Shown here one piece after another: positions 1 to 52,514 of a DNA stretch of 52,514 nt (position 1 is its first letter; every line of letters starts with the position of its first letter). The stretch is from Brevinematales bacterium. Lineage in GTDB: Bacteria; Spirochaetota; Brevinematia; Brevinematales; GWF1-51-8. The notes beneath the pieces were generated by a model that saw only the letters and a list, made by a program, of their open reading frames with translations, ran no database searches and was not told the DNA's origin. Made by a program: the position numbers and the translations under genes. The DNA is taken from the NCBI GenBank assembly GCA_020059465.1, contig JAGVBZ010000033.1:1-52514 (forward strand), written 5' to 3'.

Positions 1-396
1 ATAAACGTAGGTCTCGAGACCCGCGCCCTGTCCGGCCATACCTTCGGTTACCTTGGCGAACTCGTGGGTAGCAAGCTGCTTGATAGCGTCAGCCATCTGA
101 GCGATCTTCTGACCCTGCGCTAAAAGCTTAGCGGTTTCTTTCTGGGGATCTTCGGCTTCGACACGGAGATAGATAAACTTCTTTCCGCCTTCGGCGCCTT
201 CGCTCCACACTTCGTCGCTGGTCGCCCATGCGGGAGCAGGAGTCTTGCTTTCCTGGATGATGTTCAGCTCGATCTTAGCCGCCTTCGGGGGCGTAGGCTG
301 AGGAGCAGGGGTAGGCTGAGTAGCTCCGCCGCCGCCGCAGGACATCAACATTCCGACTAACACAAATACACTTGAAACGATAGTAGCCTTCTTCAT
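1..396 (-). CDS. LPP20-like lipoprotein, C-terminus outside the window
   Basis: The gene starts at 396 and runs off the left edge; 132 residues are visible and no stop is seen. A strong ribosome site (TAAGGAGGGT) precedes the ATG. The N-terminus is a short lipoprotein signal with lipobox LMSC, then a Gly/Pro/Thr-rich linker (GGGGATQPTPAPQPTPPK). The following region (PAPAWATSDEVWSEG, then a helical stretch with many Ala and Lys) resembles the LPP20/LpoB-like outer-membrane lipoprotein layout, which is a family-level guess. It lies 22 bases (as the open frames run) downstream of another lipoprotein gene in the same orientation, so the two are probably co-transcribed. Function is unknown; an envelope location is well supported. 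Confidence 0.75.
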   Translation of the reverse strand, partial: MKKATIVSSVFVLVGMLMSCGGGGATQPTPAPQPTPPKAAKIELNIIQESKTPAPAWATSDEVWSEGAEGGKKFIYLRVEAEDPQKETAKLLAQGQKIAQMADAIKQLATHEFAKVTEGMAGQGAGLETYVY

Positions 397-418
397 GAAG
401 ACCCTCCTTAAATAGTTT

Positions 419-1729
419 TTATTTTAACGTAAACATTAATTCGTTGCCGCGGATTTCCAAGAGGTCGAAATCCTCAAAACCGGGCTGAGTGCCGAGATAT
501 GCAAATAAAGCTTCGAGCAGATCGGTAGGATTGCCCTTGAATTGTACATAGAAATCGAACGTACCGGCAGACTTGGAACCGGACTTCATTGTAACATCTT
601 TTACACCGTTTACTTTCTTCATAGCGCCCGAGAAAGAAATCGCTTCCTTCGCGGAAGTCAGACCCTGGATACTGACAAAGTAGAAACGGCCGCCGCCTAC
701 ATATTTCTTCAGCGCGGGAACAAGTTCCTTGATAACCTTCTGAATCGCGTCTCTGAGACTTGCCTTGATCGACGCGGTCACATTGACCAATTCGTATTCC
801 ATACCGCCCTTTTCGATCGTCGCGATCAGCTTACCGGTGGTGCGTACATATACCTTTGCGGTGATAAACACCTGCGCCTTCTTTCCTACATAGGAAACAT
901 TAGGCGTAATTTCGGCATAAAGTTCGGAGAACACCTGATTCGCAAGCAGCATACCGACGTCAAGATTACCCGCGGTCGCTTCCTGAAGAAGATTGCGTTC
1001 TTCCATCAGCTGCGTCATGGCTTCCACATCGAAAACCTGAATATTCGCGTTGGCAAGTTCCTTATTGATCATGGTTACGCCCCATTGAGCGAAGGTCATG
1101 GTTTCGGGATGCATACCCGCAAATTTCTTTTCGTTATAAAAAACAAGGAATGTGAGAGATGAAATATCGACATCGCTGAAATCCTGTACGGTAACAGCGG
1201 AAGGATCCTTAGCGTTAGGATCTTTAGCCGGGGTATTGGGCTTTACAGGAGTAACAGGGTCTTTAGCGGGAGGATTAACGTTTTTTTGCCCAACTCCGGC
1301 CGCGACAATATCCTTATTCAACTGCACCAAGAAAATAGGCGCTTCGAACTGGAGAACCATTTCGCCTTTTTCATTCCGCGAACTGGAGACCCATTTCTTC
1401 CATTTTCCGTCGATATACTTGGACGCCTTCTGCCATGTCAGGAAATTTGCCTGAATCCCGGAGTTGTTCGCGTCGTACCCCAGATAAATAACAGCTTTCT
1501 TCACTATTTCTACATAGGCCATATTTTTAGCATCGTTCCATTCCGGAGCTACACCCATCGATTGAAAGACCAAACCGTCTTCGATTGTAACCTGAGCGCC
1601 GCCGCCACCCGTATTACCTCCGCCGTAGTTCTGAGGCTGTACAGCTCCCGAATCCCCGCAGGATAACAGTAGTGATGACAATAAGATGAATACACCCATT
1701 ATTGATCCTTTTGTCAAATGCTTAGTCAT
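419..1729 (-). CDS. CsgG/FlgT-like envelope lipoprotein
   Basis: Start chosen at 1729 rather than the in-frame ATG at 1741, because GGAGG lies five bases before the inner ATG and overlaps the outer one. The protein (436 aa) begins with a lipoprotein signal, lipobox LLLSC, followed by a Gly/Gln/Asn-rich linker. The middle holds a low-complexity Pro/Lys/Asp linker (KDPVTPVKPNTPAKDPNAKD), which splits an N-terminal domain from a C-terminal domain of about 250 aa. The C-terminal half (TFAQWGVTMINKELANANI, VFDVEAM, LLANQVFSELYAEITP, then alternating strands) has the look of CsgG/LpoB/FlgT-type periplasmic outer-membrane assembly factors; this is inferred from pattern only. It heads a probable two-gene unit with the partial lipoprotein gene downstream. 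Confidence 0.72.
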   Translation of the reverse strand: MTKHLTKGSIMGVFILLSSLLLSCGDSGAVQPQNYGGGNTGGGGAQVTIEDGLVFQSMGVAPEWNDAKNMAYVEIVKKAVIYLGYDANNSGIQANFLTWQKASKYIDGKWKKWVSSSRNEKGEMVLQFEAPIFLVQLNKDIVAAGVGQKNVNPPAKDPVTPVKPNTPAKDPNAKDPSAVTVQDFSDVDISSLTFLVFYNEKKFAGMHPETMTFAQWGVTMINKELANANIQVFDVEAMTQLMEERNLLQEATAGNLDVGMLLANQVFSELYAEITPNVSYVGKKAQVFITAKVYVRTTGKLIATIEKGGMEYELVNVTASIKASLRDAIQKVIKELVPALKKYVGGGRFYFVSIQGLTSAKEAISFSGAMKKVNGVKDVTMKSGSKSAGTFDFYVQFKGNPTDLLEALFAYLGTQPGFEDFDLLEIRGNELMFTLK

Positions 1730-1756
1730 GGAAACCTCCATAATTTATTCTCTCAT

Positions 1757-1785
1757 AATGTAGCATTTTTTGTTATTATTTTCAA
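1757..1785 (-). promoter_or_regulatory. Candidate promoter of the left lipoprotein pair
   Basis: On the minus strand TTGAAA (1780-1785) and TACATT (1757-1762) are separated by 17 bases, about 30 bases upstream of the start at 1729, in an AT-rich gap. Moderate match to a housekeeping promoter. Confidence 0.4.
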
Positions 1786-1861
1786 GGTTTCATCCCTTTT
1801 TTTTAAAATCCATACCTTTTTTACAATTTTAACTGTTTATCATAGTATTCTATGCAGGGAA

Positions 1862-2176
1862 TTATATAAGATATAACAATTCAGAGAACATTTCAGTGTT
1901 CTCCATTACCTGATATTTTTCCAGAATATTTATCAGAATTTTCACCTTTTCGAACTTTTTCCCGAAGAGCAGAACGACCGAATGCGTACGGACGTCGATC
2001 TTTGAAATGGATACTGTATCGGCTATCAGGAAACGGATTTTCGTATCCATCCATTCGTCGAGGATTGTTTTATATTCAGGGCTTAATTCCGTAGAAATCG
2101 TCTCCGTATACCGCTCGCGGATCATGTTTCCTATTTTCAGTTCGAGTTCGCTGAATTCCTGCTGAGGCTTTTCCAT
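1862..2176 (-). CDS. Conserved-looking small protein, unknown function
   Basis: 104 aa starting MEKPQQEFSELELKIGNMIRE, with no signal peptide or membrane segment. It is rich in Glu, Lys and Ile and looks like an alpha/beta cytoplasmic protein: a helical N-terminal half ending near DEWMDTKIRF, then strands around SKIDVRTHSVVLLFGKKF, then a final helix. It reads as a DUF-sized domain but I do not recognise the family. It lies 13 bases downstream of nadE on the same strand, so it is probably co-transcribed with it. Nothing in the sequence links it mechanistically to NAD synthesis. Confidence 0.65.
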   Translation of the reverse strand: MEKPQQEFSELELKIGNMIRERYTETISTELSPEYKTILDEWMDTKIRFLIADTVSISKIDVRTHSVVLLFGKKFEKVKILINILEKYQVMENTEMFSELLYLI

Positions 2177-2189
2177 AATATTTTATCCC

Positions 2190-3923
2190 CTATGTCTGAT
2201 AACGGTTTGTGATCGGCATTCTGCGGTCGCGCCCGAATGCGCGCGGGGTGATCTTTATCCCCGGGGGCGCCTGACGCCGTTTGTACTCCGCGCGGTCGAT
2301 CATGCGGATGACCCGTTTCACCAGCGCCTCGTCGCCCACATCCTGTACGATCGCCTCGAGCGAGCAGTCCTCCTCGACATAGTCGCGGATGATCCGGTCG
2401 AGCGTGTCGTACTCCGGCAGGGAGTCGGTGTCCTTCTGGTCGGGACGGAGTTCCGCCGACGGGGGACGGTCGATGATACGGCGCGGGATCACTTCCTCCT
2501 CGCGGTTGATATATTCCGATATCCGGTAGACCATCGTCTTGAGCACATCCTTTATGACGGCGAACCCGCCGGCCATATCGCCGTAGAGAGTGGCGTACCC
2601 GACGCTCATTTCGCTTTTATTGCCCGTCGTCAGTACGAGCCAGTTGAATTTGTTCGACAACGCCATGATGATATTCCCGCGGATACGGGATTGGAGGTTT
2701 TCCTCCGCGATATCGAACGGTCTGCCTTCGAATGCGGGTTCGAGGGATTTCAGGTAATCCTCGAAAAGGGGCTGGATCGCAAGTTCGTGCATATCGATAC
2801 CGAGGTTTTCTGCGAGTTTGTGCGCATCCTCGCCGCTGATGGACGCGGAGTACTGCGACGGGAGATATATCCCGTGCACCCGTTCCGGTCCCAACGCGTC
2901 GGCAGCGATCACAGCTACCAGCGCGGAATCGATTCCCCCGGAAATGGCGATGATCACGTCCTTAAACCCGTTCTTCTCGACATAGTCCCTCGTGCCGAGA
3001 ACCAGCGCATGATAAGCCGACCCCACATCGTCCGAAAGGGCGTTTATTACAGGAAGTTTCCCGATCGATTGAACTGCTGGGGATTCTCCCTTAATTTCAA
3101 CTTCGCGGATACAAAACGGGCTTTCCAGCACACGTTTCTGCTCCCGGCGGCGGATATCCTTCAGGCGCTTACGGAATACGGATTCCATATTGATATCGAA
3201 GCACTGGAAGTCCTCGGCGAACGGCTCGAGCCGCGCGGTCAGCGTACCCGATTCGTCGTACGCGGTTGAACTGCCGTCGAATACCAGTTCGTCCTGTCCC
3301 CCTGCGAGGTTGCAGTTGATCAGCGCGGCGATCTCGTCCCCGGCGCGCGCGGAGTACATTTTCTCGCGGAACTGCTGTTTACCGGTGTGGTACGGCGAGG
3401 CGCTGGAATTCAGGATAATCTCCGCGTCGCCGACAGCGGCCTGAAAATGCCCCGGACCGTCGGGATACCATAGGTCCTCGCAGATTGTATAACCGATCCG
3501 GACGCCTTTATAGATATAGACAGGTACGGTATCGCCCGACGCAAAATAACGTTTCTCGTCGAATACGCCGTAATTAGGCAGGTAAATCTTATGATAGACA
3601 TCGATCAGGCGTCCTTTGTAGATCACCGCCGCGGCGTTGTAAATATCGTCCGTCCGGTCGATAAACCCCGCGAAGATCAGGATAGGATACTGACTGCTGA
3701 ATCCGGTAAGTTCCTTAAGCGCGGCGAGGTTTGAATCGATGAACTGGGACTTGAAAACAAGGTCTTCGGGAGGGTAACCGGTAATAGCGAGTTCGGGAAA
3801 AATCAGTACGTCCGCGTTTTCCCCGTAGGCGCGGATAACGGATTCCTTCATTTTTTCCAGATTTTGCTCGATATTCCCGACTGTAGTATTGATCTGCGAA
3901 ATGGCGAAACGAAGGATACGCAT
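2190..3923 (-). CDS. nadE: Glutamine-dependent NAD+ synthetase
   Basis: 577 aa, the usual length for the two-domain enzyme that amidates nicotinic acid adenine dinucleotide to NAD+ using glutamine. The N-terminal nitrilase-fold glutaminase domain (about 1-265) shows the catalytic triad: Glu44 in FPELAITGY, Lys112 in YHKIYLPNYG and Cys148 in GYTICEDLW. The C-terminal synthetase domain has the PP-loop SGGIDSALV (328-336), EENLQSRIRG (about 408) and TGNKSE (433-438). The ATG at 3923 follows AGAGGGCAGG. It is the first gene of a unit with the small gene ending at 1862. With nadA and nadK elsewhere in the window, this covers the first and late steps of NAD(P) synthesis; nadB and nadC are not here. 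Confidence 0.97.
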   Translation of the reverse strand: MRILRFAISQINTTVGNIEQNLEKMKESVIRAYGENADVLIFPELAITGYPPEDLVFKSQFIDSNLAALKELTGFSSQYPILIFAGFIDRTDDIYNAAAVIYKGRLIDVYHKIYLPNYGVFDEKRYFASGDTVPVYIYKGVRIGYTICEDLWYPDGPGHFQAAVGDAEIILNSSASPYHTGKQQFREKMYSARAGDEIAALINCNLAGGQDELVFDGSSTAYDESGTLTARLEPFAEDFQCFDINMESVFRKRLKDIRRREQKRVLESPFCIREVEIKGESPAVQSIGKLPVINALSDDVGSAYHALVLGTRDYVEKNGFKDVIIAISGGIDSALVAVIAADALGPERVHGIYLPSQYSASISGEDAHKLAENLGIDMHELAIQPLFEDYLKSLEPAFEGRPFDIAEENLQSRIRGNIIMALSNKFNWLVLTTGNKSEMSVGYATLYGDMAGGFAVIKDVLKTMVYRISEYINREEEVIPRRIIDRPPSAELRPDQKDTDSLPEYDTLDRIIRDYVEEDCSLEAIVQDVGDEALVKRVIRMIDRAEYKRRQAPPGIKITPRAFGRDRRMPITNRYQT

Positions 3924-3950
3924 CCTGCCCTCTCTTTCTTTAGTTAGAAT

Positions 3951-3979
3951 ATTATAGTAAATAGATTTATTTTAGACAA
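3951..3979 (-). promoter_or_regulatory. Promoter of nadE
   Basis: Minus strand: TTGTCT (3974-3979), a 17-base spacer and a consensus TATAAT (3951-3956), about 28 bases upstream of the nadE ATG. Confidence 0.6.
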
Positions 3980-3994
3980 GGAGTATTCGAAGAT

Positions 3995-6541
3995 TTATTT
4001 CAGGTTTTCGTTAATCTTTTCCGAAACCCTGCGTAAAAGTTCCATCAGGGTGAAAGGCTTAGGGACGAACTTAAATCCCTGCCGTTCGATACTATCCACT
4101 CTGATAATCGAATCCGCATAACCGCTGGTCAGTATGATCGGGATACCCGGGTATGCAGCGTGTACTTCCTGCATAAACTCCAATCCGTTGCCGTCGGGAA
4201 GCAGGATATCTGAAATAATCAGTTGGATACCGGCTTTATTCTCGTCGAGTTTCTGCCGGGCGGTTTTGATATCTTTGCAGTCGATGACAAGGTACTTATT
4301 CCGCTTCAGTGTTTCGGTAACCAGATTCCTGACGCTGCGTTCATCCTCGATATATAGAATCTGTTCCAGGTTTCCCATCAGTTGAGTGAAATTTTTCGTC
4401 TCCTGAGACAAACTCCCTCCGCTGATAATATCGTCCATCACGGGAAGATACACGGAAAAAACGGAACCTTTGCCCGGTTTGCTCTCGGCGGTGACCCATC
4501 CGTTATGCTGCTTGACAATCCCGTGAACCACGGCAAGCCCCATTCCCGTTCCCTTACCGGCATCCTTGGTGGTAAAAAACGGGTCGAATACTTTTTTCAG
4601 TACGGCCTCTTCCATTCCGATACCCTTATCGGCGACGGAAAAACGGATATAATTTCCGGATAAAGCGAACGGGTTTTTCCTGCAGTACTCGTCATCGATC
4701 CGGACATTATCGGTCGACCATATGATGTTTCCGCCATCGGGCATTGCGTCTTTTGAATTCAGCGTGAGATTGAATACTATCTGCTCGATCTGTGCTTTAT
4801 CCGCGAAGATTCCGCTCAGATGAGGGTGGGGTTTAAAGACGATTTTAATATTTTCGCCGATCAGCGGCTGGATTACCTTCTGCAGTTCATATAGCTGATC
4901 GTTCAGGTTAATATTATAAGGACTGATAATTTGTTTCCGGCTGAATGCGAGAAGCTGAGAGGTAATAGACGTCGCTTTATCCGCCGCATCGATAATGTGC
5001 TTTAAGTATTCCTGAAGCTCGGGGTCTTTTTTCGGACGGTACTGGATCAGATCGGAGTATCCGCGGATAACCGTCAGATAATTCCGGAACTCGTGAGCGA
5101 CGCCTCCGGCAAGTTTGCCGAGCGTATCGATTTTATTCAGCTGATAAAGCTGCACCTGTAAACTTTCCCGTTCTTCTTCATTGATTTTTTGCATCGTGAT
5201 ATCATGGGCCAATCCGGTGACTCCGATAAGCTCGCCGTTCTGGCTGAAAATCGGAGTTAAAAATTTCTCTAAAAACACCGTTTTATCATGGAGCAATATT
5301 TCTTCTTCATACGAAAGCTGTTTCCTGCACTGGAATATTTTTTCCAGATAGTCGTCGAACTGGCTCGCGATTTCGGGAGGGAATACTTCGGAATTTGTTT
5401 TTCCGATAACCTGATCGCGTGTCAGGAGAAAAAATTTCTCGAATGCCTTGTTGATTTCTATAAAACGCCCATCCTTATCCTTCAGCCAGATCATATAGGG
5501 AATATTATCCAGCATCGCTTTCTGATGGGCTTCGGCAGTCTGAAGTTGGGTATTCATTATTTCGGCATTCTGCTGCTGGATAAAGAAATCGTTGATCATA
5601 CGGGAAATATCGCCGAATTCCGATTTTGCTTCGGAAATACTCTTGATTTGATCAGTGCTGCGGGTTTCTAAAGAAATCGAAATTTTTCTGAGGGGGAAAA
5701 CAATTCTATACAGCAGTATAATAAAAAACGCAATATAGGACACTGCGAGTAAAAACCCGACGATGAAAAGCTGGCCGAAGAGTTTATTCCCGTACTCGAT
5801 GACCGCGTTATCGATATAGGTGACTTTTACGTAATGGGAGAGTTTCCATCCGGGCAGCGGGATATTTGCGACCAGTTTCGGGCCGAGGCGCAAAAAATCA
5901 TACGGCTCGTTCGTATACTCCCCATCTATAAATTCGATCGCATCAGCGTAGACGATACTTTTTATATTATCCATCAATACGTCATCCCATTTCTTCGCGA
6001 CAAATAGATACCCTGAGGGAGATGTTATTCTTTCAAAGTCGACGGTGGGATGGATAGTGCTTCCGAAAAGCTGATAGTGCGCGTTTTTATAATGGATGAA
6101 AAGTTCGATATACCTGTTTGTTGAAAAGTACGCTTTCATCTCCCCTTTGAGAAAACCCGCCAGATTCTGTAAGTCCGACGCCTCCGTCTCGTTGCTCAGG
6201 CTTGTGAAATATACCTTCTTTTCGTTGACATCGTAGACCCAGAGGAAATGGATGTTGATCGATTTAAATAATGTATCGAGATTGTACTTCGCCCAATTTG
6301 CATTTTTATTTCTTACAAAATCGTACATTTCGTCCCAGAATGTATAGTCCAGAATGATTTTTTTAATCACATCGGATTTGAGCCGGAGGGCGGTTTGAAA
6401 AAATTCCTGTTTTTCCAATAGATGCTGTTCGGCGAAATAATTGATATTCTCATGGCTGTATTGAATCTGGATAGAAAAAAACACCGTTACGAGCAGAAGA
6501 TGAAAAAACAGATAGACGACAATCCACCATGAAATTTTCAA
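3995..6541 (-). CDS. CHASE4/PAS hybrid sensor histidine kinase with C-terminal receiver
   Basis: 848 aa membrane-bound hybrid kinase. Order: TM1 (about 5-25); extracytoplasmic CHASE4-like sensor (about 45-245, with the family mark [11 protein letters not shown] at 65-75); TM2 (about 257-280); short HAMP-like linker; PAS domain (about 342-450, [20 protein letters not shown]); HisKA with phospho-acceptor His483 in GGVAHEFRN; HATPase_c with N-box [10 protein letters not shown] (about 591), DKGIGM and [11 protein letters not shown]; and a receiver domain (about 727-848) with acidic pair Glu732/Asp733, phospho-acceptor Asp778 in [11 protein letters not shown] and Lys828. The start codon is TTG at 6541 after GGGAG. 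No separate response regulator or HPt protein is nearby, so the output is unknown. A weak promoter (CCGCAA/ATAATA read on the plus strand, 6569-6596) lies upstream. Confidence 0.93.
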
Positions 6542-6646
6542 CGGTTACTCCCAAATATATACCCATATATAATAATCTATTCCTGAAAAACCGCAAGATA
6601 ATTGAGGAAATGAACGTAATTAAATTATGTTTATAATTGCCGGAAG

Positions 6647-7624
6647 CTATGTACTAATAATGCCCTCGCTTTCCGGGGAATATTTTCCTGATTTTCGCCT
6701 CACCGATTCGCGCGAAGTGTTCGCGTAACAGTACGCGCAGAAGTGCGGGCAGGTATCGTACTGCCCGATATCCTTCGACGGGATACACCGGCAGAACTTC
6801 CGCTGACCCTTATCCTTGAACTCTTTCCCGTTACCCCGGCCGAGGAAGCCCGCAAGCGCGGTGTCATCCGGGGATATCCGTGCGATCAGTTCGTCGTCCA
6901 CACACTTATTATGGCTGATGCCGTATTCGCCGAGGCCGATTTCCTGCGCGCATGACGCGACGGTGAGTCCCCATTCACGGTTCATTTCGGCTATCCTGCG
7001 CGCTGCATGAATCATCGTCTCCCCGTCGAACACCGTATAATTGATGCGTTCGCGCGCGAGGTTACGGACAACCTTCGGGTAACGTCCGATCTCGCAGAAG
7101 CTGAACACGAGCTTCTCGGTATAGGGGTGAATCTTGTCCCCTACTGCGCGGACACGCGCGAGAAGTTCGTCCATTCCGGTGCTTGCGGTAAGGATGAGGG
7201 GGTCGTATCGCCATACCGTGCGCTCCTTACCGTAACGCCGCGAGAGTTCCGTAAACGCATCGATTCTTTCATCGAGCGGGGGAAGTCCGGGTTCGAGTCC
7301 GGTACCGTCGTAGTTGTTGAGCGTGAACTGGAAGTAGAATCCGTACCCCATCTCCGCGACCTTCTCCAGCACGGGTAAGAACGGGCGCGGGTTTTTCGTC
7401 CAGAATACGAAGAACCGGGTTTTCGCGAACGAGACATAGTACGGCGCGCCGTTGAACGGGTTGACCCATTTGACATAGCCCGCGTCGAGACGCCGCCGGA
7501 ACCATTCGCCGTAGAACGCGGGGATATCGGTGGAACGGCTTGCGGTGATGATGAACGGGGTTGATGCTTCGACTTTACGACCTTTCGCATCGGTGATCAG
7601 AGTTTTCTCCCACTTGAACGGCAT
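6647..7624 (-). CDS. DUF1848 family protein with C-terminal Cys cluster
   Basis: 325 aa. The opening (IITASRSTDIPAFYGEWF), the NPFNGAPYYVSFAKTRFFVFWTKNP segment split over residues near 55-78, and the C-terminal CPHFCAYCYAN (Cys292, Cys296, Cys299) match my memory of the DUF1848 family, found in many anaerobes. The CxxxCxxC spacing is that of a radical-SAM [4Fe-4S] site, but here it sits at the C-terminal end rather than the N-terminal end, with further cysteines before it (FCRCIPS, DTC). The reaction is unknown. A ribosome site AGGAAAAAG precedes the ATG. It is transcribed divergently from the hydrogenase operon. Confidence 0.85.
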   Translation of the reverse strand: MPFKWEKTLITDAKGRKVEASTPFIITASRSTDIPAFYGEWFRRRLDAGYVKWVNPFNGAPYYVSFAKTRFFVFWTKNPRPFLPVLEKVAEMGYGFYFQFTLNNYDGTGLEPGLPPLDERIDAFTELSRRYGKERTVWRYDPLILTASTGMDELLARVRAVGDKIHPYTEKLVFSFCEIGRYPKVVRNLARERINYTVFDGETMIHAARRIAEMNREWGLTVASCAQEIGLGEYGISHNKCVDDELIARISPDDTALAGFLGRGNGKEFKDKGQRKFCRCIPSKDIGQYDTCPHFCAYCYANTSRESVRRKSGKYSPESEGIIST

Positions 7625-7640
7625 ACTTTTTCCTATTGAA

Positions 7641-7657
7641 TTATCATTATGATAATC
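7641..7657. promoter_or_regulatory. Perfect 8-1-8 palindrome, operator candidate
   Basis: ATTATCATTATGATAAT has 8-base arms around one central base. It lies 17 bases upstream of the DUF1848 start and about 80 bases upstream of the hydrogenase promoter, in the divergent gap. The GATAAT/ATTATC halves recall Fur- or PerR-like sites, but their orientation differs from the usual Fur box, so the regulator is unknown. Confidence 0.45.
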
Positions 7658-7737
7658 GTAGTTTGTTGATAAGTAAAGTTAACTATGATATTATTTTATA
7701 CTAAGAAAAATATGCTTGTGAAATATTTAACAAATAC

Positions 7738-7766
7738 TTGCATGCCGGTTATTTTTATGATATAAT
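7738..7766 (+). promoter_or_regulatory. Promoter of the hydrogenase operon
   Basis: TTGCAT (7738-7743), 17-base spacer, consensus TATAAT (7761-7766), leaving a leader of roughly 80 bases before the first gene. No further hexamer pair is obvious within the operon. Confidence 0.6.
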
Positions 7767-7855
7767 AGTACCCTCAATAAAAAACACGTTCCAGTTAATA
7801 ACCTTTCGTACAGCAATTCATGAGTCCATTATTGCCGGTCTATCAGGAGGATTCC

Positions 7856-8341
7856 ATGTTCAATAAAAAAGAGGTGGAAGTTCAGTTAGCGGACGATCTG
7901 GTGCAGTTTATCGAAAAATGGCGGGATAAACCCGGAAACATGATTATGATCCTGCATAAGGTACAGCAGACCTACGGGTATATTCCCCGCGAGGTCGCGC
8001 TGAAGGTCTCCCGTCTGACGGACATTCCTCTCGCGAAAATTTACGGGGTGGTGACTTTTTATCACTTTTTCAAGCTGAAGAAGCCCGGTAAGCATATGAT
8101 CTCTGTGTGCATGGGCACCGCGTGCTACCTTAAGGGCGGGGAAGACCTGATCCAGACGATCGAGGACACCCTCGGACTTCCGGTGAACGGCACTACCGAC
8201 GATGACGAGTTTTCGCTCGAAGCGGTGCGGTGCGTCGGGTGCTGCGGGCTTGCTCCGGTACTGACCGTGGACGGCGAGGTGTTCGGCAAGGTGGAGAAGG
8301 ATAAGATACCTGAAATTATATCGAAGTTCAAGGGGATTTAG
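7856..8341 (+). CDS. hndA: [FeFe] hydrogenase subunit, NuoE-like [2Fe-2S] protein (HndA/HydC type)
   Basis: 161 aa from the ATG at 7856, which follows AGGAGG; an in-frame ATG at 7820 lacks such a site. The protein is a NuoE/24-kDa-type thioredoxin-like ferredoxin: helical N-terminus (MILHKVQQTYGYIPREVA, then GVVTFYHFF) and four [2Fe-2S] ligands Cys85, Cys90, Cys126 and Cys130 (CMGTAC and CVGCC). In NAD(P)-linked hydrogenases this subunit sits on the flavoprotein subunit and carries electrons to or from the FMN. The stop codon directly abuts the next start. Gene order and sizes fit the Desulfovibrio HndABCD arrangement with one inserted gene. Confidence 0.92.
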   Translation: MFNKKEVEVQLADDLVQFIEKWRDKPGNMIMILHKVQQTYGYIPREVALKVSRLTDIPLAKIYGVVTFYHFFKLKKPGKHMISVCMGTACYLKGGEDLIQTIEDTLGLPVNGTTDDDEFSLEAVRCVGCCGLAPVLTVDGEVFGKVEKDKIPEIISKFKGI

Positions 8342-8875
8342 GTGCATTTCGCCGTTTCCGATTTCCTGTCGGATATCGTGCAGAACTCCATCGAGGCCGG
8401 TTCGGCTTCGGTGATGGTCGAGTACATCGAGGAAAACGGGCGCCTGGAGGTCTATATCTCCGATGACGGGAAGGGGATGGACGCCGAGACTCTCGAACGG
8501 GTCAAAGACCCGTTCTATACCGACGGACATAAGCATGAAAACCGGAAAGTCGGCCTCGGGATACCGTTCCTGATACAGGCGGCGGAGGCCGCGGGCGGCG
8601 GGTTCGATATTAAGTCGGAACTCGGATACGGGACTTCGGTGTACTTTTCGTTCGACCTGACGAATATCGACTGTCCCCCGCAGGGAAACCTGCCGGCGGC
8701 GTTCCTTTCGATGATGCTGTATCCCGGCGATTACGAGCTTGGTATACGGCGGAAGGCGGACGGTCTCGAATACTCGGTGCACCGTTCCGAACTCATCGAT
8801 ACCCTTGGGAATTTGGAAGACGTGGATTCGGTCATTCTCGCGCGACAGTACCTTACCTCGCTGGAAGAGGAATAA
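8342..8875 (+). CDS. Stand-alone HATPase (histidine-kinase-like ATPase) in the hydrogenase operon
   Basis: 177 aa with a GTG start touching the previous stop codon. It contains a GHKL ATP-binding fold: N-box DIVQNSIEAG (Asn15), G1 DDGKGM (41-46), F-box DPFYT (56-60) and G2 GLGIPFL (71-77), ending in GYGTSVYF. There is no His phospho-acceptor or dimerisation domain, so it is not a full sensor kinase. The last 70 residues (from about CPPQGNLPAA) form an extra domain that I do not recognise. Similar small ATPase genes accompany multisubunit [FeFe] hydrogenases in several anaerobes, but their role is not established to my knowledge. Translational coupling suggests it is made in step with the hydrogenase. 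Confidence 0.88.
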   Translation: MHFAVSDFLSDIVQNSIEAGSASVMVEYIEENGRLEVYISDDGKGMDAETLERVKDPFYTDGHKHENRKVGLGIPFLIQAAEAAGGGFDIKSELGYGTSVYFSFDLTNIDCPPQGNLPAAFLSMMLYPGDYELGIRRKADGLEYSVHRSELIDTLGNLEDVDSVILARQYLTSLEEE

Positions 8876-8891
8876 AAGAGGAGAGGAATAA

Positions 8892-9281
8892 ATGGGAAAG
8901 ATGACGCTGGAGGAGCTTCGGAAGCTCCGTGAGGAAAAAAAGAAAGGGATAGAACAAAGGGATGTGAGCGATAAGAATGTTGAAATTATTGTCGGGATGG
9001 GTACATGCGGGATCGCCGCGGGTGCAAAACAGACCCTCGACGCGTTCCTCGACGAACTCAATAAACGCGATATCCACAACGTGATCGTCAAACAGACCGG
9101 ATGCATGGGATTCTGCACCAACGAACCGACTGTCGAGGTAAAGAAGCCCGGAATGCCGGACATTGTTTACGGCCGGGTGGACGACAAGATCGCCCGGAAG
9201 ATAGTGGATCGACATATTATTCAGGACAGGCTTGTCAACGAGCATGTTTTCGATAAACCGTCCACAGACATCATCGGTTAA
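8892..9281 (+). CDS. hndB: Thioredoxin-like [2Fe-2S] ferredoxin subunit (HndB type)
   Basis: 129 aa. A charged, helical N-terminus (LEELRKLREEKKKGIEQRD) precedes a thioredoxin-like ferredoxin domain with Cys39 (GTCGIAAGAKQ), Cys71 and Cys75 (GCMGFC). The usual second ligand of the first Cys pair is absent (Ala/Lys at that place), as I recall for HndB-type proteins, so cluster binding is uncertain. The start follows GAGGAGAGG in the 16-base gap. HndB is the small subunit specific to tetrameric Hnd hydrogenases; it probably forms part of the NAD(P)-side electron path. It is followed 11 bases later by the flavoprotein gene. Confidence 0.9.
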   Translation: MGKMTLEELRKLREEKKKGIEQRDVSDKNVEIIVGMGTCGIAAGAKQTLDAFLDELNKRDIHNVIVKQTGCMGFCTNEPTVEVKKPGMPDIVYGRVDDKIARKIVDRHIIQDRLVNEHVFDKPSTDIIG

Positions 9282-9292
9282 CGGGGGTAAAT

Positions 9293-11080
9293 ATGGCATA
9301 TAAGAATTATATATTAGTCTGCGGCGGGACAGGATGCGAATCCTCGAAAGCGAACGATATTTTCGAGAACCTGAAGAAGGAAGTGACCGCCGCCAATCTG
9401 GACGCAGACGTTCAGGTTGTCAAGACCGGGTGTTTCGGTTTCTGCGAACAGGGGCCGATCGTGAAAATTCTCCCGGATGATGCGTTTTATGTACAGGTCA
9501 AGCCCGAGGATGCGTCGCGAATCGTTTCGGAACATATCATCAAGGGCCGCCCTGTTGCGGAACTCCTCTACGATGCCGGAAAGGATAAAGGGCGTGTGCG
9601 TCTGAAAGACGTACCGTTCTACCAGAAACAATACCGCATCGTCCTACGGAACTGCGGAGTCATCGATCCCAGAAATATAGATGAATATATCGCGCGCGAC
9701 GGATATGCCGCGCTTGAAAAAGTTCTGTTTTCCATGAAACCTGACGATGTGATCGATGAGTTGAAAAAAGCCGGGCTGAGGGGACGAGGCGGCGCCGGCT
9801 TCCCGACATGGCAGAAATGGCTCTTTTCCCAGAAAGTCCAATCCGATGTGAAATATATTATCTGTAACGCCGACGAGGGAGACCCGGGCGCGTATATGGA
9901 TAGAAGCGTGCTCGAGGGAGACCCTCATTCGGTGATCGAGGCGATGATGATCGCCGGGCGCACGGTCGGCGCGGCACAGGGATATATCTATATCCGCGCG
10001 GAGTATCCCCTTGCGATATCCAATCTTGAAAAGGCGATAGACGACGCCCGCGAATACGGGCTGATCGGTAAGGATATCCTCGGCAGCGGGTTCGATTTCG
10101 ATATCGAGATACGTCTCGGCGCAGGCGCGTTTGTCTGCGGCGAGGAAACCGCGCTGATGGCGTCTATCGAGGGACAGCGGGGTATGCCCCGTCCCCGTCC
10201 GCCGTTCCCGTCAGTCAAGGGACTCTGGGGTAAGCCGACGGTCATCAATAACGTAGAAACTCTCGCGAATATCGCGGTAATCATACTTAAGGGAGGCGAA
10301 TGGTACGGTTCTATCGGCACCGCGACCTCCAAGGGTACGAAGGTGTTCGCGCTCACGGGAAAAATAAGTAATTCGGGTTTAATAGAAGTGCCGATGGGTA
10401 CGACGCTGCGCGAGATCATTTTCGATATCGGCGGCGGTATCCGCAACGGCAAGAAGTTCAAGTCCGCGCAGACCGGAGGCCCGTCGGGCGGTATGATCAC
10501 CGAGGAATACCTCGATACCCCGATCGACTACGAAAATCTTCAAGTACTCGGATCCATCATGGGTTCGGGCGGATTGATCGTAACCGACGAGGACGATTGT
10601 ATGGTCGACGTCGCGAAGTTCTACCTCGGCTTTACAGTGGACGAGTCCTGTGGAAAGTGTTCCCCGTGCCGGATCGGCGGAAGGCAGATGTACGACCTGC
10701 TGGAAAAGATCACGAAGGGCAGCGGCGAGGAAAGTTATGTCGAACAGCTCGAACGGATCGGGCACGCGATGAAACGCGCGTCGCTGTGCGGGCTCGGCCA
10801 GAGCGCTCCCAACCCGGTCGTGTCCACATTGAAGTACTTCCGTGAGGAATACCTCGAGCATATCAACGAGAAGAAATGCCGTTCCGGGAAATGTAAGGAT
10901 CTTCTCAAATTTACGATACTGCCGGATAAATGTATCGGGTGTACGCTTTGCGCGCGTGTCTGTCCCGTGAACGCGATCACCGGCGAAAAGCGGCAGCCCC
11001 ACCTGATCAACCAGGAACTCTGTATCAAGTGCGGCGAATGTTACACTAGCTGTAAGTTCAGCGCGATTACCAGAAGCTAA
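9293..11080 (+). CDS. hndC: [FeFe] hydrogenase flavoprotein subunit, NuoF-like (HndC/HydB type)
   Basis: 595 aa flavoprotein that binds FMN and NAD(P) and passes electrons through several Fe-S clusters. Order: thioredoxin-like [2Fe-2S] domain (Cys10, Cys15, Cys47, Cys51); NuoF core with FMN/NADH site GLRGRGGAGFPTW (161-173) and NADEGDPGAYMDR (192-204); SLBB-like region; N3-type [4Fe-4S] ligands Cys453, Cys456, Cys459 and Cys499; and a C-terminal 2x[4Fe-4S] ferredoxin (Cys547/550/553/557 and Cys577/580/583/587). This full set is the pattern of HydB/HndC subunits of electron-bifurcating hydrogenases, longer than NuoF of complex I. It lies between hndB and the catalytic subunit in one operon. 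Confidence 0.96.
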   Translation: MAYKNYILVCGGTGCESSKANDIFENLKKEVTAANLDADVQVVKTGCFGFCEQGPIVKILPDDAFYVQVKPEDASRIVSEHIIKGRPVAELLYDAGKDKGRVRLKDVPFYQKQYRIVLRNCGVIDPRNIDEYIARDGYAALEKVLFSMKPDDVIDELKKAGLRGRGGAGFPTWQKWLFSQKVQSDVKYIICNADEGDPGAYMDRSVLEGDPHSVIEAMMIAGRTVGAAQGYIYIRAEYPLAISNLEKAIDDAREYGLIGKDILGSGFDFDIEIRLGAGAFVCGEETALMASIEGQRGMPRPRPPFPSVKGLWGKPTVINNVETLANIAVIILKGGEWYGSIGTATSKGTKVFALTGKISNSGLIEVPMGTTLREIIFDIGGGIRNGKKFKSAQTGGPSGGMITEEYLDTPIDYENLQVLGSIMGSGGLIVTDEDDCMVDVAKFYLGFTVDESCGKCSPCRIGGRQMYDLLEKITKGSGEESYVEQLERIGHAMKRASLCGLGQSAPNPVVSTLKYFREEYLEHINEKKCRSGKCKDLLKFTILPDKCIGCTLCARVCPVNAITGEKRQPHLINQELCIKCGECYTSCKFSAITRS

Positions 11081-11091
11081 GGAGGACGAAA

Positions 11092-12843
11092 GTGGCTAAG
11101 GTTAATATAAAGATAAACGGTATGCCCTTTGCGATGGAAGACGGGCTGACGATACTCGAAGCCGCGCGGAATGTGCAGATCAAGGTTCCGACGCTGTGCT
11201 ATCATCCCGACCTTCCGGCATGGGCGGCCTGCGGGCTTTGTGTGGTTAAGCTGGAAAAGTCCCCGAAGATGTTCCGGGCTTGCTCTACCCCGATAGAAGA
11301 GGGAATGAGTATTACGACGCATGACCCGGAAATTGTCGAGGTGCGGCGGACTGTGCTCGAACTCATGCTGTCCGACCATCCCAACGACTGTCTGCGGTGT
11401 CCCCGCAACGGGAACTGCGAATTCCAGAAAATCGCGGCGGACTTCGGTATCCGCGAGGTCGAGTTCGCTCAGGTCACGAAAGATATCCCGATCGATAAAA
11501 GTACCGCGTCCATAGAACTCCACCCGGAGAAGTGTATCAAGTGCGGACGCTGTGTGAATGTCTGTCAGGAAATGCAGAGCGTGTACGCGATAGAATTCCT
11601 CGGACGCGGGTTTTCGACCCGTATCGCCCCCGCTGCCGACGTACAGCTTGCCGACAGCCCGTGCGTGAAATGCGGACAGTGTTCGGCGCATTGTCCGGTA
11701 GGCGCGATCTACGAGAAGGACGAGACCAACCGCGTATGGAAAGCCCTGCTTGCGCCGGATATGCATTGCGTGGTGCAGATCGCTCCCGCGGTGCGTGTCG
11801 CTATCGGCGAATCGTTCGGGTACGAGATCGGAACTCTACTGACCGGGAAACTTTATGCCGCTCTCCGCAGGATCGGATTCGACGCGATATTCGATACGAA
11901 TTTCGGCGCCGACCTGACGATTATGGAGGAGGGTTCCGAGTTCGTCGAACTGTATACCAAGAAAAAGAACGAGCTGCCCCTGATCACGTCGTGCTGTCCG
12001 TCATGGGTCGATTTTCTCGAGAAGTTCGACTCGGACCTCATCCCGCACTTCTCGTCGGCGAAATCCCCGCACGAGATGGTGGGTGTGCTCGCAAAAACAT
12101 ATTACGCCGAAAAAATGGGCATCGACCCCGCGAAAATTTTCATGGTCTCGATTATGCCTTGTACCGCTAAGAAATACGAGATCACCCGCACGGACGAGAT
12201 GTTTTCGAGCGGGCATCAGGACGTAGACGTATCGCTGACCACCCGCGAACTGACGAGAATGATCAAGGCGGCGGGTATCGATATCGAGAACCTGCCGGAC
12301 GATAAGGCCGACAGCATCCTCGGTGAATACGCCGGCGCGGGTACATTGTTCGGCGCGACCGGCGGTGTGATGGAGGCCGGCCTACGAACAGCATACAGGC
12401 TGATAACAGGCCGGAACCTCGGGCATGTGGAATTCGAACAGGTGCGCGGGCTGGACGGAATCAAGACCGCGACTATAGATATCGACGGGAACGACGTCAG
12501 GGTGGCGGTCGCTCACGGCCTTTCCAATGTCCAGACTCTGCTGGAAGAAGTACGTCAGGCGAAAAAGAACGGAGAAAAGCCGCCTTACGATTTCATCGAA
12601 GTGATGGCGTGCCGCGGCGGGTGTGTTGGCGGCGGCGGACAGCCGTACGGCGCCAACGACCGTGTACGGCGTCTCCGCGCGAAGGGAATTTATCATGACG
12701 ACGAGGGCAGCAAGATACGTTGTTCGCACGATAACCCGGAAATCCAGAACCTTTACAAGGAGTTTCTGGGCGAACCGCTCAGCGAAAAATCGCACCATCT
12801 CCTGCATACGACCTACAAACCTAGGCCGTTATATAATAAGTAA
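11092..12843 (+). CDS. hndD: [FeFe] hydrogenase catalytic subunit (HndD/HydA type)
   Basis: 583 aa, GTG start after GGAGG. N-terminal [2Fe-2S] domain (Cys36, Cys47, Cys50, Cys64), a His-ligated cluster motif (His96, Cys100, Cys103, Cys109), two [4Fe-4S] clusters (Cys148/151/154/158 and Cys191/194/197/201), and the H-cluster domain with signatures L1 TSCCPSW (299-305), L2 MPCTAKK (355-361) and L3 MACRGGCVGGGGQP (505-518). Cys301 would be the proton-transfer Cys; Cys302, Cys357, Cys507 and Cys511 the H-cluster ligands. The C-terminal small-subunit segment ends in LLHTTYKPRPLY. With its partners it should couple H2 and NAD(P)H, probably with ferredoxin (bifurcation), inferred from the family. 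The maturases HydE, HydF and HydG are not in this window. Confidence 0.97.
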   Translation: MAKVNIKINGMPFAMEDGLTILEAARNVQIKVPTLCYHPDLPAWAACGLCVVKLEKSPKMFRACSTPIEEGMSITTHDPEIVEVRRTVLELMLSDHPNDCLRCPRNGNCEFQKIAADFGIREVEFAQVTKDIPIDKSTASIELHPEKCIKCGRCVNVCQEMQSVYAIEFLGRGFSTRIAPAADVQLADSPCVKCGQCSAHCPVGAIYEKDETNRVWKALLAPDMHCVVQIAPAVRVAIGESFGYEIGTLLTGKLYAALRRIGFDAIFDTNFGADLTIMEEGSEFVELYTKKKNELPLITSCCPSWVDFLEKFDSDLIPHFSSAKSPHEMVGVLAKTYYAEKMGIDPAKIFMVSIMPCTAKKYEITRTDEMFSSGHQDVDVSLTTRELTRMIKAAGIDIENLPDDKADSILGEYAGAGTLFGATGGVMEAGLRTAYRLITGRNLGHVEFEQVRGLDGIKTATIDIDGNDVRVAVAHGLSNVQTLLEEVRQAKKNGEKPPYDFIEVMACRGGCVGGGGQPYGANDRVRRLRAKGIYHDDEGSKIRCSHDNPEIQNLYKEFLGEPLSEKSHHLLHTTYKPRPLYNK

Positions 12844-12851
12844 GCAAATCG

Positions 12852-12875
12852 GGGCTTCTTCGGAAGCCCTTTTTT
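12852..12875 (+). terminator. Intrinsic terminator of the hydrogenase operon
   Basis: GGGCTTC (12852-12858), TTCG tetraloop, GAAGCCC (12863-12869), then six T. A perfect 7-bp stem with a stable UUCG loop, 8 bases after the hndD stop. Confidence 0.92.
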
Positions 12876-13140
12876 ATCGGTATGTCACTGCGATCCCGCG
12901 CAGTTAAAAAACTTCTGATACGCGGGAGAGCAGTCGAAAATGACAGGCTGCTTGGGCAAATACCCCGCAAAGAAATGGTGCTTTGATATATGCTTCCTCG
13001 GGGGTCTCATTAATATACTTGGGATTGCATGGCATATGAAACTACTTCGACAAACACAGTCTGAAAGAACGTAGAAGCGGATGAGGATATTCAGACGAAA
13101 AAACGGACAAATAAGCCCACTTTTTCTATATTACCCCCGA
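12876..13140. other. Intergenic stretch with a degenerate palindromic repeat
   Basis: No gene is supported in the gap 12876-13212. At 12883-12945 there is an imperfect inverted element: TGTCA (12883) with TGACA (12941) as outer ends and CCCGCG (12895) with CGCGGG (12921) inside. It looks like a worn copy of the GTCAT...ATGAC repeat family seen in tandem at 40228-40512. The part from 12946 to 13140 shows nothing I can name. Confidence 0.5.
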
Positions 13141-13144
13141 ATAC

Positions 13145-13173
13145 TTGAGTTTTCGGGAAAAAAGATGTATATT
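13145..13173 (+). promoter_or_regulatory. Promoter of the 13213 lipoprotein gene
   Basis: TTGAGT (13145-13150), 17-base spacer, TATATT (13168-13173), 39 bases upstream of the ATG, which has GGTGGAGG as ribosome site. Confidence 0.55.
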
Positions 13174-13212
13174 AAATAATCATTTAGCAATATTCACGGT
13201 GGAGGTTGGGAT

Positions 13213-13878
13213 ATGAGGAAGGGAATTTGGGGAATTATTCTCTTTTTCGGGATGACAGCCGCGTGCGGTTCGTCCGGTGTTGAAACAATACCGGAGTACC
13301 GTGAGGCATATGCGCTGATGGAACAGGTCCCGGATACGAATGTTCAGGTCGAGGTTGCCGGACAGAGCAAAGGGAACCCTCCGGTATGGATTAAGTACAG
13401 ATGGGTGCTCGGAAAAGACAGTACGGATAACAAGGTAATCTATATTACCGTGTTTTCAAAGTCGCCGTTTGCCCTTACGGAAAGCTCGATAAAGACTCCC
13501 GATGAGATTGCGCAGATCAAGAAGGCTGTCGAGATGTTTACCCGCGATAAAGTAGCGGAAGTAAAAACGGAAGTGAAGATCGACGACCCGAAACTTACCC
13601 CGTTTCTTGATAAATGGATCGCCGCTTTATCGGAGCAGGTCGCCGGAAGTTATGCGATTAATGTCGAGAATTACTGGGAAAAGATGAAAATTGTCGGGCA
13701 GAACGCCCCGGGCGAATACTACCGGGTCTTTAAGCGTTATATGATCGATTTTTCGTTCTATTCGGAGCGGGCAGCGAAGGTATGGGATGAAGTCTCGGCG
13801 AAAATGCCGGCGGACCTGAAAAGCAAGGGTACGGTTATTGTCTATAAAATGATGCTGCCGGTTTCACAGGGACAGTAA
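13213..13878 (+). CDS. Lipoprotein, LPP20-like layout, unknown function
   Basis: 221 aa with a lipoprotein signal and a lipobox ending in AAC (residue about 18). After a short linker comes a region starting with NPPVWIKYRW, then strands (KVIYITVFSKSPF), a helix (PDEIAQIKKAVEMFTRDKVAEV) and a second alpha/beta part. The P-x-W opening followed by a helix recalls LPP20-type lipoproteins and the partial lipoprotein at the left edge, but I would not assign a function. It lies 23 bases upstream of the sugar transferase gene and shares its promoter. It could serve envelope or polysaccharide biogenesis, based on position only. Confidence 0.75.
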   Translation: MRKGIWGIILFFGMTAACGSSGVETIPEYREAYALMEQVPDTNVQVEVAGQSKGNPPVWIKYRWVLGKDSTDNKVIYITVFSKSPFALTESSIKTPDEIAQIKKAVEMFTRDKVAEVKTEVKIDDPKLTPFLDKWIAALSEQVAGSYAINVENYWEKMKIVGQNAPGEYYRVFKRYMIDFSFYSERAAKVWDEVSAKMPADLKSKGTVIVYKMMLPVSQGQ

Positions 13879-13901
13879 ATTAAATTATTCGAGGACAATA
13901 G

Positions 13902-15365
13902 ATGAGTTTCCGCCGTTTTATGAAATCATTCGCACAGGTACTATCCCTGACGATTATAGATACATTTGCATACTATGTCACTTTATTTCTTGCCGTACTT
14001 ACCCGTACGACATTGGTTCATTTCCTTTTCAAGGATATTCCCCCTTTCTTTTTAACATTCCAGAACGCCGCCGGAATGATCTGGGTGCCGATCGTATTCC
14101 TGATCATGAACCAGTTCGAGCGGCTGTACCTGAATCGCATGCCGTTCTGGGAGGAAACCCGTTCGCTCCTGAAAACATCGACCCTTTCGATTTTATTGAT
14201 ATTTCTCGTGATTTACTTCAGCGCGATGTTCGGCCCGAATACAGTACTCAGGATTCTCTTTGTCTTTATCTGGCTTTATTCGATCATCATTCTGCCGTTA
14301 TTCCGCTTCATCGGAAAAAGGATTCTTTTCAGGATGGGGATATGGAAAGAAAATGTACTGATTCTCGGATGCGGCCCCGAAGCGATGGCGACGATCCGCG
14401 GTCTCCGTCGCGAGGATCATTTGGGCTATAATGTGATCGGTTTCCTCGACGACGCGAAAAAGAATATCGGGAAACACTTCGATGTAGACGGAAAAGAGTA
14501 CGAAGTGCTCGGGGAAATTAAAAATTTTACGAAATATGTCAATATGCTGGATATCCAGACTGTATTTATCGCCGTGCGCTACGAGAACGACGAGAAGCTT
14601 GCGCATATTATCAATAACGTATACCGTTATGTTAAACGGGTCATCCTGATCCCGGAAATCCACGGCGTATCGGTTTTCAACTCGGAATTGCATTACCTGT
14701 ACGCGGAACGCCTCTTCATGATACGTGTCCGAAACAGTCTGAAATCCGGGTTCAATATGCTGATCAAACGGATATTCGATCTGGTATTGTCGATTCTGGG
14801 ATTCATCGTTGTTCTGCCGTTTCTGATGCTGACCGCGTTTCTTGTGAAAATAACGTCGAAGGGCAGCGTTTTCTACGGCCATTCGCGTGTCGGAAAGGAC
14901 GGGAAAGATTTCAAGGCGTGGAAGTTCCGAACAATGTACAAAGATTCTGAGGAACGCCTGAAAAAAATACTAGGGAACGATCCTACTGCGAAAAAGGAAT
15001 GGGAATCCAATTATAAACTGAAAAACGACCCTCGTGTCACACCGCTCGGAAAGTTCCTGAGGAAGACCAGTATGGACGAACTCCCCCAGATATTCAATAT
15101 CCTGATCGGGCAAATGAGTCTTATCGGGCCCCGCCCGGTCATCCGCGAGGAACTCGACAAGCATTACGGTGATTTCGCGGAATATTACTACTCGGTCAAA
15201 CCCGGCCTTACCGGGATGTGGCAGGTTTCCGGCCGCAGCGACACCGACTATGCCTACCGTGTCCAGACCGATGCGTGGTATGTACAGAACTGGAATCTAT
15301 GGCTCGATATCATCATTCTCTTCCGAACCCCCTTCGCCGTTTTCCGCGGAAAAGGCGCTTATTGA
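13902..15365 (+). CDS. Polyprenyl-phosphate glycosyl-1-phosphate transferase (WbaP-like)
   Basis: 487 aa inner-membrane enzyme that starts a polysaccharide repeat by moving a sugar-1-phosphate onto undecaprenyl phosphate. The N-terminal half has four to five hydrophobic segments (about 10-140), followed by a CoA-binding-like Rossmann segment (VLILGCGPEAMATIRGL, about 147) and a further membrane helix near residue 290. The C-terminal catalytic domain shows the family marks KRIFDLVLS, FKAWKFRTM, RVTPLGKFLRKTSMDELPQ, SLIGPRP and VKPGLTGMWQVSGR. Length and order fit the long WbaP/EpsE-type enzymes. The sugar is unknown, and no other glycosyltransferase genes are adjacent. Confidence 0.93.
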   Translation: MSFRRFMKSFAQVLSLTIIDTFAYYVTLFLAVLTRTTLVHFLFKDIPPFFLTFQNAAGMIWVPIVFLIMNQFERLYLNRMPFWEETRSLLKTSTLSILLIFLVIYFSAMFGPNTVLRILFVFIWLYSIIILPLFRFIGKRILFRMGIWKENVLILGCGPEAMATIRGLRREDHLGYNVIGFLDDAKKNIGKHFDVDGKEYEVLGEIKNFTKYVNMLDIQTVFIAVRYENDEKLAHIINNVYRYVKRVILIPEIHGVSVFNSELHYLYAERLFMIRVRNSLKSGFNMLIKRIFDLVLSILGFIVVLPFLMLTAFLVKITSKGSVFYGHSRVGKDGKDFKAWKFRTMYKDSEERLKKILGNDPTAKKEWESNYKLKNDPRVTPLGKFLRKTSMDELPQIFNILIGQMSLIGPRPVIREELDKHYGDFAEYYYSVKPGLTGMWQVSGRSDTDYAYRVQTDAWYVQNWNLWLDIIILFRTPFAVFRGKGAY

Positions 15366-15414
15366 TTTTCGCATCCGTGCCGATACAATATTTAGCACGA
15401 ATACGGGGATGTCC

Positions 15415-16062
15415 ATGCGTAAATGGCTGCTGGTTATCGCAATCCTTTTCGTAAACGAGGCTCGCCTCTTCGCGGATAAGGAAGACTTCAAGTTTAAACA
15501 AGTCCCGGATTACTACCGTTATAAGGAGCAATTCCTCCAATTATTCAATCAATGGCTGTATACGGACAAGGACAATATCAGCAGGAATATCTCGTTCCTC
15601 GAGTACGCCTACTGTGTCCCGTTCGATAATCCCATTAAAGCGCTCGTGCCGATTACCAACGAGATCCAGTACCGAAAGTACCAGAACCTGGTGATGATGC
15701 ACATCTGCCGGCTTCTCACGCAGGCTTATATCGACTACGGGTATTATTTCTTTCAGGAGCATATCCTATTCTATAACCATGAATATCTGAAGCTGTATCT
15801 GGAGGGCTACGAGATCGCGGAGTTCTATTTCGGCGAGGCAAGAAAGTACTGGAATCTCGCTATCGATTACGCGAAACAGGCCGATTCCATCAAGGGTATC
15901 CATATCAATTTCAATCCCTACGGTTATCATTTCGATCTTGAGGACGAGGTGTATAAGATTAAAACAGGGATGCTCAATTATCACAAGGTTATCGATAATC
16001 TGATGACTCGTCTGGATAAAAACCGGAAGCAGGCGGAAGGATTTTTAAATTCATACAAATAG
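15415..16062 (+). CDS. Secreted or periplasmic protein of unknown function
   Basis: About 216 aa from the ATG at 15415 (GGGG lies six bases before it); an ATG two codons upstream, at 15409, is the alternative. The frame is open much further upstream, but that part overlaps the sugar transferase gene in another frame. The N-terminus RKWLLVIAILFVNEARLFAD is a signal peptide with a plausible type I cleavage after FA and no lipobox Cys. The mature part is rich in Tyr and Phe (ITNEIQYRKYQNLVMMHICR, YGYYFFQEHILFYNHEYLKLY) and mostly helical. I do not recognise it. It lies about 50 bases after the sugar transferase gene and ends in a gap containing the nadA promoter. Confidence 0.68.
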   Translation: MRKWLLVIAILFVNEARLFADKEDFKFKQVPDYYRYKEQFLQLFNQWLYTDKDNISRNISFLEYAYCVPFDNPIKALVPITNEIQYRKYQNLVMMHICRLLTQAYIDYGYYFFQEHILFYNHEYLKLYLEGYEIAEFYFGEARKYWNLAIDYAKQADSIKGIHINFNPYGYHFDLEDEVYKIKTGMLNYHKVIDNLMTRLDKNRKQAEGFLNSYK

Positions 16063-16263
16063 AACCTTCATGTGAATTTATTGTTAGGATATCCGGAAAA
16101 AACACTGAAACAGCGCCTCGGCGGGGTTGTTTTAACATACGTTTGGGATGAAACGGGATAACCGTAATATACACATGGGTATTATTCTGAGCAAGCCGAG
16201 GGAAGTTTTTATTGCACTTTGCACCCGATTTGCTATACATGACGACAAAAACGGAAAAATCTG

Positions 16264-16291
16264 TTGACATTTCGTGAAAATTGCCTATAAT
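16264..16291 (+). promoter_or_regulatory. Near-perfect promoter of the nadA-recN gene run
   Basis: TTGACA (16264-16269), 16-base spacer, TATAAT (16286-16291); both hexamers are exact consensus. Transcription would start near 16298, leaving a leader of about 45 bases that contains CCGGAGG. No NadR- or NrtR-like palindrome was seen. Confidence 0.7.
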
Positions 16292-16343
16292 TATTTACTG
16301 CTGTAGCGTCCGGAGGCGCGTTTGGGCAAAGGGGCGCTTATCG

Positions 16344-17255
16344 ATGAATAATGAAGAAATGAAGGCTGAGATCGGACGCCTGAAAAAAGAGAAGAACGCT
16401 ATCATTTTAGCGCATAATTACCAGATAGCGGATGTGCAGGATATCGCGGATTTTACGGGTGACTCCCTCGAACTGGCCCGCCGCGCGTCGCAGATCAGCG
16501 AACCTGTTATCATATTCTGCGGCGTGTACTTTATGGCCGAGACCGCGGCTATCCTGAACCCGGACAAACGGGTGCTGATTCCCGACACTCAGGCGGGATG
16601 CCCGCTCGCGGATTTTGCGACAGTCAAACAGGTGCGGGAATGGAAGAAGGTGTATCCCGATCATGTTTTCGTGGCGTATGTCAATACCCACGCTGATACA
16701 AAGGCGGAGATCGATATCTGCTGTACGTCGGGAAACGCCGAGAAAGTGATTAACAGTATAGACAGCGATAAAATAGTATTTCTTCCCGATAAGCACCTCG
16801 GCGATTATATCCGGCGGAAGACCGGGAAGCCGTTGGTTTTATGGGAAGGTTATTGTGTAGTGCATCATAAGGCGGATATCGATTCGATCATCGAGGCGAA
16901 AAAGGCGAATCCCGGAGCGCTCGTAATGGCTCATCCGGAATGTCCGAGAAACATCCTTGATATCGCGGACGAGGTTTGCAGTACGGGACAGATGTTCGGC
17001 GCGGTTGAGCGTCACCCCGAGACGAAAAAGTTCATAGTGGTGACTGAGTGCGGGATGCTGCACGCGCTGGCGAAACGGTTCCCGGACCGGGAGTTCATCG
17101 AGCCTATGAAACCGTTGCGGTGCGCAAATATGAAGAAGATTACGCTTTCGAAGGTGCTCGATTCTCTTCGATACGATCAGTACGAGGTGAAAATCGATCC
17201 GGTTACGGCGGAAAAGGCGCGGAAGAGTATTGTTAAAATGCTGGAGATCAAGTAA
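16344..17255 (+). CDS. nadA: Quinolinate synthase A
   Basis: 303 aa from the ATG at 16344; the open frame extends upstream without a usable start. It condenses iminoaspartate with dihydroxyacetone phosphate to quinolinate using a [4Fe-4S] cluster. Seen: AHNYQIADVQDIADFTGDS (23-41), Cys86 in AGCPLAD, WEGYCVVH (Cys171), MAHPEC (195-200) and LRCANMKK (Cys260). Cys86, Cys171 and Cys260 fit the three cluster ligands of the family. It leads a same-strand run (50-aa gene, phosphoesterase, ParB-like protein, nadK, recN) with short gaps or overlaps. nadB and nadC are absent from the window. Confidence 0.97.
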   Translation: MNNEEMKAEIGRLKKEKNAIILAHNYQIADVQDIADFTGDSLELARRASQISEPVIIFCGVYFMAETAAILNPDKRVLIPDTQAGCPLADFATVKQVREWKKVYPDHVFVAYVNTHADTKAEIDICCTSGNAEKVINSIDSDKIVFLPDKHLGDYIRRKTGKPLVLWEGYCVVHHKADIDSIIEAKKANPGALVMAHPECPRNILDIADEVCSTGQMFGAVERHPETKKFIVVTECGMLHALAKRFPDREFIEPMKPLRCANMKKITLSKVLDSLRYDQYEVKIDPVTAEKARKSIVKMLEIK

Positions 17256-17311
17256 GGGGAAATGTAAAGGCGTAGGGTTATTTCGATAATTATGATTACG
17301 GAGGCTACGGC

Positions 17312-17464
17312 ATGGCATTTAAAGTAACTCTCGACGGTGCTCAAAAGGGAGTAAAATTCGCGACAAAAGACGAACTTATCAATTCGATCTGGGAATTTTA
17401 TAAGGATAAAATGAGCCGACCCGATTTCGAGGCGTTTATAGAGAAACATATTGAAGAGGTGTAA
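17312..17464 (+). CDS. 50-aa protein between nadA and the phosphoesterase gene
   Basis: A short frame with a good ribosome site (GGAGG seven bases before the ATG). Product: starts MAFKVTLDGAQKGVKFATK and ends FEAFIEKHIEEV. A beta-hairpin-like start (FKVTLDG..KGVKFATKDE) followed by two short helices (ELINSIWEFYKDKM, RPDFEAFIEKHIEE) suggests a small folded cytoplasmic protein. The codon use resembles its neighbours. It lies 56 bases after nadA and 9 bases before the next start. I do not recognise it. The risk of it being chance is modest given the ribosome site and placement. Confidence 0.62.
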   Translation: MAFKVTLDGAQKGVKFATKDELINSIWEFYKDKMSRPDFEAFIEKHIEEV

Positions 17465-17473
17465 AGAATAGCT

Positions 17474-18148
17474 TTGAGAGTTCTTGCGGTCAGCGATGTA
17501 GTCAATAAGTTTCTGTATAGCCCTCAGATTAAGAAAATCGCCGGGAATGTGGATTTAATCATATCCTGCGGCGATCTCCCCGAGTATTATTTGGATTATC
17601 TCGTCTCGATGCTTGGAAAACCTCTTTACTATGTCTGCGGTAATCACGATCAGTACGATATTCAGTCGAAAAATGTCGTATATGACGCCGCGTACGGGAA
17701 CGATTTTTATCAGTCCGCGCTGAACTACAACCGTGACGGAAACTTCGGCGGGGTCAACCTCGATCGCCGTCCGCTGTCGTTGGGGAATATGTCCTTCTTC
17801 GGATTGGAAGGGTCGATGCGTTACAACCGCGGCGACCATCAGTACACCGAGCAGGAGATGCGGCGGAAGATATACCGCCTGTTTCCGAAACTCTGGTGGA
17901 ATAAATTCAGGCGGGGAAGATTTGCGGATATTTTAGTCACTCATGCGCCGCCGATGGGAATTCACGACGAGGGCGACCTGCCGCACCGTGGATTCGAGGC
18001 ATTCCGGTGGTTTATCGAGAAATTCCGTCCGAAGTACCTGCTTCACGGACATATTCATATATACGACCGGAATACCGTACGCGAGTCCGAATATCTGGGC
18101 ACGAAGGTGATCAATTGTTACGATTATCAGATCCTCGATCTGAATTAA
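17474..18148 (+). CDS. Metallophosphoesterase family protein
   Basis: 224 aa, TTG start, calcineurin-like phosphoesterase fold. Seen: RVLAVSDVV (Asp8), SCGDLPEYYLDYL (Gly-Asp 33-34), CGNHDQYD (56-59), VTHAPP and LHGHIHIYDRN. The usual DxH of the first motif is replaced by DVV (no His at position 10), so one metal ligand differs from the textbook set. This is probably a feature of the subfamily rather than decay, since all later motifs are intact. Substrate unknown. It sits in the nadA-recN run, 15 bases before the ParB-like gene. The TTG has only a distant AGAGG site, so translation may depend on coupling. Confidence 0.85.
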   Translation: MRVLAVSDVVNKFLYSPQIKKIAGNVDLIISCGDLPEYYLDYLVSMLGKPLYYVCGNHDQYDIQSKNVVYDAAYGNDFYQSALNYNRDGNFGGVNLDRRPLSLGNMSFFGLEGSMRYNRGDHQYTEQEMRRKIYRLFPKLWWNKFRRGRFADILVTHAPPMGIHDEGDLPHRGFEAFRWFIEKFRPKYLLHGHIHIYDRNTVRESEYLGTKVINCYDYQILDLN

Positions 18149-18163
18149 ATACAGGGTAGCACG

Positions 18164-19090
18164 ATGTATCCCTTGAATGAAAACCAGAACATCGCGAAAA
18201 TGGATTTTGAACGCGCGCGTAATAAGGCGTTCTTCAGCCGTCTTTTTTCTACTATTTTCCACGTGAATAACCAGTTATTCCAGTTCGACGAAGTCAAATA
18301 CCTGCTCTCGCCATACGGAATGGTTTACCGCGGAATGAACTCTATTCCGCTCGATAATATCGTCGGGAGCGAGGGGCGCTACAAGGATTTCGATATCAAT
18401 TTTATGCCCCAGCAGATTCACACCCGCGACCGTTGGGAGGGCATCGACGTCGCGCGTCTCGATAACCGCGACCTTCCGCCGATATCGGTATACAAGATCG
18501 GCGAGTACTATTTCGTCCGCGACGGCAACCACCGGGTGTCTGTGGCGCTGGAAAAGGGTCAGGCGTTTATCGACGCGGAGGTGGTGGAGCTTTTTACGCG
18601 CGTCCCGATCACGGAACAGCACCTGAGCGAGAAGGGGATGCTGATCGCGGAGAGCTACAGCTTCTTCCTCGAACGCACGCATCTGGATGAAATTGTCCCC
18701 GGGGTGCAGATCGAACTGACCGCGCCGTGGGGATACTACCGTCTGCTGGAACATATTGTGACCTATAAATACCTGCTCGGGGAGAAGGAGCACCGCGACC
18801 CGTCATGGGAGGAAGCGGTACGCAGGTGGTACTACGACGCTTATCTGGTTGTGGTAAACGTAGTCACTCATACGAAGATTCTCCGCAGGTTTCCCGGGCG
18901 TACAAAAGGCGACCTTTATATATGGATTATGGATCATTGGCACTATCTCAAGGAAAAGTACGGGGATACCGCGATCGAACATGCGATCAAGGATTTCTCG
19001 GATAAATTCGGCGCACATTCGGTAAAAATATTTTTCCAGCGGATTAAAGATCGGATTATCGATTTCCTGACGGGGAGGAAACGGAAATGA
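18164..19090 (+). CDS. ParB-like nuclease-fold protein
   Basis: 308 aa. Residues about 55-145 hold a ParB/Srx-type fold: IPLDNIVGSEGRYKDFD, then LPPISVYKIGEYYFVRDGNH followed by RVSVALEKG; the DGNHR motif is the characteristic part. The C-terminal half is helical and aromatic-rich (PWGYYRLLEHIVTYKYLLG, IWIMDHWHYLKEKYG) and differs from chromosome-partition ParB: there is no helix-turn-helix KorB-type region that I can see. A basic tail (LTGRKRK) ends the protein. Such proteins are sometimes annotated as ParB-like regulators. It overlaps nadK by four bases (ATGA), implying translational coupling. Function unknown. Confidence 0.78.
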   Translation: MYPLNENQNIAKMDFERARNKAFFSRLFSTIFHVNNQLFQFDEVKYLLSPYGMVYRGMNSIPLDNIVGSEGRYKDFDINFMPQQIHTRDRWEGIDVARLDNRDLPPISVYKIGEYYFVRDGNHRVSVALEKGQAFIDAEVVELFTRVPITEQHLSEKGMLIAESYSFFLERTHLDEIVPGVQIELTAPWGYYRLLEHIVTYKYLLGEKEHRDPSWEEAVRRWYYDAYLVVVNVVTHTKILRRFPGRTKGDLYIWIMDHWHYLKEKYGDTAIEHAIKDFSDKFGAHSVKIFFQRIKDRIIDFLTGRKRK

Positions 19091-19923
19091 AAAATGCTCT
19101 CATGATTGTCAACCGGCGAAAAGCGCACACGGATGTCATCTGCGAAAAGATGGAAAGTCTGCTGAAGGAACGGGGTGTGGAATGCGTCATTTTCTCCCCG
19201 GAAGAAATTACCCCGAATGCACTGGATAAATATCCTCCGATGGAGGTGATTTTTGCTATCGGGGGGGATGGGACGTACCTGTTTACCGCGCGTACCCTGC
19301 ATTCCCTGAATATCCCGATAGTGGGTATCAACGCCGGACGGCTGGGTTTTCTGATGGAAATTAACCCGGAAAACATCGAGACAATTATTGACAAGATACT
19401 CGGCGGTAAGGCAAAATATATCCGGCGTATGATGCTGGATGTCGAGGTGCGCCGTGGAAAGAGTACGATAGGGCGTTTCGAGGCGCTCAACGAGGCGGTC
19501 ATCAGCCGGGGCGCGGCGGTCTCGCGTATGGTCGATATCGACCTCCGGGTGTCGGACGAACCGTTATCCAAATACCGCGCCGACGGCGTAATCGTATGCA
19601 CGTCCACAGGCTCCACCGCGTATAACCTTTCCGCGGGCGGGCCGGTACTCCTTCCGGGACTGGAAGGCTTTGTCATCACGCCGATTTGCGCGCATACCCT
19701 CGGCGTACGTCCGATAGTGATGAGCGGCGATAAGGAAATAGAGCTTCGGAACAGCACCGCCGATATCGGCGTTATTCTTTCTATAGACGGGCAGGAGCAT
19801 ATGGAGATTATGACCGGAGATATGATAATCGTACGGAAATTCCCGCACCCTGTCCAGATGTATTATTTCGGGGACAGTAAATTCTTCGAGACGCTTCGTG
19901 AAAAATTGGGATGGAAGGTATGA
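19087..19923 (+). CDS. nadK: NAD kinase
   Basis: 278 aa; phosphorylates NAD+ to NADP+. Seen: FAIGGDGTYLFTAR (GGDGT at 59-63), GINAGRLGFLMEI (about 81-92), YRADGVIVCTSTGSTAYNLS with the STGSTAY motif, and a C-terminal beta-rich domain ending in VQMYYFGDSKFFETLREKL. Length is normal. It overlaps the ParB-like gene upstream by four bases and recN downstream by four bases (ATGA at 19920-19923). nadK followed by recN is a common bacterial arrangement. Confidence 0.96.
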   Translation: MKNALMIVNRRKAHTDVICEKMESLLKERGVECVIFSPEEITPNALDKYPPMEVIFAIGGDGTYLFTARTLHSLNIPIVGINAGRLGFLMEINPENIETIIDKILGGKAKYIRRMMLDVEVRRGKSTIGRFEALNEAVISRGAAVSRMVDIDLRVSDEPLSKYRADGVIVCTSTGSTAYNLSAGGPVLLPGLEGFVITPICAHTLGVRPIVMSGDKEIELRNSTADIGVILSIDGQEHMEIMTGDMIIVRKFPHPVQMYYFGDSKFFETLREKLGWKV

Positions 19924-21608
19924 TCGACCGGATTTTTATTAAGAATTATGCGATAATCGATACGCTGGAACTGGAATTCGGCGCGGGATTCCACGTGTTC
20001 ACGGGGGAGACCGGCGCGGGGAAATCCATTATAGTCGGGGCGCTCGGCCTGCTTTTAGGCGAGAAGGGCGATTCGGCGGTCATCCGCACGGGTAGCGACC
20101 GCGCAGTGATCGAGGCCTCGTTTACTGTATCCGACAGATATTCCCGTGAACGGCTTGCCGAGATGAATATCGACCTTTCCGAGGGGCTGATTATCCGAAG
20201 GGAGATCGCCGAGGGCGGAAAGAGCCGGGCGTTCGTCAACGGGATGCAGGAGACCCTCGGGAGGATTTCCGAGATCGGGCAATGGCTCCTCGATATCCAC
20301 GGACAGCATGACCATCAGCTCCTTCTCCAGCAGAAGGTGCATATCGATATCCTCGATTCTTACGGCGGGCTATGGGACGGCCGTCGGAAGGCGGGCGAAA
20401 TCTACGCCGGATTGAACGCCAAGCTCGCCGAAAAGGCCGAACTCGAGACCGACGAGAAGAAACTCGCCGAGGAGAAGGTGTACTGGGAGACCGCGGTCAA
20501 GGATATCACCGGGGCGAAGCTCGCCGACGGGGAAGAGGAGGAGCTTTCCGAACAGCTTAAACGGATGGAGCATGCCGAGCAGATTCAGACCGCCCTGAAC
20601 GGGGCATACGGTAAACTCTACGGGGAGGAACTTTCGGTCAGCGGAAGGCTAGCCAAATCGCAGGGCGACCTGAACTCCGTCAGCGGGATCGACCCTAAGT
20701 ACGCCGAACTCGCCGAGATTTTGGAGAACGTATCCGCGCAGGTCGGCGAGGCTGTCAAGCTGATATCGGAGTATATGGACGAGGTCGATTACGATACCGG
20801 GAAGATGGACGGACTGACCGACCGGCTGGAACTCATCAAAGACCTCAAGCGAAAATATAGAAAGCAGACGATTGCGGAACTGAACGCTTACTGCGAAGAG
20901 TGTACCGCCAAGCTGGGACGTTTCGAAAACCGGGCGGCGGAGATCGAAAAGATCGACAAGGAGATCGCGGAAGTGAAACTCCGCCTGATCGACAGCTGTC
21001 TCGAACTTTCACGGAAACGGCAGGACGCTGGCAAGAAACTCGCGCTCGCCGTGAAAACCGAGCTCGCGTTCCTCGGGATGGAGAAATCGGAATTTATCAC
21101 GGGAATCAGCTATATCAAGGACGACGCAAGCCCGATCCGTATCAACGACCGCGCGGTCAAAGCAGGTCCGGCGGGGATCGATTATGTGGAATTCATGATA
21201 TCGCCGAACCCCGGCGAGGAGCCGAAACCGCTCCGCAAGATCGCGTCGGGCGGCGAAATATCGCGCATCATGCTCGCCCTCAAATCCATCCTCGCGGGCA
21301 ACGATTCGATCGAGACGTTGATATTCGACGAGATCGATGTCGGGATCGGCGGAGTGACCGCGAACCATGTCGCGGAGAAGATACGCGAACTCGCGCGGTC
21401 GCGCCAACTGATCGTGATCACCCATCTCCCGCAGATCGCCGCGAAATCGGACGCGCATTATTATGTAACGAAGGACGTCCGCGAAGGGAAGACGTTCACA
21501 CAGGTGCGGAGGCTGGACGGGGCGGAACGTGTGAACGAGGTCGCGCGGATGCTCGGCGGCGAGACCGATACGTCGAAAGCCCACGCGCGGGAAATGCTTG
21601 CGAAGTGA
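19920..21608 (+). CDS. recN: DNA repair protein RecN
   Basis: 562 aa SMC-like ATPase that acts in double-strand-break repair. The start at 19920 (MIDRIFIKNYAIID) is preferred over an ATG nine bases earlier because it gives the usual RecN N-terminus and an ATGA overlap with nadK. Walker A GETGAGKS (29-36), a long coiled-coil middle (about 150-370, Glu/Lys/Ala rich), an ABC signature region (RKIASGGEISRIMLALKSI) and Walker B LIFDEIDVGIGG, then VITHLPQIAA. It is the last gene of the run that begins with nadA. Confidence 0.96.
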   Translation: MIDRIFIKNYAIIDTLELEFGAGFHVFTGETGAGKSIIVGALGLLLGEKGDSAVIRTGSDRAVIEASFTVSDRYSRERLAEMNIDLSEGLIIRREIAEGGKSRAFVNGMQETLGRISEIGQWLLDIHGQHDHQLLLQQKVHIDILDSYGGLWDGRRKAGEIYAGLNAKLAEKAELETDEKKLAEEKVYWETAVKDITGAKLADGEEEELSEQLKRMEHAEQIQTALNGAYGKLYGEELSVSGRLAKSQGDLNSVSGIDPKYAELAEILENVSAQVGEAVKLISEYMDEVDYDTGKMDGLTDRLELIKDLKRKYRKQTIAELNAYCEECTAKLGRFENRAAEIEKIDKEIAEVKLRLIDSCLELSRKRQDAGKKLALAVKTELAFLGMEKSEFITGISYIKDDASPIRINDRAVKAGPAGIDYVEFMISPNPGEEPKPLRKIASGGEISRIMLALKSILAGNDSIETLIFDEIDVGIGGVTANHVAEKIRELARSRQLIVITHLPQIAAKSDAHYYVTKDVREGKTFTQVRRLDGAERVNEVARMLGGETDTSKAHAREMLAK

Positions 21609-21613
21609 ACTTT

Positions 21614-21705
21614 AAACAGCACCTCGACTGGCTCGGTGTGACATCTATCAAATAGTGCGGGAATAGGACTCGGGATGACAATGAGGGAAAAGACTGTCAC
21701 GCCGG
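21614..21705. repeat. Degenerate palindromic repeat after recN
   Basis: The gap after recN contains a CACCTCGACTGGCTCGGTGT box followed by GACATC and, further on, ACTCGGGATGACA. This is a worn copy of the same class as the tandem element at 40228-40512 (outer GTCAT and ATGAC ends, GAGC/GCTC inner parts). No gene is supported here. Confidence 0.4.
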
Positions 21706-21741
21706 GCAAAAAGAATCGCTTAAATTCTATAGGAGGGAGAA

Positions 21742-22191
21742 ATGAAAAGGGTTATCGTTTTATTGTTTTTCATTACCATTGCGGGATGTTCCGGTAAAGT
21801 GATGGAATCAAAGTCTCCCGACGGTAACTATTCGCTGAATGTTTCGGATCGACCTTCGGTCGACCAGCCTGCCCAGGATATTCTCCTGAAAGATAATATG
21901 AAAGGAACCGTTATTACCTTAAAAAACCTGAAGGAAGACTGGGACTGGGTTGATAGTATCAAATGGAGAAGTGATAGTAAATTTGCGGGAGTACTGGTAA
22001 CCCGTTCAATTATTCTTATCATCGACCCTGAGAAGCAGGGTATTATCCGGGAAATCGTGCTGAAAGAGGCGACCAATTATCCCCCGGTTCCGTACATTAC
22101 GGATTTCAGATTTATTGGCACAAACAAGATAATCTATGATATAAAAACCGCCGCCGGCGATATACAGAGAGAAGAGATTATTATTCATTGA
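21742..22191 (+). CDS. Small lipoprotein with WD40/TolB-like strands
   Basis: 149 aa with a strong ribosome site (AGGAGGGAG) and a lipoprotein signal MKRVIVLLFFITIAGCSGK (lipobox IAGC). The mature part reads SPDGNYSLNVSDRP, WRSDSKFAGVLVTRS and ITDFRFIGTNKIIYDI, a pattern of short beta strands with SPDG and SDSK turns similar to single blades of TolB/WD40-type propellers. It is too short for a full propeller. It stands alone between recN and the DUF454 gene. Function unknown; an envelope location is well supported. Confidence 0.75.
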   Translation: MKRVIVLLFFITIAGCSGKVMESKSPDGNYSLNVSDRPSVDQPAQDILLKDNMKGTVITLKNLKEDWDWVDSIKWRSDSKFAGVLVTRSIILIIDPEKQGIIREIVLKEATNYPPVPYITDFRFIGTNKIIYDIKTAAGDIQREEIIIH

Positions 22192-22271
22192 CTATTACCC
22201 GGAAAAATTGACTTTTACGGCTCTTGAGAGTAATATTTCATATAGATATTATATGAAATAAGGAGAAGGTT

Positions 22272-22634
22272 ATAAAAATCCTTTATATTTCGCTGGGAAG
22301 CCTGTCGCTGGCAACCGGGGTGATCGGGATATTTATCCCGGGGCTGCCGACTACGCCGTTCCTGCTGCTGTCGGCCGCATTATACGCGAAGAGTTCTCAG
22401 CGTATGCACGACTGGCTTGTCAATCATAAGGTATTCGGGAAATATATCCGGGAGTACCGCGAGAAAAAGGCGATTCGCCTGAAATATAAGATCATATCTC
22501 TATCGATGATGTGGGTGATGATAACCGTATCCATGTTCCTGATCGAAAGCTGGATCGTCCGAATCATAGTCGGCGTCGCGGGAATCATTGGGACTATCGT
22601 GCTTCTCAACATCCCTACCTATAAAGAGGAATAA
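22272..22634 (+). CDS. DUF454 (YbaN) family membrane protein, probable AUA start
   Basis: 120 aa if begun at 22272. The only standard start in frame is GTG at 22320, but the reading frame before it encodes IKILYISLGSLSLATG, which is the conserved N-terminus of DUF454 proteins and contains half of the first membrane helix. The codon at 22272 is ATA, six bases after an excellent ribosome site (AAGGAG, 22260-22265); the frame is closed by TGA at 22254. The rest is typical: IGIFIPGLPTTPFLLLSAAL, YAKSSQRMHDWLVNHKVFG, then two membrane helices. Function of the family is unknown. It ends base-to-base with the convergent peroxiredoxin gene. Confidence 0.8.
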   Translation: MKILYISLGSLSLATGVIGIFIPGLPTTPFLLLSAALYAKSSQRMHDWLVNHKVFGKYIREYREKKAIRLKYKIISLSMMWVMITVSMFLIESWIVRIIVGVAGIIGTIVLLNIPTYKEE

Positions 22635-23102
22635 TTACCCCTTCAGGAATTTCAGCACGGCCTCGATATCCGGGACTTCGGTCTTATCGTAGACCTTTAC
22701 CATCGCGATCTTACCGTTCTCGTCGATCACGATATTCACCCGCCCGGAGAACCCGGCGCTTTCGACAAACACCCCGTACTTTTTCGACACCTCGCCGTGC
22801 GGCCAGAAGTCCGCGAGCAGCCGTGTGTGCTTCATACCCATCGAGTCAGCCCACGCCTTCTTGCACGGGACGCTGTCGACGCTCATCCCGAACGCGACCG
22901 TATTCAACTCCGCGAGCGCCGCGAACTTGAGCTCGAGCGTCCGCATCTGGATCTCGCAGACCCCTGTGAACGCGAGCGGGTGGAACGAAAGGAGGACCTT
23001 CTTACCGCGCATCGACGATATGGCGGTTTCCTTCCCGTCCTGATCCTTCAGAATGAAATCCGGCGCGGTATCGCCCGGTTTGAGAGTTACATCGAGCGGC
23101 AT
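22635..23102 (-). CDS. Peroxiredoxin (AhpC/TSA family)
   Basis: 155 aa thiol peroxidase with the thioredoxin fold. The peroxidatic Cys49 sits in the motif HPLAFTGVCEIQM (TxxC, Thr46). A second cysteine, Cys80 in SVDSVPCKKAW, lies where BCP/AhpE-like enzymes may place a resolving residue; this assignment is inferred. Arg103-equivalent catalytic Arg is probably the one in SAGFSGRVNIVID. It is likely an oxygen-defence enzyme, sensible beside an O2-sensitive hydrogenase metabolism. The stop codon directly abuts the stop of the convergent DUF454 gene, leaving no room for a separate terminator. Confidence 0.92.
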   Translation of the reverse strand: MPLDVTLKPGDTAPDFILKDQDGKETAISSMRGKKVLLSFHPLAFTGVCEIQMRTLELKFAALAELNTVAFGMSVDSVPCKKAWADSMGMKHTRLLADFWPHGEVSKKYGVFVESAGFSGRVNIVIDENGKIAMVKVYDKTEVPDIEAVLKFLKG

Positions 23103-23212
23103 CGTTTTCTCCTTGTATATAATATATTATTATGATAGGAAAAATACGATTAAGCAAGTCCGGTCATGAAAAACAATCGGCGGTCATAGCGTATCCCGCC
23201 CAAACCGCAGAG

Positions 23213-24175
23213 TTATTTTGTATAATAAAATAATTCAGCAGATGACTTATTGTTATGAAGAATGGCCAAGGTTCCGGCGGAATCCCATAAACAAGCAAGA
23301 GGGGTATCGTAATCGCAAACAAACCCCGCGAAATAAACTTCGTTATTATACATGAGTGTTTTTCCGACTCCCCCGTTTGTGTAGGAACAGTTCAGGCTGA
23401 TTAGATCGCCGTTTTTCATATAGTAGGGACGATTTACGCTGCCGTCGGTGAAATACCCGCAGATATAGACATCGTTACCGAAAACATCGACAGAGTTCGG
23501 GATGAAATTTGTCGCGATGAGCGTGGTATATACCCCGTTTTCGAGGTAACCGAGTTCGCCGTTGTTTGTGTTGCAGAGAATTCGTAGGGTATCCCCGACA
23601 AAATAAGGGCTATACCAAGATTCTATGCCGGATACTTCGTGGTAGACCGAGTTCAGCCAATAGCCGCCCGGTAAGCTATAATTGGTTCTTCCTACGACAG
23701 CGATATTGGTTCCCGATACGGCTATCCCTAATGCGGTCATGTAATTAATATTGGTTGATGAAAAGAGGCTGTGATAGACACCGTTTACCCAGTATCCCGC
23801 GTCAGTATTTGTCAGTTTTCCTGAAATGTAAACGTTCCCGTTTGCGGCAAAGATACTATTGGCAGTAGAATATGGCTCGCCTACCTGTGATAGCGAACCG
23901 TTTTTCCAATAACAGAATATACTTTCGTCGGTAGTATTCAAATACATCCCTAAGATATACAAATCCGAACCGTTACGAGAAGATGCCATTACATGCGAAT
24001 TTCTGGTGTCCAGCGTGTGCATCACCCCGTTGTCCCAGTAGACCGCATTGAATGTTTTCGCGGCGACATTGACACTGCCCGCGATCATGATGTGTTGCGC
24101 GGCTTCATCGACAACTGCCGGAGCGCATGAAATGATAGCTGTAAATAGCGCGATTAACCCCAAACCCTTCTTCAT
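23213..24175 (-). CDS. YWxNG-repeat lipoprotein, probable seven-bladed beta-propeller (copy 1)
   Basis: 320 aa from the ATG at 24175, which has GGAGG eight bases upstream; the longer open frame to 24232 has no such site. Signal MKKGLGLIALFTAIISC, lipobox IISC. The mature protein is made of about seven repeats of 40-45 residues, each carrying a Y-W/L-x-N-G-type box: YWDNGVMHTLD, YWKNGSLSQVG, YWVNGVYHSLF, YWLNSVYHEVS, YLENGVYTTLI, YMKNGDLISLN and LWDSAGTLAIL, interleaved with strands such as NVYISGKLTNTDAGY. This is the expected pattern of a beta-propeller. It is a close paralogue of the next gene. Outer-membrane or periplasmic location; ligand unknown. Confidence 0.78.
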   Translation of the reverse strand: MKKGLGLIALFTAIISCAPAVVDEAAQHIMIAGSVNVAAKTFNAVYWDNGVMHTLDTRNSHVMASSRNGSDLYILGMYLNTTDESIFCYWKNGSLSQVGEPYSTANSIFAANGNVYISGKLTNTDAGYWVNGVYHSLFSSTNINYMTALGIAVSGTNIAVVGRTNYSLPGGYWLNSVYHEVSGIESWYSPYFVGDTLRILCNTNNGELGYLENGVYTTLIATNFIPNSVDVFGNDVYICGYFTDGSVNRPYYMKNGDLISLNCSYTNGGVGKTLMYNNEVYFAGFVCDYDTPLACLWDSAGTLAILHNNKSSAELFYYTK

Positions 24176-24203
24176 CTGAACCTCCATAAAAGTAATGTGA
24201 AAT

Positions 24204-24232
24204 AATATAAATCTTTTTTTTATATAAATCAA
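24204..24232 (-). promoter_or_regulatory. Promoter of propeller lipoprotein copy 1
   Basis: Minus strand: TTGATT (24227-24232), 17-base spacer, TATATT (24204-24209), 28 bases before the ATG. Nearly the same hexamers and spacing occur before copy 2. Confidence 0.5.
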
Positions 24233-24428
24233 GAATTGCTACATATGTTAGATAATATTGAACAAATTACGCGCAGTGTATTATATAGATGATTAACGGA
24301 CTGTTTCCGAATATTCCGTGTTTATTCGGTATCCGTGAAGAATATTAGAATACCGCTTACGGAAATACGGCAGGGAGTGAATCCCGGATGATTTATCCGG
24401 AAGATCAGGTGAAATGGAGAGATAGGAA

Positions 24429-24462
24429 AAGAGCCTGACAGGAGCTGACTATCAGGCTCTTA
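24429..24462 (-). terminator. Intrinsic terminator after propeller lipoprotein copy 2
   Basis: Read on the minus strand, AGAGCCTGA pairs with TCAGGCTCT across a 13-base loop and is followed by TTTTCC. The arms are 24431-24438 and 24452-24459 on the plus strand. It separates the two paralogues, so copy 1 has its own promoter. Confidence 0.75.
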
Positions 24463-24468
24463 ATTAAT

Positions 24469-25422
24469 TTAATTGTTGATCGTTTCCGCGTATGATTCAC
24501 GGTTATCGAGAACGGTACTCGACCAGCCGGTTTTCCAGTAACATGCTTTCGTATTCGTATTGTCGGAGATAATTCCGGCGAGGTAAACCTCGTTGTTATA
24601 CTGGATTGCCTTCCCGATAGACCCGAACGGGAGAGCGCTGCCCGGGCAGAATAGTTGTCCGTTTTTCAGGTAGGATGCCAACGGATCGCCGGAAGGCGAG
24701 ATGCTCCCGCAGATATAAACATCCGCGCCGTAAATATCCACCGATTGCGGATAGAAATTTGTCGCGATGATTACCGAATAAACACCGTTCTCCAGATATC
24801 CCAGTTCGTTATTATTCGTGCGGCAAAGTATCCTCAGGACGCCCCCGACAAAATACGGGGAATATATTCCTGTCATATTGGTCACTTCATAATAGACCGA
24901 ATTCAGCCAGTAGCCCTTGGAGTATAGAAAATTTGTCGAGCCGACGACAGCGATATTGGTTCCCGATACCGCCAAGCCGGTCGCCTGCATGAAGTAGTGA
25001 CCGGAAGAGTAGAGAGTATGATAAACCCCGTTTTCCCAGTATCCTACCGAGGTATTCGTCATTTTTCCCGCGACATATACGTTACCGCCGGAAACAGCGA
25101 TTTTTCTGGTCGAGGAATACGAATAACCGAGTTGAGAGAACGAGCCGTTCTTCCAGTAGCCGTAATGCCTGTCGCCGAGAGTATCTGAATAATACCCGAG
25201 CACATACAGATCCGACCCGTCGCGGAACGAATGAAATACAGCCGATTCACGGCTGTCCAGGGTATTTAAAACCCCGGCATCCCAGTAAACAGCGTTGAAT
25301 GTGCCCGAATTCTTGACACTGCCCGCGATCAGGACGCCATGCACCGTATTATCCGGCACAGCCGCAGGCGCGCACGATACTATAGCGGTAAATACCGCGA
25401 TTAAACCCAAACCCTTCTTCAT
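24469..25422 (-). CDS. YWxNG-repeat lipoprotein, probable seven-bladed beta-propeller (copy 2)
   Basis: 317 aa from the ATG at 25422 (GGAGG seven bases upstream; an earlier in-frame ATG overlaps the ribosome site). Signal MKKGLGLIAVFTAIVSC is nearly identical to copy 1. Seven repeats: YWDAGVLNTLD, YWKNGSFSQLG, YWENGVYHTLY, YWLNSVYYEVT, YLENGVYSVII, YLKNGQLFCPG and YWKTGWSSTVLD. Blades correspond one to one with copy 1, with shared stretches such as ATGLAVSGTNIAVVGSTN and SPYFVGGVLRILCRTNNNEL, so the pair arose by whole-gene duplication and not by blade expansion. Transcribed separately from copy 1. Function unknown. Confidence 0.78.
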   Translation of the reverse strand: MKKGLGLIAVFTAIVSCAPAAVPDNTVHGVLIAGSVKNSGTFNAVYWDAGVLNTLDSRESAVFHSFRDGSDLYVLGYYSDTLGDRHYGYWKNGSFSQLGYSYSSTRKIAVSGGNVYVAGKMTNTSVGYWENGVYHTLYSSGHYFMQATGLAVSGTNIAVVGSTNFLYSKGYWLNSVYYEVTNMTGIYSPYFVGGVLRILCRTNNNELGYLENGVYSVIIATNFYPQSVDIYGADVYICGSISPSGDPLASYLKNGQLFCPGSALPFGSIGKAIQYNNEVYLAGIISDNTNTKACYWKTGWSSTVLDNRESYAETINN

Positions 25423-25449
25423 ATAGACCTCCAAAAAAGAACTATGATG

Positions 25450-25478
25450 AATATAATCTGTATTTTTAAATATATCAA
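25450..25478 (-). promoter_or_regulatory. Promoter of propeller lipoprotein copy 2
   Basis: Minus strand: TTGATA (25473-25478), 17-base spacer, TATATT (25450-25455), about 28 bases before the ATG. Confidence 0.5.
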
Positions 25479-25597
25479 TTATTATTACAAACGTAATATG
25501 CAGAAATATAGGTTGTCATGATATAAAATTTTTACTTTACAGAGAGGCGGCTGGGGCGGGCACCCCGAATCTTCGACGAATAATTCCAAAAAATAGC

Positions 25598-25625
25598 TTT
25601 ACAAAATTCCGGGAGGGGTTATAGT
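25598..25625 (+). promoter_or_regulatory. Promoter of the YugP-like gene
   Basis: TTTACA (25598-25603), 16-base spacer, TATAGT (25620-25625), 35 bases before the ATG at 25661. Confidence 0.5.
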
Positions 25626-25660
25626 ATATATGAGGGGGATCGGACGATAAAGGAGTGCCG

Positions 25661-26371
25661 ATGCCGCTTTATATTCAGAATATCATCAATCACTTCAAAT
25701 GGATCGACGCGAGCTGTCTTGTGTTTATTCCGGCGCTGCTGCTCTGCGTTTGGGCGCACCTGACTATTAAACGAACCTACCGGATTCACCGTGATATAGA
25801 ATCCAAGCATGAAAAAATCGGCTCACAGGTTGTGAAGGAACTCCTCAAATCCGAGGGTGTGAAGAAAATCGAGATCAAGATCATGCCCGGACTGCTCACC
25901 GACCATTACGACGACGAGAATAAGGCGCTGGGGCTTTCCACCGACGTATACTACGGCGACTCGATTATGGCGATCGGGGTCGCGGCGCACGAGGCCGGCC
26001 ACGCTATCCAGTATGCGCGTCACCCCGGAGGGATACGGCTGAGGAATATCGCGCTTGTTCCCGTCAATATCGCCGCCAACCTCTCCATCCCGTTCATACT
26101 GCTCGGCCTGATATTCAGCTTCGAACTTGTCGGAAAGACGGGTATCTATCTCTTCTTTCTGTCGGTATGCTTTCACCTGCTGACCCTTCCGATAGAATTA
26201 CAGGCGAGCAATATCGCGTTCGAACTGCTGGAGAAGAAGCATTACTTCGAGCCGGAGGAAAAGGAGGGTATCCGCAAGGTGCTCCATTCCACCGCGCTGA
26301 CCTATCTTGCCTATACCCCCATGGCGTTCATCCATCTCGTCCGCCTGATCGTCTCTTCAAGCCGTTCGTAA
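25661..26371 (+). CDS. YugP-type membrane zinc metallopeptidase
   Basis: 236 aa from the ATG at 25661, preceded by AAAGGAG; a GTG two codons earlier is less likely. Seen: N-terminal membrane helix (about 17-33); the zinc-peptidase motif HEAGH (110-114) in GVAAHEAGHAIQYAR; two hydrophobic helices around VNIAANLSIPFILLGLIFSF and TGIYLFFLSVCFHLLTLPIE; and ELQASNIAFELLE, which carries the third-ligand region of the family. The length fits the YugP/neutral zinc metallopeptidase family of membrane-anchored proteases. Substrate unknown. It stands alone, with its own promoter, upstream of pta. Confidence 0.9.
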   Translation: MPLYIQNIINHFKWIDASCLVFIPALLLCVWAHLTIKRTYRIHRDIESKHEKIGSQVVKELLKSEGVKKIEIKIMPGLLTDHYDDENKALGLSTDVYYGDSIMAIGVAAHEAGHAIQYARHPGGIRLRNIALVPVNIAANLSIPFILLGLIFSFELVGKTGIYLFFLSVCFHLLTLPIELQASNIAFELLEKKHYFEPEEKEGIRKVLHSTALTYLAYTPMAFIHLVRLIVSSSRS

Positions 26372-26415
26372 TACTTGTTTAAGGATATTCTAATACAAGG
26401 CTGGAACTCAAATTT

Positions 26416-26443
26416 TTGACTTGTCTATATGATACGTTATAAT
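26416..26443 (+). promoter_or_regulatory. Promoter of pta
   Basis: TTGACT (26416-26421), 16-base spacer, consensus TATAAT (26438-26443), 34 bases before the pta ATG. Confidence 0.65.
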
Positions 26444-26477
26444 ATTCGGCGAGGGTTATTTTTCTAAGGAGTAGGGT

Positions 26478-27476
26478 ATGCTTGATTTCAAGGGAAAAGT
26501 ACTGGGTATCGCGAGGGAGAATCCGAGGCGCCTTGTCCTTCCGGAGGGGCAGGACATCAGGGTGATGCGGGCGGCGGAAATGTGCATCAAGGAAAAAATA
26601 GTCTCCGACCTTTTCCTGTTGGGCGATCCCGACGAACTGAGTAAAAAAGCCCGCGACGAGGGAATTTCCCTGAGCGGCATGTATCTCCGCGACCCGAAGA
26701 AATCGGAAAAACTCGAAAAATATTCGAATATATTCTACGAATCCCGCAAACATAAAGGAATGACCGAGGAAGAAGCGCATAAGACATTATCGGACGAGGT
26801 ATACTACGGCGCGATGATGCTCAAACAAGGAGAGGTCGACGCGATGGTGTCGGGAAGCCTCAGCCCCACCGCGAAGACAGTCCGCGCATCCATCCTGATC
26901 GTTCAGCCGAAGGAAGGGGTGAAGACGGTATCGAGCTGTTTTGTGATGATTGTGCCGAATACGATCTACGGATATAACGGCGCGTTTATCTACGCCGACT
27001 GCGGAGTTGTCCCCGAACCGACCAGCGAGCAGCTTGTCGATATCGCGGTATCGTCCGCGGAAAGCGCGCATAAGCTCCTTGGAATCGATCCCGTGGTGGC
27101 GTTATTATCGTTCTCGACTAAGGGGAGCGCCGACGCACCGTCGATCACCAAGGTACGCGACGCGGTGGAAATGCTGAAGAAGCGGAACCCTAATTTCATA
27201 TTCGACGGCGAGATGCAGTTCGACGCGGCGGTAGTGCCGTTTATAGCGGAAAGCAAGGCCCCCGGTTCGCCCGCGGCGGGTAAGGCGAACACGATGATAT
27301 TCCCCGATCTGAACGCTGGAAATATCAGTTATAAGATCACCCAGCGTTTATGCAACGCCGAGGCGTACGGCCCCCTCCTGCAGGGGCTTTCCAAACCGGT
27401 GAACGACCTTTCGAGAGGCGCGTCCCCGGTGGATATATTTATCGTCTCCGCGATCACTATCGCGCAGTCTTTATAA
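26478..27476 (+). CDS. pta: Phosphate acetyltransferase
   Basis: 332 aa, the length of the single-domain (short) Pta that converts acetyl-CoA and phosphate to acetyl phosphate and CoA. Seen: the start GKVLGIARENPRRLVLPEGQ, DAMVSGSLSPTAKTVRASI, the SSCFVMIVPN strand, ALLSFSTKGSADAPSITKVR and the PRODUCT-side motif GEMQFDAAVVP followed by KAPGSPAAGKANTMIFPDLN. AAGGAG precedes the ATG. Together with the hydrogenase this points to acetate-forming fermentation with H2. An acetate kinase gene is not adjacent. Confidence 0.95.
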   Translation: MLDFKGKVLGIARENPRRLVLPEGQDIRVMRAAEMCIKEKIVSDLFLLGDPDELSKKARDEGISLSGMYLRDPKKSEKLEKYSNIFYESRKHKGMTEEEAHKTLSDEVYYGAMMLKQGEVDAMVSGSLSPTAKTVRASILIVQPKEGVKTVSSCFVMIVPNTIYGYNGAFIYADCGVVPEPTSEQLVDIAVSSAESAHKLLGIDPVVALLSFSTKGSADAPSITKVRDAVEMLKKRNPNFIFDGEMQFDAAVVPFIAESKAPGSPAAGKANTMIFPDLNAGNISYKITQRLCNAEAYGPLLQGLSKPVNDLSRGASPVDIFIVSAITIAQSL

Positions 27477-27498
27477 CGGGCATAGAAAAAGAATGATC

Positions 27499-27512
27499 TT
27501 TACAATTGTAAA
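27499..27512. promoter_or_regulatory. Perfect 14-base palindrome before apt
   Basis: TTTACAATTGTAAA is its own reverse complement and lies 15 bases before the apt ATG, just ahead of the ribosome site AGAAGGAG. It could be an operator or a chance AT-rich palindrome. Confidence 0.35.
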
Positions 27513-27527
27513 ATAGAAGGAGCCGGT

Positions 27528-28040
27528 ATGGATTACAAGAAGATTATCCGCGACGTACCCGATTACCCGAAGCCGGGAATCCTTTTCAAGGACATCACCA
27601 CGCTCTGGAAAGACCCCGCCGCGTTCAAGGACAGTATCGAGGAACTTTCCCGCAGGTATGTCGGGATGGGTATTAAGAAAGTCCTCGGTGCGGAATCCCG
27701 GGGGTTTATCGTAGGGGCGGTCGCCGCGTATATTCTCGGTGTGGGGTTTGTCCCGGTGCGCAAGAAGGGAAAACTCCCCGCGCCCGTCATATCGGAGAAG
27801 TACGCGCTGGAATACGGCGAGGCCGAGATCGAGATACATCAGGATGCGATCGAAAAGGGCGAAAAAGTCCTGATTGTGGACGACCTTTTAGCGACCGGCG
27901 GGACATGCGGGGCGATTATCAAACTGGTGGAAAAGCTCGGCGGCGAGGTCGCGGGCGCGGCGTTCCTGGTGGAACTCGAGTTCCTCAAGGGCCGCGGGAA
28001 TATCGACGTACCGGTGTTTTCGCTGATAAAGTTCGAGTAA
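27528..28040 (+). CDS. apt: Adenine phosphoribosyltransferase
   Basis: 170 aa purine-salvage enzyme that makes AMP from adenine and PRPP. Seen: IRDVPDYPKPGILFKDITTL (9-28), the GAESRGFIVGAVAAY segment, the VRKKGKLP stretch and the PRPP-binding loop VLIVDDLLATGGTCGA (about 113-128). Length and motif order are those of the family. It is 51 bases downstream of pta on the same strand, so it may share its transcript, although a palindrome sits in the gap. Confidence 0.96.
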   Translation: MDYKKIIRDVPDYPKPGILFKDITTLWKDPAAFKDSIEELSRRYVGMGIKKVLGAESRGFIVGAVAAYILGVGFVPVRKKGKLPAPVISEKYALEYGEAEIEIHQDAIEKGEKVLIVDDLLATGGTCGAIIKLVEKLGGEVAGAAFLVELEFLKGRGNIDVPVFSLIKFE

Positions 28041-28112
28041 TAAGTGACAAGTTAAAAGTGAAAAGTTGTAGAGTTCCGGTTTTTCTTGTTACTGGTCACT
28101 TTTAACTTAGCA
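28041..28112. repeat. Inverted repeat, member of a dispersed pyrimidine-rich family
   Basis: AAGTTAAAAGTGA (28049-28061) and TCACTTTTAACTT (28096-28108) form a perfect 13-bp inverted repeat around 34 bases. Related one-armed stretches of ACTTTTAACTTTTCACT type occur at 38414-38453, 49305-49335 and 52185-52230, all in intergenic DNA. It may also act as a processing or weak termination structure after apt; there is no T-run. Confidence 0.6.
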
Positions 28113-28125
28113 AAGGGAGGGATAA

Positions 28126-30804
28126 ATGAAAAAATCTGTTAGATTGGCGGCGCTGATGTCGCTGTTGTTTTTATTCGTTAAGGGATTCGCTGTCGAAAAC
28201 GGCAGTCAGTGGATCTATACCGGATTCTCGCCGTCTAGTTCCGGTAAGGCGTTCACCGGGGCGGGCGGTTCCGGATACGCGGGCGATATCTTTATCAACC
28301 CGGCGAATCCGGCGTTCGATAAACGCCTGAGGATATTCGGGCAGTACGGGATAGCCACGCCGAACTTCCTCGGTAATATCGGGGTCAGTCTTCCGCTCGA
28401 ATTCGGTATCCTCACCGCCGCGCTCCAGTCGATCTATTTCACCCCTCCGTCGGTGAATTCCGTGATGTCCATCAATATCGGTTTCGCAAAGATGATACTG
28501 GACGACTTCGGGTTCGGGTTTAACGTACACCTGCTGAACCAGTCCACTGCCGCCGGCGGGGATATGGCGATAGGCCTCGATATGGGAATGATTTTCCAAT
28601 TGAAAGATAAAGTGCCCGAGATTGTGGCGTTCGGTTTCCGCGATACGAAGCTGGGTTTCGCGCTGACGGGGCTGGGTAAGGCCGCCGCGGTCGATCCCGC
28701 TACCCCGATGCCCGGCCTCGGTATGAAGCTCGGCGTGTCCACCAAGTTCCTCGACGCGGGATGGCTCAAGACCTCGCTCGCGTTCGATACGACGTTCCAT
28801 CTCGCGCCCCTCAATATATTCGCGAACCTCGGGATGAAGTTCACCATCGCCGACCACTTCAATCTGATGGGAGGACTCTACTTCGGGAATAACGGTATCG
28901 GCGATATCGGTAACGGAAACATCTGCTTCACGCTCGGCGCGTCGTTCCAGTACCAGTTCAGCGAGACGCCGGTGGAAATCTTCTATTCCTACGACCCGTA
29001 CAGTTATGTATCGAATTCCGGTACGGCGGCGCATTTTATCGGCGCGGAAATCGCGTTCGGACTCCCCGATACGGAAGCCCCGAAGAATAAAATCGAGTTC
29101 GATATGACGAACGCCGCCACCCTTTACTTCTCGCCGAATTTCGACGGCGCGCAGGATAGTATAAAAATCCGGATGAAGATAGACGATATGAGCCTGATCG
29201 ACGACTGGAAGCTGAAAATCCTCAATAGCCAGATGCAGTCGGTGAAAACTGTGAAAGGTATCGAGGCCCGCGATATTTCCATCGATTTCGCCATGTTCTG
29301 GGAGAAGCTTTGGGAAAAGAAACAGTCCGTCAAGGTGCCGGACAGTTACGTATGGGACGGCACTACCGATAACGGGATGATTGTCGAGGAAGGGAATTAT
29401 TATGTCGTGCTTCAGTCGATGGACGAGGAGAAGAATGTCGGGTACTCGACCACCAATAAGATGATCGTCGACCTGACCCCGCCGTCGGCGGTGCTCGGCA
29501 TCAGCGACAACCTGTTCTCGCCGAACGGCGACGGGAATAAGGACACGGTTGTGATTACGCAGGAGTTCAGCGCGGGCGATAGCTGGAAAGCGGAACTCCG
29601 CAATGTCAACGGGCTGCTTGTGAAGAGCTGGGAATGGGGCGTCAATCCCCCGAAGGAGATCGTATGGGACGGCAAGGACTCCAAGGGCGCGGCATGCCCT
29701 GACGGTTCCTACGATTATCTGGTGTTCGGTAAGGATCTCGCGGGCAACAAGTCCCTGATGGTTATTAAGAACATCAATCTATCCACCGCAAACTATTCAG
29801 TTTTCATCGCGCTCGACCGCAACGGCTTCTCGCCGAACAACGACGGGAACAGCGATAACGTAAAAATAACCCCGACGTTCTCCGATACTAAAGGCATCGT
29901 GAAGCTCACGTTTACGGTGACCGACGATAAGGGCAAAATCGTACGCACGATAACATCCGCGCAGCCGGCCGCATATTATATTTGGGACGGAAAGGACGAT
30001 AAGGGGCTGACTGTCCCCGACGGGAAATACTTCCTCGACCTGAATTTGGAGTACGCCAACGGGAACAAGCCGAAAACGGAAACCCATCCCGTGATAGTGG
30101 ATACCGCCCCTCCGGCCGTATCGGTACAGTACGATCCGCCTCAGCCGTTTTCGCCCGATCAGGACGGGGACAAGGATGCGGTGAAGATTAAACTGACGGT
30201 GGAAGACCCGCAGGGGATCAAGAAATGGAAGATGGTTATCTACGATCCCGATAATAAACCGTTCAAGACGTTCGGGGGAGAGGGTACACCCGCGCCGGAA
30301 TTCACATGGGACGGACGTTCCGATAACGGCGAACTGGTCGAGAGCGCGCAGGACTATAAGGTAAAGATCACGACCGAGGACAATATCGGGAATAAGATAG
30401 AAGGAAAGGAACTCCCGCCGATATCGGTGGATATCCTTGTGGAGGCCACTCCGGAAGGGCTTAAGATACGCATCAATAATATCGAGTTCGAGACCGGGAA
30501 GGCGAACCTTACGAAGAACGCGAAGATCATTCTCGACCGCGTGGCGGAGATTTTGAAAAAGTACTCGGGATACAGTATCCAGATACAGGGGCATACCGAT
30601 AATACGGGCCCTTATGAAATCAACCAGCCGTTATCGCTGGCGCGAGCGGAGGCGGTGAAAAAGTACCTGATCACGAAGGGAATTGCGGCCGACCGGATGA
30701 CCACTGTCGGGTTCGCGGATACTAAACCGATCGCGGACAACAGCACTCCCGAGGGCAAGCGTAAGAACCGCCGCGTCGAGTTCATACTGATTAAGAAAGA
30801 TTAG
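28126..30804 (+). CDS. Outer-membrane protein: beta-barrel, FlgD-like Ig repeats and OmpA domain
   Basis: 892 aa. Order: signal peptide (1-23, ends KGFAVE); a barrel-like region (about 24-300) of alternating amphipathic strands (WIYTGFSPSSSGKAFTGAGG, NIGVSLPLEFGILTAALQSI); then four similar modules, each opening with an Asp/Asn-rich turn (YFSPNFDGAQDS, LFSPNGDGNKDT, GFSPNNDGNSDN, PFSPDQDGDKDA) and closing with a WDG box (YVWDGTTDNG, IVWDGKDSKG, YIWDGKDDKG, FTWDGRSDNG), the pattern of FlgD-like Ig domains with possible Ca2+ turns; and a C-terminal OmpA peptidoglycan-binding domain (about 780-892: IEFETGKANLTKNAK, IQGHTDNTG, RKNRRVEFIL). It probably links the outer membrane to peptidoglycan. 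The lipoprotein gene follows after six bases. Confidence 0.9.
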   Translation: MKKSVRLAALMSLLFLFVKGFAVENGSQWIYTGFSPSSSGKAFTGAGGSGYAGDIFINPANPAFDKRLRIFGQYGIATPNFLGNIGVSLPLEFGILTAALQSIYFTPPSVNSVMSINIGFAKMILDDFGFGFNVHLLNQSTAAGGDMAIGLDMGMIFQLKDKVPEIVAFGFRDTKLGFALTGLGKAAAVDPATPMPGLGMKLGVSTKFLDAGWLKTSLAFDTTFHLAPLNIFANLGMKFTIADHFNLMGGLYFGNNGIGDIGNGNICFTLGASFQYQFSETPVEIFYSYDPYSYVSNSGTAAHFIGAEIAFGLPDTEAPKNKIEFDMTNAATLYFSPNFDGAQDSIKIRMKIDDMSLIDDWKLKILNSQMQSVKTVKGIEARDISIDFAMFWEKLWEKKQSVKVPDSYVWDGTTDNGMIVEEGNYYVVLQSMDEEKNVGYSTTNKMIVDLTPPSAVLGISDNLFSPNGDGNKDTVVITQEFSAGDSWKAELRNVNGLLVKSWEWGVNPPKEIVWDGKDSKGAACPDGSYDYLVFGKDLAGNKSLMVIKNINLSTANYSVFIALDRNGFSPNNDGNSDNVKITPTFSDTKGIVKLTFTVTDDKGKIVRTITSAQPAAYYIWDGKDDKGLTVPDGKYFLDLNLEYANGNKPKTETHPVIVDTAPPAVSVQYDPPQPFSPDQDGDKDAVKIKLTVEDPQGIKKWKMVIYDPDNKPFKTFGGEGTPAPEFTWDGRSDNGELVESAQDYKVKITTEDNIGNKIEGKELPPISVDILVEATPEGLKIRINNIEFETGKANLTKNAKIILDRVAEILKKYSGYSIQIQGHTDNTGPYEINQPLSLARAEAVKKYLITKGIAADRMTTVGFADTKPIADNSTPEGKRKNRRVEFILIKKD

Positions 30805-30810
30805 GGGGAA

Positions 30811-31344
30811 ATGATGTTCGCAAGAATAGCAGTCGTATTGATAGCCGCGGCAGGTATTACCGGGTGCGCGTGGCTGAACGAGATTCCGGTGATGAACTTC
30901 CAGAAGAAGGAAGTCGAGGCGGTCGATGCCAATACCCGCGCCGTGCTCGACGCGCTCGGATATAAGGGGTACGAGGTTTTCGTGTTCCCGCACGGGGGAT
31001 ATCATACGCCGGTGCTTTCCCAGAAATCAGGCAGCGAGATGTTTTCCGGCGACTCGTTTATACCGGAATCCCCGCTATATCAGGATACGAATATTCCGCC
31101 GGGACTGCACGATCAGGTTGGTAAAAAATCGACGTCCTATTCAAAAGATGAAGCCGTCGCGAATTTTTCCGGCAACGGGGGAATTAATTATTACATGGAC
31201 TATATCTCCGTACTGCTGGTATTCGATGCGATCGGCAAGGGGGAATCGGACGAGATTAGGGATCTCCTGAAAAGCACCGTACTGAATTTTCAGCGCGGCG
31301 ATAATGTGGTGATCGCTATAAAAAAACAGCCGTCGAAACCGTAG
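30811..31344 (+). CDS. Lipoprotein downstream of the OmpA-family gene
   Basis: 177 aa. Two ATG codons in a row begin the gene, after AGGGGGAA. Lipoprotein signal FARIAVVLIAAAGITGCAW (lipobox ITGC). The mature protein has helices (KEVEAVDANTRAVLDALGY), a strand pair (YEVFVFPHGGYHTPVLSQ), a loop-rich middle (SFIPESPLYQDTNIPPGLHD) and a final alpha/beta part (YMDYISVLLVFDAIGKG ... RGDNVVIAIKKQP). I do not recognise the family. The six-base gap after the OmpA/FlgD-like gene suggests the two are made together and may act in the same envelope complex. Confidence 0.75.
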   Translation: MMFARIAVVLIAAAGITGCAWLNEIPVMNFQKKEVEAVDANTRAVLDALGYKGYEVFVFPHGGYHTPVLSQKSGSEMFSGDSFIPESPLYQDTNIPPGLHDQVGKKSTSYSKDEAVANFSGNGGINYYMDYISVLLVFDAIGKGESDEIRDLLKSTVLNFQRGDNVVIAIKKQPSKP

Positions 31345-31350
31345 GTTTGC

Positions 31351-31401
31351 CTGATCTCGATATTAGGAAAATGCAGATATCGGGATCAGCCTGCGCAGCA
31401 G
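31351..31401. repeat. Hairpin with a copy of the GGGATTAGC dispersed element
   Basis: CTGATCTCGATAT (31351-31363) pairs with ATATCGGGATCAG (31377-31389) with one T-G step. The right arm continues into CCTGCGCAGCAG. The right part matches, with small changes, elements at 34071-34096, 43228-43253 and 49097-49121 (reversed) and 52395-52417 and 52482-52504. Confidence 0.6.
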
Positions 31402-31422
31402 CCGTGATGATATGGAGTAACT

Positions 31423-31581
31423 ATGAGTTTTGAGTGCCTGTATAAGAAGAACGATATCTGCGAACTGCGGAAGAAGGAATGTGTACCCGGCGAGAAGGGG
31501 TGTATCCTGCATAAGTCAGGGTATAGAATAATGGATTTACCGAAGGCTGAGGGAGAGCGGAAACGGCCGGGAAAGAAATAA
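31423..31581 (+). CDS. 52-aa protein with four evenly spaced cysteines
   Basis: A short frame starting ATG at 31423, with TGGAG as ribosome site. The product begins MSFECLYKKNDICELRKKEC and ends in a basic tail ERKRPGKK. Cysteines at 5, 13, 20 and 27 have gaps of 7, 6 and 6 residues. There is no signal peptide, so a cytoplasmic metal (Zn or Fe-S) site is more likely than disulfides; this is inference. It lies 16 bases before the L7/L12-like gene, on the same strand. Codon use resembles the neighbours. Family not recognised. Confidence 0.6.
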   Translation: MSFECLYKKNDICELRKKECVPGEKGCILHKSGYRIMDLPKAEGERKRPGKK

Positions 31582-31597
31582 TGCCGGGAGGGATACT

Positions 31598-31855
31598 ATG
31601 CTCGGAACGGATGAAAAACGGCAGATAGAGAGCCTATCCAAATCGGTGAGCGCCCTGGAGAAGAAGGTCGATATGATCATGAATCACCTGAACCTGAAAT
31701 ACAACGACCGCGGCAGTGCGTCGTTCGAGTATGAAGTCCGCGACCTCATCCGCAGGGGCGATAAGATCGAGGCGATCAAACGTTACCGTGAACAGACGGG
31801 TGTGGGGCTGAAGGAAGCAAAGGATGCTATAGAGAATATGGAACGGGGTGTGTAG
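31598..31855 (+). CDS. Protein with a ribosomal L7/L12 C-terminal-like domain
   Basis: 85 aa with ribosome site GGGAGGG. The N-terminal half is a coiled coil (EKRQIESLSKSVSALEKKVD then MIMNHLNLKY). The C-terminal half (VRDLIRRGDKIEAIKRYREQ followed by TGVGLKEAKDAIENME) matches the helix-loop-helix of the L7/L12 C-terminal domain, which contacts translation factors on the ribosome; small stand-alone proteins with this domain exist in many bacteria and have no clear role. It is not the true L7/L12: the dimerisation domain and hinge are missing, and no rpl/rpo genes are near. It is probably co-transcribed with the 52-aa Cys protein. Confidence 0.82.
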   Translation: MLGTDEKRQIESLSKSVSALEKKVDMIMNHLNLKYNDRGSASFEYEVRDLIRRGDKIEAIKRYREQTGVGLKEAKDAIENMERGV

Positions 31856-31859
31856 GATA

Positions 31860-32396
31860 CTACTTTTCTCCGCCGGTATGGCAGGTATTTAACAGTGAGG
31901 CGATAACCTTCCGGTAAGCGTCGATCTCCTCCGCGGACGGTGCGTGGTTGATCTGAAGGGTGGTTGTCACAAAATAACCGGTATCCCCGCCGAAATCCGT
32001 CCATGTAATATAGATATATTTTTTACCGGTGCTGTAGTAAAATTTCGAATAGCAGGGATAACTCTTATTGGTCGCGCTGAATGTTCCCTCGGTCATATTT
32101 TTCGCTTTCCCGAAACCGCTGAAATTTTTCTCCATTTCGGATGAGAGTTCGCCCGAAGGACGGGTGAATATCCCGATCATTATGATACGGGAGAACGCGG
32201 AATCCTTTCCGGTGTAGAGCGCCATCTTCGCTTTGATGATTTTCGCGAACGCCTCGTCCTCTGTCCATCCCTGCGGAACAAGAAGCGTGAAACGGAAATT
32301 ATCGCCTGTCATGGTGATAGTCTTGGCTTCCTTGGTTTCACTAATCAGAAAAGATGTTGTCATTATTAAAATTAGCGCGACTAGAGTGCTTCGCAT
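31860..32396 (-). CDS. Secreted protein of unknown function
   Basis: 178 aa with a good ribosome site (AGGAG) and a signal peptide MRSTLVALILIMTTSFLISE (type I, no lipobox Cys). The mature part starts with strands (KTITMTGDNFRFTLLVPQGW), then a helix, then GKKYIYITWTDFGGDTGYFV and a C-terminal helix (APSAEEIDAYRKVIASLL). The order resembles the small alpha/beta periplasmic domains of the DcrB/PsbP/Mog1 type (a lipid- or protein-binding fold), which is a guess from pattern. It converges with the L7/L12-like gene, with four bases between stops. Confidence 0.7.
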   Translation of the reverse strand: MRSTLVALILIMTTSFLISETKEAKTITMTGDNFRFTLLVPQGWTEDEAFAKIIKAKMALYTGKDSAFSRIIMIGIFTRPSGELSSEMEKNFSGFGKAKNMTEGTFSATNKSYPCYSKFYYSTGKKYIYITWTDFGGDTGYFVTTTLQINHAPSAEEIDAYRKVIASLLNTCHTGGEK

Positions 32397-32418
32397 GAAT
32401 AACTCCTGTTTCTGAAAT

Positions 32419-32447
32419 ATTCTACCGGGCTATTGCTGTTCTGTCAA
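32419..32447 (-). promoter_or_regulatory. Promoter of the secreted-protein gene
   Basis: Minus strand: TTGACA (32442-32447), 17-base spacer, TAGAAT (32419-32424), 23 bases before the ATG. It is divergent from the padR promoter. Confidence 0.6.
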
Positions 32448-32466
32448 AAATATATTCGAATAATAC

Positions 32467-32495
32467 TTGCGGGTTATTATGGGTTGTTATATAAT
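32467..32495 (+). promoter_or_regulatory. Promoter of padR-MFS
   Basis: TTGCGG (32467-32472), 17-base spacer, consensus TATAAT (32490-32495). Its -10 box overlaps the first bases of the palindrome at 32494-32523. Confidence 0.6.
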
Positions 32496-32523
32496 ATCGA
32501 ATAACGATATCGCAATACGATAT
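32494..32523. promoter_or_regulatory. Probable PadR operator: 30-base imperfect palindrome
   Basis: A 30-base dyad with outer arms ATATCG and CGATAT and a perfect centre CGATATCG; 24 of 30 positions are symmetric. It starts within the -10 box and covers the transcription start, 12 bases before the padR GTG. This is the position expected for an autorepressor site. Confidence 0.6.
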
Positions 32524-32535
32524 ATGAGGTAACAG

Positions 32536-32859
32536 GTGAATAAGCTGGAACGGGATTTCTTCCTGGGGTTCATCAAGATGCACATCCTGCATCACACCGC
32601 GAAGGAAAAAGTGTACGGAACGGAATTCCGCGACGAATTGGCGCGTCACGGGTACGATATCTCGTTCGGCACGCTCTACCCGATCTTTCACCGTCTCGAG
32701 CGCGACGGATTCCTCAAGTCCGAGAATGTGAATGTCGGCGGAAAGATCCGGCGGTACTATGAAATCACCCCGAAGGGAAAGGAAGTCCTGGAATTATCGA
32801 AGGGGCGCGCGAAGGAATTGTTTTTGGAACTATTCGAGGAGGAATTGAATGGAAAATAA
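32536..32859 (+). CDS. PadR family transcriptional regulator
   Basis: 107 aa, GTG start after GAGGT. Winged helix-turn-helix of the PadR type: ERDFFLGFIKMHILHHTAKE, VYGTEFRDELARHGYDISFG, then TLYPIFHRLERDGFLKSENV and the wing GGKIRRYYEITPKGKEVLEL. A short C-terminal helix would serve dimerisation (PadR-s2 class length). It overlaps the MFS gene by 11 bases, and PadR proteins commonly repress adjacent transporter genes and themselves, so it probably controls the exporter in response to its substrate. A palindromic site covers the promoter. Confidence 0.92.
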   Translation: MNKLERDFFLGFIKMHILHHTAKEKVYGTEFRDELARHGYDISFGTLYPIFHRLERDGFLKSENVNVGGKIRRYYEITPKGKEVLELSKGRAKELFLELFEEELNGK

Positions 32860-34087
32860 GAAGCTCGACCGAAATGTTATTATCACCGGTATCACGTCGT
32901 TTTTTACCGATGTTTCCTCCGAGATGGTTTACCCTATCCTGCAGGCGTTTGTCGCGACCGTGATGAGTACGACCAAGGCGATGCTCGGCCCGATCCTCGG
33001 GGTGATCGAAGGTGTCGCGGAATCGACCGCGAGCCTGCTCAAGGTGTTCGCCGGGTACTGGTCGGATAAGCTGCGCAAGCGGAAGGGGCTGACGGTCGCG
33101 GGATACGGCACATCCGCCGCCGCGAAAATCCTGTTCCTGCTCGCGGGACTGAGTTGGGTTTTCGTCATGTTCGCCCGTTTCTTCGACCGTGTCGGAAAGG
33201 GTATCCGTACCGCTCCGCGCGACGCGCTCATCTCCGAATCGACGCCCAAGCACAGTCAGGGACGCGCGTTCGGGTTCCAGCGCGGGATGGACTTCGCGGG
33301 CGCGACATTAGGCGCGCTCATCTGCTACTTTCTCGCGCGGATATACCTCGACCCTATCGCCGGGCATCTCCTGAATGTCGACTCGTTCTTTAATATATTC
33401 CTGATATCGATTATCCCGGCTTTCCTCGGGGTGGCCGCGTTGTTTTTTATCCGCGAGAAGAAGGCCGATGACGGAAGTCAGGCCGATAAAAAAGAACGCC
33501 CTCTGCCGAACCTGCGGATCGGGCAGTATGACAGTAAACTGAAAGCGTTCTTCCTCGCGCAGTTCATTTTCACCCTCGGGAACTCGTCGAACCAGTTCCT
33601 TCTCCTGCGCAGTATGGAGCTCGGGCATCTGTTATCGACCGTCATCCTGATGTACCTCGGGTTTAATCTCGTCGCGACCCTTCTGTCGCCCGTATTCGGG
33701 ACATTGTCGGACAAGATCGGGCGGAAGAAACTGCTTGTGCTGGGATACTCCATCTACGGGGCGGTCTACGCGGCGTTCGGATTCCTCATCCCGGAGTATA
33801 ATATCCTGCTATGGGGGTTCTGGGTGATCTACGGGATTTACTACGCGATGACCGAGGGGGTGGAGAAGGCGATGGTGAGCGACCTCGCGCCGGAGGGGTC
33901 GAAGGCGACCGCGCTGGGGTTCTACCACACGATAGTGGGAATCGGACTCCTGCCTGCGAGTATTATCGCGGGATTCCTGTTTTCGCTGATGCCGGGACTG
34001 CCGTTCTGGTTCGGCGGCGTGACGTCCGCGGTCAGCGTCCTCGTCCTCGTGATATTCGTCCGGGAGAACCCGCTGCGCGGGAGCTAA
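32849..34087 (+). CDS. MFS transporter, probable efflux permease
   Basis: 412 aa with about 12 hydrophobic segments. The first part ITSFFTDVSSEMVYPILQAF and the loop signature DRVGKGIRTAPRDALISES mark an MFS subgroup annotated as efflux permeases. The charged loop 2-3 motif appears as GYWSDKLRKRKG and again in the second half as LSDKIGRKKLLVLG. A central loop of charged residues (KADDGSQADKKERPLPNLRI) splits the halves. GAGGAGG precedes the ATG inside the end of padR. Co-transcription with padR suggests export of a toxic or aromatic compound; the substrate is not known. Its last codons lie within a dispersed repeat copy (34071-34096). Confidence 0.88.
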   Translation: MENKKLDRNVIITGITSFFTDVSSEMVYPILQAFVATVMSTTKAMLGPILGVIEGVAESTASLLKVFAGYWSDKLRKRKGLTVAGYGTSAAAKILFLLAGLSWVFVMFARFFDRVGKGIRTAPRDALISESTPKHSQGRAFGFQRGMDFAGATLGALICYFLARIYLDPIAGHLLNVDSFFNIFLISIIPAFLGVAALFFIREKKADDGSQADKKERPLPNLRIGQYDSKLKAFFLAQFIFTLGNSSNQFLLLRSMELGHLLSTVILMYLGFNLVATLLSPVFGTLSDKIGRKKLLVLGYSIYGAVYAAFGFLIPEYNILLWGFWVIYGIYYAMTEGVEKAMVSDLAPEGSKATALGFYHTIVGIGLLPASIIAGFLFSLMPGLPFWFGGVTSAVSVLVLVIFVRENPLRGS

Positions 34088-34096
34088 TCCCGATCT
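34071..34096 (-). repeat. GGGATTAGC dispersed element covering the MFS stop codon
   Basis: Read on the minus strand this is ATCGGGATTAGCTCCCGCGC followed by AGCG. It covers the last five codons and stop of the MFS gene, so the repeat supplies the C-terminal residues of the transporter. The intergenic DNA that follows contains a partner arm TAGCTC (34122-34127). Confidence 0.6.
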
Positions 34097-34165
34097 TATA
34101 ACACTATTAGTTACCGGCAGATAGCTCGTGATGGGATATACTAACGATATTCGTGCGGGAGAATA

Positions 34166-34927
34166 CTAGAAAAGAATACTTAAAAAAAATAACACAACCA
34201 TTTTTTGAATAATAATTGCTAGAAATAAAAGTAATATTAAAGGAAATTCTGGTTTTTTAATGAAGATATTTTCAGGGGATTTCTCTAATGATTTTATTTC
34301 TTCTTCAATACATATTGGAAATGATGAAAATTTCTCTTTAAAGTTTATAGTGTAGGTAGTAGTAGGGTCATCAATAATTTTATAGATATTTTGTTTCAAG
34401 ATTATCGTAGTAAAATTAGCTGTGTTCTTATATTCTATTTGCTTTTTAATAAATAAAAAAACTAGTGTAAATATTGCAGAAAGTATTATTAATATTACAG
34501 TTTTTACTGGATAAGAAAAGACACCTTTAAAATTAGTTATATAAAAGTATATAAAACTCACAGAGAATGTTAGATATAGAGAAAAAGCAAGCCACAAACT
34601 GTTTTCTTTTGAATCGTGATATTTTTCATATAGGTCTAATTGGTTAATTAAAAATGATAGAAGTTTATCATTGTTTTCTTGTTCTGGGTTTTCCATTGTT
34701 ATTTCCCCATATTTATACTCCAGCGGGTACTTCTCCGGGGATTTCAGCGATTCAATATCGATGTCGATATCCAGGTCGGGCCAGCGGAATTGAACGGGGT
34801 CGAGACGTTTGACGTTCAGAATTTGCCCGACCGACGCCGATTTAAACGCCGGGAACTCGTCGAAACTAACGAAGTATTCGGTATTGTCGACATACAGCCA
34901 AAATCCGGAACTTTCCACTCGAATCAT
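34166..34927 (-). CDS. DUF2442 domain fused in frame to an AT-rich three-helix membrane protein
   Basis: 253 aa. Residues 1-70 (GFWLYVDNTEYFVSFDEFPA, ASVGQILNVKRLDPVQFRWP, DLDIDIDIESL) are a DUF2442 domain, normally a free protein of about 80 aa, often paired with DUF4160. Residues 78-253 are different: Met78 (34696) follows GGGG and looks like a second gene's start; the DNA from about 34690 down to 34166 is much richer in A+T than the first part and the neighbours. This part has three membrane helices (about 111-130, 141-160 and the C-terminal 25 residues) and a Lys/Asn/Ile-rich soluble loop. No stop separates the two. Either one fused protein or two coupled products is possible. Function unknown. 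Confidence 0.7.
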   Translation of the reverse strand: MIRVESSGFWLYVDNTEYFVSFDEFPAFKSASVGQILNVKRLDPVQFRWPDLDIDIDIESLKSPEKYPLEYKYGEITMENPEQENNDKLLSFLINQLDLYEKYHDSKENSLWLAFSLYLTFSVSFIYFYITNFKGVFSYPVKTVILIILSAIFTLVFLFIKKQIEYKNTANFTTIILKQNIYKIIDDPTTTYTINFKEKFSSFPICIEEEIKSLEKSPENIFIKKPEFPLILLLFLAIIIQKMVVLFFLSILF

Positions 34928-35022
34928 ATAAAACCCTTACTATCATTCAAAAATATAGAATTATTATATACAGCTTAACAAAAACAATGTTTTATCGCAA
35001 AAATTCGATATAAGGAAAAATA

Positions 35023-36945
35023 TTACCCCACATACTTGACCACGATCAGCGTGATATCGTCGGCAAGATACGCCCCGTCGTTAAATCGCTCGAGCTCGTC
35101 GAGGATTTTCGTCGCGATTTTATCGGGCGATAATGTGAAATCCTTCTGCTTGATCAGCCGTTCGAGGATACCCTTGAAACCTTCCTCGCCGAGCATCTCA
35201 TGCATAGTGTTGAATTCCTCGAACAGACCGTCGGTGCCCATAATTAGCGTATCTCCAACTGAGAAATCCTGCCGCCCGAGTTCATAGTTATGCCCTCCTA
35301 AAAAGCCGAGAGGTTTCCCGCGCGCGTGAAGCTCGATCAGTTTCTTACCTTTCTTCACCAGGTACTGAATCGGATGTCCCGCGCTGGAAAAATGGATTTC
35401 ATGCGCGTCGATATTGATCAGGAACGCTGTAAAAAAGTTGCGCCCGCCGATACGTTCCGACAGGGTCTCGTTCATATATTCCAACCGCTCGTTAGGGTGC
35501 AGGATATCGAGGCTCTCCTTGTTCAGCACATCGATCTGCATGGTGGATAACGCCGCCTGTGTCCCGTGCCCGGATGCGTCCGCGACTATGATCGACGCGA
35601 TACCGTCACGGAGCCGCGATATATTGTAATAGTCTCCGCCGACCGCCTTGTTCATCGGGAGATAACGGACTTCGATGTCGAGTTTGTCGATTTTTTTATA
35701 GAGAAGCGCGCTGGTGAGGATGGCCTCCTGCACCGACCGCGCGATTTCCAGCTCTTTTTCCGACAGGACAAGCTGATGCTTCATCGACGAATAATTCCGG
35801 AAAAGGATTACCGCCAGCGATACCGAGAACAGGAACGCGCCCCATGAAAACAAGGTGACGGTACGCGGGAGAATCTGCAGTTCGACCAGGAGGTCAAATC
35901 CGGACATTACCGCGAGCGCGATAAAACCGAAACAGAACATCCGGGTCTGGACATTTCCGCGAAAAGCCGAAATAATCGAAACTGTGACGATTGTGATAAT
36001 TGTTACCAGCGCGAGAATTTCGTAATACGGCAGGATATGAAGCATATGCACAGCCCCCGTCAGATCGAGTATCCACGATACGGCGAAGAGCGCTGCGTGC
36101 GCCCAGATTACAATCTCGATAATCCGGCGGAAGCGGAGTTCGAGGATCTGACGAAGGTACAGACTTGCCATCGCGGGCAGAGCCATAGCGGAACTCAGGT
36201 CGAGGTACTGCCAGAAGACGTAATTCGAAGACAGCACTATTTTAAAGTAAGATTGGCAGACTAAAAACACTCCCAGCACCAGTTCGGTTCCGCTGAATAT
36301 CAGGTAGTTGCTTCTGTCGCGGAGTTTTATCCCGATGAAGAATATCACAAGCGCAAACATTCCCGCGAGGATGGAAATAAACCCGAGGAAAAAAGAATCG
36401 ATCCTATTGGCGATCAGGTATCGAAAGTAATCTCCTTCGGAGCCAATGTAAATCTCGCGGAGTATCCCGATACGGTGGATTTCCGAATAGATTCGGAAGT
36501 AGACAGTTTTTCCCTCATATCCGTCCGGCAGGTGAATTGTGTGTTCCCCGTAGCCGATAAACGGTTTGACAGGCCGGGCGTTGAGGTCTCCGAATCGGTC
36601 GATTAAAGTGCTTTCGAGATAGACCTCGTAAATTTGATCGACGGAATAGATAAAAAGGCATGCGTCTTTCCAATGAATTTCCGGGAGTTTGACCCGTTCC
36701 CATATATAATGATGGTTTCCGAGGTTCTCCGGGTCGCTGGTGAGCGAAAACGGGATCCAATTCGTGTTACCCTGTTTTTCTATCGTCCACAACGGCGTTC
36801 CATCGGGAGTAAAGGGAGAATCGTCCCAGCGGTATTCCCACCCGTTCTTCAGTAAAAACAATTCTGGTTCGTCGGATTTCGGCAATTCTTGGGAGGCGAA
36901 CAGTATTCCCGGGAATAATAACCCTATCAGTATTAAAACACGCAT
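35023..36945 (-). CDS. 7TM-DISM receptor with PP2C-type (SpoIIE/RsbU) phosphatase domain
   Basis: 640 aa from the ATG at 36945. The in-frame ATG at 36957 is rejected: GAGG lies six bases before the inner ATG, and the strong promoter puts the transcript start at about 36956. Order: signal peptide (ILIGLLFPGILFAS), extracytoplasmic DISM-type sensor domain (about 25-180), seven membrane helices (about 190-390), linker helix (LSEKELEIARSVQEAIL), then a phosphatase domain with KAVGGDYYNISRL, IVADASGHGTQAALS, SAGHP and IMGTDGLFEEFN, whose Asp/Gly residues form the metal site. It probably dephosphorylates an anti-sigma-factor antagonist in response to an outside signal; no STAS or anti-sigma partner is adjacent. 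Confidence 0.93.
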   Translation of the reverse strand: MRVLILIGLLFPGILFASQELPKSDEPELFLLKNGWEYRWDDSPFTPDGTPLWTIEKQGNTNWIPFSLTSDPENLGNHHYIWERVKLPEIHWKDACLFIYSVDQIYEVYLESTLIDRFGDLNARPVKPFIGYGEHTIHLPDGYEGKTVYFRIYSEIHRIGILREIYIGSEGDYFRYLIANRIDSFFLGFISILAGMFALVIFFIGIKLRDRSNYLIFSGTELVLGVFLVCQSYFKIVLSSNYVFWQYLDLSSAMALPAMASLYLRQILELRFRRIIEIVIWAHAALFAVSWILDLTGAVHMLHILPYYEILALVTIITIVTVSIISAFRGNVQTRMFCFGFIALAVMSGFDLLVELQILPRTVTLFSWGAFLFSVSLAVILFRNYSSMKHQLVLSEKELEIARSVQEAILTSALLYKKIDKLDIEVRYLPMNKAVGGDYYNISRLRDGIASIIVADASGHGTQAALSTMQIDVLNKESLDILHPNERLEYMNETLSERIGGRNFFTAFLINIDAHEIHFSSAGHPIQYLVKKGKKLIELHARGKPLGFLGGHNYELGRQDFSVGDTLIMGTDGLFEEFNTMHEMLGEEGFKGILERLIKQKDFTLSPDKIATKILDELERFNDGAYLADDITLIVVKYVG

Positions 36946-36962
36946 AACATGCCTCATGTATT

Positions 36963-36991
36963 ATAATACCGGTTTGATACTGAAATGTCAA
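36963..36991 (-). promoter_or_regulatory. Strong promoter of the 7TM-DISM phosphatase gene
   Basis: Minus strand: TTGACA (36986-36991), 17-base spacer, TATTAT (36963-36968). The expected start at about 36956 leaves a leader of only some 10 bases before the ATG at 36945. Confidence 0.7.
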
Positions 36992-37056
36992 GAACAAAAT
37001 TGAATTTCACAACGCACATATGCATAGTGCTTTGTGCTATATTACTACTGTATTAC

Positions 37057-37085
37057 TTGACAGAATGCCGCGGTAGCTGTATCAT
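37057..37085 (+). promoter_or_regulatory. Promoter of the 37128 lipoprotein gene
   Basis: TTGACA (37057-37062), 17-base spacer, TATCAT (37080-37085), 42 bases before the ATG. Divergent from the phosphatase promoter 70 bases away. Confidence 0.65.
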
Positions 37086-37127
37086 AATATTTCGATGTTT
37101 TAACTGGGTATATTAAAGGAGAGATCG

Positions 37128-38360
37128 ATGCGTTCTAAGGGGAATCGTGTTCAAATAATAAATTTAATAATCACAGGTTTATTGCTTGCGGGCGGTGCGG
37201 CATCCTGCGGCTCCGGCGGGAGTAAAGATGCCGGAAAGAATATCGCCGTACCGGCAGCCGAACGTTCTACCGATGCGGGTACTGTTTCCGGGAAGGGGGA
37301 CGGGCTGGGGGCGGGAAAATTCGTCAAGCTTGTGTGCGATTCGGATGATACGTTATATGCCTTTTATTTTAACGAGGATAAAGGGACGGTTAAATTTGCG
37401 AGGATGAAGCCCGGACAGGGATACTGGGATAATTATACGCTGGGGTCGGGCGAATCGAATTATCTGACCGGCGGACTGATCGCTGCTGCCGTCGACAATA
37501 AAAATAATGTCCATGTGTTTTACCCGAATTTCGATAAAAAAGTCGTTTACGGCTTTCTCCCGGCAGGTACTGACAATTGGATAATGACGAATTTTGAGGT
37601 GCCGGAGGAGGCGGTGTATGTCTACCGCGCTATCGATACAGTCTATCATTCCATCGACATGAAGGCCGACGAATGGGGCGGTGTTCATATAATCGGGGGC
37701 GGTATATTCCGGGGAGAGTATGTGCCGATCTATATCCATAAACCCCTCGGCGGGGAATGGCTGATCGAGAAGGCCAACACCCAGATGGCCGACCTTCCCC
37801 AGCGCGGATGCGACCCGTCGATGCAGATTGTCGGGAGCAATATCCAGATCGCGTACGGCGGGACTTCCGATGTTCACTACGGCTCCAAACAGATCGGCGG
37901 TTCGGGATGGATCAATCAGAAGATCGAGTCGGACGATAATAAGCTTTTCAACAAAGATAAGGAATATACGGGTATAGTCGTCCTGCCGGACGACACCGTC
38001 ATGATCGTGTTCACCGAGCGGAAGGATAAAAAGATCAAGCTGGCGGTCAAAGGACAGGATGCGAAATGGAAAATTGCAGGGTTGACGGGTATTTCCGATT
38101 GGGCGTTAAACACGTCGTTCGCCGCCGATAAAACGTCAGCGCTCCATCTTGCCTACTACTCCAAAAACGGCGCCGAGTTCGATTACGCCTATAAACTTGC
38201 CGGCGGAATCGCGTGGAAAGTCGTAAAGCTCGACGACAGCAAGTCCGACGGATATACCGCGATCGCGGTCGACAGCCAGAATATCGCGCATGTCTGCTGG
38301 TCGGTCAAGGGCGACGGCGGGTATGTGCTGAAGTATCAGAAGATGGATATGACGCAATAA
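37128..38360 (+). CDS. Lipoprotein with beta-propeller-like repeats
   Basis: 410 aa, ribosome site AGGAGAG. Lipoprotein signal with lipobox AASC (residue about 27), then a Gly/Ser/Lys linker. The rest is a repeated strand pattern with Tyr/His/Val cores: TLYAFYFNEDKGTVKFARMK, NNVHVFYPNFDKKVVYGFL, GVHIIGGGIFRGEYVPIYIH, SNIQIAYGGTSDVHYGSKQI, DTVMIVFTERKDKKIKLAVK, SALHLAYYSKNGAEFDYAYK and NIAHVCWSVKGDGGYVLKYQ. That makes about seven blades of a BNR/sialidase-like propeller, as inferred from pattern. No catalytic signature was seen. It is a different family from the YWxNG pair. Monocistronic, converging with the HD-GYP gene. Confidence 0.78.
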   Translation: MRSKGNRVQIINLIITGLLLAGGAASCGSGGSKDAGKNIAVPAAERSTDAGTVSGKGDGLGAGKFVKLVCDSDDTLYAFYFNEDKGTVKFARMKPGQGYWDNYTLGSGESNYLTGGLIAAAVDNKNNVHVFYPNFDKKVVYGFLPAGTDNWIMTNFEVPEEAVYVYRAIDTVYHSIDMKADEWGGVHIIGGGIFRGEYVPIYIHKPLGGEWLIEKANTQMADLPQRGCDPSMQIVGSNIQIAYGGTSDVHYGSKQIGGSGWINQKIESDDNKLFNKDKEYTGIVVLPDDTVMIVFTERKDKKIKLAVKGQDAKWKIAGLTGISDWALNTSFAADKTSALHLAYYSKNGAEFDYAYKLAGGIAWKVVKLDDSKSDGYTAIAVDSQNIAHVCWSVKGDGGYVLKYQKMDMTQ

Positions 38361-38402
38361 ATACAGGTTATTATTTATATACTGACAACGTAATAATGAG
38401 TT

Positions 38403-38453
38403 GTTGCCGGTCGGTTTTTACCTTTAACTTTACACTTTCTGCTTTTCACTGAT
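38403..38453. repeat. Pyrimidine-rich dispersed repeat between convergent genes
   Basis: TTTACCTTTAACTTTACACT then TTCTGCTTTTCACTGATT; a similar series ending TTCTCACTGATTC is found at 52190-52230. It lies between the stops of the propeller lipoprotein and the HD-GYP genes. Confidence 0.45.
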
Positions 38454-39592
38454 TACAGCAGATAGCTCAGCTTCTCGATCTCTTCCGGCTCGTCGATCGT
38501 CTTACTGATCTGGCGGGATGTGTCCCGCTTGAGGTCGATCTGGATCGGCACCCGCAGCGGCACGCCCTTCTGGTTCTTCAGGATAGCCACTTCCGGCTTC
38601 ATCGTGTACTCTTTGTCTTTCCCGGTGATATACCCGATCTCCCCTGTCGTAAGCTGGACGAACGCCCCGACGGGATAGAACGAACCGAGTTCGTAACGCT
38701 GGGACATCTCGTAGATGAAACGTTGGGAGATGTAGGAGCAGAAGTGCGTGTTCGTATTCCGCATGACATAGAGCAGGGCGTCGTTGATGGAATAGGGCTT
38801 CTTATAGGAACGCTCGGTGGTGAGCGCGTCGTATACGTCGGATACCGCGACAATCTGCGCGAAGTTCCCGATCGCGTCGCCCTTCAGTCCGAGGGGATAT
38901 CCCCCGCCCGCCCATTTTTCATGATGGAACAGGACGACCTTCTTGACATAGTTGCTGAGGGACGGATCGTCCTTGACCAGCTTGAACCCGTAGACGGGGT
39001 GGTTTTTCATCACTTTAAACTCGTCGTCGGTGAGGTTGCCGTGCTTGTTTACGATTTTCGACGGTATCTTAATCTTTCCGATATCGTGGAGGAATCCGCC
39101 GAGGGCGATCTCCTGTATGAAGTAGGTATTGAACCCGAGCTGTTTGGTGAGGAACATCGAAAGAAGCCCGACGTTGATGGAGTGGGTGTAGGTATAGCTG
39201 TCGTAGTCTTTGAGCACCATCAGGTTGAGGAAACCGTTGGCGTTCAGTTCCATATCGTGGAATAATTTCTCGATAGTCGTCTTGGCGTTCTTCAGTTCGG
39301 GAATTTTACCGTACTTGATCTGCGTGACCATTTCGTCAAGGGCTTCCTGCGCGAAATTGAGCGATTCGGTGCTGAACATTGGGGCTTGGTCGCCCCCGCT
39401 CTTCCATTTCGGCGGAACATAATAAACCTTCTCGATCCCCTTGACCTTCAGTTTGGAGATAAAGATATCGTTTAACGGTTTACGCGCGGGCCAGAGCATT
39501 GTCCCTTTTTCATCAAAAAGGATGCCGGAGAGTATCGAGCCGGGTTTCAGGAACGTGACCTCGACTTCTTTGAGTTTGTCTTTTTCAAACAT
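38453..39592 (-). CDS. HD-GYP domain protein, probable c-di-GMP phosphodiesterase
   Basis: 379 aa cytoplasmic protein. The N-terminal part (about 8-60, VEVTFLKPGSILSGILFDEK) precedes a helical linker and the HD-GYP domain (about 125-300): His137 in YTHSINVGLL, FLHDIGKIKIP (His169-Asp170), KNHPVYGFKLV, HHEKWAGGGYPLGLKGD (223-239, with the GYP triplet) and VSDVYDALTTERSYKKPYS. All metal and GYP residues expected for cleavage of cyclic di-GMP are present. The C-terminal 70 residues (VGAFVQLTTGEIGYITG ... VPLRVPIQIDL) form a small beta domain. No diguanylate cyclase is in the window. The ATG follows a weak site (GGAGAAAAAATTAAA). Confidence 0.93.
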   Translation of the reverse strand: MFEKDKLKEVEVTFLKPGSILSGILFDEKGTMLWPARKPLNDIFISKLKVKGIEKVYYVPPKWKSGGDQAPMFSTESLNFAQEALDEMVTQIKYGKIPELKNAKTTIEKLFHDMELNANGFLNLMVLKDYDSYTYTHSINVGLLSMFLTKQLGFNTYFIQEIALGGFLHDIGKIKIPSKIVNKHGNLTDDEFKVMKNHPVYGFKLVKDDPSLSNYVKKVVLFHHEKWAGGGYPLGLKGDAIGNFAQIVAVSDVYDALTTERSYKKPYSINDALLYVMRNTNTHFCSYISQRFIYEMSQRYELGSFYPVGAFVQLTTGEIGYITGKDKEYTMKPEVAILKNQKGVPLRVPIQIDLKRDTSRQISKTIDEPEEIEKLSYLL

Positions 39593-39666
39593 TTTAATTT
39601 TTTCTCCGCTCTGCAGAGTGAGAACATTTTATTATCGCATGAAAACATGTAAAAGTGAAATTTAGT

Positions 39667-40182
39667 CTATAATTCGTTATAAATCTGGCTGACCTGAATT
39701 CCTTCGTTGTTCTGGTATTTTCCTTTGTATTCCATCAGTTTGCCCTTGACCTCGGTGTAATAGATCTGGCAGATTTCGATGAACGGATAAATAATGACGG
39801 GCTGGACTACGGATATCTCGAGGGTCCAGAATCCGCAGAATCCCACATCGCCGAAACCGGCGGTGGCATGGATCGAGATGCCCAACCGTCCGATACTGGA
39901 ACGGCCTTCGAGCAGGGGAACGTGCTTCAGGGATTTTGTGAATTCCACCGTACGCCCCAGATAAAGCCGGCCGGGTTCCAGACGGTACCCGCTTTCAGGG
40001 ATAGTAATTTCCTGAGTGGCGCACTTTTTCTTCATATCGAGTACGTCGTCCGAAAGCATTTGCAGTTTATTATGCAGGCAGAGGTTGTATGAATTCGGAT
40101 TAAGGCGCGATGGGTCGTACGGCTCTATCGAAATAGTGCCTGCGTTCATCTCTCTCAGTATCTCTTCCCCTGTCAGTATCAT
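39667..40182 (-). CDS. dcd: dCTP deaminase
   Basis: 171 aa; deaminates dCTP to dUTP in the pyrimidine deoxynucleotide route. Seen: LNPNSYNLCLHNKL (28-41), EGRSSIGRLGISIHATAGFG (92-111) with Ser95, Ser96 and Arg99, and FWTLEIS with the catalytic Glu122. The C-terminal YKGKYQNNEGIQVSQIY fits the lid segment of the family. The sequence does not tell whether it is the mono-functional enzyme or also cleaves dUTP. The ATG follows AGGGGAAAAC. It stands alone, 333 bases from the valS stop, with a tandem repeat between. Confidence 0.94.
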   Translation of the reverse strand: MILTGEEILREMNAGTISIEPYDPSRLNPNSYNLCLHNKLQMLSDDVLDMKKKCATQEITIPESGYRLEPGRLYLGRTVEFTKSLKHVPLLEGRSSIGRLGISIHATAGFGDVGFCGFWTLEISVVQPVIIYPFIEICQIYYTEVKGKLMEYKGKYQNNEGIQVSQIYNEL

Positions 40183-40221
40183 AGTTTTCCCCTTTATAGT
40201 TTGTATTACACATCATTATAA

Positions 40222-40512
40222 CCACCCGTCATCCCGAGCCTGCCGTGGGAATGTCGCCGCGAACAGAGTGAAGCGGTCTGTCATACTTTCATCGATTACT
40301 TCACTGCGCTCGTAATGACAGCTTGTTTACCCGATTCGTTTTAACGTTATTACCACCGGTCATCCCGAGCCTGCCGAGGGAATGTCGCCGCGAACAGAGT
40401 GAAGCGGTCTGTCATACTTTCATCGATTACTTCGCTCCGCTCGTAATGACAGCTTGTTTACCCGATTCGTTTTAACGTTATTACTACCGGTCATCCCGAG
40501 CCTGCCGGAGGA
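40222..40512. repeat. 131-bp tandem repeat with palindromic core, two full copies and a stub
   Basis: Unit starts (GTCATCCCGAGCCTGCCG) lie at 40228, 40359 and 40490, exactly 131 bases apart. The first two copies differ at only a few positions; the third stops after about 20 bases, next to the valS stop. Each unit has a core of about 92 bases with inverted ends (GTCATcccGAGC and GCTCgtaATGAC) and a spacer of 39 bases (CTTGTTTACCCGATTCGTTT and onward). The whole dcd-valS gap is this repeat plus 40 bases; no gene is present. Confidence 0.9.
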
Positions 40513-40515
40513 CGG

Positions 40516-43155
40516 TTACTTCAGCGCGGTAAGATTGCTTTTCAGCTTCACCAGTTCCGTCTCCAGATACGCGAGTTTATCGCGTTCCTTCGCTACAATA
40601 TCCGCCGGCGCCTGAGCGACAAACTTTTCGTTAGACAGTTTGGCCTTCGTGCCCTTGATAGAACCCTCAGTGCGCTCGATTTCCTTCGTGAGCTTTTCGC
40701 GCTCCTTTTCGACATCGATCAGACCCTCGAGCGAGATGAAAAGCTGGAATCCCGGCCCGATTCCCGCGACCTCGTTGTCGGCCTTATTATAGTCCGAAAC
40801 AATCTCGGCGGACGACGCTTTCGGCAGACGGAGGATCAGTTCACGGTTGTTATCGATACGCGGCGCATAAGACGGGTCGTCGGGCTGAATCTTCACAGCG
40901 ACCTGCGCCTGCGGGGGTATTCCCTTCTCGCCGCGGATATTACGGATCGTGTAGATCACCTGCATCACCCAATCGATATCCGATTCCTCGCGTTCGAATA
41001 CGAGTTTCTCGTTGTAAACAGGATACTCGGCGGTCATGATCGACTTTTCCGCGCCGGGCAATACCTGATAGATTTTTTCAGTGATAAACGGCATGACCGG
41101 ATGAAGGAGCTTGAGCGCGCCTTCGAGAATATGGAGAAGCACGGAAACCTTACCGGTTTTTTCCGCGTCGGTACCGTTGTAAATCTTTATCTTCGACGCC
41201 TCGATATACCAGTCGCAGAACGCGCTCCAGATGAAGTCATAGAGCGACGATGTAGCGTCGTTGAACGCGAACCCCTCGATCTCGGCGCGCACCTTCGCGA
41301 CTGTCTTATAATAACGGGTGAGTATCCATTTATCGATATCGTCGAACTCTATTTTAGACATATTTGCGGGTTTGACATTTTCCGCGTTGTGGAGGATAAA
41401 TTTCGCCGCGTTCCATATCTTATTCGCGAAATTGCGCCCAAGCTCGCATTTTTCATTGCTGTAAAGGATATCGTTGCCGAGCGGAGCGAGACGGATGATC
41501 GTATAACGGAGGGCGTCGGCGCCGAATTCCGCGATCACATCGAGCGGGTCCGGCGAGTTGCCGAGCGACTTGCTCATTTTCCGCCCCAGATCGTCGCGTA
41601 CCAGTCCGGTGAAATAGACCTTATCGAACGGGATTTTACCGAGGAATTCCATCCCCGCGATTATCATACGCGCCACCCAGAAGAAAATGATATCCGGCGC
41701 GGTCACAAGGGTATTGGTCGGATAGTAAAATTCCAAATCAGAATCGGTCTCCGGCCAACTGTGTACCGCGAACGGCCACAGCCACGAAGACGCCCATGTA
41801 TCGAGGACATCGTCGTCCTGCCGCATCTTCGCCGAGCCGCATTTTTCGCACTTTTTCGGCGCGGTTTCGTATGCGTCGTAGAATCCGCATTCCTGGCAGT
41901 AATAGACGGGAATCCGGTGACCCCACCAAAGCTGGCGGGAGATACACCAATCGCGGATATTCTCGAGCCAATGGAAATAGGTCTTGACCCATCGTTCGGG
42001 GTAGAGCCGGATGGAACCGTCCTTGACCTTATCGACCGCGGGCTTTATCAGATCCTCCATCCGCATGTACCACTGCTCGGATAATAAGGGTTCGATAGGC
42101 ACATGCCCGCGTTCGCTGTACCCCACGTTATTCGTATAATCCTCGGTCTTGACGAGGAGCTTGAGTTCCATGAGTTTCTGTACAACCGCTTCGCGGGCCT
42201 CGTAACGGTCGATATCGCGGAACTCCTCCGGGACACGCTCGTTCAGGGTGGCGTCGATATTCATGATATTGATGATCTCGAGGTCGTGTTTCTTTGCAAG
42301 TTCGTAGTCGTTGGGATCGTGCGCAGGGGTCACCTTCAGCGCGCCAGTCCCGAAGTCCGTATCGACATACTCGTCGCCGATAACCGGGATTTCCCGCCCG
42401 ACAATCGGGAGGATGACTGTCTTGCCGATCAGGTGCTGATAACGTTTATCCTTGGGATTGACAGCGACAGCGGTATCGCCGAGGAGAGTCTCCGGGCGCG
42501 TCGTCGCGATCGTGATCTTTTCGTCGGAGTCCTTGACGGGATACAGGATATACCACAAGCTGCCCTTGATTTCCTGGTAATAGACCTCCTCCTCGGAGAT
42601 CGCTGATTTGGAAACCGGGCACCAGTTCACGAGGCGGTAGCCTTTATAGATATAACCCTTTTTATAGAGGTCGACGAACGCGTGAATGACGGACTTATAA
42701 TACCCGTCGTCCATAGTAAAACGCTCGCGTTCCCAGTCGCAGGACGCGCCGAGCCGTTTGAGCTGGCTGATGATAATTCCGCCGTATTTGTCCTTCCAGT
42801 CGCGGGCGTACTCGAGGAATTTATCGCGCCCGATCGCATCCTTGGAGATACCGCTCTCGGCGAGCCATTTCACGACCTTCGCCTCGGTCGCGATAGACGC
42901 GTGGTCGGTGCCGGGTATCCAGCACGCCTCGTACCCGTTCATCCGGTGGTAACGGATCAGGATATCCTGAATCGTATTGTTCAGGATATGCCCCATATGC
43001 AGCATCCCGGTCACGTTCGGGGGCGGGATCACGATAGTGTAAGGTTTCTTAGCGGGATTCGCCTCGCTATGGAAATACCCCTCGTCCGTCCAAAAACGGT
43101 ACAGGGATTCCTCGAATTCTTTAGGATTATAACTCTGGGGCAGACCCTCGCTCAT
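40516..43155 (-). CDS. valS: Valine--tRNA ligase
   Basis: 879 aa from the ATG at 43155, which has AAAGGAG six bases upstream; a GTG directly before it is less likely. Class I synthetase: HIGH region PPPNVTGMLHMGHILN (about 46-61), the editing (CP1) domain with TTRPETLLGDTAVAVNP and GTGALKVTPAHDPNDYE, a zinc-binding-like knuckle (YCQECGFYD ... CEKCGSAKM), GRKMSKSLGNSPDPLDV with the KMSKS loop, an anticodon-binding helical domain, and the C-terminal coiled coil of ValRS (EKEREKLTKEIERTEGSIKG). All parts are intact and the length is normal. It stands alone between the tandem repeat and ridA. Confidence 0.97.
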   Translation of the reverse strand: MSEGLPQSYNPKEFEESLYRFWTDEGYFHSEANPAKKPYTIVIPPPNVTGMLHMGHILNNTIQDILIRYHRMNGYEACWIPGTDHASIATEAKVVKWLAESGISKDAIGRDKFLEYARDWKDKYGGIIISQLKRLGASCDWERERFTMDDGYYKSVIHAFVDLYKKGYIYKGYRLVNWCPVSKSAISEEEVYYQEIKGSLWYILYPVKDSDEKITIATTRPETLLGDTAVAVNPKDKRYQHLIGKTVILPIVGREIPVIGDEYVDTDFGTGALKVTPAHDPNDYELAKKHDLEIINIMNIDATLNERVPEEFRDIDRYEAREAVVQKLMELKLLVKTEDYTNNVGYSERGHVPIEPLLSEQWYMRMEDLIKPAVDKVKDGSIRLYPERWVKTYFHWLENIRDWCISRQLWWGHRIPVYYCQECGFYDAYETAPKKCEKCGSAKMRQDDDVLDTWASSWLWPFAVHSWPETDSDLEFYYPTNTLVTAPDIIFFWVARMIIAGMEFLGKIPFDKVYFTGLVRDDLGRKMSKSLGNSPDPLDVIAEFGADALRYTIIRLAPLGNDILYSNEKCELGRNFANKIWNAAKFILHNAENVKPANMSKIEFDDIDKWILTRYYKTVAKVRAEIEGFAFNDATSSLYDFIWSAFCDWYIEASKIKIYNGTDAEKTGKVSVLLHILEGALKLLHPVMPFITEKIYQVLPGAEKSIMTAEYPVYNEKLVFEREESDIDWVMQVIYTIRNIRGEKGIPPQAQVAVKIQPDDPSYAPRIDNNRELILRLPKASSAEIVSDYNKADNEVAGIGPGFQLFISLEGLIDVEKEREKLTKEIERTEGSIKGTKAKLSNEKFVAQAPADIVAKERDKLAYLETELVKLKSNLTALK

Positions 43156-43227
43156 CACCGGCTCCTTTGGGTAACTTATTGGCGCATATAGATTTTACTT
43201 TAAAACTGGCCGTCTGTCAATAATCGG

Positions 43228-43253
43228 TACTGCGCAGAAGTAATCCCGATATT
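43228..43253 (-). repeat. GGGATTAGC-type dispersed element, divergent copy
   Basis: Read on the minus strand: AATATCGGGATTACTTCTGC then GCAGTA. It shares ATCGGGATTA and GCGCAG with the other copies. It lies in the gap between valS and ridA. Confidence 0.45.
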
Positions 43254-43314
43254 AAGGTGAAAACATGCAAAAGTATTTAGCCTGTGATGAAGGGGTTGGG
43301 CGAAAAACGCCTGA

Positions 43315-43707
43315 TTAGCGCCCGATATACGCGACGCAGGCGATCTCGACCAGCGCGTCCTTAGGGATACGCGCGACCTGAAGGGTCGTACGCGCGGGTT
43401 TTACCGACTGTCGGAAGTACCGCATATAAACCTCGTTCATCTTCGCGAAATCCTCGAGGTCCTTCAGGAATACCTCGGACTTGACGACGTTATCGTAGGA
43501 AAGCCCGCGTATCTGGAGTATCGCTCCGATGTTCTTCAGCACCTGCTCGGTCTGCGCCGCGGCGTCGCCCGAAACCATTTCGCCCGTCGGGGTGAGGGGT
43601 ATCTGCCCGGAGAGGAAGAGGAAATCTCCCGCCTCGATCGCCTGTGAGTACGGCCCGACAGCTTTAGGCGCGCCGGGGGATTCGATTCTTTTAATCTCGT
43701 TACTCAT
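43315..43707 (-). CDS. ridA: RidA family enamine/imine deaminase
   Basis: 130 aa, normal length. RidA proteins hydrolyse reactive 2-aminoacrylate and similar enamines made by PLP enzymes. Seen: [20 protein letters not shown] (14-33), [42 protein letters not shown], the catalytic Arg in [13 protein letters not shown] and the C-terminal [10 protein letters not shown]. The strict signature PARTxxxV is present. The subfamily (RidA versus Rid1-7) is not certain from reading. It is transcribed alone; a weak GGCG-TTTTT-CGCC hairpin follows the stop. Confidence 0.92.
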
Positions 43708-44045
43708 ATTTCATCCTTTATGTTTAGTGAGTTATTATAGCAGAAAAACGGAAAAATGGGAAACGAAGGTATGAAAGCGGGGATAAAATATTTTAATAAA
43801 AACAGGACGGGTACTTCGATATAGTTCAGGAAACAGTAATATAAGAAGTTTGTCAAAAAATTTATATACCTTATACTTTAGTTTTCCGGGAGTAATCCAA
43901 TATCGAATAAGTATGGTACAATATAGCTTCCATCTCTACAGCTCAGTGGTATATCACTTTGGTGGGTATCTGTGTTTTAAGGGGGTGGTGCGCCCCGATA
44001 CCTACGCGAATCATATTTTTAATTGCCGGAAATTCACCTTCATAG
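43708..44045. other. Gap before the ABC operon with a structured, possibly transcribed element
   Basis: No gene is supported. At 43850-43877 there is a possible promoter (TTGTCA, 16 bases, TATACT). Downstream, GTGGGTATC (43962-43970) can pair with GATACCTAC (43997-44005) over nine pairs including one G-U, enclosing GGGG (43982-43985) and CCCC (43993-43996). A tRNA D-arm-like string (CAGCTCAGTGGTATATCAC) lies just before. This could be the leader RNA of the ABC operon if transcription starts at the upstream promoter. Confidence 0.4.
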
Positions 44046-44073
44046 TTGACAATTCTTTTTTTTGTTTTATCAT
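44046..44073 (+). promoter_or_regulatory. Promoter of the ABC importer operon
   Basis: TTGACA (44046-44051), 16-base spacer, TATCAT (44068-44073), 28 bases before the ATG, with GAGGAG as ribosome site. Confidence 0.65.
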
Positions 44074-44101
44074 AACGTATCTCAATCGAGGAGTGTAGGG
44101 T

Positions 44102-45367
44102 ATGAAAAAGATATTAGCGTTGGTTTTCATGTCGTTTTTATTCATAAGCTGCGGAGGCGCTCCGAAGCTCACGTTTATGGTCGGAGGCGCTCCCAATGAG
44201 GTGGAGTACTGGAAAAAGGTGATCGCGCAGTTTAAAGAAAAAACCGGTATCGAGGTCACTCTCCTCGAACAGGCGAGTAAAACCGAACAGCGTCTCCAGA
44301 GTATTCAGGTCGCACTGCGCGGCGCACAGCCCGATCCCGACGTGATGCTCCTCGATGTGGGCTGGATCGGACAGATAGCGTCTGCCGGATGGCTTGAACC
44401 CCTCGGCGAATACGGGATAGACCCTTCTCCGTTCTACGGCGGCATTATTTCTCTCGCGGATACGGTCGACGGTAAGTTTATCGCGCTGCCGGTTTATGTA
44501 GACGGCGGATTGCTGTACTACCGTTCCGATCTGTTGACTAAGTACGGGTATAAGAAACCTCCCGCCACATGGCAGGAATTGGTCGATATCGCGACAAAGG
44601 TTCAGGCTGGCGAACGCGCCTCAGGAAATTCCAATTTTGTCGGATTTCTTTGGCAGGGAGATAAGTACGAAGGGCTGATCTGCAACGCTCTCGAGTATTT
44701 TGTTTCCGCGGGAGGTAATTTCCTCGACCCGCAAGGCAAGCCTATCGTCAATTCGGTCAGCAACGTCAAGGCACTCCAATTAATGGCAGACCTGATTCAT
44801 AAGTATAAGGTATCGCCGGAAAGCGTGTATACCGAGATGAACGAGGAAGGGGTACGCGAGTACTTCCAGGCGGGTAACGCCATGTTCGAACGGAACTGGC
44901 CGTACGCATGGGGCAAGCACAGCGCGGACGATTCACCTGTGAAGGGTAAAGTCGGCATCGCGCCGCTGCCCGGTTTTGTCGCCGGTAAAGGCGCTTCCAC
45001 CCTCGGCGGTTGGCATATCGCGGTATCTAAGTATTCCGATATGAAGAAGGAAGCGGCGCAATTCGTGCAGTTTGTGACGTCGTTCGAGGTGCAGAAAAAT
45101 CTTGCGATGGAACTCGGATGGAACCCCGGCCGTGTCGATGTCTATAAGGACGCCGACGTGATCGCGAAGAACCCGAACCTTCCTATTCTCCGCGAGGTGT
45201 TTATCAACGCCGTACCGCGCCCGAGTCTGCCTTATTATACGATTATTTCCGATATCCTGCAGGCTGAGATCAACGAGGCGATTTCCGGTAAGAAAGACAC
45301 AAAGGCCGCGCTTGACGCCGCGCAGGAAAAAATTATAAAGGTCATTGAGGAATATGGGGCTAAATAA
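44102..45367 (+). CDS. ABC importer substrate-binding lipoprotein (carbohydrate type, family 1)
   Basis: 421 aa lipoprotein; signal MKKILALVFMSFLFISC with Cys17 as the lipid site. The mature protein is a family-1 extracellular solute-binding protein: TFMVGGAPNEVEYWKKVIAQ, KEKTGIEVTLLEQ, PDVMLLDVGWIGQIASAGWL, LPVYVDGGLLYYRSDLLTKYGY, PPATWQELVDIATKV, and AMFERNWPYAWG. These are the usual marks of maltose/trehalose/glycerol-phosphate-type binders. The exact sugar cannot be read. It is the first of five genes; its 3' end overlaps the first permease gene by 14 bases. Confidence 0.95.
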   Translation: MKKILALVFMSFLFISCGGAPKLTFMVGGAPNEVEYWKKVIAQFKEKTGIEVTLLEQASKTEQRLQSIQVALRGAQPDPDVMLLDVGWIGQIASAGWLEPLGEYGIDPSPFYGGIISLADTVDGKFIALPVYVDGGLLYYRSDLLTKYGYKKPPATWQELVDIATKVQAGERASGNSNFVGFLWQGDKYEGLICNALEYFVSAGGNFLDPQGKPIVNSVSNVKALQLMADLIHKYKVSPESVYTEMNEEGVREYFQAGNAMFERNWPYAWGKHSADDSPVKGKVGIAPLPGFVAGKGASTLGGWHIAVSKYSDMKKEAAQFVQFVTSFEVQKNLAMELGWNPGRVDVYKDADVIAKNPNLPILREVFINAVPRPSLPYYTIISDILQAEINEAISGKKDTKAALDAAQEKIIKVIEEYGAK

Positions 45368-46262
45368 ACTATTCAGCCAATACGATAGCCGGGAAGTCAG
45401 GAACGCTTACCTGTTCCTGCTTCCCGTATTACTTGTCATTGTTCTATTTATACTGTTCCCGGTACTCGGCACCATCTATAACAGCTTCTTCAAGGTGCTC
45501 GATATCGCCGGAGGGCAGTCCACATTCGTAGGGTTCGGCAACTTCGGGCAGTTCCTGTTCGATCCGATGTACGCCCCGCGTTTCTGGGACTCGGTAAAAT
45601 TCACCATGATGTTCACGTTCACGACAGTGTTGATCGAATCGGTTATCGGCCTCATGTTCGCGCTTATCCTGAACGAGAGTTTCAAGGGACGCGGTATCTT
45701 GCGTACGGTGATCCTGATTCCATGGGCGATCCCCACAGTGGTATCGGCGGTCATGTGGAAGCAGATCTACAACTCGTCTTTCGGGTTCATCAAGTGGCTC
45801 ATGGTGACATTCGGCGCAAACCCGTCGGTAATCACCCTTGGGGATTTCCAGTCCGCGTTCTGGGCGCTGGTGGTCGCCGAGATATGGAAAACGACGCCGT
45901 TCGTAGTCATCATCCTGCTTGCGGGTCTCCAAGCGATACCGAACGATCTTTATAAACAGGCGCAGATCGACGGGGCGAAGATGTTCAAACAGTTCATGAA
46001 GATCACCCTGCCCCTGATTATGCCCGTCCTGACTATCGCGCTGATATTCCGCACAATCGACTGTATACGGGTATTCGATATTATTTACGTACTGACAAGC
46101 GGGAAATGGGGCACGGAAACCCTGTCATACCTCGGCTTTATAAATTATACGGTCGATCTCGGAAAAGGCTCGACAGTCTCAGTGCTGACGTTTATTCTAT
46201 CGTTCCTTATTACCCTGCTGTATATAAAATTCGGTAAGTTCGGGAAATCGATCAAGGCGTGA
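45354..46262 (+). CDS. ABC importer permease (MalF type)
   Basis: 302 aa from the ATG at 45354; a TTG three codons earlier is possible. Six membrane helices, starting NAYLFLLPVLLVIVLFILFP. The cytoplasmic loop that contacts the ATPase carries the EAA motif: LYKQAQIDGAKMFKQFMKIT followed by LPLIMP. A periplasmic loop near FKVLDIAGGQSTFVGFGNFG is typical of MalF/UgpA-like permeases. The start lies inside the end of the binding-protein gene, so translation is coupled. Confidence 0.94.
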   Translation: MGLNKLFSQYDSREVRNAYLFLLPVLLVIVLFILFPVLGTIYNSFFKVLDIAGGQSTFVGFGNFGQFLFDPMYAPRFWDSVKFTMMFTFTTVLIESVIGLMFALILNESFKGRGILRTVILIPWAIPTVVSAVMWKQIYNSSFGFIKWLMVTFGANPSVITLGDFQSAFWALVVAEIWKTTPFVVIILLAGLQAIPNDLYKQAQIDGAKMFKQFMKITLPLIMPVLTIALIFRTIDCIRVFDIIYVLTSGKWGTETLSYLGFINYTVDLGKGSTVSVLTFILSFLITLLYIKFGKFGKSIKA

Positions 46263-46273
46263 CGGGGGGAAAA

Positions 46274-47095
46274 ATGCGGGAAGAAATACTAAAAAAAATA
46301 CTGATATATGCCGGAGGGATATTCCTTTTGGCGTTCGCGATCAGTCCGTTCCTGTGGATGATGGCGGTTTCGTTCTCGACCACGCACCGTTTTTTAGTCG
46401 AGGGCGGGTTCGCGTTTACATGGGAGAACTATATCGGTATTTTTACGCAGAGCCAGTTCATGTCGTACTTCGGGAACAGCCTGATTGTCGCGATAGCCGT
46501 ATCGCTGGTGGTGTCGCTGTTCGCAAGTTTCGCGGGGTACGCCGTTTCGCGCATGCGTTTTCCAGGGCGTATTGCGATACCCTTGTTCGTACTTGCGATG
46601 TCGATGTTCCCGCAGATCAGCATCGTCGGATATCTTGCCGACATTTTCGGAAAAATGCGTTTAATCAACACCCATTTCGCGCTGATACTCCCGTATATAT
46701 CGTGGACAGTCCCTCTCGCGTTATGGATAAATATGAGTTATTTCAGCCAGATACCGCTTGAGCTCGATAAGGCCGCGCTGGTGGACGGTGCGAGCCGCAC
46801 GAAGACGCTCGTGAGGGTGATCCTGCCGATCGCGCTTCCCGGAATATTCTCGTCGTTCCTGCTGGTGTTTATCGCGTGTTTCAACGAGTTTCTGTTCGCT
46901 GTCATGCTGACATCTTCGCCGGTTGCGCAGACTATTCCGGTCGGGATAGCGTCGTTCTCCGGCCTCTACGGCGAGACGTCGTGGGGGATGGTGATGGCCG
47001 CGTCGTTTATCGCGTCGCTGCCGCTCATTATACTGACCCTGATATTCCAGAGGTATATCGTGCAGGGCCTCGCGGCGGGATCGGTAAAAGGTTAA
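46274..47095 (+). CDS. ABC importer permease (MalG type)
   Basis: 273 aa from the ATG at 46274, with GGGGGGA as ribosome site; a GTG at 46259 that overlaps the previous stop is the alternative. Six membrane helices, first one IYAGGIFLLAFAISPFLWMM. The family marks are the early periplasmic stretch (SFSTTHRF ... WENYIGIF) and the EAA loop LELDKAALVDGASRTKTLVR followed by VILPIALPG. It pairs with the MalF-type permease to make the channel. Confidence 0.94.
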   Translation: MREEILKKILIYAGGIFLLAFAISPFLWMMAVSFSTTHRFLVEGGFAFTWENYIGIFTQSQFMSYFGNSLIVAIAVSLVVSLFASFAGYAVSRMRFPGRIAIPLFVLAMSMFPQISIVGYLADIFGKMRLINTHFALILPYISWTVPLALWINMSYFSQIPLELDKAALVDGASRTKTLVRVILPIALPGIFSSFLLVFIACFNEFLFAVMLTSSPVAQTIPVGIASFSGLYGETSWGMVMAASFIASLPLIILTLIFQRYIVQGLAAGSVKG

Positions 47096-47116
47096 TAAAT
47101 AAGTAAGGGGTTTGGA

Positions 47117-47947
47117 ATGAGGAATTTTGTGATTAATTTGGCCGTACTTGCCGTGTTAGTTTCATGCGGGCAGAGCGGCCCGAAGGTGATGGACAAGGAC
47201 ACGGTGGTGCAGGGTTTTACGCTGATGGGCGGAACGACGGCGGACTTTTATAAAGACGGCAAACTGAAGTCCGGAACACTCGGCGCGGAAACAAACGTGC
47301 GCGGGGTGACTCTAAAAAAGGGCGATATTGTCGAGATAACCGAAGCGGGTAAACTCAGCTATGTTCTTTTATCGAACGCGAATAAAGTATACTGGTTCAA
47401 TATTCCGGCGGGCGGGCTTCTGAACTTTGACGATAAGGGCAAGGTCAACGGGATAAAGGCGAACGTACCGTTAGAGGTCGCTTCCAATCTGATCGTCCCG
47501 GCGGGTACATTGATCAGTATCACGAACTATAAAAAGATAGTGAAAGAATACGATAAAGAGAAGGAAATTCCGGCGACGATGGCGGACTATCTGATTCTGC
47601 CGGAGGATACGGAACTTAAGGGGCTGGTCTATAAGGCAGGCACGAAAGTTCTGCTGAGCGAAAGCGGGCGTCCTTACGAGGGGATCATCGCGAAGGCCAC
47701 CGACCTGTACAACTGCAAGATACCGGCGGGAAGTCTTGTGAATATCGACGGGCCCGGCAACGGGATAATCATCATCGCCGCGCCGGCTGAACTGCGCGGG
47801 GCGACGTTCGCGGCGGGCACCGAGTTCGCGTTCACACTGTTCGCGAAAGTGCGTTATGTCCGTGTTACCAACGACGCGATGCTCCTGAGCGGAAAGCTGC
47901 AGGACGATATCAGTATCCTGTATTTCAGCAATAAAATAGTTCAATAA
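47117..47947 (+). CDS. Repeat lipoprotein inside the ABC importer operon
   Basis: 276 aa with ribosome site AAGGGG and a lipoprotein signal (LAVLAVLVSC, lipobox LVSC). The mature part is built of four to six related units with a G-x5-GT...GK pattern: VQGFTLMGGTTADFYKDGKL, VRGVTLKKGDIVEITEAGKL, LKGLVYKAGTKVLLSESGRP and LRGATFAAGTEFAFTLFAKV, plus two shorter units beginning NIPAGGLLNFDDKGKV and KIPAGSLVNIDGPG. It resembles YwqK/MORN-like or beta-solenoid proteins. Such a gene is not part of a standard sugar ABC importer. Its place between the second permease and the ATPase suggests a role tied to uptake, for example binding polysaccharide at the cell surface; this is inference. Confidence 0.8.
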   Translation: MRNFVINLAVLAVLVSCGQSGPKVMDKDTVVQGFTLMGGTTADFYKDGKLKSGTLGAETNVRGVTLKKGDIVEITEAGKLSYVLLSNANKVYWFNIPAGGLLNFDDKGKVNGIKANVPLEVASNLIVPAGTLISITNYKKIVKEYDKEKEIPATMADYLILPEDTELKGLVYKAGTKVLLSESGRPYEGIIAKATDLYNCKIPAGSLVNIDGPGNGIIIIAAPAELRGATFAAGTEFAFTLFAKVRYVRVTNDAMLLSGKLQDDISILYFSNKIVQ

Positions 47948-47977
47948 ATAAGCATGTAACCGGAAAAGAGAGGGCAT

Positions 47978-49096
47978 ATGGAAACGACAAGCATCCATCT
48001 CGACGATCTTGAAAAAAGCTGGGTAACCCTACGTGGTAAGGTAACCGCGCTTGAGAAAATAGACCTGACGGTCAATAAAGGCGAATTTTTCGTACTGCTC
48101 GGCCCGTCGGGATGCGGGAAAAGCACATTACTCAACCTGATAGCGGGCCTCGAGAAACCGTCGCGCGGAAAGATCAGCTTCGGCGACCGTACGGTGGCGT
48201 GCCCCGACGAGCGGATCATGCTCGCCCCGTTCGAACGCGATATCGCGATGGTGTTCCAGAGCTACGCCCTTTATCCGCATATGACCATAGAAGAGAACCT
48301 GACGTTCCCGCTCACGAACCGCAAGCCGAAGCCGTCGAAGGACGAAATGCGGAAGCTCGCGGCGGACGCGGCGAAACTTTTACAGATCGATAAACTTCTC
48401 GACCGGAAGCCCGCGGAACTCTCCGGCGGACAGCGTCAGCGTGTCGCGATCGGCCGCGCGATCGTGCGCAACCCGAAAATATTCCTGATGGACGAGCCGT
48501 TATCGAACCTCGACGCACAGCTTCGTATGGATATGCGCGCGCAGCTCAAGGCGCTCCAGCAGAAGCTCGGTGTGACCACGATCTATGTCACCCACGACCA
48601 GCTCGAGGCGATGACCCTCGGCGACCGTATCGCCATCCTCAACGGCGGATATATCCAGCAGCTCGGCAATCCGATGGACGTGTTCGCGCGCCCGGTAAAC
48701 GTGTTTGTCGCGCGTTTCATCGGCTCCCCGTCGATGAACATGTTCACGGGCGAGCTCCGCAGCGAGAACGGGCAGGATATCCTGCACTCTCCTGCGATCA
48801 CGATAAAACTCCCCGGCGTACTCGCGTCCAAACTCAAGGCGCGCGGCGGGGCGAAGTTCACTATCGGCGTGCGTCCCGAGCATTTTACGATCCTCCCGGC
48901 CGGACAGGGCAACCTCGACGTGAAGATCGAAGTGATCGAGCATATCGGAGTTGAAAGTCTCCTGTACGTCTTCCTCCCTAACGGCACGCAGATAGTCGTC
49001 AAGACGACCGACTCCCTGCAGAGCCGCGACGTCGCATTAGGGCTTGTGCCGGAAAATACTCACTTATTTGATGAAAAAGAGAATCGGATCGATTAA
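47978..49096 (+). CDS. ABC importer ATPase (MalK/UgpC/MsmX type)
   Basis: 372 aa. Seen: Walker A GPSGCGKST (42-50), Q-loop MVFQSYALYPHMT (91-103), signature LSGGQRQRVAIGRA (148-161), Walker B IFLMDEPLSNLDA (168-180) and the switch His206 in YVTHDQLEA. The C-terminal 130 residues form the OB-fold regulatory domain of MalK-like ATPases (PSMNMFTGEL, IGVRPEHFTI, EVIEHIGVESLLYV). It is the last gene of the operon and energises the two permeases. The ribosome site is AGAGAGGG. Confidence 0.96.
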   Translation: METTSIHLDDLEKSWVTLRGKVTALEKIDLTVNKGEFFVLLGPSGCGKSTLLNLIAGLEKPSRGKISFGDRTVACPDERIMLAPFERDIAMVFQSYALYPHMTIEENLTFPLTNRKPKPSKDEMRKLAADAAKLLQIDKLLDRKPAELSGGQRQRVAIGRAIVRNPKIFLMDEPLSNLDAQLRMDMRAQLKALQQKLGVTTIYVTHDQLEAMTLGDRIAILNGGYIQQLGNPMDVFARPVNVFVARFIGSPSMNMFTGELRSENGQDILHSPAITIKLPGVLASKLKARGGAKFTIGVRPEHFTILPAGQGNLDVKIEVIEHIGVESLLYVFLPNGTQIVVKTTDSLQSRDVALGLVPENTHLFDEKENRID

Positions 49097-49121
49097 CCGC
49101 TGCGCGGGCTAATCCCGATTT
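49097..49121 (-). repeat. GGGATTAGC dispersed element after the ABC operon
   Basis: Read on the minus strand: AAATCGGGATTAGCCCGCGC then AGCGG. A weak partner arm (ATCGG at 49139 and GCCC at 49149) would fold the plus-strand copy into a hairpin just after the ATPase stop, perhaps ending transcription. Confidence 0.55.
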
Positions 49122-49402
49122 CGATGTGAATACCTGTATCGGTATAGCGCCCGTGTTGCGGGCAGGATTTGACCCTTGTCATCTCGACTACGCCTCCCGT
49201 ATACGCGAAAGACAGGCACGATGACCGCACCTCGGCTTCGCTCGGTATCCGGGCATTTAGGGATAAAAGGGATACTTATTCGACGGTTTATCCCACTTTT
49301 TTGTGTCATTTTACACTTTTTACTTTTCATTCCTATTATATAGCCAATCGTGGAGGTGGATTTTTTACGGAAAATAGCGTTCCGAAATAATAAATTATAT
49401 AC
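49122..49402. other. Intergenic stretch with repeat remnants
   Basis: No gene is supported between 49097 and 49456. A worn GTCATC...GATGAC palindromic copy lies at 49179-49225, a CTCGGCTTCGCTCGG box at 49231-49245, and a pyrimidine-rich ACACTTTTTACTTTTCATTC stretch at 49313-49332. From 49340 the DNA becomes AT-rich. Confidence 0.5.
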
Positions 49403-49430
49403 TTGACATGAGTTACTTTTCAATTATACT
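49403..49430 (+). promoter_or_regulatory. Promoter of the AT-rich membrane-protein gene
   Basis: TTGACA (49403-49408), 16-base spacer, TATACT (49425-49430), 26 bases before the TTG start, with GAAGGG between. Confidence 0.6.
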
Positions 49431-49456
49431 TAAGAATTGAAAAGAAGGGTATAGAT

Positions 49457-50131
49457 TTGGGATTTTTAATATTTTGGGGAATATTATTTTTTATTCTTAT
49501 TGTACTCTTATTTATGGAAAACATCGATCCTCAAATAATGATTTGTATTGGAGGGTTGAAAAAAAATGAAATAATTACATCAGTCTCAATAATCTTAGCT
49601 GCATATTCTGCGGTTTTTATCGAAAGGATAAGAAGACCTATGCAACAACCAAAGCTTATATTGAAGTTTAAAGATGAATCTCCATATGTCCATGTATATA
49701 ATTCAAAGCATTATCGGTTTGTAATTGAGAATGGCGGCGATACTCTTGCAGAGAATGTATGTTTACGAATTACAAAAATATCTAAAAGACATCTTGAATC
49801 AAGCGACGATTACAAAGATACCATTTTTTCTCCATTTTTCCTAAACTGGTTGGATAATGAAAACAAAAGGTATTTTGATAAGATCATGAAAAACCTTCCA
49901 ATTATGATAGGTTTTGGACATATTGGGTTATATAAAAATGAAAGAGCAATATTTCTAGAATCTCTTTCCCCCAATTGTAATGATGAACATGTATTATTGT
50001 CTGGAGAGTACAAAGTTGAGTTTGGTTTAAATGCAAGCAATATAATGAATCCAAAGAGATATAGAATGGAGTTTAAATACAATTCAGAAAATGCTGATTT
50101 TAAATTGACTAAAGACATCTATGAGATTTAG
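49457..50131 (+). CDS. AT-rich gene for a two-helix membrane protein of unknown function
   Basis: 224 aa, TTG start after GAAGGG. Two membrane helices (about 2-20 and 38-55), then a soluble region of about 165 aa with an Ig-like or beta-sandwich beginning (PKLILKFKDESPYVHVYNSK, then HYRFVIENGGDTLAENVCLR), a Lys/Asn-rich middle and a closing GEYKVEFGLNASNIMN strand pair. The DNA is clearly richer in A+T and uses AT-ending codons unlike the flanking genes, suggesting recent acquisition. It has its own promoter and no same-strand partner. Similar membrane-plus-beta proteins occur in defence islands and in general accessory DNA; I cannot choose between these. Confidence 0.75.
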   Translation: MGFLIFWGILFFILIVLLFMENIDPQIMICIGGLKKNEIITSVSIILAAYSAVFIERIRRPMQQPKLILKFKDESPYVHVYNSKHYRFVIENGGDTLAENVCLRITKISKRHLESSDDYKDTIFSPFFLNWLDNENKRYFDKIMKNLPIMIGFGHIGLYKNERAIFLESLSPNCNDEHVLLSGEYKVEFGLNASNIMNPKRYRMEFKYNSENADFKLTKDIYEI

Positions 50132-50301
50132 AATGTACCGCTATTAAATGTCCACATACAATAATCCACTGACACAAACCCCGCCCGGAAATCAAGTGCC
50201 CCGCGTTCCTCGCGGGGTAGTTCGGGATTCCCGAAATATTCCCATTCCTCCCGTTTCATGCGGCGCTGGTTCGGCATTCCCTCCCGATCATTACCCCATC
50301 A
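50132..50301. other. Short gap with two hairpins
   Basis: CCCCGCG (50199-50205) pairs with CGCGGGG (50211-50217), and TTCGGGA (50221-50227) with TCCCGAA (50229-50235). Neither has a T-run. No gene is supported; the 67-codon open frame across it has no ribosome site. Confidence 0.45.
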
Positions 50302-50346
50302 ATATAACGCAAGAAAAGATTCAGAATATATTTTCTTGCGTTATAT
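50302..50346. promoter_or_regulatory. Perfect 16-bp inverted repeat overlapping the symporter promoter
   Basis: ATATAACGCAAGAAAA (50302-50317) and TTTTCTTGCGTTATAT (50331-50346) are exact reverse complements around 13 bases. The right arm contains the -35 box of the next promoter. No T-run follows, so a repressor or activator site is more likely than a terminator. Confidence 0.6.
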
Positions 50347-50364
50347 GTTAACTATATATATAAT
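50336..50364 (+). promoter_or_regulatory. Promoter of the symporter gene
   Basis: TTGCGT (50336-50341), 17-base spacer, consensus TATAAT (50359-50364), 23 bases before the ATG; AAGGAGG is the ribosome site. Confidence 0.6.
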
Positions 50365-50386
50365 ATGGTTGACATAAGGAGGAAAT

Positions 50387-51736
50387 ATGATTTACCTTGG
50401 GGTATATATCTGTTTTTTATTAATCATCGGGTTAGCGGATTTTTTCCGGTCGCGCGGGTTTAAGGACTATGCTCTGGCTGGGCAGAGGCAGAGGACTCAT
50501 ATGGTCGTCATGTCTCTGGTCGCGACGATTTTAGGCGCATCCACTACAGTCGGGCTGATCGAGAAAGCGTCCGATATCGGTTTCGCCGCGTTCTGGTGGA
50601 TCGGTGTGGGAGTGATCGGCCTCGCGGCGCAGGCGATATTCCTGACCAGGAAGGTGCGGAGCATCGACGCGGTGACTCTGCCCGATCTCGCTGGAAAGAC
50701 CGCGGGGGGGTTCGCGAAGAAGCTGACCGCGCTGATAATTGTTATCGCATGGACTGGAATTATCGCCGCACAGTTTGTGACAGCGGGGCGAATCATCGGG
50801 ATACTCCTCGGTATTCAGGATATCACATGGGTACTCCTTGTCGTCGCGGGCGCGATGATCATCTACTCCATCCTCGGCGGCCAGCTCTCGGTGCTCAAGA
50901 CCGACCTGATGCAGGGCGGTATCATGATCATCGCGCTTATCCTCGCGTTCGTGTTCCTCTACTTCATTCCGGGGGGGAATCCCGGCGCGAGCTACGATTT
51001 CCGTTTGTTCAACGAAAAGTTCGGAGCGGGAGAACTCCTTACTTTTCTTCTGATAGTCGGAGGCCCATACATGGTAGGGCCGGACATGTTTTCGCGGATA
51101 TTTACCGCGAAGGACGCGGGTACGGCACGCCGTTCGGTATGGATCGCCTCCGGGGTTTTACTGCTCGCGGGGGTGTTGATCGCGGTAATCGGTGTTTGGG
51201 GGCGGGCTAATATCACGCCTGTCCCCGGGACCGATACTATCGGCGCATTGTTGAACTCTCTTCCGGAATTCGTACGAATCCTGCTCCTGTTCGGTTTCCT
51301 TTCCGCGGTACTGTCGTCGGCGGATACCTGTCTTCTATCGGCGGGGACTATCCTCGAGCGCGACATTATCGGCAAGGAACGGGTCGGGTGGATACGCGGG
51401 TGGATCGCCGCTATAGGGGCCGCCGCGACTGTGATCACTCTGCTGAAAAAGGACATCATCGGGCTTCTTCTCTACGCCTACTCGATCTACACCCCGGGTG
51501 TGGTCATCCCGCTCGGCGCGTCGATCATCGTGTACGGCAAACGCAAACCCCACCCGGTATGGCTGTCTCTGGGTATCGGCCTGGGCGGCGCGATGGGGCT
51601 GTCCGCGAAGATACTGGAGATCACCACTAAGTCGAAGTACGACTGGATCGTGTTCGCGGGAATCGGGGTATCGGCGGTGTTTACTGCTATATCACTTATT
51701 CAGGGTAAAAAACTGACGCCGGTCGCGGGCAAGTAA
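50387..51736 (+). CDS. Sodium:solute symporter family transporter
   Basis: 449 aa with about 12 membrane helices of the SSF (LeuT-like) fold. Seen: FKDYALAGQRQR then HMVVMSLVATILGASTTVGL (helix 2, the region of substrate and Na+ contact), FWWIGVGVIGL, the sequence GIIAAQFVTAGRIIGILLGI, the SSF mark GGQLSVLKTDLMQGGIMIIA, and FGFLSAVLSSADTCLLSAGT near the second sodium site. It is shorter than most 480-550-aa SSF carriers but ends naturally after a last helix. Substrate unknown. A perfect inverted repeat overlaps its promoter, suggesting specific control. Confidence 0.92.
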   Translation: MIYLGVYICFLLIIGLADFFRSRGFKDYALAGQRQRTHMVVMSLVATILGASTTVGLIEKASDIGFAAFWWIGVGVIGLAAQAIFLTRKVRSIDAVTLPDLAGKTAGGFAKKLTALIIVIAWTGIIAAQFVTAGRIIGILLGIQDITWVLLVVAGAMIIYSILGGQLSVLKTDLMQGGIMIIALILAFVFLYFIPGGNPGASYDFRLFNEKFGAGELLTFLLIVGGPYMVGPDMFSRIFTAKDAGTARRSVWIASGVLLLAGVLIAVIGVWGRANITPVPGTDTIGALLNSLPEFVRILLLFGFLSAVLSSADTCLLSAGTILERDIIGKERVGWIRGWIAAIGAAATVITLLKKDIIGLLLYAYSIYTPGVVIPLGASIIVYGKRKPHPVWLSLGIGLGGAMGLSAKILEITTKSKYDWIVFAGIGVSAVFTAISLIQGKKLTPVAGK

Positions 51737-51737
51737 G

Positions 51738-51985
51738 AAATAAACACTTCATACTTTCTTTCCGTCGAGGGAAAGAAAGTATGCAAAGAAAGCTCGCCCG
51801 CCTTGATGCCGCTTAAAAGAAAAAAGGACACAAAACGTGAAACGCCGAACTCCTCAACGCGTAGCGTTTCGTCGAACAGCGGCGTTTCTTTTCCGCTTCG
51901 CGGAAAAACCGTTTTGTTCGGAAGAAGCGCGGCATAGCGGCGGGTCAAAAACCAAACAACCAAAAACAATTAAGGATACCCCCGG
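51738..51985. repeat. Structured dispersed repeat, about 240 bp
   Basis: It opens with a perfect 14-bp hairpin: CATACTTTCTTTCC (51750-51763) and GGAAAGAAAGTATG (51770-51783), which may also end the symporter transcript. Further inverted parts follow (GAAACGCCG near 51839 with CGGCGTTTC near 51881; TTCCGC/GCGGAA near 51892). A shorter relative lies at 52067-52106. Similar repeats are often mistaken for genes; the 89-codon frame across it on the minus strand is not supported. Confidence 0.65.
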
Positions 51986-52066
51986 CCTGCAGTCGCGGGC
52001 AAGAAAGGGATAGTTTTAAGCCTGTTTTTACACATTTATTCTCTCAGTATCTTTTTTCTATAAATA

Positions 52067-52106
52067 CGCTTCATACTTTCTTCCTGCGGGGGAAAGAAAG
52101 CGAAGG
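52067..52106. repeat. Short relative of the hairpin at 51750
   Basis: CGCTTCATACTTTCTTCC, loop, GGAAAGAAAGCGAAG: the same palindromic head as at 51750-51783 with changes. The surrounding 51986-52320 contains a pyrimidine-rich stretch at 52185-52230 and no gene. Confidence 0.5.
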
Positions 52107-52322
52107 GGTTCACTTCCTCGCAATTAGGGATATTAGGGATAGAAAAAAGGCTATTTTTTGTATATTTTATTTCCCCGGCTGTTTTGCCTTTTACTTGATA
52201 CTTTCTACTTGTCGCTTCTCACTGATTCGCCAATCTACGGCTGATATTTCTTACGCTTTAATTAGCGCAGGTGTCTCGATAATACCTTACAGATTGATTA
52301 TCGATTTCCAGTCGATTACCCT

Positions 52323-52514
52323 GTGCAGCATCACCCTTCGGCAGGCTCAGGGTGACGTCGCAGGCTTAAGGTTAATATAGCAATTAGCTATCGTAATGGG
52401 ATTAGCCCTACGCAGCATCACCCTTCGGCAGGCTCAGGGTGACGTCGCAGGCTTAAGGTTAATATAGCAATTAGCTATCGTAATGGGATTAGCCCTACGC
52501 AGCAGCCCCTTCGG
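52323..52514. repeat. 87-bp tandem repeat, two copies and a stub at the window edge
   Basis: The string GCAGCATCACCCTTCGGCAG recurs with starts at 52325 and 52412, and GCAGCAGCCCCTTCGG at 52499: period 87. Each unit has a palindromic head (TCACCCT and AGGGTGA around CGGCAGG) and a tail that includes AATATAGCAATTAGCTATCG and the GGGATTAGCCC element. It continues or decays beyond the window. Confidence 0.88.

Follow-up and report, generated by a model that had tools for sequence, protein, structure and literature searches.

A HydE-type GHKL ATPase encoded within hydrogenase operons is a candidate regulator of the diaphorase core of electron-bifurcating enzymes

Our analysis shows that a small GHKL ATPase, encoded between two partner-subunit genes of an [FeFe]-hydrogenase operon in a Brevinematales bacterium, is a real and widely conserved companion of electron-bifurcating hydrogenases. 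Its identity, its synteny, its intact ATP site, and its co-occurrence with particular operon genes were all established here, together with its fold class, the latter in a model. Genes of this kind are already in print as hydE in hydrogenase operons. We propose, with a probability of about 0.48, that the HydE-type accessory ATPase is not a subunit but an ATP switch or kinase that acts on the diaphorase core of the enzyme. A regulatory role is the most likely one, because most relatives in Bacillota belong to a sensing block that comprises DRTGG, RsbW-like, hydrogenase-like, and PHP proteins.

The window, i.e., the entire 52,514-nucleotide stretch of DNA analyzed here, carries the operon on its forward (+) strand. 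The gene hndA (hydC; positions 7820 to 8341), which encodes a NuoE-type thioredoxin-like [2Fe-2S] subunit (PF01257, E = 2.6e-47), is followed by the ATPase gene (8342 to 8875; 177 amino acids, GTG start, and TAA stop) and then by hndB (hydD; 8892 to 9281), whose product is a small thioredoxin-like subunit with only three cysteines, as counted from the sequence, and with weak profile support (19 bits for PF01257 and 38 bits for NF041612). Farther downstream lie hndC (hydB; 9293 to 11080), encoding a NuoF-type FMN/NAD subunit (PF01512, PF10589, PF01257, and Fer4) with a thioredoxin-like N-terminal domain and a 2[4Fe-4S] C-terminal domain, and hndD (hydA; 11092 to 12843), encoding the catalytic subunit of a group A6 [FeFe]-hydrogenase (NF040763, 811 bits against a cut-off of 765). 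Given that the hndA stop codon (TAG, 8339 to 8341) abuts the GTG of the ATPase gene without a gap, and that a purine-rich stretch resembling a ribosome-binding site (aagggga) can be read a few nucleotides 5' of this GTG, inside the end of hndA, translational coupling of the two genes is likely. An earlier note on this DNA had described a 177-residue GHKL ATPase between hndA and hndB, coupled to the former by the stop/GTG junction and followed by the latter, and the open reading frame, the HATPase_c match, and the hndB start at 8892 all bear this out. Compared with two relatives from the same genus, the ATPase gene displays a dN/dS of ~0.2, i.e., it is under purifying selection.

Several features around the gene deserve mention in their own right. 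No good ribosome-binding site precedes the hndA start at 7820, and the ATG at 7856, just downstream of AGGAGGA, is the likelier start. The three cysteines of the window HndB are one short of those in a classical four-cysteine [2Fe-2S] thioredoxin-like protein, and the HndB stretch of locus L051 contains none. Upstream of the operon and divergent from it, a large hybrid sensor kinase with a receiver domain can be read by eye (3995 to 6541), and a DUF1848 gene (6647 to 7624) separates it from the hnd genes.

Pfam HATPase_c matches residues 9 to 107 of the ATPase (E = 1.7e-14, 54.6 bits against a cut-off of 26.4), and the N, G1 (DxGxG), and G2 (GxG) motifs of the GHKL superfamily are all present. 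On the + strand, the codon of the N-box asparagine, N15, occupies 8384 to 8386, and that of D11, the acid four residues before it that corresponds to the glutamate position of MutL and GyrB, occupies 8372 to 8374. The G1 box (D41-D-G-K-G-M46) follows at 8462 to 8479, and the F box DPFYT (D56-P57-F58-Y59-T60), a short ATP lid, and the G2 box GLGIPF lie at 8507 to 8569; the lid carries K64-H65 and R68, and G2 reads G71-L-G73. We assessed these positions in 196 distinct homologous domains, namely those scoring above 60 bits, a threshold that leaves out strongly degenerate copies, which were inspected separately. N15, D41, G43, G45, P57, G71, G73, and D110 were invariant (196/196), position 11 was acidic throughout (D in 191 and E in 5), and position 68 was R in 191 and K in 5. 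The residues K64 and H65 occurred in only 109 and 110 of the 196, respectively, and H65 is therefore no general phospho-acceptor. In addition, the ATP site was kept in 28 of 28 aligned sequences. The N, G1, F, and G2 boxes that the earlier note had called intact are thus all present in the window protein, and the degeneracy across the family that it had considered was not observed among the homologues above the threshold (intact in 196/196). Its statement that there is no segment with a phospho-acceptor histidine also stands, since the reading frame begins 14 residues before N15 and no HisKA match was obtained at E up to 0.1.

In GyrB, MutL, Hsp90, SpoIIAB, and the mitochondrial dehydrogenase kinases, an acid at this position serves as the general base. 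Within the window's own genome, MutL and GyrB carry E at the corresponding position, and all seven histidine kinases carry N. The acid in the window protein suits a kinase as well as an assembly ATPase and speaks against a histidine-kinase core; the window protein has no DHp/HisKA segment, and the asparagine that histidine kinases have four residues before the N-box asparagine occurs in none of the 196 homologues (D/E in 196/196).

An AlphaFold2 model built on 28 sequences (pLDDT 90.7) was used to assess the fold. Foldseek gave its best E-values to histidine-kinase cores, and its best query-normalized TM-score among the 50 matches listed to Bacillus subtilis MutL (0.61). In the VIA comparison, all 50 matches listed were MutL/PMS2, GyrB/ParE, or TopoVI-B domains (Z 12.3 to 14.1, with 123 to 155 residues aligned), B. 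subtilis MutL among them (Z 14.1, rmsd 3.6, 148 residues aligned), and the alignment spanned model residues 1 to 166, ending at 169 at most. No RsbW or SpoIIAB chain was among the 50 fold matches listed, which excludes nothing. These results bear on residues 108 to 177 (8663 to 8872, + strand), which carry the signature I-D110-x-P-P-x-G115 (D110 in 196/196, G115 in 195/196) and had been taken in the earlier note for an extra 70-residue C-terminal domain. The stretch is real sequence and has no Pfam family in any of 28 members (28/28); the reading as a separate domain was dropped because of this absence and because the fold comparison covers most of the stretch. According to the model, residues 108 to 166 mostly complete one extended MutL/GyrB-like ATPase domain; the comparison was made with the whole protein and barely covers residues 167 to 177.

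The window ATPase thus resembles MutL, PMS2, GyrB, ParE, and TopoVI-B in the predicted fold of the whole domain and in the acid at N box minus 4. It differs from them in that it ends at residue 177 without a transducer or DNA-related domain, is 11 to 18% identical to them, and has a short, distinct ATP lid. It shares with RsbW and SpoIIAB the format of a small stand-alone GHKL ATPase and an acid before the N box, which we read in the RsbW-like protein of locus L056 and which SpoIIAB also has. However, it misses the cut-offs of the respective models (14.2 bits against 27.4 for PF13581, 30.3 against 135 for TIGR01925, and 26.4 against 145 for NF003144), fits HATPase_c and HATPase_c_3 better than HATPase_c_2 (E = 0.046), and has 70 additional residues; moreover, a distinct RsbW-like protein is encoded in the same gene block as its relatives in Bacillota.

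The closest described counterparts occupy the same slot in another phylum, namely HydE of Acetobacterium woodii (Awo_c27000; not the H-cluster maturase of the same name) and Tte0891 of Thermoanaerobacter (Caldanaerobacter) subterraneus, both with the order hydC - hydE/tte0891 - hydD - hydB - hydA; their putative homology to the window ATPase is judged from gene order and annotation. The order in A. woodii follows from the locus numbers in a table of PMC10472528. According to the available parts of PMC3315566, HydE does not belong to the A. woodii enzyme; an "assembly or signalling" role was suggested for it in 2012. According to the available parts of PMC4694547, expression of hydC-tte0891-hydD-hydB-hydA in Escherichia coli yielded a four-subunit HydABCD complex of 325 kDa, in which mass fingerprints revealed HydA, HydB, and HydD, and the tag revealed HydC; a tte0891 deletion was made for labelling, and we found no activity data for it in those parts. 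In Clostridium thermocellum, the available portion of PMC3990059 places Cthe_0339, annotated as a histidine kinase, between the hydrogenase genes Cthe_0338 and Cthe_0340. The available portions of PMC8407422, PMC9431212, PMC6288185, PMC5113046, PMC3551663, PMC13040438, PMC7325909, PMC5886521, PMC9499530, and PMC11837493 contain nothing on a role of the ATPase. In the openly readable literature, we found no description of a tested function for the ATPase or of a DRTGG/RsbW/PHP block beside a hydrogenase. The earlier note knew of no assigned role; this holds for tested functions, but a suggestion has existed since 2012 for HydE.

Homologues of the ATPase were found at E <= 1e-10 in 57 of 296 Spirochaetota genomes. 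The order HndA-ATPase-HndB-HndC was observed in all 30 loci compared (29 relatives and the window). Among the 80 named loci, which are the best 80 of 422 relatives and therefore biased toward close relatives, HndA lies immediately upstream of the ATPase in 79, the remaining one ending at a contig edge, and all five components (HndA, ATPase, HndB, HndC, and HndD) were seen in 66. Represented among these 80 loci are spirochaetes, Margulisiibacteriota, Chitinispirillales, Kiritimatiellae, Spartobacteria, and an Oscillospiraceae record. Homologues residing mostly away from hydrogenases, as the earlier note had considered, were not what we found: the ATPase is directly upstream of a stand-alone HndB in 47 of 57 Spirochaetota loci, and 46 of 60 Bacillota loci have HndA, HndB, or both next to it.

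Which part of the operon does the ATPase accompany? A group A6 hydrogenase was detected at E <= 1e-150 in 127 of the 296 Spirochaetota genomes, and 48 of these 127 have the ATPase, while 79 lack a match. When the A6 genomes are sorted by the presence of a stand-alone HndB, the ATPase occurs in 48 of the 67 with HndB and in 0 of the 60 without it (Fisher 9e-20, which ignores relatedness); the HndB list comprised 78 rows, after frames longer than 300 amino acids (HndC N-termini) and one 284-residue row (G047, 52 bits) were dropped. A phylogeny-aware test found only three independent supported pairs (~2.2 in the same direction and 0 in the opposite one) and was not significant; for this test, L061, L062, and L122 were set by hand as HndB-present, the gene having been seen there earlier, and four long-branch loci (L201, L202, L214, and L216) were left out. 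Another A6 operon of the window's genome (L197; G000:C25:50500-62500) has the order HndA-HndC-HndD and contains neither HndB nor the ATPase. The ATPase is thus not required for A6 hydrogenases as such, because 79 of the 127 A6 genomes and L197 do without it. L197 also outscores the A6 hydrogenase of the window and serves as a built-in control.

The association with HndB has exceptions on both sides. Operons in which HndA adjoins HndB without the ATPase were found at L215, L217 to L219, L225 to L230, L236, and L199, and four operons in Bacillota have the ATPase without HndB. Three loci (L051 to L053) show HndA-ATPase-HndB-HndC with no hydrogenase gene within ~12 kb, and in four others (L177, L186, L190, and L054) the catalytic gene downstream is a formate dehydrogenase. 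In genome G292, HndA and HndB are direct neighbors in the Hnd operon (L219), which lacks the ATPase, and the ATPase (L047) lies beside a 506-amino-acid [FeFe]-hydrogenase of another type. Collectively, the loci without a hydrogenase gene, those with formate dehydrogenase, and G292 point to the NuoE/HndB/NuoF core, rather than the hydrogenase, as the usual partner of the ATPase, and to an action that may be exerted in trans. We also compared HndA, HndC, and HndD column by column between operons with the ATPase (n = 128; 113 for HndD) and without it (n = 15). No column of HndA or HndD separates the two sets, and none of the four that do so in HndC is Ser, Thr, or Tyr; the comparison therefore suggests no phosphorylation site. 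A single-sequence structure prediction for HndB reached a pLDDT of 44 and was set aside.

The gene neighborhoods in Bacillota, the phylum of the Oscillospiraceae record, offer a further view. At E <= 1e-20, the ATPase was found in 125 of 299 genomes of this phylum, and we examined wide flanks of 60 loci drawn from 126 rows (20 hand-picked and 40 taken by skipping about every third entry). The arrangement was HndA-ATPase-HndB in 38 loci, HndA-ATPase-HndC in 4, and PHP-ATPase-HndB in 4; in these 46 loci, the ATPase mostly follows a block in the order DRTGG, RsbW-like, hydrogenase-like, and PHP. In the other 14, the ATPase is part of the sensing block, and no Hnd gene in the same direction follows it. 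The neighbors in the 60 loci include DRTGG proteins (53), RsbW-like ATPases (49), hydrogenase-like Fe-S proteins (48), and separate PHP proteins (46), and Pfam searches on example proteins confirmed the PHP, DRTGG, HATPase, and Fe_hyd_lg_C domains. We checked three RsbW-like proteins: those of L057 and L059, which are longer, have two CBS domains, whereas the shorter one of L056 has none. Moreover, PHP and ATPase occur in a single reading frame of 425 to 435 amino acids at L188 (6064 to 7338, domains confirmed by Pfam), L189, and L192; these fusions contain the same ATPase family behind an N-terminal PHP phosphoesterase, a domain that the window protein lacks.

The hydrogenase-like protein (Fer4, Fe_hyd_lg_C, and PF04060) is conserved and is encoded repeatedly between the genes of the RsbW-like and PHP proteins, at L056 (4237 to 5508) and in Bacillota loci. 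In the L056 protein, a cluster-ligand motif reads TNCSA where TSCCP is usual, and hence this protein may serve as a sensor that lacks a normal H-cluster.

In Spirochaetota, the sensing block is mostly not adjacent to the ATPase operon. It is, however, at L059, where the ATPase shares 58% identity with that of the window and DRTGG-CBS/RsbW-DRTGG-PHP immediately precedes HndA-ATPase-HndB-HndC on the same strand. Of the 80 named loci (best 80 of 422), 10 have at least one block gene within 6 kb. Our block search in the window's genome covered DRTGG and the hydrogenase-like sensor, and the ATPase was the only member of the block found: there was no DRTGG match, and the sensor query returned only generic hydrogenase-like matches with no HydS orthologue. 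A multi-protein switch is therefore not readable from that genome.

Divergent copies of the ATPase were seen in the spirochaete family f49, in which six loci (L207, L210, and L221 to L224) carry them in the slot between hndA and hndB. Inspection of seven loci revealed a readable divergent frame in six, the exception being L220. These copies keep the N and the acid but mostly lack the second G1 glycine and the lid, and the ATPase apparently persists in f49 although it no longer handles ATP normally. This argues that catalysis is not needed everywhere. At L210, the HndB stretch adjoining the degenerate ATPase has no cysteine.

Among the roles offered in the earlier note (serine kinase, assembly ATPase, or subunit), the kinase and the assembly ATPase both remain. 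The latter, an ATP-driven clamp or chaperone that would help HndA, HndB, and HndC to fold, receive their clusters, or join, and would leave the finished complex, is the main rival of a switch or kinase and only a little less probable. The slot fixed between two partner-subunit genes (30/30 loci) fits it equally well, as do the MutL/GyrB-like fold of the model, the tracking of the diaphorase core and not of the catalytic subunit, and the absence of the ATPase from purified complexes of two relatives, as far as the available parts of PMC3315566 and PMC4694547 describe them. On the other hand, A6 operons without the ATPase are common (79 of 127 genomes), the second operon of the window's genome included, and some of the operons that do without it have HndB, as listed above. 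The 14 Bacillota loci with the ATPase in the sensing block and no co-directional Hnd gene downstream, and the persistence of degenerate copies in f49, also argue against it. The subunit is the role that did not hold up well: a regulatory subunit that is loosely attached to the mature complex and itself senses ATP/ADP would be consistent with the operon position and with the ATP site intact in 196/196, yet the available parts of the same two papers state that HydE is not part of the A. woodii enzyme and describe four subunits, without Tte0891, for the HydC-pulled Thermoanaerobacter complex, even though its gene was in the expression operon. We regard this reading as improbable.

The annotation of relatives as "histidine kinase" could suggest a detached two-component kinase core that phosphorylates a histidine, and both the best Pfam model (HATPase_c) and the top PDB sequence matches, which are histidine kinases such as KinB, agree with it. 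We nevertheless judge it very improbable, in view of the missing DHp segment, the acid at N box minus 4 in 196/196 against Asn in 7/7 kinases of the same genome, and the 123 to 155 residues over which the model aligns with MutL/GyrB-class domains in all 50 matches listed. Least credible to us is that the gene is a decaying passenger that lost its function in the window's genome once the sensing block was gone; the lack of a DRTGG match there and the degenerate copies in f49 would fit, but a dN/dS of ~0.2, a complete ATP site, and the retention of the same slot across phyla do not.

We rank the ATP switch or kinase first because of the sensing proteins that accompany the ATPase, the fusion to PHP, the block loci without co-directional Hnd genes, and the many A6 operons that lack it. 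By analogy with A. woodii and Thermoanaerobacter, as described in the papers on these relatives, such a switch would not be a stable subunit. It would bind ATP in the single MutL/GyrB-like domain predicted by the model and, through the acid before the N box, either hydrolyze it or transfer its phosphate, so that the protein may be a kinase or a pure ATPase. Its target would probably be the NAD-binding diaphorase core (NuoE-like HndA, HndB, and NuoF-like HndC) rather than the hydrogen-active site, and the core would be switched by the energy or redox state, a direction of regulation that we infer. More speculatively, and at odds that we put well below those of the switch or kinase as such, the ATPase could be the kinase and PHP the phosphatase of a hitherto undescribed energy-charge/redox switch that also involves DRTGG, the hydrogenase-like Fe-S sensor, and the RsbW-like protein, which in some genomes carries CBS domains, and that would turn electron-bifurcating hydrogenases and formate dehydrogenases on or off through a reversible modification of the diaphorase core.

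The way in which anaerobes dispose of reducing power depends on electron-bifurcating hydrogenases, and little is known of how the direction of these enzymes is controlled. A conserved ATPase that is tied to the NAD-binding core, lies near nucleotide and redox sensors, and is sometimes fused to PHP is a testable candidate for such control. Alternatively, the ATPase is a candidate for a missing assembly step, which would be relevant when bifurcating hydrogenases are built in other hosts.
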